From the NCBI GenBank assembly GCA_947462725.1, contig CANHPZ010000010.1, positions 1 to 36,723 of the forward strand: 36,723 bases of DNA, read 5' to 3'. Every line of letters starts with the position of its first letter. Position 1 is the stretch's first letter. Shown one piece after another: positions 1 to 36,723 of this stretch. Both the position numbers and the translations under genes were made by a program. The notes beneath the pieces were generated by a model, which made no database searches, was not told the origin of the DNA, and saw only the letters and a program-made list of their open reading frames with translations. The stretch comes from Flavobacteriales bacterium. GTDB taxonomy: Bacteria > Bacteroidota > Bacteroidia > Flavobacteriales_D > Sanyastnellaceae.

Positions 1-262
1 TACCACCCATGGAATGTCCTATTAGTCTCACATCGCGCAAACCCATCTCTGCAACCAACTCAAAAAGATCATCGGCCATCGCGTCATAATTGATGTGTGT
101 ATCATGTGGCGACTGACCGTGATTGCGCTGATCGATGAGATAAACAGAATAATGTTCGGCGTACCTGCGAGCGTGCGTTTGCCAATTATCGGAACTACCG
201 AAAAGTCCATGCAATATGAGCAACGGAGGACCTTCACCAAACGCGCGATAATTCAACTTCAT
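1..262 (-). CDS. Alpha/beta hydrolase, YbfF-like esterase (N-terminal part; gene runs off the window)
   Basis: This is the first 87 codons of a gene that leaves the window at base 1. The translation starts MKLNYRAFGEGPPLLILHG. It shows the oxyanion-hole HG of the alpha/beta-hydrolase fold near residue 19, a DQRNHGQSP segment near residue 45, and the nucleophile elbow GHSMGG at its end, where Ser is the expected catalytic nucleophile. The LFGSSDNW and RNHGxSP segments resemble the YbfF family of small acyl-ester hydrolases. The catalytic Asp and His would lie outside the window. The start ATG overlaps the pdxJ stop codon (ATGA), so the two genes are probably translationally coupled. No signal peptide is visible, so a cytoplasmic enzyme is likely. 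The natural substrate cannot be told from sequence. Confidence 0.85.
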   Translation of the reverse strand, partial: MKLNYRAFGEGPPLLILHGLFGSSDNWQTHARRYAEHYSVYLIDQRNHGQSPHDTHINYDAMADDLFELVAEMGLRDVRLIGHSMGG

Positions 263-978
263 GGCCGGTGCAATTCGCGTTTGTACAGATTCACTGTGTT
301 CTCTAATCCCCAAAAAAGCGCATCACTGACAAGCGCATGGCCAATGGATACCTCCAGCAGATTAGGTATGTGCGAAGCGAAATAGTGCAGATTGCGGAAT
401 GATAAATCATGGCCAGCATTTAAACCCAAACCATGTTTGGCCGCTTCTTCCGCAGTTGCGACAAATGGCTGTATGGCTGATTCAGGATTCGATGGGAAAC
501 CAACGGCGTAGGATTCCGTGTAGAGCTCTATGCGATCAGTACCCGTGCTTGCAGCGTGCTCTACCAATTCGGGTTGAGGATTCAGAAAAATACTTACACG
601 TATGCCTGCGGATTGCAGGCGTGCAACGATTTCACGCAGCATGGATTGATGGGTAATGACATCCCAACCGGCATTTGAGGTTATGGCTTCAGGAGGATCA
701 GGCACCAATGTCACCTGATGCGGTTTCACTTCAAGCACCATGCGCAGGAAATCTTCCGATGGATATCCTTCAATATTGAACTCGGTGGTGACGGCTTCCT
801 TCAGCTGATATACATCGCTGCGACGGATGTGGCGCTCATCGGGTCGAGGATGCACCGTGATGCCTTCGGCACCGAACTGCTCAATGCGCATGGCAGCTTT
901 TACCACATCGGGGTCATTGCCTCCGCGTGCATTGCGCAACGTAGCGATTTTATTGATGTTGACACTCAGCTTTGTCAT
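259..978 (-). CDS. pdxJ: Pyridoxine 5'-phosphate synthase
   Basis: PdxJ condenses 1-deoxy-D-xylulose 5-phosphate with 3-amino-2-oxopropyl phosphate to give pyridoxine 5'-phosphate, the ring-closing step of DXP-dependent vitamin B6 synthesis in the cytoplasm. The 239-residue product has the family's usual length. It opens MTKLSVNINKIATLRNARGG and carries the signature HPRPDERH at residues 43-50. An in-frame ATG lies upstream at 1020, but the 14 extra residues have no counterpart in the family and contain the probable -7 promoter box, so I chose 978. The 3' end overlaps the downstream hydrolase by 4 bases. The divergent 275-base gap to the CBS gene holds the putative promoter and nothing else I can identify. 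Confidence 0.95.
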   Translation of the reverse strand: MTKLSVNINKIATLRNARGGNDPDVVKAAMRIEQFGAEGITVHPRPDERHIRRSDVYQLKEAVTTEFNIEGYPSEDFLRMVLEVKPHQVTLVPDPPEAITSNAGWDVITHQSMLREIVARLQSAGIRVSIFLNPQPELVEHAASTGTDRIELYTESYAVGFPSNPESAIQPFVATAEEAAKHGLGLNAGHDLSFRNLHYFASHIPNLLEVSIGHALVSDALFWGLENTVNLYKRELHRP

Positions 979-982
979 GCTC

Positions 983-990
983 CAAAAATA
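983..990 (-). promoter_or_regulatory. Probable -7 box for pdxJ (possible leaderless transcript)
   Basis: Read on the minus strand the eight bases are TATTTTTG, a full match to the Bacteroidota -7 consensus TAnnTTTG. Only four bases separate the box from the pdxJ ATG at 978, so transcription would start at or next to the start codon. I do not see a well-spaced -33 TTG. Confidence 0.4.
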
Positions 991-1253
991 GGACGGCAAA
1001 GAAACAAAGGAACTGCGCAAACATGAGCCTCCAAATCAGCTTTGACATCTGAACATAGGCCCTGTGCATAAGTCAGGCGTATGCACCTCACAAACTGATT
1101 GAAAAATGCAACTTTTACCCCACGACGTATGTTTAACCTTGTACCAAGACACAATGATTAAACTCATTCTGTTTTTGGTCCGATTTTAATGCTGCGAGTT
1201 CAACTTCGTTCATTAAAACGGAACCATAAAAAACTCACTAATCCTACAACACC

Positions 1254-1910
1254 GTGATTACATCGCGCCACCTTCTGACCTCCGAAATACCTGCGCTAAG
1301 CGCTACCGACGAGCCTATGGCCGCGTTGGATATGATGGATCAGTTTCGTATTTCGCAATTACCCGTAGTAGAAAACAGCAAGTTTCTCGGCCTCATTGCC
1401 GAAGATGCTCTGATGGAATTGGAAACACTGAAAGGCGATTCCAACGGACTTCCACTGCTGCGCCAAAGCGTTGCTCCTGATGCGCACATCCTCGATGTAC
1501 TAAAAATGGCCAGCGAACATCGCTTGAGCATTGTTCCGGTGACTGATGCCGATAACAATTATGTGGGCTCCATCCGACTTGAGGATTTGGTAGAACATTT
1601 ATCAGAAATGCTAGGAGCCAACCAGCGCGGCGGTATCATTGTGCTAGAAATGTGGGACAGAGACTACAGCATGCAGCAGATTTCCCGCATTATTGAAGAA
1701 AATAACGCCAAAATTTTGAGCATTGCAGTGAGCCCAGGAGAAGGCGGAAAAATTGAGGTGAACATCAAAATCAATCAACCCGACATCAACGCCATAATGA
1801 ATAGTTTTGAACGATTCAGCTACCATGTAAAAGCTTCGTTTCAGGAAACTGCCTATACCGAAGACCTGCGCAAACGCTACGACGAATTGATGCGCATACT
1901 GAACATCTAG
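1254..1910 (+). CDS. CBS-domain pair protein with ACT-like C-terminus
   Basis: This is a 218-residue soluble protein. Residues 1-125 form two CBS motifs: the first contains ISQLPVVENSKFLGLIAED, the second HRLSIVPVTDADNNYVGSI. Such Bateman modules usually bind adenine nucleotides. Residues 130-215 look like an ACT-type fold (GGIIVLEMWDRDYSMQQISRIIEEN). An ACT fold usually senses a small ligand. There is no enzymatic domain, so a ligand-sensing or regulatory role is inferred; the target is unknown. It starts with GTG at 1254 and no ATG fits. It lies 88 bases upstream of nadK on the same strand. I recall this CBS gene next to pdxJ and nadK in other Bacteroidota, which hints at a link to nucleotide or cofactor metabolism. 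Confidence 0.85.
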   Translation: MITSRHLLTSEIPALSATDEPMAALDMMDQFRISQLPVVENSKFLGLIAEDALMELETLKGDSNGLPLLRQSVAPDAHILDVLKMASEHRLSIVPVTDADNNYVGSIRLEDLVEHLSEMLGANQRGGIIVLEMWDRDYSMQQISRIIEENNAKILSIAVSPGEGGKIEVNIKINQPDINAIMNSFERFSYHVKASFQETAYTEDLRKRYDELMRILNI

Positions 1911-1998
1911 TTGCCGCAAGTAAAATATCGAGAATATCCGGAAGCCATTCGCCCGTCGAATGGCTTCTGCTTTAATTTGCATTAAAAATCTACCCGCC

Positions 1999-2883
1999 TT
2001 GAAAATAGCGCTATACGGAAAACGCTTCGATGATGAATTCACTGAGAACATTGAAAAGCTCCTTGAATCCATCGTACGCCGAGGCATTGGTATTGTCATT
2101 CATGAGAAATTCTACCTTTTTCTCACCCACAAAGTTGCCCTGCCCGGCAATGCCGAGATTTTTCGCACAACGGAAGATTTACAAGGCGTTAGCTTTTTAC
2201 TCAGTGTAGGCGGTGATGGCACATTACTAGAAACTGCAGCTATTATTCGCGACAGTCGTATTCCGGTGCTTGGCATCAATACGGGACGCTTAGGTTTTCT
2301 TTCCCCTATTTCCAAAGATTCAATTGACATGGCCATTGAGGCCTTGGTAAATCAGGATTATACTCTCGATAAGCGCTCACTGATTGAAGTAAGAAGCTCG
2401 CAGCAGGAATTTGGCGATTTTCCTTTTGCACTCAACGACGTGACCATCACCAACAAACAGCGCAATAGCATGATTACCATTCATGCTTATGTGAACGACC
2501 AATTCATGAGCACCTACTGGGCGGATGGATTGATTGTGGCCACACCTACAGGATCAACGGCCTACTCGCTCAGCTGTGGCGGCCCCATTGTGATGCCCGA
2601 AAGCAACAATGTCATTTTGACTCCCATTGCACCGCACAACCTCAACGTGCGTCCATTTGTAATTTCCAATACCAGCAAGGTTTCCTTGCGCGCCGAAGGC
2701 CGTGAACCTCAGTTCTTGCTCACTCTCGACAGTCGCACATTTGTGATAGACAATGAAACCATCATTGACCTCACACGAGCCAATTTCGAGTTTCACTTGG
2801 TGACCTTAACGGGCTTCGGCTTCTTCAATACTATTCGGCAAAAAATGGGTTGGGGATTGGATGCCCGAAGTAAGCGCACATAA
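1999..2883 (+). CDS. nadK: NAD kinase
   Basis: NadK phosphorylates NAD+ to NADP+ in the cytoplasm. The diagnostic GGDGT motif with the catalytic Asp lies at residues 71-75 of the chosen frame. It is followed by GINTGRLGFLS, an LNDV segment, and the NAD-binding DGLIVATPTGSTAYSLSCGGP. I chose the TTG at 1999, giving 294 residues starting MKIALYGKRF, because Bacteroidota NadK proteins normally begin with KIALYG-type residues. The in-frame ATG at 1960 would add 13 residues with no family counterpart, but it cannot be excluded. The gene lies between the CBS protein and the DUF6089 gene on the same strand, and the three may be co-transcribed. Confidence 0.93.
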   Translation: MKIALYGKRFDDEFTENIEKLLESIVRRGIGIVIHEKFYLFLTHKVALPGNAEIFRTTEDLQGVSFLLSVGGDGTLLETAAIIRDSRIPVLGINTGRLGFLSPISKDSIDMAIEALVNQDYTLDKRSLIEVRSSQQEFGDFPFALNDVTITNKQRNSMITIHAYVNDQFMSTYWADGLIVATPTGSTAYSLSCGGPIVMPESNNVILTPIAPHNLNVRPFVISNTSKVSLRAEGREPQFLLTLDSRTFVIDNETIIDLTRANFEFHLVTLTGFGFFNTIRQKMGWGLDARSKRT

Positions 2884-2928
2884 TTAGCAGCAACCTTTTA
2901 ATACGCTTATTCGTATAGCAGACAATAG

Positions 2929-3804
2929 ATGAAAATCCACCGCGTTGCCATAGCCATGAAGTTCCTATTCACCATAATGGTGATGATGCTGGTTATACCT
3001 GCTTCCGCTCAGAAAAACAAATTCGAGCGCAGCAAGGATGTGGGCCTATTGTGGGGCACGAGCTACTACATCGGTGAGGTTAACCCGTACAAGCATTTTG
3101 GCACTCGCTTAAAAAGCGGCGGTGGCATTTCCTTCCGCAACAACTTCAACCGCAGATGGACATTGAAATCGAGTGTGCTTTATCACGTCATCGAAGCATG
3201 GGACTCCGACAGCGAAGACCCCTGGATTCGCAATCGTAACCTAAGTTTTCGAAACCAGATTATTGAGGGAAGTGTGCAAGGGGAATTGAATTTCTTCAAT
3301 TACCAACTTGGCAATTCGAAATTTCCCATTTCACCTTATCTGTTTGCCGGATTGGGATATTTCCGCATGCGACCTATGGCAGAATATCGAGGCACTTGGT
3401 ATGAATTGCAGCCACTCGGCACTGAGGGGCAAGGCACCGAATTCGGCGACCAGAAATACAAGACTAACATGTTTTCGGTACCGTTTGGGGCCGGTATCAA
3501 AACCAACCTCTTCGCCATTTTCGGGCTGAGCATCGAATGGGGTGTGCGCAAGACCTGGACCGATTATGTGGATGATATTTCCGGAAAATACATCGACCCC
3601 GGACTGCTTGCTGATTTGAATGGCCAACTTGCGGCACTGCTCTCTGATCGCAGTATTCAACAGGAAATACCGAACGCTGCAGGCAATAACAACGGTGGCC
3701 TACAACGTGGCGACCCTGGCCGAAAAGATTACTACTTCTTCTCCATGGTTTCCCTCAACATTCGCCTCGACCGCAAGGCTACCTCATGTTGGGAGCATGA
3801 ATAG
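2929..3804 (+). CDS. DUF6089-type outer-membrane beta-barrel protein
   Basis: The 291-residue protein has a signal peptide ending at ASA-Q (residues 26-28). Alternating strands rich in Tyr, Trp and Gly follow (LLWGTSYYIGEVNP, YLFAGLGYFRMRP, FGLSIEWGVRKTWTDYVDD), as expected of a small outer-membrane barrel. It matches what I know of the DUF6089 family, commonly found between nadK and uppS in Bacteroidota. Its function is unknown; the neighbourhood (uppS, bamA, OmpH) suggests envelope biogenesis. A second in-frame ATG at 2956 would give a shorter, more standard signal peptide (MKFLFTIMVMMLVIP) and is an equally good start. A weak inverted repeat (ATACG/CGTAT, 2901-2916) sits in the upstream gap. 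Confidence 0.85.
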   Translation: MKIHRVAIAMKFLFTIMVMMLVIPASAQKNKFERSKDVGLLWGTSYYIGEVNPYKHFGTRLKSGGGISFRNNFNRRWTLKSSVLYHVIEAWDSDSEDPWIRNRNLSFRNQIIEGSVQGELNFFNYQLGNSKFPISPYLFAGLGYFRMRPMAEYRGTWYELQPLGTEGQGTEFGDQKYKTNMFSVPFGAGIKTNLFAIFGLSIEWGVRKTWTDYVDDISGKYIDPGLLADLNGQLAALLSDRSIQQEIPNAAGNNNGGLQRGDPGRKDYYFFSMVSLNIRLDRKATSCWEHE

Positions 3805-3860
3805 TCGATAAAATCAAATTTCAACCTTTTTTAAGAGTCGCATTAGCAAGGCAAAAGCCC

Positions 3861-3868
3861 TAAATTTG
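3861..3868 (+). promoter_or_regulatory. -7 box of the uppS-bamA-ompH operon
   Basis: TAAATTTG matches the Bacteroidota -7 consensus TAnnTTTG fully and lies 35 bases before the uppS ATG in a 99-base gap. Transcription should begin near 3873. A TTG at the -33 position is not evident, so the assignment rests on the -7 box and the gap. Confidence 0.55.
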
Positions 3869-3873
3869 CGCGT

Positions 3874-3891
3874 CGCGGAAAGAATTCCGCG
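3874..3891 (+). promoter_or_regulatory. GC-rich hairpin at the predicted 5' end of the uppS mRNA
   Basis: CGCGGAA (3874-3880) and TTCCGCG (3885-3891) are perfect inverted 7-base arms around the four-base loop AGAA. The hairpin begins within a base or two of the predicted start of transcription and ends 12 bases before the uppS ATG. It has no T-run, so it is not a terminator. A 5'-terminal stem-loop that protects the mRNA is the simplest reading. Confidence 0.5.
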
Positions 3892-3903
3892 CTGTCAAGC
3901 GAC

Positions 3904-4674
3904 ATGAGTTTACTGGACAAGATTGATAAGACGAGAGTGCCCCGGCATGTGGCTATCATCATGGATGGCAACGGTCGATGGGCCAAGAGCCAAGGGCGCG
4001 AGCGCATCTTTGGCCATTCGCATGGGGTTGAATCCGTGCGCGCATCGCTTAAGGCCGCCACTAAATCCGGTGTCGAATACCTTACCCTATATGCTTTTTC
4101 AACCGAAAACTGGAACCGTCCGAAAGAAGAAGTAGACGCCTTGATGAACCTGCTGGTACAAACCATTGTGGGCGAACTGGACGAGCTCGATGAAAACCAG
4201 ATACGCCTTCACGCTATCGGCGATATAAACAACCTTCCCACAGAATGTCAAGTTGAACTGCAGCGAGCGATGGATCACACATCCAAGCACAATCGCGTGA
4301 ACTTGATACTCGCTCTCAACTATAGTGCTCGCTGGGAAATAACCCATGCAGTGAAGCAGATTATCGAAGAAGGAACCTCACCTGATGAAGTGACGGATGA
4401 ATTATTTTCATCTAAACTTACAACTGCCCGTTTTCCGGATCCGGAACTACTTATGCGCACCAGCGGCGAAGAGCGCATCAGCAATTTTCTATTGTGGCAA
4501 ATTGCCTACGCCGAACTTTATTTCACCCAAACCTTGTGGCCTGATTTCCGGGAAGAAGATTTCTTCGCCGGAATCGTCGATTTTCAATCGCGTGAGCGCC
4601 GCTTCGGTAAAACATCAGAGCAAATTGCCCAGGAATCCAATAACGACATTACCAGCGATGCGGAAGCCATCTAA
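3904..4674 (+). CDS. uppS: Isoprenyl transferase (undecaprenyl diphosphate synthase)
   Basis: UppS is a cis-prenyltransferase that extends farnesyl diphosphate with isopentenyl diphosphate to C55 undecaprenyl diphosphate, the lipid carrier for peptidoglycan and surface polysaccharides. The 256-residue protein has HVAIIMDGNGRWAK at residues 15-28 with the Mg-binding Asp21, the YAFSTENW segment, and the C-terminal RTSGEERISNFLLWQ motif, with an Arg and a Ser involved in diphosphate binding. The length is normal. It is the first gene of the envelope operon, and its last 17 bases overlap the bamA start, which implies coupled translation. A promoter box and a 5' hairpin precede it. Confidence 0.96.
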   Translation: MSLLDKIDKTRVPRHVAIIMDGNGRWAKSQGRERIFGHSHGVESVRASLKAATKSGVEYLTLYAFSTENWNRPKEEVDALMNLLVQTIVGELDELDENQIRLHAIGDINNLPTECQVELQRAMDHTSKHNRVNLILALNYSARWEITHAVKQIIEEGTSPDEVTDELFSSKLTTARFPDPELLMRTSGEERISNFLLWQIAYAELYFTQTLWPDFREEDFFAGIVDFQSRERRFGKTSEQIAQESNNDITSDAEAI

Positions 4675-7330
4675 GCCTACTCTTACTATCCGCATCTCCG
4701 CATTGCTCCTGACATTGGGCTTGCTGATTGCTTCCCTGACATCGGTTTCAGCTCAAACCATCATTGGTAATCAAGTTGATTATGCCGCACCACTCAATTA
4801 CCGCATTGCCGGCCTTACAGTTGTTGGGTCAGAGTATACCGATGTGCAAGCCATCAAACTTTTCAGCGGATTGCAAGAAGGTGATGAAGTGACTATTCCG
4901 GGTGATGCCATTACCGATGCCATTCGTAAACTTTGGAAGCAAAAGCTCTTCACCGACATCGGCATATATGCAGCTGAGTTTCGCGGCAACGACGTGTACC
5001 TCGTGATTAGTTTGAAAGAATCGCCGCGCATGACCAAGTATGTCATCAACGGCATCAAAAAATCGGAAGCCGACAACCTGCGCGAAAAACTTGACCTGCG
5101 CACAATGACGATAAGTACGGATAACGTGAAGAACAACGCGATCAAAACCATCAAGGATTATTACATCGACAAAGGATACTATTCAGCGACCATCAAGATT
5201 TCCGAACGCCCCGATGCCACTCTTCAGAACGGAGTAATTCTCGAGTTTGATGTGAATCGAGGCGACCGTGTGAAGATTGAAGAAATCATTATCGAAGGCG
5301 CTGGTATTGCGCAAGAGAAGAAAGATCTGCTATTCATCAAAGGCAAAAAACTAAAGCCTGTGATGGATGCAAAGGCCATCAAGCGCACCATGAAGGAAAC
5401 AAAGGAGATTGATGGTAAACGCATCTTCAAAGCTTCGAAATTCATTGAAGAGAAATACGAGGAAGACAAACAAAAAATCATTGCCAAGTACAACAAGAAA
5501 GGTTTTCGTAACGCAAAAATTGCTTACGACTCTATTTACACCATCAACAGCGAGCGCATCGGCATTTACATGAAAATTGAAGAAGACAAGCGCTTCTATT
5601 TCCGCAACATCAACTTTGTGGGCAACACCAAATACACCACCGGTCGTTTGGATAGTGTACTCAACATTCGTCGCGGCGATATTTACAATGTGGAGCAGCT
5701 TGAAACTCGCTTAAGCTTCAACCCGCAGGGCATTGATCTCTCTTCGCTTTACACCGATGATGGGTATCTCGCCTTCTATGCTTTTCCTGTTGAAACGCTA
5801 GTAGAGCCCGATAGCATCGACATCGAGATTCGCATGAGTGAGGGCAAGCAATTTCGCATTGGTCGTGTAAGCATAAGCGGCAATACGAAAACCAACGACC
5901 ACGTCATTTTCCGTGAGATCAGAACACGTCCTGGTGAATTGTTTAACCGCAGCGACATCATTCGTACACAACGCGAACTTGCTTCACTGGGATATTTCAA
6001 TCAAGAAGCTTTCGATGTGCGCACGAATCCGCGACCCGACGATGGATTAGTAGATCTCGAATATGTGCTGGAAGAAAAACCCAACGACCAAATTCAGCTC
6101 AGCGGTGGTTGGGGCGGAGGACGCGTTGTGGGTTCGTTGCAACTGAGCTTTACGAATTTCTCTATGCGCAACTTCTTCCACGGCCCATCCTGGAGTCCAC
6201 TACCAACGGGCGATGGTCAACGCCTCTCGCTTAGCGCATCTTCCAACGGAACCTATTTCCAATCGTACAACATCTCGTTTACAGAACCCTGGCTCGGCGG
6301 AAAAAAACCAACGTCTTTAACCGTGTCATCTAGCATTTCAAGACAAACCAACGGTCAATTCAAAAAGCTCAAGCAGAGTGATTTGGACAATAGCGCTTAC
6401 CTGCGCGACAATTTCGCTGTTGGTGATTTGAACCCGAACCTACAAGAGTTGAAAGTAATTGGCGGATCCGTGAGTATTGGAACGCGTCTGCAAAAGCCCG
6501 ATGACTACTTCGTGCTTTATACCGGTATCTCATACCAGAAATTCATCCTCAATAATTACCGTGCGTTCTTCGGTAATTTCACCAACGGTATTGCCAACAA
6601 CCTGGCCTACAACTTCACCCTTTCGCGCAGTTCTACCAGCGAACCCATCTACCCAACCTACGGTTCAACCATCACCTTCACTACGAAGATGACACCGCCC
6701 TATAAATACTTTTCGGAGCGATTTGGTGGTAAAACGTACGACTACGAGAACATGACACAGGCAGAGCGTTTCAAGTTGGTCGAGTATTACAAGATGAAAA
6801 TTACAGCGCACTGGTACACCGCGCTCAACAAGCACAAAGACCGCAAGTTTGTGTTGCACACCAACATCGGATTTGGCTTCATCGGCTCGTACAACAAGCA
6901 ACTCGGCCTTTCACCTTTCGAGCGTTTCTATATGGGTGGAGTTTACCTGAGTGGCTATCTGCTCGATGGTCGTGAGATTGTGAATCTGCGCGGATATGAT
7001 GACTTGACGCTTACCTCACCCAATCAGAACACAGGAGCACCGGCCATTGCCAAATACAGCGCTGAATTGCGCTACCCGCTTTCCACCAATCCAAGCGCTA
7101 CCATTTTTATGATGGCATTTGCTGAGGCGGGCAATACTTGGAGCGATGTGCGGTTATTCAACCCCTACCAAGTATACCGCTCAGCAGGGACAGGATTGCG
7201 CATTTTTCTGCCAATGTTCGGTCTGCTTGGTTTCGATTACGGATGGCGACTCGATGACCTGCCTAACTACCCCAATATGGCGCGTGGGCAGTTCCACTTC
7301 TCTATCGGTATGAACATGGGAGAACTTTAA
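4658..7330 (+). CDS. bamA: Outer-membrane protein assembly factor BamA
   Basis: BamA is the Omp85-family core of the machine that folds beta-barrels into the outer membrane. The 890-residue protein has a signal peptide ending at SVSA-Q (cleavage after residue 32), then a periplasmic region of POTRA repeats (about residues 45-475), then a 16-strand-type barrel. Visible marks are FTEPWLGGKKPTSL in the early barrel and NLRGYDDLTL near residue 777, the VRGF/Y-type motif of loop 6. I chose the ATG at 4658 because it puts the signal peptide at the N-terminus; it lies inside uppS. The extreme C-terminus is FHFSIGMNMGEL, so the usual terminal aromatic residue of the beta-signal is absent or moved inward by several residues. 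Confidence 0.95.
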   Translation: MRKPSKPTLTIRISALLLTLGLLIASLTSVSAQTIIGNQVDYAAPLNYRIAGLTVVGSEYTDVQAIKLFSGLQEGDEVTIPGDAITDAIRKLWKQKLFTDIGIYAAEFRGNDVYLVISLKESPRMTKYVINGIKKSEADNLREKLDLRTMTISTDNVKNNAIKTIKDYYIDKGYYSATIKISERPDATLQNGVILEFDVNRGDRVKIEEIIIEGAGIAQEKKDLLFIKGKKLKPVMDAKAIKRTMKETKEIDGKRIFKASKFIEEKYEEDKQKIIAKYNKKGFRNAKIAYDSIYTINSERIGIYMKIEEDKRFYFRNINFVGNTKYTTGRLDSVLNIRRGDIYNVEQLETRLSFNPQGIDLSSLYTDDGYLAFYAFPVETLVEPDSIDIEIRMSEGKQFRIGRVSISGNTKTNDHVIFREIRTRPGELFNRSDIIRTQRELASLGYFNQEAFDVRTNPRPDDGLVDLEYVLEEKPNDQIQLSGGWGGGRVVGSLQLSFTNFSMRNFFHGPSWSPLPTGDGQRLSLSASSNGTYFQSYNISFTEPWLGGKKPTSLTVSSSISRQTNGQFKKLKQSDLDNSAYLRDNFAVGDLNPNLQELKVIGGSVSIGTRLQKPDDYFVLYTGISYQKFILNNYRAFFGNFTNGIANNLAYNFTLSRSSTSEPIYPTYGSTITFTTKMTPPYKYFSERFGGKTYDYENMTQAERFKLVEYYKMKITAHWYTALNKHKDRKFVLHTNIGFGFIGSYNKQLGLSPFERFYMGGVYLSGYLLDGREIVNLRGYDDLTLTSPNQNTGAPAIAKYSAELRYPLSTNPSATIFMMAFAEAGNTWSDVRLFNPYQVYRSAGTGLRIFLPMFGLLGFDYGWRLDDLPNYPNMARGQFHFSIGMNMGEL

Positions 7331-7367
7331 GAATTCAAAAACACTATAGTTGTAACACCAATTCAAC

Positions 7368-8015
7368 ATGAAACACCTACTCACCCTGCTTTTGGTGGCG
7401 GCCGCCTGGATGGCTCAGGCACAAAAATTCTCATATGTGGATTCCAAATACATCCTTAGCCATATTCCGGAATACCAGCAAGCGCAAGCTGAAATAAACA
7501 AACTCAGCAATCAGTGGCAGAAGGATATCGAGAATAAATATGAGACCATAGCCAAGCTGGAGACTGCTCTGCAAGCTGAAAAAATCTTGCTCACCGATGA
7601 AATGAAACTTAAGCGTGAGCAGGAAATTCAAACCAAGCGCGAAGAAGCTAAAAACATGCAAACTTCCAAGTTTGGTGTTGATGGAGAACTCTTCAAAAAG
7701 CGTGAGGAATTGATTAAGCCCATTCAAGATCAGATCTACACTGCTATTCAAGAAGTAGCCTCTACCAGTGCACTCATGGTTGTATTCGACAAGGCGAATC
7801 ATAGCAATATGCTATACACCAACCCGAAGCACGACATCAGCGATAAAGTGCTTAAGAAAATGGGACTAAAGCCCGGTGAAACTTTAGAAGAAGAAGAAGG
7901 CAGCGGCGAAGAAGGCGGAGACGACAAAACCGGCGGAGCCGATAAAACTCCACCGCCAGCAAAAGGCGGTAAAACTCCGCCACCATCTAAAGGCGCCCCA
8001 GTGAAAGACAAATAA
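7368..8015 (+). CDS. OmpH/Skp-family periplasmic chaperone with low-complexity tail
   Basis: The 215-residue protein has a signal peptide (MKHLLTLLLVAAAWMAQA, cleaved before Gln19) and the OmpH opening FSYVDSKYILSHIPEYQQAQ. A long charged coiled-coil region (residues 40-125) is followed by a return to the core domain (LMVVFDKANHSNMLYTNP). Skp-type proteins hold unfolded outer-membrane proteins on their way to BamA. Unusually, residues 165-215 form an acidic, then Gly/Pro/Lys-rich tail (EEEEGSGEEGG, TPPPAKGGK, TPPPSKGAP) with no folded domain. It lies 37 bases after bamA in the same operon, and a second OmpH copy follows 60 bases later. Confidence 0.9.
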   Translation: MKHLLTLLLVAAAWMAQAQKFSYVDSKYILSHIPEYQQAQAEINKLSNQWQKDIENKYETIAKLETALQAEKILLTDEMKLKREQEIQTKREEAKNMQTSKFGVDGELFKKREELIKPIQDQIYTAIQEVASTSALMVVFDKANHSNMLYTNPKHDISDKVLKKMGLKPGETLEEEEGSGEEGGDDKTGGADKTPPPAKGGKTPPPSKGAPVKDK

Positions 8016-8025
8016 GAAGTATTCC

Positions 8026-8033
8026 TACATTTG
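8026..8033 (+). promoter_or_regulatory. Candidate internal -7 box before the second OmpH gene
   Basis: TACATTTG fits TAnnTTTG exactly and lies in the 60-base gap between the two OmpH genes, 42 bases before the second start codon. No -33 TTG is visible at the usual spacing. It could give the second chaperone extra expression. Confidence 0.4.
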
Positions 8034-8075
8034 GCACGGAAATTCGTTTGACGATTTTCAATGATTACACACACT

Positions 8076-8609
8076 ATGACCAAAAAAATCACACTTCTCG
8101 CACTATTCTGCTGTGCGATGATTGCCACACAGGCACAAAAGCTCGGACACATCAACGGACAAATGCTCGTGGAGCATATGCCTGAGTACAAAACAGCTTA
8201 CGAAGAATTGAATACCTACAAAAAGCAATACGAAGATGCTTTGGTAGCTATGCAAAGCGAATATGAAAAACTGATTGCCGACTTCCAGAAATCCGAACAA
8301 ACTGCACCAAAAGTTATTCTTGAGACCAAGGCTAAGGAAATCGAAGCCAAGCGTCAAGGTATCTATGATTTTCAAGAGCAAGCCAGCGCTGATGTTTCCG
8401 CTGAAGAGCAACGCAAAATCGAGCCTATCCTCACAAAAGCTAAACAGGCTATTGAAGATGTAGCTAAAGCACATAGCTACACCTACGTATTCGACGCAGG
8501 CGCAGGTTCTATGCTCTACATGGGTGGCGACGATGTAACCAAACTCGTATGCACAAAGCTTGGAATTCCTGACTTCACTGATGAAGCGAAGGAAGCTCCT
8601 AAAAAGTAA
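8076..8609 (+). CDS. OmpH/Skp-family periplasmic chaperone (second copy)
   Basis: The 177-residue protein has a signal peptide MTKKITLLALFCCAMIATQA cleaved before Gln21, then KLGHINGQMLVEHMPEYKTAYEEL. A long Lys/Glu/Gln-rich coiled coil follows (residues 45-130), and the core-returning segment is YTYVFDAGAGSMLYMGG. It is the usual Skp length and lacks the extra tail of its neighbour. The two genes are related but clearly diverged, as in the paired OmpH genes common downstream of bamA in Bacteroidota. An ATG at 8061 would add five residues before the signal peptide; I prefer 8076. It is the last gene before the strong terminator. Confidence 0.93.
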   Translation: MTKKITLLALFCCAMIATQAQKLGHINGQMLVEHMPEYKTAYEELNTYKKQYEDALVAMQSEYEKLIADFQKSEQTAPKVILETKAKEIEAKRQGIYDFQEQASADVSAEEQRKIEPILTKAKQAIEDVAKAHSYTYVFDAGAGSMLYMGGDDVTKLVCTKLGIPDFTDEAKEAPKK

Positions 8610-8629
8610 TTTCACTCCCTGATATATCT

Positions 8630-8660
8630 AAGGCCCGGAACAACTCCGGGCCTTATTTTT
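8630..8660 (+). terminator. Intrinsic terminator of the uppS-bamA-ompH operon
   Basis: AAGGCCCGGA (8630-8639) and TCCGGGCCTT (8645-8654) form a perfect 10-bp stem around the loop ACAAC, followed by ATTTTT. This is a textbook Rho-independent terminator 20 bases after the second OmpH stop. The murI start codon lies only 8 bases downstream of the T-run. Confidence 0.93.
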
Positions 8661-8668
8661 ATACCCAC

Positions 8669-9472
8669 ATGAGTAATCATAATCCCATAGGAATTTTCGA
8701 CTCAGGTATCGGTGGTCTTACCGTGGCAAGCGCTATCAAACGTGCATTACCCAACGAATCGATAGTCTACTATGGCGATACCGCTCACCTGCCCTACGGC
8801 GATAAATCCAAAGAACTCATTGCGCAATACGCTGTGAGTATTACCGATTTTTTACTGAAAGAAAAAAACTGCAAAGCGATTGTCATTGCCTGCAATACTG
8901 CGTCAGCAGCGGCCTACGAAACACTGCGCGATTCTTACAAGGGCACTGTGCCGGTAATCAATGTCATCGACCCTATGATTGAGGAAGTCATTTCCGATGA
9001 TGCACTGAGCAACGTGGGAATTATTGCAACCAAGACCACGGTAAATAGCGGGGTGTATCAAGAGAAATTATCGCGACGCAAACCCAAGCTCGAATATCAT
9101 GCGCTGGCTACACCTCTGCTCGCATCGATGATAGAGGAAGGGTTTTACAACAACACCATCAGTGAGGCGGTTCTAAAAGAGTACCTCAGTGATTCCTCAT
9201 TGAAGGACATCAACGGATTGGTATTGGCTTGCACACACTATCCGCTTATCAAAAAAGAAATCGATCGTTTCTTTCATGGCAAGGTCAAAATTTTTGATTC
9301 GGCCGAAGTTGTGGCTCGTAAACTCAAATGGATTCTCGAAAAGGAACACATGACCTCGGATGGCGCCATGGCAGAAGATCATTTCTACGTTTCCGATTAC
9401 ACGGCTGCATTCGAAGCAGCAACGCGCATCTTCTTTGCACGTGAAGTGAAACTCGAACTTTGTAAATTATGA
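8669..9472 (+). CDS. murI: Glutamate racemase
   Basis: MurI interconverts L- and D-glutamate and supplies D-Glu for peptidoglycan. The 267-residue cytoplasmic protein shows the N-terminal signature GIFDSGIGGLTV (Asp11), YYGDTAHLPYG, and the two catalytic-cysteine motifs IACNTASA (Cys75) and LACTHYPLI (Cys188). All expected catalytic residues are present and the length is normal. The gene starts 8 bases after a strong terminator, so its own promoter must overlap the terminator or it depends on read-through. A 7-of-8 match to TAnnTTTG (TATTTTTA, 8654-8661) overlaps the T-run. It converges with lspA, with only two bases between the stop codons. Confidence 0.96.
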   Translation: MSNHNPIGIFDSGIGGLTVASAIKRALPNESIVYYGDTAHLPYGDKSKELIAQYAVSITDFLLKEKNCKAIVIACNTASAAAYETLRDSYKGTVPVINVIDPMIEEVISDDALSNVGIIATKTTVNSGVYQEKLSRRKPKLEYHALATPLLASMIEEGFYNNTISEAVLKEYLSDSSLKDINGLVLACTHYPLIKKEIDRFFHGKVKIFDSAEVVARKLKWILEKEHMTSDGAMAEDHFYVSDYTAAFEAATRIFFAREVKLELCKL

Positions 9473-9474
9473 GC

Positions 9475-10152
9475 TTATTCCGGTTGCTGTGTATCGGTAG
9501 TACCGATGTCTCCAGCATCTTCTGATTCTTCCATAACCGACTCTTCCTTATTGGGGAAAAATTTGCGTTGAAAGAGCATGATTAGAATGATACCCATGGT
9601 AATACTCGCATCAGCAATGTTGAAGATTGGCGGAAAAATTTCGGGGTGCGCATGCGGTTCGCCCCAAGGCCAGCGTGCTGTAAAGTGAAACATGTCCACT
9701 ACATTGCCCATGAGCGGCTTCGCATATCCCTCATAGTTCAACTCAGCTTTGCCGAAATACATGGTATAATCATTCAGATCAGCATCATACATGGAACCTC
9801 GGTCGAACATAAGTCCATAGCCCAAACTATCGATGATGTTGCCCATGGCCCCGGCCACAATCATACTCACACACATAACATAGCCCCAATGCACCTTTTC
9901 CTTGATGAGTTTATAGAGATACCAGGATATTCCTGACACCACAACCAATCGAAACACGCTGAGCGTGAGTTTTCCGGCTTCCCCGGGGATCATCCAACCG
10001 AAGGCCATGCCCGGATTTTCCACAAACTGCAAATCGAGCCAACCCGGAATCAATGTTTGACTTTCTCCGTAATGGAAATTCAATTTCACCCAGACTTTCA
10101 AAATCTGATCAAGGGTGATAATCGTAAGTATGGTAAACAGTGCTTTTTTCAA
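9475..10152 (-). CDS. lspA: Lipoprotein signal peptidase (signal peptidase II)
   Basis: LspA is the inner-membrane aspartyl protease that removes signal peptides from prolipoproteins. The 225-residue protein has four hydrophobic segments, the conserved ENPGMAFG (residues 45-52), and the catalytic aspartates Asp153 in GNVVD and Asp181 in FNIAD. A stretch of about 40 residues between GNIID (104-108) and GNVVD is longer than in E. coli and is what I recall for Bacteroidota. The C-terminal 25 residues are acidic and hydrophilic. I chose TTG at 10152: further upstream the frame runs through the terminator of the preceding gene. The start lies 9 bases beyond that terminator's T-run, so expression probably needs read-through or a promoter inside the hairpin. 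Confidence 0.93.
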   Translation of the reverse strand: MKKALFTILTIITLDQILKVWVKLNFHYGESQTLIPGWLDLQFVENPGMAFGWMIPGEAGKLTLSVFRLVVVSGISWYLYKLIKEKVHWGYVMCVSMIVAGAMGNIIDSLGYGLMFDRGSMYDADLNDYTMYFGKAELNYEGYAKPLMGNVVDMFHFTARWPWGEPHAHPEIFPPIFNIADASITMGIILIMLFQRKFFPNKEESVMEESEDAGDIGTTDTQQPE

Positions 10153-10160
10153 GGTGGCGC

Positions 10161-10209
10161 AAAAAAAATGGAGTGATCTCGGGCAAACGCAGCCTTCCAT
10201 CACTCCATT
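10161..10209 (-). terminator. Intrinsic terminator after the DksA-like gene
   Basis: On the minus strand the arms AATGGAGTGAT (10209-10199) and ATCACTCCATT (10177-10167) form an 11-bp perfect stem with a 21-base loop, followed by a run of T (10168-10161). The 14-bp palindrome ATTCAATATTGAAT (10207-10220) overlaps the foot of the stem. Within the loop, TTG-18-TGCGTTTG is a 7-of-8 promoter-like match that could serve lspA. Confidence 0.9.
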
Positions 10210-10222
10210 CAATATTGAATTA

Positions 10223-11278
10223 TTACTGCATGTTTTTAGCTTCGATGCTCAGTGTAGCATGAGGCACCAGGCGCAAGCGTTCCTTTGGAATGAGCTTACC
10301 TGTAACACGGCAAATACCGTATGTCTTATTCTTGATGCGCAACAGTGCGTTTTCAAGGTTCACGATAAACTTCTCCTGACGAGCTGCCAATTGACCAAGT
10401 TCCTCTCGGTTCATGGTTTCACTGCCATCTTCCATCATTTTGAACGTAGGCGCAGTATCGTCAGTAGAATTATCGCCATCGTGCGAAAGCGATTGCTTCA
10501 ACTCCTCTAGGTCTGCTTTAGCCACCTTCAATTTCTCGTGAATCAGCGTTTCAAAATCCTTTAAGTCCTTATCAGAATATCGTACGTCACTCATAATTTT
10601 CTTTTCTTCCTTTTTCACTACCGGAGCAACAACTACCGGTTTCACTTCCACTTTTGGCTCTTCCTTTTTTACAACAGGCATCGGTTTAGGGGCGGGCGCA
10701 GGCTTAGGAGTTGGCTTGGCAACGGGTGCCGGCTTAGCAACCGGAGCTGGTTTGGCAACAACCTTGGGTGCGGGTTTCGCCTTAGCCACGGGCTTCGGTG
10801 CTACCTTTTTTACAATTGGTTTTTGAATTGCCTTCTTAGCGATAGGTTTCACAACCTTCTTAGCTGCAGCTTTTTTTACCGGTTTGGCCACCTTTTTAAC
10901 CGGCTTGGCTACTTTCTTTGGTGCTGCCTTTTTTGCAATAGGCTTTTTAGCTACAACCTTTTTAGCCGCAGGCTTTTTGGCGGAGGCTTTTTTGGCTGCA
11001 GGTTTCTTGGCAACAGCCTTCTTAGCTGCAGGCTTCTTGGCAACAGACTTCTTAGCAACAGACTTCTTAGCAACAGCTTTCTTAACCGCTGGCTTCTTTG
11101 GAGCTACTTTCTTCGCTGCAGGCTTTACGGCCTTTTTCACCACTTTTTTCGGAGCTGGTTTCGCTTTAGCTGCAGGTTTCTTTGCAGGCTTAGCGGCCTT
11201 CTTTGCGGGCTTTGCTTTCGCAACAGCCTTTTTTACTGCCTTTTTCGGGGCTGGCTTTTTGGCTACTTTTTTTGCCAT
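10223..11278 (-). CDS. DksA/TraR-family regulator with a 228-residue histone-H1-like N-terminal tail
   Basis: The C-terminal part (residues 229-351) is a Bacteroidota-type DksA/TraR protein, a family that binds the RNA polymerase secondary channel. It has a helical hairpin (residues about 235-315), then YGICRVTGKLIPKERLRL and PHATLSIEAK. Of the four zinc-ligand positions of classical DksA only Cys323 remains; the others are Thr326, Ser344 and Ala347. Residues 1-228 are almost entirely Lys, Ala, Pro and Val in AKKPAAKKA-type repeats, resembling the tail of histone H1 or bacterial H1-like proteins. The last part is a Pro/Val/Glu linker. Non-specific DNA or nucleoid binding by the tail is inferred. 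An internal ATG at 10594 (Met229) would give a 123-residue product of normal family length. The gene starts 10 bases after ileS and ends in a strong terminator. Confidence 0.92.
   Translation of the reverse strand: MAKKVAKKPAPKKAVKKAVAKAKPAKKAAKPAKKPAAKAKPAPKKVVKKAVKPAAKKVAPKKPAVKKAVAKKSVAKKSVAKKPAAKKAVAKKPAAKKASAKKPAAKKVVAKKPIAKKAAPKKVAKPVKKVAKPVKKAAAKKVVKPIAKKAIQKPIVKKVAPKPVAKAKPAPKVVAKPAPVAKPAPVAKPTPKPAPAPKPMPVVKKEEPKVEVKPVVVAPVVKKEEKKIMSDVRYSDKDLKDFETLIHEKLKVAKADLEELKQSLSHDGDNSTDDTAPTFKMMEDGSETMNREELGQLAARQEKFIVNLENALLRIKNKTYGICRVTGKLIPKERLRLVPHATLSIEAKNMQ
11041..11085. repeat. 15-bp tandem repeat inside the H1-like tail
   Basis: CAACAGACTTCTTAG occurs twice in perfect tandem (11041-11055, 11056-11070). 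A third, 13-of-15 copy follows. On the minus strand each unit encodes a five-residue KKSVA-type block. The surrounding 10860-11270 is a looser array of the same Lys/Ala-coding units, so slippage and length variation between strains are likely. Confidence 0.85.
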
Positions 11279-11288
11279 GATAGGTGAG

Positions 11289-14200
11289 TTAATTTAGTTT
11301 GAATAGGGCAATTCTAGTGGTTTTACCTTCCTCGATTTCAACGTCATAGCCGTCTTCAATCGCATCAAGTAGCTCCAACCTTTCGGCTAGAATTTGACTG
11401 CGAATATATTCTGAATTTGCAGCTACCGCCTCACTAATCTCTTGTGTTGAAACAATCTTGACAATTATCCTATCTGTCACATCAAATCCATGCTCTTTTC
11501 GAAGATTCTGAATGCGATTTACTATCTCACGGGCCACACCCTCACGTCGCAATTCATCATCGAGAGTAATGTCGAGGGCCACGGTGAGCGCGCCATCGTT
11601 GACGACCTTCCAACCGGGAATATCTACCGGAATAATTTCAACATCTTCGGTGATGAGCTCAATAACCTCACCCTCAACTGGTACCTCAAAACGACCTGAT
11701 GTTTCAATGCCTTTGATTACCGCTTCTGCCTGTTCTTGAGCAAATGCCTGCACAGCCTTCATGTGCTTGCCGCATTTTTTACCCAAGGTTTTGAAATTCA
11801 GCTTGAGGTTCTTTACAATTTGAGCTTGCGATTCGTCTACAAATTCAAGCGTCTTCACATTCGTTTCAGCCAAAATAATTTCGGCAACCGCTTCGATGCG
11901 CTGCTGATCGGTGACATGCAGCACCGGAATGCGGATGCTTCGCAATGGTTGGCGCACGCGCAGGTTTTCCTTCTTGCGGATTGAAAGAACCATCGACGAA
12001 ATTTTCTGCGCAAAGTCCATTCGACCTTCCAATTCCGGATCAATCCATTCTTGATGCGCCACTTTTAGCAGCGAAAGGTGAACGGAATCGTATTGAAATG
12101 CAGTGCCTGCCGCTTTAGCTCCTTGGCGCACACCATCTGTCAAATTTTTATATAACCACTCGCTGAAAAATGGCGCAAAAGGCGATGCCAACTGAGCCAC
12201 AGTGGTCAAACACTCATGCAGTGTTTCATAAGCGGCGCGCTTATCGGCTGTGAGTTCGCCATGCCAGAAACGTTTGCGCGAGAGCCGCACATACCAATTC
12301 GACAAATGCGCATCCACAAATTCTTCGATTTCCCGCGCAGCTGTAGTTGGATTGTAATCATCGAGGCACTCCGTTACAGTCTTCACCAAACTATTGAGCT
12401 TGGAAATAATCCAACGGTCGAGCTCGGTTCTCTCACTCATCGGGGTTAGCTTTTGCTCATCGATAGTGAACTGATCGATATTGGCATAGATGGCGAAAAA
12501 ACCATATGTGTTGTAAAGCGTACCGAAAAACTTGCGCTGCACTTCGGTAATACCTTCAATATCAAATTTGAGGTTATCCCAAGGCTGTGCATTGGTAATC
12601 ATGTACCAACGTGTGGCATCAGGACCATACTTAGAGATGGTGCTAAAAGGATCGACGGCATTGCCCAAACGCTTCGACATCTTGTTGCCATTTTTATCGA
12701 GCACAAGACCATTGGAGATGACGTTTTTATAGGCCACCGAATCGAAACACATCGTAGCAATCGCATGAAGAGTATAGAACCATCCGCGGGTTTGATCAAC
12801 TCCCTCCGCGATGTAATCTGCAGGAAAAGCTTTATGTGTATCGATCAATTCCTTGTTCTCAAAAGGGTAGTGCAATTGCGCATACGGCATGGCGCCGCTA
12901 TCAAACCACACATCAATCAGATCCGACTCGCGGTGCATCGGTTTGCCGGTGGGTGATACAAGAACGATTTCATCCGCATAAGGTTTATGCAAATCAAAAC
13001 GCTCGTAGTTGGCTTTGCTATTGTCGCCATCCACGTATGCTTCAAGCGGATTGGCAGACATCAATCCCGCATCCACACTCTTGGTAATTTCTGATTTCAA
13101 CTGTGCCGCGCTTCCTATGCACATCGCCTCGACGCCATCTTCCGTGCGCCAAATGGGAAGTGGAATTCCCCAAAAACGCGATCGCGACAAATTCCAGTCG
13201 TTGGCATTTTCCAGCCAATTTCCGAAACGGCCCGTACCTGTTGATTCTGGCTTCCAATTGATGGTCTTGTTCAGCTCCACCATGCGGTTGCGCACTTCTG
13301 GAATGCGAATGAACCAGGAGTCGAGCGGATAGTACAAAATCGGTTTGTCGGTGCGCCAGCAATGGGGGTAGTTGTGCTCGTATTTTTCTTTCTTGAAAAG
13401 TTTGTTTTCGTTTTGAAGCTTGAGGCAGATGCGCTCATCAACACTCAAATAGCTGAGCTTAGATGTGTCCTTGATAAAACCGGAAAGACTCAGCTTTTGC
13501 TTTTCCAACTCAACAGCCTTCTCTGCATCGGCATAATAATCTTCCTTCACGAATTCTTCACCAAACAGGAAAACACCATCGCTTACCTCAGGGAGGAAGC
13601 GACCGCGGCGATCGACGAGTGTTAGCGAATCAATTCCGTTTTGCTTAGCTACGCGGAAGTCATCGGCACCAAATGAAGGTGCAATGTGTACGATTCCCGT
13701 ACCGTCTTCTGTTGTCACGAAGTCGCCGATGATGACACGGAATGCGTCGCCATCAGGCTGCACAAAAGGCAACAACTGATGGTATGATGTGCCCTCCAGC
13801 GCCTCACCCGTGAATGTACTCAACACAACATATGGCACTTGCTTATCACCCGACTTATAATCTTCAAACTTCAACTCGGCTTGCGCTGCGTTGAAGTATT
13901 TACCCATGAGCTCTTTGGCCAAAACCACTTGAACGGTTTCGCCCGAATAATGATTGATCGTTTTAACCAGAACGTACTCGATGTTCTTGCCAACTGCGAG
14001 CGCTGTATTGCTTGGAAGCGTCCACGGTGTAGTGGTCCAAGCCAAGATATAGGTAGACAGTCCGCTTTCATTCAATGCCATTAGCGATGTTTCTTTTACA
14101 GAAAACATGGCCACAGCTGAAGTATCTTTCACATTGCGGTAGCAGCCGGGCTGATTGAGCTCATGCGAGCTGAGACCTGTGCCGGCTGCAGGTGAGAATG

Positions 14201-14744
14201 GCTGAATGGTGTAGCCTTTATACAGCAGTCCTTTGTTGAACAACTGCTGCAGCAACCACCACACGCTCTCAATGTATTTGTTGTCGTAGGTGATGTACGG
14301 ATCGCTCATATCCACCCAATAACCCATCACACGTGTAAGTTCCTCCCACTTGTCGGTATACTTCATTACCTCGCGACGACAAGCGAGGTTGTATTCTTCG
14401 ACAGTAATTTTTTTACCGATATCTTCTTTGGTAATGCCCAGTGTTTTCTCAACGGCAAGCTCAATCGGCAATCCGTGCGTATCCCAACCGGCTTTGCGAT
14501 TTACCTGCTTTCCTTTCAGCGTTTGATAACGGCAAAAAATATCCTTGATGGCGCGGGCCATGACGTGGTGAATCCCGGGCATGCCATTGGCGCTCGGAGG
14601 CCCTTCGTAAAATACAAACGGATTTTCAGCACTGCGTTCGCTGATGCTGCGCTGAAAGATGTGTTGTGCTTCCCAGAAAGCGCTCACCTCGTCGGCAATA
14701 GCCGGCAAATTGAGCCCTTTGAATTCGCGATAAACTTGAGCCAT
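11289..14744 (-). CDS. ileS: Isoleucyl-tRNA synthetase (type 2, GIHH signature)
   Basis: IleRS charges tRNA-Ile with isoleucine. The 1151-residue cytoplasmic protein has the catalytic Rossmann fold split by the CP1 editing domain, including GWDTHGLP and TTPWTLPSN segments. The KMSKR loop is near residues 685-690 (GNKMSKRLGN), and a long C-terminal region contains an anticodon-binding domain. It lacks the C-terminal zinc-cysteine cluster of the E. coli type and resembles the eukaryote-like type 2 enzymes. The first class I signature reads GMPGIHH (residues 54-60), so the usual HIGH tetrapeptide is GIHH with positions 1 and 3 exchanged. Length and motifs are otherwise intact. It is followed after 10 bases by the DksA-like gene. 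A near-consensus -7 box (TATCTTCG, 14773-14766) precedes it. Confidence 0.96.
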   Translation of the reverse strand: MAQVYREFKGLNLPAIADEVSAFWEAQHIFQRSISERSAENPFVFYEGPPSANGMPGIHHVMARAIKDIFCRYQTLKGKQVNRKAGWDTHGLPIELAVEKTLGITKEDIGKKITVEEYNLACRREVMKYTDKWEELTRVMGYWVDMSDPYITYDNKYIESVWWLLQQLFNKGLLYKGYTIQPFSPAAGTGLSSHELNQPGCYRNVKDTSAVAMFSVKETSLMALNESGLSTYILAWTTTPWTLPSNTALAVGKNIEYVLVKTINHYSGETVQVVLAKELMGKYFNAAQAELKFEDYKSGDKQVPYVVLSTFTGEALEGTSYHQLLPFVQPDGDAFRVIIGDFVTTEDGTGIVHIAPSFGADDFRVAKQNGIDSLTLVDRRGRFLPEVSDGVFLFGEEFVKEDYYADAEKAVELEKQKLSLSGFIKDTSKLSYLSVDERICLKLQNENKLFKKEKYEHNYPHCWRTDKPILYYPLDSWFIRIPEVRNRMVELNKTINWKPESTGTGRFGNWLENANDWNLSRSRFWGIPLPIWRTEDGVEAMCIGSAAQLKSEITKSVDAGLMSANPLEAYVDGDNSKANYERFDLHKPYADEIVLVSPTGKPMHRESDLIDVWFDSGAMPYAQLHYPFENKELIDTHKAFPADYIAEGVDQTRGWFYTLHAIATMCFDSVAYKNVISNGLVLDKNGNKMSKRLGNAVDPFSTISKYGPDATRWYMITNAQPWDNLKFDIEGITEVQRKFFGTLYNTYGFFAIYANIDQFTIDEQKLTPMSERTELDRWIISKLNSLVKTVTECLDDYNPTTAAREIEEFVDAHLSNWYVRLSRKRFWHGELTADKRAAYETLHECLTTVAQLASPFAPFFSEWLYKNLTDGVRQGAKAAGTAFQYDSVHLSLLKVAHQEWIDPELEGRMDFAQKISSMVLSIRKKENLRVRQPLRSIRIPVLHVTDQQRIEAVAEIILAETNVKTLEFVDESQAQIVKNLKLNFKTLGKKCGKHMKAVQAFAQEQAEAVIKGIETSGRFEVPVEGEVIELITEDVEIIPVDIPGWKVVNDGALTVALDITLDDELRREGVAREIVNRIQNLRKEHGFDVTDRIIVKIVSTQEISEAVAANSEYIRSQILAERLELLDAIEDGYDVEIEEGKTTRIALFKLN

Positions 14745-14784
14745 GATAGGGTTTGAAAAGATTCGCGAAGATAGGGGATTTAAT

Positions 14785-14835
14785 GGTGAAGGGTGAGTGG
14801 TAAGGTTGCAATCACCTTACCCCTCAACCTTAACC
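14785..14835. repeat. Long imperfect inverted repeat between pyk and ileS
   Basis: Two 22-base arms (14785-14806 and 14814-14835) match at 19 of 22 positions when one is reversed and complemented; the loop is TGCAATC. The inner 8 bases (GGTAAGGT/ACCTTACC) are perfect. There is no T-run on either strand. It fills most of the 98-base gap and lies 7 bases after the pyk stop, so it may protect the 3' end of pyk mRNA or terminate it weakly. It could equally be a REP-like element. Confidence 0.7.
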
Positions 14836-14842
14836 CCTATTA

Positions 14843-16261
14843 TTAGACCTTCGAAATCTTGATCATATTCGTCATGCCCTGCTCAGAAATAGGCATCGAC
14901 GCCAAGTGAATGATGAAATCACCATCCTTGATGTGGTTGTTTTTCTTGAGGAAAAAACGGATATCAGCAATGGTTTGATCAGTGCTCACCATCTTGTCGT
15001 AGAAGAATGCATGCACACCCCACACCAGATTCATTTGAGTCAGGATTTTCTTGTTGCTGGTGAATACGAACACGTTTGCGTTTGGTCTCCAACTGGAAAT
15101 GCGGTATCCGGTATATCCGCTAAACGACATCGTTACCAAAGCACTGGCATTTACGCGAGCTGCCAAACGACAAGCGCTGTAGCAAACACTGTCGGTCATG
15201 AAACGATTCATGTCAACTTCAGTTGGCATCTCTTCGTGATAATAAATACCTCCGTAGGTCTCTGCTTCTGTGATGATGTTGTTCATGATGCGAACGGCTT
15301 CGGTCGGATATTTTCCAACTGAAGTTTCACCGCTGAGCATTACTGCATCAGCGCCATCGAGAACGGCGTTGGCTACGTCTGTCACCTCTGCTCGTGTTGG
15401 TGTCATGTTGGTAACCATACTCTCCATCATCTGCGTGGCAACGATTACAGGCTTGGCTGCTGTTACACACTTCTTCACGATTTTCTTCTGAATGAGCGGC
15501 ACACGCTCGAGTGGAATCTCCACACCCAGGTCGCCGCGGGCTACCATCACCGCATCTGTCTCGCGAATGATTTCATCTATTTGGTCAACAGCCTCAGGCT
15601 TTTCGATTTTAGCAACCACCTTGGAGTGTTTGTTGGCGCTTGCAATGATTTCCTTCAACGCCACTACGTCAGCCGCATTGCGCACGAACGATAAGCCAAT
15701 CCAGTCGATATCATTTTGTAACGCAAAATCCAAATCAGCCAAATCCTTTTCTGACAAAGAAGGAAGAGAAACCTTGGTGTTGGGAAGATTGAGTCCCTTC
15801 TTGGATGATAATGGACCACCCTGAATAATCTCACATTCCACAGTATCCTTTCCATTGGTGGAAAGAATGCGCATCGCTAGTTTTCCATCATCGAGCAATA
15901 CGGTTTCACCGGCCTTTACGTCGCGTGCAAACTCCTTATAATTGGTGTAAATGACCTTATCGGTTCCAATTTGCTTGGTGGTGCTGATGGTAATCTTGTT
16001 GCCGGTTACGATTTCTACACAACCGTTTTCCATTTCACCTACACGCAATTTCGGACCTTGCAAGTCGGCCAGCATCGATGTGTTGACGCCCAATTCCTTG
16101 TTGATCTCGCGGATATTATCCACCACCTTCTGATGGTCTTCATATGCTCCATGCGAAAAATTGAGGCGTGCTACGCTCAACCCATTTTGAATCATTTGCT
16201 TCAGTACTTCCTTAGAGCTACTGCTGGGGCCTATCGTGGCTATTGTCTTTGTCTTGTTCAT
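14843..16261 (-). CDS. pyk: Pyruvate kinase
   Basis: Pyruvate kinase transfers phosphate from phosphoenolpyruvate to ADP, the last step of glycolysis. The 472-residue protein begins MNKTKTIATIGPSS and has ARLNFSHG (residues 31-38). The catalytic signature SKVVAKIEKPEAVDQ contains the essential Lys, and MVARGDLGVEIPLE binds the metal. ATQMMESM and VMLSGETSVGKYP follow. The C-terminal domain is complete. The frame is open for another 40 codons upstream, but that part encodes the end of the preceding gene in another frame; the ATG at 16261 fits the family. It follows the IPExxxVDY gene after 10 bases, which indicates an operon. Confidence 0.96.
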   Translation of the reverse strand: MNKTKTIATIGPSSSSKEVLKQMIQNGLSVARLNFSHGAYEDHQKVVDNIREINKELGVNTSMLADLQGPKLRVGEMENGCVEIVTGNKITISTTKQIGTDKVIYTNYKEFARDVKAGETVLLDDGKLAMRILSTNGKDTVECEIIQGGPLSSKKGLNLPNTKVSLPSLSEKDLADLDFALQNDIDWIGLSFVRNAADVVALKEIIASANKHSKVVAKIEKPEAVDQIDEIIRETDAVMVARGDLGVEIPLERVPLIQKKIVKKCVTAAKPVIVATQMMESMVTNMTPTRAEVTDVANAVLDGADAVMLSGETSVGKYPTEAVRIMNNIITEAETYGGIYYHEEMPTEVDMNRFMTDSVCYSACRLAARVNASALVTMSFSGYTGYRISSWRPNANVFVFTSNKKILTQMNLVWGVHAFFYDKMVSTDQTIADIRFFLKKNNHIKDGDFIIHLASMPISEQGMTNMIKISKV

Positions 16262-16271
16262 GTTTACTTCG

Positions 16272-16691
16272 TTACCTGCCTTCTTCGAGCAGGTTGTTCT
16301 TAAATTTAAGTTTGCTAACGTCTTGCAGCTGGATAGCCAGCACAAAATCCGCATGGCGGAGGCGCTGAAAAAACTCATCACTTATCCCGTCTCCGCTCTC
16401 TTCGATTTTCAAGATGTAATCGAACTGAGCCATATCCGGCATAAACACTCCATCCGGGGTTGTGTTGTCAATAAGTGTGAACACGGTTTGATCCACCGGG
16501 TGCACCCAACTGTATTGGGCATGAACAGAAACTGAGCGCTTTCCTCTGATCTCTATGTCGTGTTTGCGCTTCAAGCGCCAACCCATACTCTTGTTGAGCG
16601 ACCACGCCAAGCGATAATCTTTCTCATGGCTGCTTACACCAATGATCTCAAAATCGTATTCTTCTTCTATTTCGAGGGTGTGAAAAGCCAC
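16272..16691 (-). CDS. IPExxxVDY-family protein
   Basis: The 139-residue soluble protein belongs to a small Bacteroidota family named after a C-terminal motif. Here the motif is the variant MPDMAQFDYILKI. The N-terminal half has EYDFEIIGVSSHEKDYRLAWSLNKSMGWRL, which matches the family's DYRLA-type segment. No enzymatic motif, signal peptide or membrane segment is visible. Its function is unknown. The close placement just upstream of pyk, which I recall in other genomes, suggests a shared transcript. Translation probably begins with GTG at 16691. A candidate -7 box lies at 16767-16760. Confidence 0.82.
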   Translation of the reverse strand: MAFHTLEIEEEYDFEIIGVSSHEKDYRLAWSLNKSMGWRLKRKHDIEIRGKRSVSVHAQYSWVHPVDQTVFTLIDNTTPDGVFMPDMAQFDYILKIEESGDGISDEFFQRLRHADFVLAIQLQDVSKLKFKNNLLEEGR

Positions 16692-16759
16692 TTATTGTGT
16701 CATTTACAAAAAGACGATGCCTGTTGTTGTCTAACGCGAAAATCGGATGAAATGTGCTT

Positions 16760-16767
16760 CAAACATA
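16760..16767 (-). promoter_or_regulatory. -7 box for the IPExxxVDY-pyk unit
   Basis: On the minus strand TATGTTTG matches TAnnTTTG fully. It lies in the 100-base gap after the LD-carboxypeptidase gene, 68 bases before the GTG start. No clear -33 TTG is seen. Confidence 0.5.
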
Positions 16768-16791
16768 TGACATTAATTAAAAACTTATAAT

Positions 16792-17718
16792 CTACTGCTG
16801 TTGATAGCGCAAAAAGGCACCACTCGTGTCAGAGCCTAGCTTTGCCATTCTACCCAAATAAAACGCGCGATTATCGGATAAATGACCTGCCGGAAATCCA
16901 AAGGCGACAGGCACCCCCAAACGAGCGGCCGCATCGGTAAGGATTTGTTTCACATCACTGCCCCAAGGATTGTCGGTAGGGAAATTAAATGCACGCGTGT
17001 TGTCCTTCATCTGAGTAAATCCTCCGCAGACGATGGCCTTCACATGCCGCAGTGCGCCAGAGCGCTGCAAACCCCACAGCATGCGATCGATGTGATAGAG
17101 CATCTCGTCCACATCTTCAATAAACAAAATGGATGGCGTATTGATTTGAAAAGAATCGCTCGCCATAACACTATAGAGCACCGATAAATTTCCACCTATA
17201 ACAAGACCCGAAACCTCTGGGCCATGGTATTCCTCCTCGCTATAAAATTCGTGGAGCTCACCAAATAAGGCTTGGCGAAGATTCTCGAGTGCCTGCGGTG
17301 TGGCATCGGGAAACGAAATGGGCATAGTGGAGTGGATGGTAGCGATGCCGCGTGTGTTGAGATGCGCATGCAACACAGTAATGTCGCTGTAGCCTGCAAT
17401 CCATTTAGGATACTGCATAAAGTGAGTGAAATCCAAGCGATCGACAACCTGCACGGTTCCATAGCCACCGCGCGCGATGATCACCGCTTGCACCTCGGGA
17501 TCATCGATCATCTGCTGAAGTCCTGCAGCGCGTGTATCCGCATCACCGGCCAATTGAAAATGGACTTCGTGCACGTGTGTGGCCACCTTCACGCGAAGAC
17601 CCCAAGAGGCAAAGAGATTAATGGCCGTTTGCAATTGCTCCGGGCTTACCCAACGCGCGGTGGCAGCGATTCCGATACAATCGCCCGATTTTAAAAAAGG
17701 TGGAAGGTGATGTGTCAT
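16792..17718 (-). CDS. LD-carboxypeptidase (peptidase family S66)
   Basis: S66 enzymes remove the terminal D-alanine from murein tetrapeptides during cell-wall recycling in the cytoplasm. The 308-residue protein shows all three parts of the family's catalytic triad: Ser111 in GYSD, Glu201 in LFIEDVDE and His279 in FPAGHLSDN. The IARGGYG segment (residues 81-87) is also typical. Length is normal and no signal peptide is seen. I chose ATG 17718; an open frame continues upstream but overlaps the divergent promoter region of metG. The probable -7 box ends only two bases before the ATG. Confidence 0.93.
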   Translation of the reverse strand: MTHHLPPFLKSGDCIGIAATARWVSPEQLQTAINLFASWGLRVKVATHVHEVHFQLAGDADTRAAGLQQMIDDPEVQAVIIARGGYGTVQVVDRLDFTHFMQYPKWIAGYSDITVLHAHLNTRGIATIHSTMPISFPDATPQALENLRQALFGELHEFYSEEEYHGPEVSGLVIGGNLSVLYSVMASDSFQINTPSILFIEDVDEMLYHIDRMLWGLQRSGALRHVKAIVCGGFTQMKDNTRAFNFPTDNPWGSDVKQILTDAAARLGVPVAFGFPAGHLSDNRAFYLGRMAKLGSDTSGAFLRYQQQ

Positions 17719-17720
17719 CT

Positions 17721-17733
17721 CAAAACTATCTTG
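17721..17733. promoter_or_regulatory. Back-to-back promoters of the LD-carboxypeptidase and metG
   Basis: On the minus strand TAGTTTTG (17728-17721) matches TAnnTTTG fully. A TTG lies 23 bases further upstream (17754-17752), and the LD-carboxypeptidase ATG at 17718 follows at once, as in a leaderless message. On the plus strand TATCTTG (17727-17733) is one T short of the consensus and could serve metG. The two boxes overlap by two bases, so the polymerases would compete. Confidence 0.45.
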
Positions 17734-17813
17734 CACCCCAAATCTGCGCATCAAAACAACGACTGCGCAACACCAGGCGTCGTAGTTATACACGGCCCAT
17801 TGAACACCGAATC

Positions 17814-19880
17814 ATGAGCGAACCAAAACGATATTTAGTGACCTCCGCCCTGCCCTACGCCAATGGCCCATTGCATATTGGACATATCGGCGGAGCATAC
17901 CTCAACGCGGATATTTATGTGCGCTACTTGCGTGCAAAAGGAAAGGATGTTGCCTTTATCTGCGGCAGCGATGAGCATGGTGCAGCCATTACACTGCGAG
18001 CCAAGAAAGAAGGAAAGACACCGCGCGAGATTGTGGATTATTACCACGGACTCATGAAGAAAGCATTTGAAGATTTCGGGATTTCATTCGATGAATACCA
18101 CCGCACTTCTTCAGAGGAGCACCGTGAAATGTCGCAAGAGGTTTTCAAAAAACTAGAGGCGCAAGGCAGCTTTGAAGTGGAAACTTCACAGCAGTATTAT
18201 GATGAAGAAGCGAAGCAATTTTTGGCCGACCGTTACATCATGGGCACATGCCCGCATTGTGCCAACGACAAGGCATACGGCGACCAATGCGAAAAGTGTG
18301 GCCGTTCATTGAGTCCGCTTGAACTCATTGAACCCAAATCGACACTTAGCGGAAGCAAGCCGGTGTTGAAGGAAACATCCCATTGGTATTTGCCGATGGC
18401 GCATCACGAGTCGTGGATTCGCGAATACATCCGTGATGGAAAACTGAACGGACAGCAACACCACGACCCGAAGGAATGGAAATCGCACGTGGTAGGACAA
18501 TGCATGAGCTGGGTTGACGGCGGTTTGCAGAGCCGCGCCATGACGCGTGACCTCGATTGGGGTGTACCGGTGCCGCTGCCCAACGCAGAAGGGAAAGTGC
18601 TTTATGTGTGGCTCGATGCACCGATTGGTTACATCACCAACACCAAAGTATGGGCAGCGAAAAACGGCAAAAACTGGGAAGATTACTGGAAGAGTTCAGA
18701 TTCACGTTTGATTCATTTCATCGGAAAAGACAACATCGTATTTCACTGCATCATCTTCCCTATAATACTGAAAGAACATGGCGATTTCATTTTGCCGCAC
18801 AATGTGCCGGCCAATGAATTCATGAATCTAGAGGGTGATAAAATTTCGACCTCACGCAATTGGGCCGTTTGGCTTCATGAATATGTGAACGAGTTTCCCG
18901 GCCGCCAAGATGAGATGCGCTACGTGCTGTGTTCCATCATGCCCGAGCAAAAAGACAGTGAGTTTACCTGGACCGATTTCCGCGACCGCGTGAATAACGA
19001 GCTTGCCGATATTCTCGGCAACTTCGTGAACCGCGTGTTTGTGCTGATGCACAAATACTACAACGGTGTGATACCTGCGGTAAACGGCGAGGCAAGCAAT
19101 GCTGAAAAATCAGCCGCTGCTGAAGCACGCCGCGCCTATGATGCCGTGGGAAGCGCTATCGAAACATTCAAGTTTAGGGAGGCACTTGCTGAAGCCATGA
19201 ACATTGCGAGAGCCGGCAACAAGCTGCTCACCGAGACAGAACCTTGGAAGCTGATGAAAACCGATGCTGATGCCACTGCGCGCATCCTGCATGCATGCGT
19301 GAACCTGGTTGCTGATGCTGCCGCCGCGTTGATGCCATTTTTGCCCTTCACATCGAAAAAAATTCTATCGGCACTGCAAGTAGAAACTCAAGGTTGGGAA
19401 GAGGTTGTGCAACGCGAGCAAATTGCTTCGGGACACACGATTGGTCAATTGCCAATACTCTTTGAAAAGATAACCGACGAAATGGTGGCCGCTCAAGTAG
19501 CCAAACTTGAAGCAAGCAAGGCTGCAGTGGTTCACAGCGCCAAGCCCATGTTGGATGCCATCGATTTTGAATCGTTTCAAAAAATGGACATCCGTGTGGT
19601 AAAAATTCTTGAAGCCGAGGCGGTGCCAAAAACCAAGAAATTGCTGAAATTGAAAATTGATACCGGTGTAGATCAGCGCACTGTAATCTCAGGCATTGCA
19701 GAACATTATTCGCCTGAAGATGTGGTGGGCAAGCACGTGTTATTTCTAGCCAATTTGACCCCTAGAGAAATCAAAGGCGTGAAAAGCGAAGGAATGATAT
19801 TGATGGCAGAAAACGCCTCAGGTGCGCTTTCATTCATGGTTCCTGAGCGTGAAGTGGAAGCGGGTGGGCAGGTGAAGTAA
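17814..19880 (+). CDS. metG: Methionyl-tRNA synthetase
   Basis: MetRS charges both initiator and elongator tRNA-Met. The 688-residue protein has the class I signature HIGH at residues 21-24 and a zinc knuckle with Cys146, Cys149, Cys159 and Cys162. The KMSKS loop is the KISTSR variant near residue 343 (DKISTSRNWAVW), common in this MetRS group. An anticodon-binding helical domain follows. The C-terminal 110 residues form an EMAP/Trbp111-type tRNA-binding OB fold (MDIRVVKILEAEAVPKTKKL, SEGMILMAE) that supports dimerisation and tRNA binding. I chose ATG 17814; the frame is open further upstream but that part is non-conserved and overlaps the promoter. It converges with asd, 24 bases apart, with no visible terminator. 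Confidence 0.96.
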   Translation: MSEPKRYLVTSALPYANGPLHIGHIGGAYLNADIYVRYLRAKGKDVAFICGSDEHGAAITLRAKKEGKTPREIVDYYHGLMKKAFEDFGISFDEYHRTSSEEHREMSQEVFKKLEAQGSFEVETSQQYYDEEAKQFLADRYIMGTCPHCANDKAYGDQCEKCGRSLSPLELIEPKSTLSGSKPVLKETSHWYLPMAHHESWIREYIRDGKLNGQQHHDPKEWKSHVVGQCMSWVDGGLQSRAMTRDLDWGVPVPLPNAEGKVLYVWLDAPIGYITNTKVWAAKNGKNWEDYWKSSDSRLIHFIGKDNIVFHCIIFPIILKEHGDFILPHNVPANEFMNLEGDKISTSRNWAVWLHEYVNEFPGRQDEMRYVLCSIMPEQKDSEFTWTDFRDRVNNELADILGNFVNRVFVLMHKYYNGVIPAVNGEASNAEKSAAAEARRAYDAVGSAIETFKFREALAEAMNIARAGNKLLTETEPWKLMKTDADATARILHACVNLVADAAAALMPFLPFTSKKILSALQVETQGWEEVVQREQIASGHTIGQLPILFEKITDEMVAAQVAKLEASKAAVVHSAKPMLDAIDFESFQKMDIRVVKILEAEAVPKTKKLLKLKIDTGVDQRTVISGIAEHYSPEDVVGKHVLFLANLTPREIKGVKSEGMILMAENASGALSFMVPEREVEAGGQVK

Positions 19881-19904
19881 TCTACTCGAACTGTAGCATC
19901 ACAA

Positions 19905-20900
19905 TCAGCCCAAAAAGCCTTGTGCTTGTAATTTTTCCGCAATCTGAACCGCGTTGGTTGCGGCGCCCTTGCGCAAATTATCGCTCACTATCCAACAGTT
20001 GATTGCGTTCTCTGTGGTCTCATCGTATCGAATGCGGCCTACAAAAACTTCATCGGAATCACTGGCGTGAATAAGCGGCATCGGGTACTCAAATTGCTGC
20101 GGATCATCAATTACAGTAATTCCGCCAAAGCCGCTCAGCGCAGCGCGCACTTCATCCAAATCCGGTTTACGCTCAAATTGAATATTGACCGATTCGCTAT
20201 GCCCTCCTATCACCGGCACACGTATGCAGGTAGGTGACACCAGTATGTTCTCATCGCCCATAATCTTCTTCGTTTCAAGCACCATCTTCATCTCTTCTTT
20301 GGTGTAGCCATTCTCCAGGAAGACATCGATTTGGGGAATGAGATTCATGTCGATCTTATACCGATATGCCATTTCACCCTCAACTCCATTGCGCTCATTC
20401 ATGAGTTGATCGACTGCTTTCTTGCCGGTGCCTGTAACGCTCTGATACGTGCTCACCACCACGCGCTTCACTCGATAGAGCTCATGCAGCGGTTGCAAAA
20501 CCATCACCATTTGGATGGTGGAACAATTGGGATTGGCGATAATTTTATCGGCAGCAGTGAGCGTGTCGCCATTGATTTCAGGCACGATCAACTTCTTCGT
20601 AGGATCCATGCGCCAAGCCGAAGAATTATCAATAACCGTGATGCCTGCAGTTGCAAATTGCGGAGCCCACTCCAAACTTGTCGATCCGCCCGCACTGAAT
20701 AAAGCCACTGCAGGATGCATAGATATAGCGTCAGTCATGGATACCACCGTCCATGTCTTGCCGCGCCAGTTTATCGTCTTTCCTACTGATCTCTCAGATG
20801 CCACAGGAATGAGCTCGGTAACCGGAAAATTTCTTTCTTCCAATACTTGAAGCATTTTCGTTCCAACCAATCCGGTTGCTCCAACAACAGCGACTTTCAT
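19905..20900 (-). CDS. asd: Aspartate-semialdehyde dehydrogenase
   Basis: Asd reduces aspartyl-4-phosphate to aspartate semialdehyde with NADPH, the branch point to lysine/diaminopimelate, threonine and methionine. The 331-residue protein has the nucleotide-binding VGATGLVG (residues 6-13), the acyl-enzyme Cys126 in NPNCSTIQ, STYQSVTGTGKKA, and the catalytic His234 in IGGHSES. It supplies diaminopimelate for peptidoglycan, in line with the wall genes elsewhere in the window, but it is transcribed alone from a good promoter 11 bases from the predicted transcript start. Confidence 0.96.
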   Translation of the reverse strand: MKVAVVGATGLVGTKMLQVLEERNFPVTELIPVASERSVGKTINWRGKTWTVVSMTDAISMHPAVALFSAGGSTSLEWAPQFATAGITVIDNSSAWRMDPTKKLIVPEINGDTLTAADKIIANPNCSTIQMVMVLQPLHELYRVKRVVVSTYQSVTGTGKKAVDQLMNERNGVEGEMAYRYKIDMNLIPQIDVFLENGYTKEEMKMVLETKKIMGDENILVSPTCIRVPVIGGHSESVNIQFERKPDLDEVRAALSGFGGITVIDDPQQFEYPMPLIHASDSDEVFVGRIRYDETTENAINCWIVSDNLRKGAATNAVQIAEKLQAQGFLG

Positions 20901-20916
20901 ACGTGAAATTTTTACG

Positions 20917-20945
20917 CAAAGCTATTTAGAAATGGCAAGCGCCAA
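20917..20945 (-). promoter_or_regulatory. Complete Bacteroidota-type promoter of asd
   Basis: On the minus strand a -33 TTG (20945-20943) is followed after 18 bases by TAGCTTTG (20924-20917). Both elements and the spacing match the Bacteroidota sigma-ABfr consensus. Transcription should start near 20911, giving a leader of about 11 bases. Confidence 0.7.
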
Positions 20946-20959
20946 GTGGCGAATGTCGC

Positions 20960-20967
20960 TATGTTTG
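20960..20967 (+). promoter_or_regulatory. -7 box of the lamin-tail protein gene (possible leaderless transcript)
   Basis: TATGTTTG matches TAnnTTTG fully and is separated from the ATG at 20972 by four bases. Transcription would begin at the start codon. A -33 TTG at standard spacing is lacking. The gap is shared with the divergent asd promoter. Confidence 0.45.
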
Positions 20968-20971
20968 AAGC

Positions 20972-23900
20972 ATGAAAACGATTGGGTTTTTTATCGTGAT
21001 TCCTTTGGTGCTCATGCTCCTTGGCAATTGCGCTTTCGCGCAGCTGCAAGATGATTTCTCGGATGGTGATTTCACCAGCAATCCAACATGGACCGGCACC
21101 GCTTCCAACTATGCAGTGAACAATGGCATACTTGAGCTGAACGATCAAAGCGGTTCGGGAGGACAATCGGCCTTGAGCGCATCATGCAATCTAACTTCAC
21201 TAGTGAACCAAGAATGGCGTATTTGGATTGATCAAAACCTAGCAGGAAGCGCTAGCAACCAATCGCGCATCTACCTTGCCTCGAATGGCGCGGCACTGAG
21301 TTACTCCGGAACGGGATCTTCAGGTGTGGAAGGTTATTATCTGTTATTGGGTGAAGCATTGAGCGGTGATGTTATTCGATTTTACTACGACGATGGCACG
21401 AATACAACACTGCTAGCGTCTGGGCAAACCAGCATATCAACCGGCTGGCAAGCACGCATCAAGATTACCGTCGACAATAGCAACAACTGGTCTATTGCCG
21501 CTGACTTCACAGGAGGAGAGAACTTTGTTGAAGAGGTTGCATTCGTATCGAGCGTGATGACTTCGTGTACCCATTTCAGCATCATCAATACTTACACGTC
21601 AAGCAACGCCAACAACTTTTCATTCGATGATATTTACGCAGGTCCAATTGTCGTGGATTACTCTCCACCGAGTGTGGTATCCGTAACTCCCACATCACTC
21701 AGCAGTTTGGATATATTGTTCAACGAAACCCTCAATACACCATCGGCAGCAACTGCGGCAAACTATACCATCGTAAATGTTGGCAGTGCACTCTCAGCCA
21801 CCATAGATGCCAACAACTCGCAGCTGGTGCACATCACTACACCTTCATTTTCTCCCAACACAGAATACACACTTGGCGTGCAACAAATCGCTGACTTGGC
21901 GGGCAATGTGATGACGCTGCCTAGCTTGGTGCCATTCACGTTTGTGCAATCGGTTCAAGCATCCTATCGCGATGTGGTCTTCAATGAAATTCTGGCCGAC
22001 CCTACTCCCGCGATTGCATTGCCTGAAGCGGAATTTGTGGAACTGTTCAACATCCATCCCACAGCTAGTTTTCAAATGGAGGGTTGGAAATTCGTCAACA
22101 CCAACACCGAGAAAATTCTACCTAACTTAGTGCTTGGCCCTGGCCAACATGTAATCCTCTGCGACAATGCCAACGCAAGTCTATTCACACCATACGGTAT
22201 GGTGATTGGCATCACGGCGTTTTCATCGCTCACCAACACGGGCGATAGTTTAACACTCAAAGACAACAACAACCAGATTATTGATGTGGTGGTGTATAGC
22301 GACGATTGGTTTGCAACCACCGCGAAGCGTGATGGAGGCTGGTCGCTGGAATTGGTGAATCCCTCATTGCCTTGTCCGAATGCCGCCAACTGGCAAGAAA
22401 GCATGGACGACAATGGTGGCACGCCGGGCACAGTGAATTCGCAATACAGCAATGCGCCTGACACAACACAGCCAACAGTGATAGCTATTGAAGTGATTGA
22501 TGCCAATCATATTCTCGTGCATTTCTCCGAGCCGATGAACATCGATGGATGGATCTCACCTATGTGGGATGTATTGCCCTTCAACAGCACGTCGGGCGGA
22601 GTTTGGTCGCCACTACTGGATGCGGTGACATTGCAGTTGACATTCCCACTTCAACCGTCGAACTTCTACCAATTGCAAGTGAGCGGAATTGCCGATTGCA
22701 GTGGCAACGTGATAGCAGCCGCCAGCATCGAATTCGCGCTTGGAATTACACCGGTTATGGGTGATATCGTCATCAACGAAATCATGGCAGATCCCGATCC
22801 AACATTGGGCATGCCGCAAGCCGAATACATCGAGATTCGCAACAACACTTCGAACCTTCTTGATCTTTCCGGACTTCAAATCAACAGCGGAACATTTTCA
22901 TCCAATGTCACAATTGCTCCGAATGGATTTCTGGTGATTGCAGATACTCAAAACAACACAGGCTTTGACTCCATCCCTAATGCCGTTTTCATGGACGCGT
23001 TCCCGAGTCTCACCAACAGTGGATTGCTGCTGCAAATGCGTCATGCTGATGTATTACTCGACGAATTGGAATACGACATTACCTGGTACAGAAACCCCGA
23101 CAAAACGGATGGAGGATGGTCGCTCGAACGTGTGAATCCGCTTGCTCCATGCAGTGGTCGCTACAACTGGGGAGCGAGCTATGCCGAAACGGGAGGCACA
23201 GCAGGCGAAGAGAATTCGATATATGGCACTTCGTCTAATGGAGCTCCCGAAGTAACCGCGCAAGGCGCATTGAATAACACTACGCTGTACGTTTCATTCA
23301 GCGAATCGATGGATACACTTTCATTCAACGCCATCAATGCTGATTTGGGCAGCGGCATTCAAATCGCAAGTCACAGCTGGAACATCGATCGTGATGTGCT
23401 AACGATGATTACTTCATCTCCGCTTATTCCTGAAATTAATTATTCGCTTGCCCTGCTCGGCTTGTCCGATTGTGATGGCAGCACTTGGAATGCTCCAACA
23501 GTCAATTTCGTTATTGGTTTTGTGCCACAAGCCGGCGATGTCATCATCAACGAAATTATGGCCGATGGCAGCAACGGAAATCAGATTGCCATGCCGGGCG
23601 TCGATTTCATTGAACTCTACAACACCACCAACCACCTGGTTGATCTCAGCGCACTGAAGATTAATTCCGGCTATTTCGAAAACCAGGTATTGCTATTCCC
23701 CGATTCGTTCATCGTCATCACCGACAGTGATAGCGACCCAACGCAGTTCGAAGAAATTCCAAATGTGGTTTATATGCCAAGCTTTCCATCTCTCACTGAA
23801 GATGGAATAACGCTGGAACTTCGCATGGATGGAAACCTACTTGAAGTGGTCACCTACTCCAAAGCGTATTACAACGACGCCAGCAAAGAGTCGGGCGGTT

Positions 23901-25156
23901 GGTCGATGGAGCGCGTGAATCCGAGCGACCCGTGTAACTCATCCGACAATTGGAAAGGCTGCTCACTGAGTAGCGGGAGCACGGCAGGCCGCACCAACAG
24001 CGTGCTCGACCGCAGCGCTGATAGCGTTGCTCCTGAGCTGAGCTATGTCCTTTCAGAACCGACTAACGGCATCACGCTTGTTTTCAACGAACCGATTGAT
24101 GGAACATCTCTGAGCGAATTGCTTTGGACTGTCGATGGAAACGTTATTCCAATTGATGCTTCCATAGGCGGAACCGAATACAATGAAGTTGTGCTCATGT
24201 TTGGAGAGATGACAGACGAGCACATCTATCACTTCGCTCTGAGCGGTGTGCGCGATTGCTGGGGAAATGAAGCGAGTGCGTTGAGCGAAAGTTTTGCTGC
24301 ACCGAAACAACCAGCGGCAGGACATATTATAGTGAACGAAATACTTTATGATCCTTTTGATGGTGGTGAAGATTTCATCGAGATATACAACAACTCAGCA
24401 CACGCTGTATCGCTCGACAGCTGCGCCATTGCAGATGCCAGTGGTGGTGAAATGAATACGCCTGACTTTATTACAGAACGTCATTTGCTGCTGATGCCCG
24501 GGGAGTTTCTCATTCTCACACAAGATGGTCGATCGCTGAATACATTCTACGACGAATCGAAAATGAACCGTGTGTGGAACATTCCAACAATGTCTGATTT
24601 TTCTTCCGATGATGTGGTGCACTTGCTATTGCCCGATGGCACTCTAAGCGATATCGTCGCATATAACTCAACGTTCCATTTTGCGCTGCTTACTTCAACG
24701 AATGGAGTTTCACTCGAGCGCCTCGATTACAACCGGCCATCCGACGATGTCACCAACTGGCACAGCGCTTCTGAGTTGAATGGATTCGCTACACCAGGAT
24801 TCGAAAACTCGCAAGCCGAAGTGGTTGGCGCCGACACTGAAATGCTACTGGTGAGTCCGGCTATTTTCTCTCCCGACAATGATGGCTACAACGATGTAGT
24901 CAACTTCGTTTTGCAGCTGAAGGAGCCCGGATTTGTTGGCAACATCCACATCTACGATAGCGAGGGAAGACCCGTGCGTCACCTGATGCAAAATGAGCTG
25001 CTGGGCAATTTGGGCACACTTTCGTGGGATGGATTGACGGATGATAAGCAGAAAGCTTCAATTGGTGCTTACGTTATTTTCTTCGAAGCGTTCAGCACAA
25101 CAGGCGAAGTCGTGAAATCCAAATCATCCTGTGTACTTGCACACCCACTGCACTAA
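20972..25156 (+). CDS. Secreted multidomain protein with four lamin-tail-like domains and Ig-like domains
   Basis: The 1394-residue protein has a signal peptide (MKTIGFFIVIPLVLMLLGNCAFA, cleaved before Gln24). Residues 25-225 look like a concanavalin-type beta-sandwich (DDFSDGDF start). Four lamin-tail-like (LTD) domains begin with the related segments FNEILADPTP, INEIMADPDP, INEIMADGSN and VNEILYDPFD near residues 335, 600, 860 and 1120. The period is about 260 residues, and each is followed by a GGWSLE.VNP-type stretch and an Ig-like domain (SbsA/Big_5 type, ILVHFSEPM). The last 95 residues (SPAIFSPDNDGYNDVV, NIHIYDSEGRPVRHL, TLSWDGLTDD) are like the FlgD-Ig or gliding-motility C-terminal domains used for export or surface attachment. 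An extracellular structural or adhesive role is inferred. It overlaps the next start by one base (TAATG). Confidence 0.88.
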   Translation: MKTIGFFIVIPLVLMLLGNCAFAQLQDDFSDGDFTSNPTWTGTASNYAVNNGILELNDQSGSGGQSALSASCNLTSLVNQEWRIWIDQNLAGSASNQSRIYLASNGAALSYSGTGSSGVEGYYLLLGEALSGDVIRFYYDDGTNTTLLASGQTSISTGWQARIKITVDNSNNWSIAADFTGGENFVEEVAFVSSVMTSCTHFSIINTYTSSNANNFSFDDIYAGPIVVDYSPPSVVSVTPTSLSSLDILFNETLNTPSAATAANYTIVNVGSALSATIDANNSQLVHITTPSFSPNTEYTLGVQQIADLAGNVMTLPSLVPFTFVQSVQASYRDVVFNEILADPTPAIALPEAEFVELFNIHPTASFQMEGWKFVNTNTEKILPNLVLGPGQHVILCDNANASLFTPYGMVIGITAFSSLTNTGDSLTLKDNNNQIIDVVVYSDDWFATTAKRDGGWSLELVNPSLPCPNAANWQESMDDNGGTPGTVNSQYSNAPDTTQPTVIAIEVIDANHILVHFSEPMNIDGWISPMWDVLPFNSTSGGVWSPLLDAVTLQLTFPLQPSNFYQLQVSGIADCSGNVIAAASIEFALGITPVMGDIVINEIMADPDPTLGMPQAEYIEIRNNTSNLLDLSGLQINSGTFSSNVTIAPNGFLVIADTQNNTGFDSIPNAVFMDAFPSLTNSGLLLQMRHADVLLDELEYDITWYRNPDKTDGGWSLERVNPLAPCSGRYNWGASYAETGGTAGEENSIYGTSSNGAPEVTAQGALNNTTLYVSFSESMDTLSFNAINADLGSGIQIASHSWNIDRDVLTMITSSPLIPEINYSLALLGLSDCDGSTWNAPTVNFVIGFVPQAGDVIINEIMADGSNGNQIAMPGVDFIELYNTTNHLVDLSALKINSGYFENQVLLFPDSFIVITDSDSDPTQFEEIPNVVYMPSFPSLTEDGITLELRMDGNLLEVVTYSKAYYNDASKESGGWSMERVNPSDPCNSSDNWKGCSLSSGSTAGRTNSVLDRSADSVAPELSYVLSEPTNGITLVFNEPIDGTSLSELLWTVDGNVIPIDASIGGTEYNEVVLMFGEMTDEHIYHFALSGVRDCWGNEASALSESFAAPKQPAAGHIIVNEILYDPFDGGEDFIEIYNNSAHAVSLDSCAIADASGGEMNTPDFITERHLLLMPGEFLILTQDGRSLNTFYDESKMNRVWNIPTMSDFSSDDVVHLLLPDGTLSDIVAYNSTFHFALLTSTNGVSLERLDYNRPSDDVTNWHSASELNGFATPGFENSQAEVVGADTEMLLVSPAIFSPDNDGYNDVVNFVLQLKEPGFVGNIHIYDSEGRPVRHLMQNELLGNLGTLSWDGLTDDKQKASIGAYVIFFEAFSTTGEVVKSKSSCVLAHPLH

Positions 25157-25773
25157 TGTATCTGGTAAAAACTCCGGCACTCCTAAAGCCACTGGCGAAA
25201 GACCTGCTGTGGCATATCGACACCACTAAGCGCGAAGTGTTCTTCACCTTCGACGACGGACCAACGCCCGGAGTGACCGACGAAGTTTTGGATTTGCTGC
25301 AGCGCTATGCCGCCAAAGCCACCTTTTTCTGTTTAGGTAAAAATGCAGAAGCCAATCCCGCACTTTTCAATCGCATTAAAGTAGAAGGACACGCCATTGG
25401 CAACCACAGCTATGACCATCCCGATGGCTGGAAAACACCAACGATGGCATACTTGCGCAATGTTATAAAATCAGCGTATACAATCAAATCCAATTTGTTT
25501 CGACCGCCTTATGGTCGTATAACTCCAGCACAAGTTTCGGCGTTAAAAAAACAATACAAAATCGTGATGTGGGATGTGCTGAGCGCCGATTTCGACATAC
25601 AAAAAACTCCCCAACAATGCCTTTCGAACGTGGTAGAGCACGTTCAACCCGGAAGTATCGTTGTATTTCATGATAGCGTGAAAGCCAAAGCAAACATGCT
25701 CCATGCGTTGGAAGGAAGTCTGGAGTATCTCAAGGCGCAAGGCTATATCTTTCGCGCACTTTCCAATACATGA
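25156..25773 (+). CDS. NodB-type polysaccharide deacetylase
   Basis: The 205-residue protein is a compact carbohydrate esterase 4 domain. The five motifs are present: TFDDGP (31-36) with catalytic Asp33 and metal Asp34; HSYDH (84-88) with the two metal histidines; RPPYG (116-120); the MWDVLSADFD segment; and IVVFHDS with the last His. Such enzymes remove N-acetyl groups from peptidoglycan, chitin-like or other glycans. I see no signal peptide, so where it acts is uncertain. It is translationally coupled on both sides, by TAATG with the lamin-tail gene and ATGA with rsmA. Confidence 0.92.
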   Translation: MYLVKTPALLKPLAKDLLWHIDTTKREVFFTFDDGPTPGVTDEVLDLLQRYAAKATFFCLGKNAEANPALFNRIKVEGHAIGNHSYDHPDGWKTPTMAYLRNVIKSAYTIKSNLFRPPYGRITPAQVSALKKQYKIVMWDVLSADFDIQKTPQQCLSNVVEHVQPGSIVVFHDSVKAKANMLHALEGSLEYLKAQGYIFRALSNT

Positions 25774-26555
25774 GCGTAAGACCTAAAAAAGCCCTTGGCC
25801 AGCACTTTCTGAAAAATACAGAGATTTGCGAGCGCATTGCCCAAGCCATCACCTTGCACGGTGAATACGAAACCGTACTTGAAATTGGTCCAGGCATGGG
25901 CGCATTGACGCAGTATCTACTCGCACGACCAGAATTTGTAACACACGCCGTAGAGATTGATCGTGAGAGTGTCGATTACCTCAACGTGCACTTTCCTGCG
26001 CTGCGTGGCCGCATCTATGAAGAAGATTTTTTGCGCATGCCACTGGATAAAATGTTTGCTGAAAACATTGCTGTGGTTGGAAACTTCCCATACAACATTT
26101 CATCGCAAATTGTTTTCAAAGTTCTCGATCACATGGATCAAGTACCTGAGCTCGTGGGTATGTTTCAGCGCGAAGTAGCGCAGCGTTTTGCCAGCGGTCC
26201 CGGAAATAAAGACTACGGCATCATCTCGGTATTGGCTCAAGCGTACTACGACATCGAGTATTTGTTTACGGTAGATGAAAATGAATTCATACCGCCTCCG
26301 AAAGTGAAAAGCGGTGTGATTCGCATGCGACGTAAGTTTGGTGTTGAGTTGGGCTGTGATCCGAAGCTATTCAAGCAAGTCGTGAAAACATCATTCAATC
26401 AACGACGCAAAACACTGCGAAATTCACTCAAAAGCATGCTACAGAGTAAGGTCGATACCTCATCAGACGTCTGGAATAAGCGCCCGGAGCAGCTGGGGGT
26501 GGCGGCGTTTGTGGAGTTGACCAATACCATTGAGTCGGCGCTGCGTGCGGAGTAA
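25770..26555 (+). CDS. rsmA: 16S rRNA adenine dimethyltransferase (KsgA)
   Basis: RsmA dimethylates two adjacent adenines in the 3'-terminal hairpin of 16S rRNA (A1518 and A1519 in E. coli numbering) late in small-subunit assembly, using S-adenosylmethionine. The 261-residue protein starts VRPKKALGQHFL. It has the SAM-binding EIGPGMGALT (residues 38-47), the acidic EID (62-64) and the catalytic NFPYN (105-109). FIPPPKVKSGVIRM and FNQRRKTLRNSL in the C-terminal lobe are typical. Length is normal. It ends the three-gene overlapping unit; no terminator follows. Confidence 0.96.
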   Translation: MSVRPKKALGQHFLKNTEICERIAQAITLHGEYETVLEIGPGMGALTQYLLARPEFVTHAVEIDRESVDYLNVHFPALRGRIYEEDFLRMPLDKMFAENIAVVGNFPYNISSQIVFKVLDHMDQVPELVGMFQREVAQRFASGPGNKDYGIISVLAQAYYDIEYLFTVDENEFIPPPKVKSGVIRMRRKFGVELGCDPKLFKQVVKTSFNQRRKTLRNSLKSMLQSKVDTSSDVWNKRPEQLGVAAFVELTNTIESALRAE

Positions 26556-26571
26556 TTCAGATTTGTTAGGC

Positions 26572-26692
26572 ATAGCTTCACGGAGTATTTGAGATGCGCT
26601 GAGTTTTTAATTTCCATCGAGAATAGCCCATTGCGCTCCGTGTCCTCAAAAAATAAAAAATCTCTGAGTATCTCGGTGTAACTTACAGCTTC
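26572..26692. repeat. Degenerate intergenic repeat-like sequence between rsmA and dnaG
   Basis: This non-coding stretch has inverted copies of CACGGAG (26579-26585) and CTCCGTG (26636-26642). It also has serial CTC/GAG-rich blocks (ctccgtgtcctc, ctctgagtatctcggtg) around an A-rich run (26648-26660). The layout recalls CTCCGTG-type dispersed intergenic repeats seen in various bacteria. Only one copy lies in the window, so the repeat nature is inferred. Confidence 0.4.
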
Positions 26693-26734
26693 GGCTTGGA
26701 TTAACTTTACCCTCCCGATTTTCAGATTACTCCA

Positions 26735-28690
26735 GTGATCAGCAGAGCCACCATCGACAAAATTTATCAAGTCGCCATCATCGAAGAAGTGGTTGGCGAG
26801 TTTGTGCATTTGAAGCGCAGTGGTTCGGCCTATAAAGGTCTTTCGCCCTTTGCCAACGAGAAAACACCTTCGTTTTTCGTAGTTCCAGCCAAAGGCATCT
26901 ACAAGGATTTCTCTTCCGGAAAGGGCGGCAATGTCATCGACTTCCTCATGCAGCATGAGAAACTGAGTTACCCGGAAGCACTGCGCTGGCTTGCCGGGAA
27001 ATATCAAATCGATATTGAGGAAGATCAGCAGAGCGATGAACAGCTGCAAGAAAAAAGCGAGCGCGAGCAACTCAGTGTAGTTACTGAATTTGCCGCACGG
27101 TATTTTCAAGAGCAGATGCACGATAGCGAAGAAGGAAAGGCCATTGGACTTTCCTATTTCCAAGAGCGCGGATTTCGAGACGATACCATTCGCAAATTTC
27201 AATTGGGTTATTGTCCCGATAAATGGGATGCCATGACGCAGGCAGCGCTCGAGCAGAAGTATCAGCTTGATTATCTCGTTAAGGCAGGACTTACGCGTGA
27301 GCGTGATGGAAAGATCTACGACTTCTTCCGCGGACGTGTGATGTTTCCCATTCACAACATCAGCGGAAAAGTGATTGCCTTCGGTGGGCGCACGCTGAAA
27401 GCCGAAAAAGACATTGCCAAGTACTTCAACTCGCCAGAGAGCGAATTGTATGTGAAGAGCAACGTGCTTTACGGATTGCATTTGGCCAAGAACAGCATCG
27501 TGAAGCACGACATGTGCTACTTGGTAGAAGGCTACACCGACGTGATCAGCATGCACCAAGCAGGTGTCGAAAATGTAGTTTCAAGCAGTGGAACTTCGCT
27601 TACCGAAGGACAGATTCGTCTCATTCGTCGCTATACACCCAACATCACCATTCTGTATGATGGCGACAGCGCAGGTATCAAGGCTTCGTTTCGTGGAATA
27701 GATATGATCTTGAAAGAGGGCATGAACGTGCGTGTGCTCCTCTTCCCCGATGGTGACGATCCCGATAGTTATTCGCGCAAGCACAGCTCTGAAGAAATTC
27801 AAGAGTTCATCGCCAAGAACGCACGCGATTTCATTTCCTTCAAGACATCGCTTCTGCTTGAAGATGCGGGTAATGACCCTGTAAAAAAAGCTGCTCTCAT
27901 TCGCGGTATTGTCGAGAGCATAGCACTCATTCCTGATGGCATCTCGCGCAGCGTGTATGTGCAGGAATGCAGTCGTCTCATGGGCATGAGCGAGGCCGTT
28001 TTGATGACGGAATTGAACAAGGTGCTCGTCACGAATTTCAAGAAAGAAAAGAAAGCAGATGTCCCGAATGAGGTTCCATTGTTTGATGATCTTCCTGCCG
28101 ATGGAATACCGGAAGGCGTGGCTGAAGATTTTTCCATTCAGCACCAGGAAAAAGACCTCATCCGCATCTTGCTCCATTATGGCGAACAGCCAATTGAAAT
28201 CAGCCTCATCAATGAGGATGGCCACGAAGAGAAACACCAAGTATCGGTGGCCGAATACATCATCAGCAATTTAGAATCTGATGAAATCACGCTGGAGTCT
28301 GCAGTCTACAGCAACATTTACAAGGAATATGTTGAGCTCATTGCTAAAGAAGTTTTTCCTCAAGCCACCAACTTCACGCAGCATCAAGATCAAACGATAT
28401 CAGGAGAATCGTCAGCCATACTCATCAGCCCATACGCGCTAAGTGAAAATTGGCAAAGGCACTTTATCTATCCCGAAACTGAAGATATGCACCTGCGGAA
28501 AGCCGCCAAGGATTGTATCTTCAGACTGAAGCTCAAACGTGTTCAGCGCATCATAATTGACCTCAGCAAAGAGCTTGAAGCGGCTGTTGGTGATGATGAA
28601 AAATATGATGCTCTACTTCAGGAGAAAATTATGCTTGATAAAGCTCGCGCTGAAATATCCAAGTATTTCGGAACAGTAATCGGAAGCTGA
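26735..28690 (+). CDS. dnaG: DNA primase with zinc-ligand-free CHC2 domain
   Basis: DnaG lays RNA primers for replication. The 651-residue protein has the N-terminal CHC2-type fold (residues 1-100), the primase core with the TOPRIM motifs EGYTDV (265-270), DGDSAG (309-314) and DGDDPDS, and a diverged C-terminal helicase-binding region. The fold of the zinc domain is recognisable (GLSPFANEKTPSF and YKDFSSGKGGN), but the four zinc ligands of the standard C-x2-H...C-x2-C pattern are Ser37, Ala40, Asp58 and Ser61. I recall the same loss in Flavobacterium DnaG, so it is probably lineage-wide and not a defect. Translation starts with GTG at 26735. A 7-of-8 -7 box (TAACTTTA, 26702-26709) lies upstream. 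It converges with the hydrolase gene. Confidence 0.95.
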   Translation: MISRATIDKIYQVAIIEEVVGEFVHLKRSGSAYKGLSPFANEKTPSFFVVPAKGIYKDFSSGKGGNVIDFLMQHEKLSYPEALRWLAGKYQIDIEEDQQSDEQLQEKSEREQLSVVTEFAARYFQEQMHDSEEGKAIGLSYFQERGFRDDTIRKFQLGYCPDKWDAMTQAALEQKYQLDYLVKAGLTRERDGKIYDFFRGRVMFPIHNISGKVIAFGGRTLKAEKDIAKYFNSPESELYVKSNVLYGLHLAKNSIVKHDMCYLVEGYTDVISMHQAGVENVVSSSGTSLTEGQIRLIRRYTPNITILYDGDSAGIKASFRGIDMILKEGMNVRVLLFPDGDDPDSYSRKHSSEEIQEFIAKNARDFISFKTSLLLEDAGNDPVKKAALIRGIVESIALIPDGISRSVYVQECSRLMGMSEAVLMTELNKVLVTNFKKEKKADVPNEVPLFDDLPADGIPEGVAEDFSIQHQEKDLIRILLHYGEQPIEISLINEDGHEEKHQVSVAEYIISNLESDEITLESAVYSNIYKEYVELIAKEVFPQATNFTQHQDQTISGESSAILISPYALSENWQRHFIYPETEDMHLRKAAKDCIFRLKLKRVQRIIIDLSKELEAAVGDDEKYDALLQEKIMLDKARAEISKYFGTVIGS

Positions 28691-28767
28691 CAAAGCAGGG
28701 ATGATCAGCAGCCAACGTTATGGCGCGCTGAACACCCCCACTTGCCAAACCTAACCAACCAAATATT

Positions 28768-31700
28768 TTACGGGATTACGACTTTAGCGCAATAGCTATC
28801 GTGCGAATCATGAATGCGGATGAAGTAAATACCCGACGAAAGTTTTTCATTGAATAACCATTCCGCAGATGCTGACTGCACACATACATTATCATCGTTC
28901 AGCAATAGCCTGCCGCTGCAATCAAACACGGAGCATCGCACACACGCTTGTTTGCCGCTGATCAACAGGCCTTGCTCCGCTCCAATAATCCGCCAAGGAA
29001 TTTCATCGCTGATCAATTCATGATCTACTGTTTGACGATCAAAGTAGAGCCCGGCGGGGCATTCTTTGTTGTACCAAGGAGATTCATCTGAGAACCAAAT
29101 TTGACAACCACCATCCATCTCATAGCCAGAACAATTTGCGGCTCCAGTTGCAACGACATCAAACATGTCGGATGTTGGAAAAAGCAACCCTTCGCATGTC
29201 GACAATTGATTGCTCGCACCGAGCATTCCCCACATGTTGTATTGCGCATCCCAGTGCATTGCACAATCATCGTCGGCTATACACATGCTATCGATTGTGC
29301 CTGAAAATATCTTCTCAGTATATCCAGAGAAATTATTGAATCCCTTTATAAGCATCAAGTCTGATGCATGATCCAACTCTACGCATACCGGCACGTCATC
29401 AAAAACATTGTAGCCCGAACCATCTGACGAACTCATGTTCACCCATGCGTCATGAGCAACTATTCCTTGAGTGCTGTGAATCATATTGCATCGCAAGTTG
29501 ATTCCTCCATCAAACTTCTCGATACAAGGAACAGAGCCATTGGAAAAATCGCATTCCTCTACATTCAACGACGTATTACTCCAATCGCGCACGTGAGCGT
29601 TGTTTATGAATACGGACTGCTTTATACTCGATGGAAGTTGCAGTTCATTGCTTTCAATTCCGTTACCATCAAAGAAGCAAGCATCTGCGGAATATCGTCC
29701 TTCATAGGCGAAGAATCCGGCGTCAATTCCTAAAAATTCGCAGTGAGTCAATCGTGTTTTTCCACTCTGATTATGCAGCCGGACATGCTCAAAAATGCAT
29801 GAATCGAATGCGCACGTATTGAACCAAACCCAAACCTCTGTCGAGGTTGTTTCCCATTGATCGCTGGCGAAGAAGTGAACATCCGTTGCCGATAAACTCG
29901 CATCGGTATACAAAGCACCATTGTAGGTAAGATCTACCTTTCCGTGTGACAGATGAATTTCGCCCAACGTCCAATTCGCGTTTTGGAAATGAGCGCCGTT
30001 ATTGAGGCGCAGAATCACATTGTCGTTGGACTTTCCCGCCCATTTGAATTTAGAATTCGACTCCATGTGCAGCACATTTTCTGTGCCCTGCGCTACTTCA
30101 ATGCAGCCGTTAGTCTCCGGTTGTTGACTCATCGACAAGGTTACCCAGTCATCCAAATGCAATTCACCGCCGTCAAAAAACAATCGAGCATCAGAACCAG
30201 ATAAGGTGATTTCATGATTGACCATGGTATTTGAGCTATTCATAAAATGCACGTTAGCTCCCGCATGAATGATTATGCTTCCATTGAACACCTCGACAGA
30301 TCCTCCCGGCATCACCTCAAGCGTTGCGCCTTCTTCCACCACCAAGCTGCTTCCTTCAAAAATGCGCAGCGTGCCCTGGTTCCCGATAACCATTCGACTA
30401 TCGCGATTCAATGTCAATTGCCCCGTGCGATACTCCGCAGCTTGATCACCAATTTCAAAAAACCCTTCGTGATCAATCAATACAACAGCCGGTGTGCATC
30501 CCAATGTAGAGAGTTCGAAGTGATTATCTGTGCTGATATAATCCCCGGTTTCATCAAAATGCGTTGGTAAAAATGCATTCACCAATAACCTGCCTCCACT
30601 ATGCACATGAGTGCTTTGGAGATAACCATACTCGGGTCGTCCATAATTGAAAACACCGCCATTCAACGATTGTGTGGTTAGCGCGGTATCCAGTGGAGTG
30701 CGGTCAAAGCCTAACACCTCATCGGCAATAAATGCAAGGTTCGTGGGTGTCAATTCCGTGTGATTCTCGTTATGATCTTGTGCGAAGAGCACACGGTCGA
30801 AGTAATTCTCCTCCGCGTGCTCATCCATGTATTGCTCAAGGTTCTGATACGGATTGTCGAGCGCAATACCGACAGCACTTCCACTCAACACAAATGCGTG
30901 ATCCCGGTTGTAGTCGGAAGGGAAAACATCATCGCATAGAAAATCGACATTCCAATTTTCCTCGAATTCATGCACGCCTTGATTAATAGCTGCGGCCAAT
31001 GTTTGCAGCGTGTTGCGTTTCCCGCCCGGCGCGTAATCACGGTTGATGGTGCCGGCCGGTGTCATTACCATGTCGTGATCAATGTCGACAACGTCCAATG
31101 CGCCGATCAATAAGCCTCCGAACCAAAAATAGACTTCATCGCCAACCGCTTCCATTCCAGCTAGCGTCGTGCGAAAATCGCCTAGCACATAAAAATTATT
31201 TAAGCTCAACGCATTATACGCATCACCTCCTTCATGGTAGAGGTATTGCTTTTCGAATACCATTCCAGCTGCATCACAATCCCAATCAAGCATCCGTTCA
31301 TCGGCATAATGCAATCCATAACCGTTGGCCAGTCCATTCGAAATTGCGATCGTTCGACAGTTCTGCGGGTATCCCATCTCGTTCAACTGTCCATACCAAT
31401 CGTCATATTCATTTAACCCACTGAAGACTTGCACGTCCAACATTTGTCGCGCTGCAGGGCGAAGCAAGTAACGATCACGAAATAACTGCGCCTGCTCCTG
31501 ACCGTGCTCCAAATTAAACTTGATCGATTCCTGCAAAGCCCGCGGAATATGAGCACCAACGTGAGGTGCATCAAACGACACCCACAAACGCACGCAGTGA
31601 TCTTCGCCATTCAACTCCATATGGCGTAGCGCGTAGCGTGTAATCACGCCGCCCATGCTTGCCCCTGAAACTACTAAAGCATTGTTGGCCAATTTGTATT

Positions 31701-32874
31701 CGTTGCATAAACGAATAACCTCCTCAACCAATGCGGCATTCTGTTGCAATGCGGCAGCTCCATCATGAAAATCAACGAGAACAATGTCATATCCATAGTC
31801 ACGAATTTGTTGCAGCAATTCAGGCATCAGATGCAAGTCGTCATAACCGTATACCAAATCATCCGTTACATCCGGATCCTGAAATCCGCTTGTGAATTCG
31901 CACCACCCAAATGTGCCATGCCGGTGCTCTTCGTGAATGGGATGACCATCGCGATCAAGTCCAAAGTCGATACCTTCCACAAAAACAAAAGGCTTGTCGA
32001 AAACGCCATCCGTGCTGAGCAAAGTGTATGCGCGCCCCTTCACCGTGCCCTCATCTGTATTCACTTGCAAGTCCCAGGGGTGTGCTTCATCGGATGTCCA
32101 AGGAGCAAAATCAGGATAAGGAAATGTAGTAGTTGAGCAGGGATCGAGTTCTGATGCAGAGCGCAACATGCACGATGAACGCTTTACAGCATAGCCGTCT
32201 CTGCGGACCTCACATCGCACAACGCGATCGCGCAACTCATCGCTGTAATCCACATCATACATCTGCTCTGCTAAAAGCACGCGCCAACCCAAGCCATCAT
32301 CAAAATCGATGAGTACACTTTGCGGTATTGATTCGTAATTGCTGATACTTGCAGCGGCAGGCATCTTGAACCTATAGGCTCTTGCTGCTATGTGTGGTGC
32401 GTCAACCCACAATACCAGCGCGTCTTTCGACAAGCATGGAGAGGCGGCACATCCTTCATTGTGTTGAAAGTTTCCATCCGAGCGATACACCAATCCAGCC
32501 TGCAGCGCGTCTGCTCGAAAATCAACATACTTGATATCCAATAGTGCCATCGACCAACACCCTTCGCTGTGCGCAACATTGTCCTTATGCTCGCGAAAGC
32601 CCGAGAAATCGGCTAAGACGTGGGTGGAGTCCAAACATGCGCGGCCAAATGACATGAACAAGGAAGCACACTGCGAAGCGGTTAGTATATGTTGGTCGCT
32701 ATACGGATCAGGATCCTTCACCGTATTGTGCGATTGGGGGAAAAAGAACCCATGCCCTACTACAGATGCATCGAGTTCGGTAAATGGAACGCGCAATTGT
32801 GCGTTCATGAATGCTGTCTGAAACAGGCACAGCAAGGTGTAGGCGACTTTGCGCCCTATGCGGAAGTTCATCAT
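28768..32874 (-). CDS. T9SS-exported alpha/beta-hydrolase with beta-helix region and C-terminal sorting domain
   Basis: The 1368-residue protein begins with a signal peptide cleaved near residue 25 (FMNA-Q). An unassigned N-terminal region (about 30-280) is followed by an alpha/beta-hydrolase domain with FVFVEGIDFG, VDFHDGAAALQQNA and the nucleophile elbow GASMGG (Ser406). DVVDIDHDMVMTP may hold the later catalytic residues. Residues about 830-1250 have short repeating turns (GTLRIFEGSSLVVEEGATLEV) typical of a right-handed beta-helix. The last 75 residues (CSVFDCSGRLLLND, LSSGIYFIRIHD, ending KVVIP) form a type A T9SS sorting domain, so it is exported through the outer membrane and probably anchored there. 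The substrate is unknown; lipase- or esterase-like activity is inferred. It follows the lipoprotein gene by 49 bases on the same strand. Confidence 0.85.
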   Translation of the reverse strand: MMNFRIGRKVAYTLLCLFQTAFMNAQLRVPFTELDASVVGHGFFFPQSHNTVKDPDPYSDQHILTASQCASLFMSFGRACLDSTHVLADFSGFREHKDNVAHSEGCWSMALLDIKYVDFRADALQAGLVYRSDGNFQHNEGCAASPCLSKDALVLWVDAPHIAARAYRFKMPAAASISNYESIPQSVLIDFDDGLGWRVLLAEQMYDVDYSDELRDRVVRCEVRRDGYAVKRSSCMLRSASELDPCSTTTFPYPDFAPWTSDEAHPWDLQVNTDEGTVKGRAYTLLSTDGVFDKPFVFVEGIDFGLDRDGHPIHEEHRHGTFGWCEFTSGFQDPDVTDDLVYGYDDLHLMPELLQQIRDYGYDIVLVDFHDGAAALQQNAALVEEVIRLCNEYKLANNALVVSGASMGGVITRYALRHMELNGEDHCVRLWVSFDAPHVGAHIPRALQESIKFNLEHGQEQAQLFRDRYLLRPAARQMLDVQVFSGLNEYDDWYGQLNEMGYPQNCRTIAISNGLANGYGLHYADERMLDWDCDAAGMVFEKQYLYHEGGDAYNALSLNNFYVLGDFRTTLAGMEAVGDEVYFWFGGLLIGALDVVDIDHDMVMTPAGTINRDYAPGGKRNTLQTLAAAINQGVHEFEENWNVDFLCDDVFPSDYNRDHAFVLSGSAVGIALDNPYQNLEQYMDEHAEENYFDRVLFAQDHNENHTELTPTNLAFIADEVLGFDRTPLDTALTTQSLNGGVFNYGRPEYGYLQSTHVHSGGRLLVNAFLPTHFDETGDYISTDNHFELSTLGCTPAVVLIDHEGFFEIGDQAAEYRTGQLTLNRDSRMVIGNQGTLRIFEGSSLVVEEGATLEVMPGGSVEVFNGSIIIHAGANVHFMNSSNTMVNHEITLSGSDARLFFDGGELHLDDWVTLSMSQQPETNGCIEVAQGTENVLHMESNSKFKWAGKSNDNVILRLNNGAHFQNANWTLGEIHLSHGKVDLTYNGALYTDASLSATDVHFFASDQWETTSTEVWVWFNTCAFDSCIFEHVRLHNQSGKTRLTHCEFLGIDAGFFAYEGRYSADACFFDGNGIESNELQLPSSIKQSVFINNAHVRDWSNTSLNVEECDFSNGSVPCIEKFDGGINLRCNMIHSTQGIVAHDAWVNMSSSDGSGYNVFDDVPVCVELDHASDLMLIKGFNNFSGYTEKIFSGTIDSMCIADDDCAMHWDAQYNMWGMLGASNQLSTCEGLLFPTSDMFDVVATGAANCSGYEMDGGCQIWFSDESPWYNKECPAGLYFDRQTVDHELISDEIPWRIIGAEQGLLISGKQACVRCSVFDCSGRLLLNDDNVCVQSASAEWLFNEKLSSGIYFIRIHDSHDSYCAKVVIP

Positions 32875-32923
32875 ATGAATTGGATTTTAGTGTGAGTGCT
32901 CTTCAGATGAGAAAAGCGATAAT

Positions 32924-33568
32924 TCAATAGGAATAGGTCAGTTCAAGCGTATCCCCTGGCGGCACTTGCACCTCAAGCATGTCGCTCGAAATGAAATCAT
33001 CGCCATTGGCAAAACGCTTCACGCGGAGAATGGAATTGACGCCACCCACAACACCCAAATGGCCGTAGTAACCTTGGGGCACAAGTCCTTCAGGTTCGTA
33101 GGTGTCGCCGTAATCGCTAAATGCCACTACACGGAGTTCTGGATTGAGCGGCAATGTGTCGATGAGGTTCATGCGGACAAACGCTTTCGGACGGAGCTCG
33201 TAATAACCATCCGCCAAAAAATCGTCGTTGAGCGCATAGCCTGACCCACAGGCATCCCAATAGCCATCGCCAGCCTCAGCGCACACATCGGTAATGGCCC
33301 AACTGCAATCCCATTCCACATTTCCATAATTATCTGTGACGAGATTGTAGGCAGCCTGAGGCACGCTATTCATTGTCTTCTGTACTAGAAAAACTTGCGC
33401 GCCAACCACAGGTACCCCAGTGGATTGCTCAACAACCCGCAAGCATTTAACGCGGCCTTCGTTGCAAGGCCAATCATCATTCTTACTGCAAGCATGAATG
33501 CCTAAGATGGTAATGCCGAGTGTGGCTGCGGCAATGATACCCGGACGAATGAAATGTTTTTGTTTCAT
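32924..33568 (-). CDS. Probable surface-exposed lipoprotein with carboxypeptidase-regulatory-like domain
   Basis: The 214-residue protein has a lipoprotein signal ending IHAC (Cys27). His at -2 is unusual, but the hydrophobic stretch and Cys placement fit. The mature N-terminus CSKNDDW has an acidic pair shortly after a Lys, similar to the export signal that sends Bacteroidota lipoproteins to the cell surface. Residues 40-95 (VKCLRVVEQSTGVPVVGAQVFLV, then TDNYGNVEWDC) resemble a carboxypeptidase-regulatory-like beta-sandwich. The rest has no recognised domain. At least six cysteines in the mature part suggest disulfides. It lies upstream of the T9SS hydrolase gene on the same strand, and a joint surface role is possible. 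The function is unknown. Confidence 0.78.
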   Translation of the reverse strand: MKQKHFIRPGIIAAATLGITILGIHACSKNDDWPCNEGRVKCLRVVEQSTGVPVVGAQVFLVQKTMNSVPQAAYNLVTDNYGNVEWDCSWAITDVCAEAGDGYWDACGSGYALNDDFLADGYYELRPKAFVRMNLIDTLPLNPELRVVAFSDYGDTYEPEGLVPQGYYGHLGVVGGVNSILRVKRFANGDDFISSDMLEVQVPPGDTLELTYSY

Positions 33569-33772
33569 TATGATCTACTGTTTTTGTTAGGTCGGACAGG
33601 GCGTGTTCGACGCATCAAATCTTTCGTTGGGTTGCCGCTTCACTTTATTCCAAAATGGAATCTTTATGCCGGATTTCCTTGAGGTAGCTTCACGCATTGC
33701 AGTTCAGACGAGCACTCTGTGTAATCGCTACAGGGAATAAGATTCCAATAACAAAGTCATCATGCGAAAACA
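33569..33772. other. Non-coding gap between the lipoprotein and suf genes, with competing inverted repeats
   Basis: I see no gene here. Two local inverted repeats use the same words: ATTCC-AAAAT-GGAAT (33647-33661) and GGAAT-AAG-ATTCC (33734-33746). TGGAATCTT (33656-33664) is also a perfect 9-base complement of AAGATTCCA (33739-33747), so one long-range and two local pairings exclude one another. The region lies upstream of the suf promoter and in the expected leader of the lipoprotein gene, for which no clear -7 box is visible. Confidence 0.5.
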
Positions 33773-33805
33773 TTTGGCGCGACTACCTTGTTTGAGGTAT
33801 TTTTG
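33773..33805 (+). promoter_or_regulatory. Complete promoter of the suf operon
   Basis: TTTG (33773-33776) is followed after 21 bases by TATTTTTG (33798-33805), a full match to the Bacteroidota -33/-7 consensus at acceptable spacing. Transcription should start near 33811, giving a leader of about 85 bases before the first suf gene. Confidence 0.65.
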
Positions 33806-33819
33806 TGTCCCTGAATTTT

Positions 33820-33840
33820 TATTTAGAAATAATCTAAATA
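33820..33840 (+). promoter_or_regulatory. 21-bp palindrome in the suf leader, candidate operator
   Basis: The half-sites TATTTAGA (33820-33827) and TCTAAATA (33833-33840) are perfect inverted 8-mers around AATAA. The site lies about 10 bases downstream of the predicted transcription start, where a bound repressor would block elongation or clearance. The TTTAGA...TCTAAA core resembles iron-control sites of Fur-superfamily regulators. The regulator itself is not in the window. Confidence 0.55.
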
Positions 33841-33895
33841 GAAACTCAATGATTGAACTGTTAAGGCTTACAGACGGTTATTAAAAAGAAAAAAG

Positions 33896-34222
33896 ATGAT
33901 TAAAGTAGCAGAAAGCGCCAAGCAGCAAGTTGAGAAATTGCTTCAATCGGAAAACCATCCTGAAGGCTCGTTCGTTCGCGTCGGCGTGGATGGCGGCGGT
34001 TGCAGCGGACTCATGTATCAGTTGAAATTTGATCATGAGATGAAGGAAGGCGACCAGATTTTCGAAGACAACGGCGTGAAAGTAGTTGTTGACCGCAAGA
34101 GTTTTCTTTACCTGGTAGGCACCGAACTCGAGTACACGGGCGGGCTGAACGGCAAAGGCTTTGTTTTCAAAAACCCTAATGCAAGTCGCACATGCGGATG
34201 CGGTGAAAGCTTTTCGATTTAA
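33896..34222 (+). CDS. sufA: HesB/IscA/SufA-type iron-sulfur carrier protein
   Basis: A-type carriers accept [4Fe-4S] or [2Fe-2S] clusters from the SufBCD scaffold and pass them to apoproteins. The 108-residue protein has the three invariant cysteines: Cys36 in GGGCSG, and Cys100 and Cys102 in TCGCGESF. VRVGVDGGGCSGLMYQL and ELEYTGGLNGKGFVFKNPNA are typical. It is first in the suf operon, 21 bases before sufB. Whether it should be called SufA, IscA or ErpA cannot be settled from sequence alone; the position favours SufA. Confidence 0.93.
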   Translation: MIKVAESAKQQVEKLLQSENHPEGSFVRVGVDGGGCSGLMYQLKFDHEMKEGDQIFEDNGVKVVVDRKSFLYLVGTELEYTGGLNGKGFVFKNPNASRTCGCGESFSI

Positions 34223-34243
34223 ACCAACGCAACACAAAAGGAT

Positions 34244-35692
34244 ATGGCCTACGAAGGAGATGAGTTGCTCGAAAGTGTAACATCGAAGGATTACGAATTC
34301 GGATTTACCACCAACATAGAATCAGACAAGGCTCCGGCCGGTTTGAATGAAGATATTATTCGTCTGATTTCAAAGAAAAAAGACGAACCTGAATGGCTGC
34401 TGCAATGGCGCCTGGAAGCTTTTGCCATCTGGCAAAAAATGACTGAACCGGAGTGGGCGCACGTGAAGTACACGAAGCCCGATTTTCAAGCCATTTCCTA
34501 TTACGCAGCACCGAAGCAGAAAAAGATATTGAACTCACTGGATGAGCTCGATCCGGAAATGCGCAGAACGATGGAGAAGCTTGGCATTTCACTCGAAGAG
34601 CAAAAGCGATTGAGTGGTGTTGCTGTTGATTTTGTGATGGACTCTGTTTCCGTCGCTACCTCTTTCAAGGAAAAACTCGGTGAGCTTGGTATCATCTTCT
34701 GCTCGATGAGCGAAGCCATCAAAGAACATCCCGAGCTCGTTCGCAAATACATCGGTACCATTGTACCGCGTACCGATAATTTTTACGCTGCACTCAACTC
34801 AGCGGTTTTCACCGATGGTTCATTTTGCTATATCCCAAAAGGTGTGCGCTGTCCGATGGAACTCTCCACTTACTTCCGAATAAACGAAGGTGGTACCGGA
34901 CAATTCGAACGCACGCTGGTAGTAGCAGACAGCGAAAGCTATGTGAGCTATCTCGAAGGATGCACAGCACCGCAGCGCGATGAGAATCAATTGCACGCTG
35001 CTGTAGTGGAACTCATCGCAATGGACAATGCCGAGATCAAATACAGCACGGTGCAGAACTGGTATCCCGGCGATAAAGAAGGCAAAGGCGGAGTGTTCAA
35101 CTTCGTTACCAAGCGCGGGATGTGCGAAGGTGTAAATTCAAAAATCAGCTGGACACAAGTTGAAACAGGAAGCGCAGTGACATGGAAATATCCATCGTGC
35201 GTTCTGAAAGGCGACAACAGCGTGGGTGAGTTTTACTCCGTTGCTGTGACCAATAATTATCAGCAAGCCGATACCGGAACGAAGATGATTCACCTGGGTC
35301 GCAATACCAAGAGCACCATCATTTCTAAAGGCATCAGCGCGGGACACAGCCAAAACAGTTACCGTGGTTTGGTGCAGATCAATAAGAACGCAACGAACGC
35401 GCGCAACTTTTCGCAATGCGATTCACTGCTGATGAGTGATCGTTGCGGTGCGCATACGTTTCCATACATCGAAGTAAAAAACAAAACGGCCAAGGTGGAA
35501 CATGAAGCCACCACGTCGAAAATTGGCGAAGACCAAATCTTCTATTGTCTGCAACGCGGATTGGATACAGAACAAGCCATTTCGATGATTGTGAACGGCT
35601 ACGCGAAAGAAGTACTGAACAAGCTGCCCATGGAGTTTGCCGTGGAAGCGCAGAAGTTGTTGGCGATATCGCTGGAAGGAAGCGTTGGATGA
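34244..35692 (+). CDS. sufB: Fe-S cluster assembly scaffold protein SufB
   Basis: SufB, with SufC and SufD, forms the SufBC2D scaffold on which iron-sulfur clusters are built in the cytoplasm. The 482-residue protein starts [21 protein letters not shown] and has the usual [13 protein letters not shown]. The conserved core is [30 protein letters not shown], the beta-helix region with [15 protein letters not shown], and [23 protein letters not shown]. Length is normal (about 480-495). An AAGGA-like element lies just before the ATG. The four-helix-bundle gene and its repeats separate it from sufC, which is normally adjacent. Confidence 0.97.
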
Positions 35693-35697
35693 TTTGG

Positions 35698-35730
35698 TTG
35701 AAAGTTGAAGGTTGAAGGTTCTGTTGTATC
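35698..35730 (+). repeat. TTGAAGG-type repeat, upstream flank of the four-helix-bundle gene
   Basis: Three heptamers TTGAAAG, TTGAAGG, TTGAAGG (35698-35718) are followed by TTCTGTTGTATC (35719-35730). The unit begins 5 bases after the sufB stop. Inverted copies lie on the other side of the four-helix-bundle gene (36206-36238 and 36274-36313). Confidence 0.85.
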
Positions 35731-35755
35731 GAGGTGAGGTTTTAAAAATTTAGAC

Positions 35756-36280
35756 ATGGCTACTGTTCAGAGGTTCGAAGATTTAAAAGTTTGGCAGGCG
35801 GCGAGAGCATTGCGCTCTGAGCTGAGTGCCATAATGTGCGGCAGTCAATTCAAACACGAATATGAATTGCGCAGCCAAATACTTCGCGCCGCACTTTCTG
35901 TGATGGCCAATATTGCCGAAGGCTTTGAACGATCAACTACCAAAGAATTCATTCAATTTTTATTCATCGCCAAAGGTTCCAACGGCGAACTGCGCAGCCA
36001 TTTAGTTGCCTTACTCGATGACAACTTCATTTCAAACGAACAGTACAATGAACTAACCGAAAAATCAACTGCTATCTCAAAACAACTCGCTTCTTTCATC
36101 CAATACCTCGAGCAGTCGAACACAACAAAACGCAATTCATACTCCACCCCCAATAAAACAAATTCATCAGCCAGAGAGGAGGCAATAGCCTACCACATCG
36201 TACTTGATGCAACAAAACTTTCAACCTTGAACCTTCAACTACAGATGAAACTGTTGTATACCACACAGAACCTGATATAA
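35756..36280 (+). CDS. Four-helix-bundle protein (23S rRNA intervening-sequence family) inside the suf operon
   Basis: The first 120 residues match the four-helix-bundle family first described from 23S rRNA intervening sequences: FEDLKVWQAAR, YELRSQILRAALSVMANIAEGFERST, EFIQFLFIAKGSNGELRSHL, and a last helix with LASFIQYLEQS. The molecular function is unknown; relatives (Avd) bind nucleic acid in diversity-generating retroelements. The domain is normally about 115-130 residues. Here 174 residues arise because the frame runs on into the downstream repeats, so the last 23 or so residues (from ATKLSTLNLQ) are repeat-encoded and probably not functional. The gene interrupts the usual sufB-sufC adjacency and is bounded by inverted repeats, which suggests insertion as a cassette. 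Confidence 0.85.
   Translation: MATVQRFEDLKVWQAARALRSELSAIMCGSQFKHEYELRSQILRAALSVMANIAEGFERSTTKEFIQFLFIAKGSNGELRSHLVALLDDNFISNEQYNELTEKSTAISKQLASFIQYLEQSNTTKRNSYSTPNKTNSSAREEAIAYHIVLDATKLSTLNLQLQMKLLYTTQNLI
36206..36240 (-). repeat. Inverted TTGAAGG-type repeat, downstream copy 1 (inside the ORF end)
   Basis: Read on the minus strand: TTGAAGG, TTCAAGG, TTGAAAG, then TTTTGTTGCATC. The last twelve bases match the upstream TTCTGTTGTATC at 10 positions. It overlaps the 3' end of the four-helix-bundle reading frame. Confidence 0.8.
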
Positions 36281-36315
36281 CAGAACTTTCAACATTCAAC
36301 ATTCAACCTTCAACT
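36274..36315 (-). repeat. Inverted TTGAAGG-type repeat, downstream copy 2 (just before sufC)
   Basis: Read on the minus strand: TTGAAGG, TTGAATG, TTGAATG, TTGAAAG, then TTCTGTTATATC, which matches the upstream flank's TTCTGTTGTATC at 11 of 12 bases. It ends 8 bases before the sufC ATG. CTGTTGTAT at 36251-36259 can also pair with ATATAACAG (36275-36283), giving a local hairpin. Confidence 0.82.
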
Positions 36316-36322
36316 ACAGAAA

Positions 36323-36723
36323 ATGATCTCCATCAATAACCTCCGCGCCTCCATCGAAGAAAAAGAAATCCTCCGCGGACTCACCCTCGACGTGAAGCCC
36401 GGCGAAGTGCACGCCATCATGGGGCCTAACGGCTCCGGCAAGAGTACTCTCGCGTCGGTGCTCGCCGGTCGCGAGGACTATGAAGTAACAGGAGGCAGTG
36501 TTACCTTCAACGGCAAAGACCTGCTCGAGATGCCCGCCGAAGTGCGCGCACGCGAAGGACTATTCCTCGCGTTTCAATATCCCGTAGAAATACCGGGAGT
36601 GAGCAACATGAACTTCTTGAAAGCAGCTGTCGGTGAAATGCGCAAGCACAAAGGCTTGGAACCACTCGCGGCAAAAGACTTCCTGAAACTCGTGAAAGAG
36701 AAAGCAGCTCTTGTTGAATTGCA
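36323..36723 (+). CDS. sufC: Fe-S assembly ATPase SufC (5' part; gene runs off the window)
   Basis: SufC is the ABC-type ATPase of the SufBC2D scaffold; ATP binding drives the rearrangement needed for cluster assembly. The visible 133 codons start MISINNLRASIEEKEILRG. They contain Walker A GPNGSGKST (residues 34-42) and the Q-loop segment GLFLAFQYPVEIPGVSN characteristic of SufC. The ABC signature, Walker B and H-loop would follow beyond the window. The start lies just downstream of the repeat that ends the four-helix-bundle cassette, so the original sufB-sufC spacing is lost. sufD and sufS are expected next but are outside the window. Confidence 0.95.
   Translation, partial: MISINNLRASIEEKEILRGLTLDVKPGEVHAIMGPNGSGKSTLASVLAGREDYEVTGGSVTFNGKDLLEMPAEVRAREGLFLAFQYPVEIPGVSNMNFLKAAVGEMRKHKGLEPLAAKDFLKLVKEKAALVEL

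Follow-up and report, generated by a model that had tools for sequence, protein, structure and literature searches.

A probable IVS-like cassette outside rRNA: an S23p gene between inverted heptamer arrays in the sufB-sufC spacer of a Flavobacteriales bacterium

In the window, by which the whole analysed stretch of 36,723 nucleotides is meant, sufB and sufC are separated by 630 bp that are probably a mobile cassette resembling the 23S rRNA IVSs, lying outside rRNA, in which inverted arrays of 7-bp units enclose an S23p gene and which entered the suf spacer in sense orientation. The initial annotation took this insert for a one-off, but the cassette is a widespread family, and the window gene appears to be one copy of this barely described kind of tiny cassette, which codes only for a four-helix-bundle protein. 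There is good reason to count the window copy among the mobile S23p cassettes. One testable question thereby unites the role of the 23S rRNA IVS proteins, the source of heptameric repeats and the presence of S23p genes in cas and suf operons. In practical terms, a 'four helix bundle protein' within an operon should be read first as an insertion and not as part of the function of that operon, and the Bacteroidota suf operon offers a natural hot spot for studying insertion into a housekeeping operon.

Structure of the insert and of its protein

The window comprises the entire contig G000:C10 of a 238-contig genome, and sufC is thus cut by the contig end. The suf locus carries the following features.

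33896..34222, plus strand: sufA/HesB-type gene (ORF), the first suf operon gene visible in the window
34244..35692, plus strand: sufB (ORF), 97-90% identity to sister genomes
35697..35733, plus strand: 5' terminal arm, three heptamer units (GTTGAAR) followed by TTCTGTTGTATC
35756..36280, plus strand: S23p / 23S_rRNA_IVP four-helix-bundle gene, 174 aa (PF05635, TIGR02436)
36203..36239, minus strand: first copy of the 3' inverted arm, within the ORF, 84% complementary to the 37 nt at 35697-35733
36274..36315, minus strand: second (outer) copy of the 3' inverted arm, GATATAACAGAA plus heptamers
36323..36723, plus strand: sufC (ORF), truncated by the contig end

The distance of 630 bases given in the initial annotation is exact according to the ORF coordinates, with the sufB stop at 35692 and the sufC ATG at 36323. 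Its description of the content, namely a TTGAAGG-type repeat, a four-helix-bundle gene and two inverted copies of the repeat, is borne out in every part, with heptamer arrays mapped to 35697-35720 on the plus strand and to 36216-36239 and 36288-36314 on the minus strand. The terminal words were said to lie one base apart, which is true of TTCTGTTGTATC at 35719-35730 and GATATAACAGAA at 36274-36285 when the latter is read as its reverse complement (TTCTGTTATATC). With at most one mismatch, TTGAAGGTTGAA has eight matches in the window, where shuffles predict 0.29, and seven of the eight fall at the sufB-sufC locus. The 3' arm is doubled in tandem with its copies 75 bp apart, the first copy coding for the C-terminus of S23p, and RNA folding (z -4.6 relative to 20 shuffles) predicts pairing of the outer copy with the 5' arm. 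The cassette accordingly has complementary ends closing a stem around the ORF, as the 23S rRNA IVSs do, as well as terminal inverted repeats, as MITEs and insertion sequences do. Neither a transposase nor any other gene besides S23p is found within it, and no promoter-like or terminator-like site stands out on the plus strand of the locus. Elsewhere in the window (10782-11266), a run of ~15-bp units forms lysine/alanine-rich, histone H1-like coding repeats that have no relation to the cassette.

The ORF matches both PF05635 (E 1.4e-30, 106 bits against a cut-off of 33.8) and TIGR02436 (E 3.8e-29, 101 bits against a cut-off of 24); the core of the protein spans 8-112, and a C-terminal extension enters the 3' arm. 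An AlphaFold2 model of the monomer (pLDDT 86) has the four-helix-bundle fold of XCC0516, and the nearest folds retrieved by Foldseek are XCC0516 (2gsc, TMt 0.93) and BT_0352 (2rld, 0.86), followed by Avd and a DGR ribonucleoprotein (4dwl, 8ub7). Both crystal entries, 2gsc and 2rld, contain five chains, and the title of the XCC0516 structure report presents that protein as an assembly built from five four-helix bundles (Lin 2006, title cited in PMC3936711). Over 140 codons, the S23p genes of the window genome and of two sister genomes (G000, G002 and G004) show a dN of 0.022-0.044 and a dS of 0.26-0.64, and the resulting ratio of 0.05-0.09 indicates that the window S23p is maintained under purifying selection. 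To our knowledge, S23p has no catalytic residue or transposase motif. In an alignment of 27 diverse S23p, the sole invariant residues are Q32, R35, E46 and E69 (L123 numbering), all of them polar or charged, which could mark an active or binding site and not mere packing.

S23p loci and heptamer arrays in the genus and beyond

Flanking short-period arrays accompany nearly all of the 30 S23p loci retrieved from the genus, each of which was read, and at most of them the two arrays are reverse complements of each other. The motif itself differs from locus to locus (GGCGAGT, GTGCGAG, GGGGTTA, GGTGATA, GGTGAAAT, GGATTACA and more). For a wider comparison, 147 S23p loci from the genus, the family, the order and 80 named genomes, picked by protein similarity, were set against 107 control genes using a flank score, defined as the best local match between the 300 bp upstream and the reverse-complemented 300 bp downstream. 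The threshold score of at least 18 was reached at 98 of the 147 S23p loci and at a single control gene among the 107 (p=1.8e-27, a value that overstates the certainty because related loci are not independent, the effect size being unaffected). Moreover, arrays of period 7/8 or multiples thereof were present at 94/147 S23p loci and 9/107 controls. Scores dropped to the control level when downstream flanks were swapped among S23p loci; thus, the array motif is particular to each locus. The named loci span Bacteroidota, Clostridia, Ignavibacteria, Campylobacteraceae, Proteobacteria, Nitrospirae and Gracilibacteria. A hidden rRNA location of the distant loci was rejected, with rRNA found near S23p at none of 20 sampled loci, mostly outside Bacteroidota. 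As a side observation, L214 from a KSB1 genome has two Acido-Lenti-1 RNA matches 3' of its S23p gene (2968-3013 and 3541-3586), and a search of phage records returned one match.

The flanks of the window cassette are not unique in its genome. The search for further copies that the initial annotation had recommended yielded 87 matches to GTTGAAGGTTGAA at one mismatch, grouped in ~20 array clusters. An examination of 21 arrays placed 17 in intergenic DNA and the remaining four inside ORFs of 120 aa or longer. Several are palindromes, consisting of an array, a short loop and the inverted array, that hold no S23p gene. Across the genus, TTGAARG, GGCGAGT and GGTGAAAT range from 0 to 147 matches per genome, with G001 having none of the three. 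G003 and G007 are rich in TTGAAGG arrays, yet no S23p with the TTGAAGG motif was found in these incomplete genomes, so the gene would seem dispensable for keeping the arrays, as far as incomplete genomes can tell. A strict link between motif and S23p in each genome has only marginal support and is not claimed: 24 motif-by-genome cells comprise ten with both, five with neither, nine with arrays only and none with the gene only (p ~0.05, the cells not being independent).

At the suf locus, comparison of G001 to G004 indicates that both the presence and the position of the S23p cassette vary within one genus. Seven other genomes of the genus were available, four of which show the end of sufB plus the DNA that follows. 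The inspection of close relatives for an empty site, likewise recommended beforehand, gave a positive answer, as gene and repeats are lacking between sufB and sufC in G001 and G003 and are present in G002 and G004. In G003, whose sufB is 97% identical, the spacer measures 154 bp and contains other repeats, and in G001 it measures 41 bp; G003 may have lost the cassette. The S23p of G004 is 91% identical to that of the window. In G002, a heptamer array follows sufB at a contig end and an S23p (85%) stands just before sufC on a second contig, which starts with the same 11 bases; the two contigs presumably join there. G001 carries a different S23p (53% to that of the window over 75 aa) between sufA and sufB, flanked by AT-rich arrays.

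Additional elements were observed in these spacers. A 1.9-kb secreted-protein gene with a 622-residue open frame and a possible C-terminal sorting domain lies inside the sufB-S23p spacer of G004 (L063, G004:C18, 2873-5051), having the same heptamer array plus leader on both sides. The sufB-sufC spacer of G003 (L057 2946-3101) holds another dispersed palindrome, of the AGGGACGCGCTGCTGCGCGTCC type, which is also found in G004 (L063 near 2960). Both the window genome and those of its relatives are fragmented assemblies, with contigs that tend to break off at heptamer arrays.

Occupied and empty sites on cyanobacterial plasmids

Mobility of S23p cassettes at the level of the family is very likely in the light of paired occupied and empty sites, at which the cassettes have inserted as units into array-free DNA. 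Site A is occupied in Trichormus variabilis ATCC 29413 and Scytonema NIES-4073, where S23p stands between two conjugation operon genes, and is empty in Aulosira laxa, Tolypothrix PCC 7601 and Nostoc linckia NIES-25, with flanks 96-98% identical. The empty site reads AAAAAGTAATTAACAAAT, and the occupied site reads AAAAAGTAAT, a 423-bp element and then GTAATTAACAAAT. The 5-bp GTAAT is duplicated, the empty site is without a heptamer array, and the element contains S23p and its arrays and nothing else. The Scytonema copy has a 5' array shorter by 14 bp (two units), a decayed copy occupies site A on pC052_E of Nostoc C052, and a related cassette (83-84% identical) is found at a different Aulosira site. 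Templating of the array motif by the target site, considered since the G001 array resembles the sufA stop region, finds no support at site A, whose empty version has no such motif.

At site G, comparison of pNsp_c of Nostoc ATCC 53789 with pC052_A of C052 reveals ~500 bp inserted with a 3-bp overlap. Five other occupied/empty sites (TraM-hyp, cas10-cmr3, integrase-hyp, one in Aulosira and cas6-cas4) have a few to tens of bases or more replaced or diverged and no clear duplication. As clean insertion with a short duplication (5 bp and 3 bp) is seen at two of the seven sites, a fixed-length target duplication is not established for S23p cassettes. At the TraM site of Nostoc ATCC 53789 (L243), inverted arrays enclose a short spacer that is not S23p, the structure that a non-autonomous derivative should have. 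Genes of the 23S_rRNA_IVP family in cas loci have been read as having a cas-associated function (PMC3936711); the same family is wedged between cas genes in L236 and L238, and the empty cas10-cmr3 site in PCC 7002 suggests cassette insertion. Taken together, the occupied and empty sites support in kind the earlier proposal of a small mobile element that ends in inverted repeats and brings no transposase of its own; they belong to Cyanobacteria and not to Bacteroidota or to the window copy.

Relation to known systems and possible modes of spread

S23p ORFs occur within the 23S rRNA IVSs of Leptospira, Coxiella and Brucella. The window cassette shares with these IVSs the protein family and the position of the gene in a loop closed by complementary ends. 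However, the IVSs are located in rRNA whereas the window cassette lies in a protein operon (sufB-sufC), and its ends are inverted heptamer arrays with a locus-specific motif. The small size, inverted ends, array-only derivatives and, at two sites, short duplication of S23p cassettes recall MITEs and small insertion sequences, from which they differ in having degenerate tandem arrays instead of a fixed sequence as ends, no transposase within the cassette and a duplication length that differs between the two clean sites. The cyanobacterial STRR are a heptameric repeat family as well.

Tandem heptamers (GACAGAT) lie upstream of the ORF in the Coxiella IVS, an ORF reported as decaying in contrast to the window S23p with its signature of purifying selection (PMC4990558), and the mobility of 23S rRNA IVSs is mentioned there as long suspected (Ralph and McClelland 1993, cited in PMC4990558). 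Furthermore, heptameric repeats have been reported as GGGAATC in Xanthomonas and GGGGAYT in Nostoc (PMC4692102) and as TAACTGA in Beggiatoaceae (PMC4679880). As far as the available parts of these reports go, such families resemble the present arrays in their 7-bp tandem units and their mostly intergenic, dispersed and sometimes inverted placement; the same parts leave the origin of the repeats unexplained and draw no link to S23p genes. A literature search covering few subscription papers found nothing linking non-rRNA S23p to inverted heptad arrays, insertion sites or suf.

A mechanism for the preferred reading, that of an IVS-like mobile cassette, can be sketched as follows. In the transcript, the two arms would form a single long stem whose loop holds the S23p gene, an arrangement shared with the 23S rRNA IVSs, and this pairing would let the operon tolerate the insert as 23S rRNA tolerates an IVS. 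S23p would form a five-fold ring like XCC0516 and bind the repeated units as DNA or RNA hairpins; as a working idea, a repeated unit would suit a ring protein, with one unit per subunit. The complex of protein and hairpin, together with host nucleases, polymerases or recombinases, would make an inserting copy, preferentially entering transcribed, co-directional gene junctions, and arrays without the gene would be non-autonomous derivatives or remnants. That S23p itself drives the mobility of the cassette is a tentative idea with somewhat less than an even chance of being correct. The most far-reaching version, which is rather doubtful, would place S23p cassettes among the smallest autonomous mobile elements, with a ring-forming, nuclease-less protein that recognises and spreads its own locus-specific heptad arrays, gives rise to the heptameric repeat families of many genomes and favours transcribed operons like suf. 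Should S23p be responsible for its own spread, it would represent a mobile element that lacks any known recombinase; otherwise, some other enzyme moves a very large number of cassettes.

The foremost alternative, possible though on balance unlikely, regards the heptamer palindromes as the mobile or recombinogenic units, MITE-like or REP-like and moved in trans by a host or IS enzyme, with S23p as a trapped passenger. Arrays without S23p are indeed far commoner than arrays with it, and other DNA is enclosed by arrays both at Nostoc plasmid site L243, with its short non-S23p spacer, and in G004, where the same arrays bound the 1.9-kb gene. However, the association of S23p with inverted arrays extends across phyla with a different motif each time, which is not expected of a chance passenger, and selection on the window protein also speaks against this role. 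Additionally, no other gene family was noticed to recur between arrays, which was an incidental observation.

Retro-mobility is improbable as an explanation. S23p would here act like Avd and deliver the cassette RNA in folded form to a reverse transcriptase, whose cDNA would then insert. The classic IVSs lie in highly transcribed rRNA, the window model shares its fold with Avd and the DGR complex (4dwl, 8ub7), and the homology of PF05635 and Avd is known (PMC10053308). The orientation of the gene also agrees with such a process, S23p being sense in 107 of 118 junctions between co-directional genes (91%) and antisense in 11; as 79% of control gene pairs share a strand, co-direction with the neighbours alone is not unusual, and the informative figure is that of 107 sense against 11 antisense. 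DGRs need a reverse transcriptase, however, and PF00078 (RVT_1) was unmatched in eight genomes of the genus, most of them 76-95% complete and one 99%, with control genomes positive as expected. Reverse-transcriptase help within the genus was therefore rejected.

A role of the suf-linked S23p as a resident accessory gene for iron-sulfur cluster assembly, kept by selection and with incidental repeats, is very unlikely. Purifying selection on the window S23p would fit such a role, as would its repeated presence in Bacteroidota suf operons: S23p lies at sufA-sufB in G001, L100, Riemerella anatipestifer, L278 and L282, at sufB-sufC in the window, G002, G004, L135, L138, L143, L257 and L273, and at sufC-sufD in L266, L269, L274 (two copies), L279, L281 and L283. 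Homologues of sufA adjoin S23p in L079, L100, L256, L278 and L282, and the cassette comes directly after sufA in G001, Riemerella and others. Moreover, HesB, four-helix-bundle and SufB genes of Riemerella are listed together as iron-responsive (PMC5609570). Nevertheless, only 4 of 26 suf loci carry S23p in an even draw of Bacteroidota genomes (the locus of the window included), the junction occupied is not constant, and the same family is found in cas, conjugation and many other operons. Descent of all suf-linked S23p from one orthologous suf gene likewise finds no support on a 202-sequence tree (few columns, weak support), where they do not appear as one clade and the suf label needs seven changes.

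The preferred reading of S23p as a mobile cassette takes the suf operon of Bacteroidota as a recurrent target, at all three junctions; the rate expected by chance for suf occupancy is well under 1%, by a rough estimate from ~2 S23p genes per genome and ~2000 junctions. The sense bias at co-directional junctions (107 against 11), the RNA fold of the window cassette and the purifying selection on its protein count in favour of this reading too. Transcription of the operon by read-through of the cassette is plausible, considering that the plus strand offers no promoter-like or terminator-like site and that the Riemerella genes are listed as responding together to iron (PMC5609570).

Formation of the arrays by simple-sequence slippage, with a role as terminators and arrival of the gene by homologous recombination between dispersed arrays, has very little likelihood despite the varying array copy number of otherwise identical insertions (14 bp, L237 versus L249) and the near-identical cassette in opposite orientation beside the same flank (L076, L086), since the empty sites at site A have no array and array-array recombination cannot have placed the cassette there, control genes rarely carry such arrays and the window locus shows no conspicuous intrinsic terminator.

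Some minor observations concern the genus. The S23p genes of L076 and L086, from two genomes, are 97% identical and point in opposite directions next to shared flanking DNA, in a way that suggests a flip of the cassette via its inverted arrays, though an assembly error may also account for it. A GGAATAATATTCC-like palindrome, which could be an operator or promoter element, precedes the start of many S23p genes of the genus by 60-120 bp, on the inner side of the upstream array (L069, L070, L071, L076, L086, L097 and others), and was not seen in the window copy. Relative to a neighbouring gene region, a GGCGAGT cassette is located upstream in one genome and downstream in a second (L080, L082), a placement similar to that of the sufA-sufB and sufB-sufC positions.
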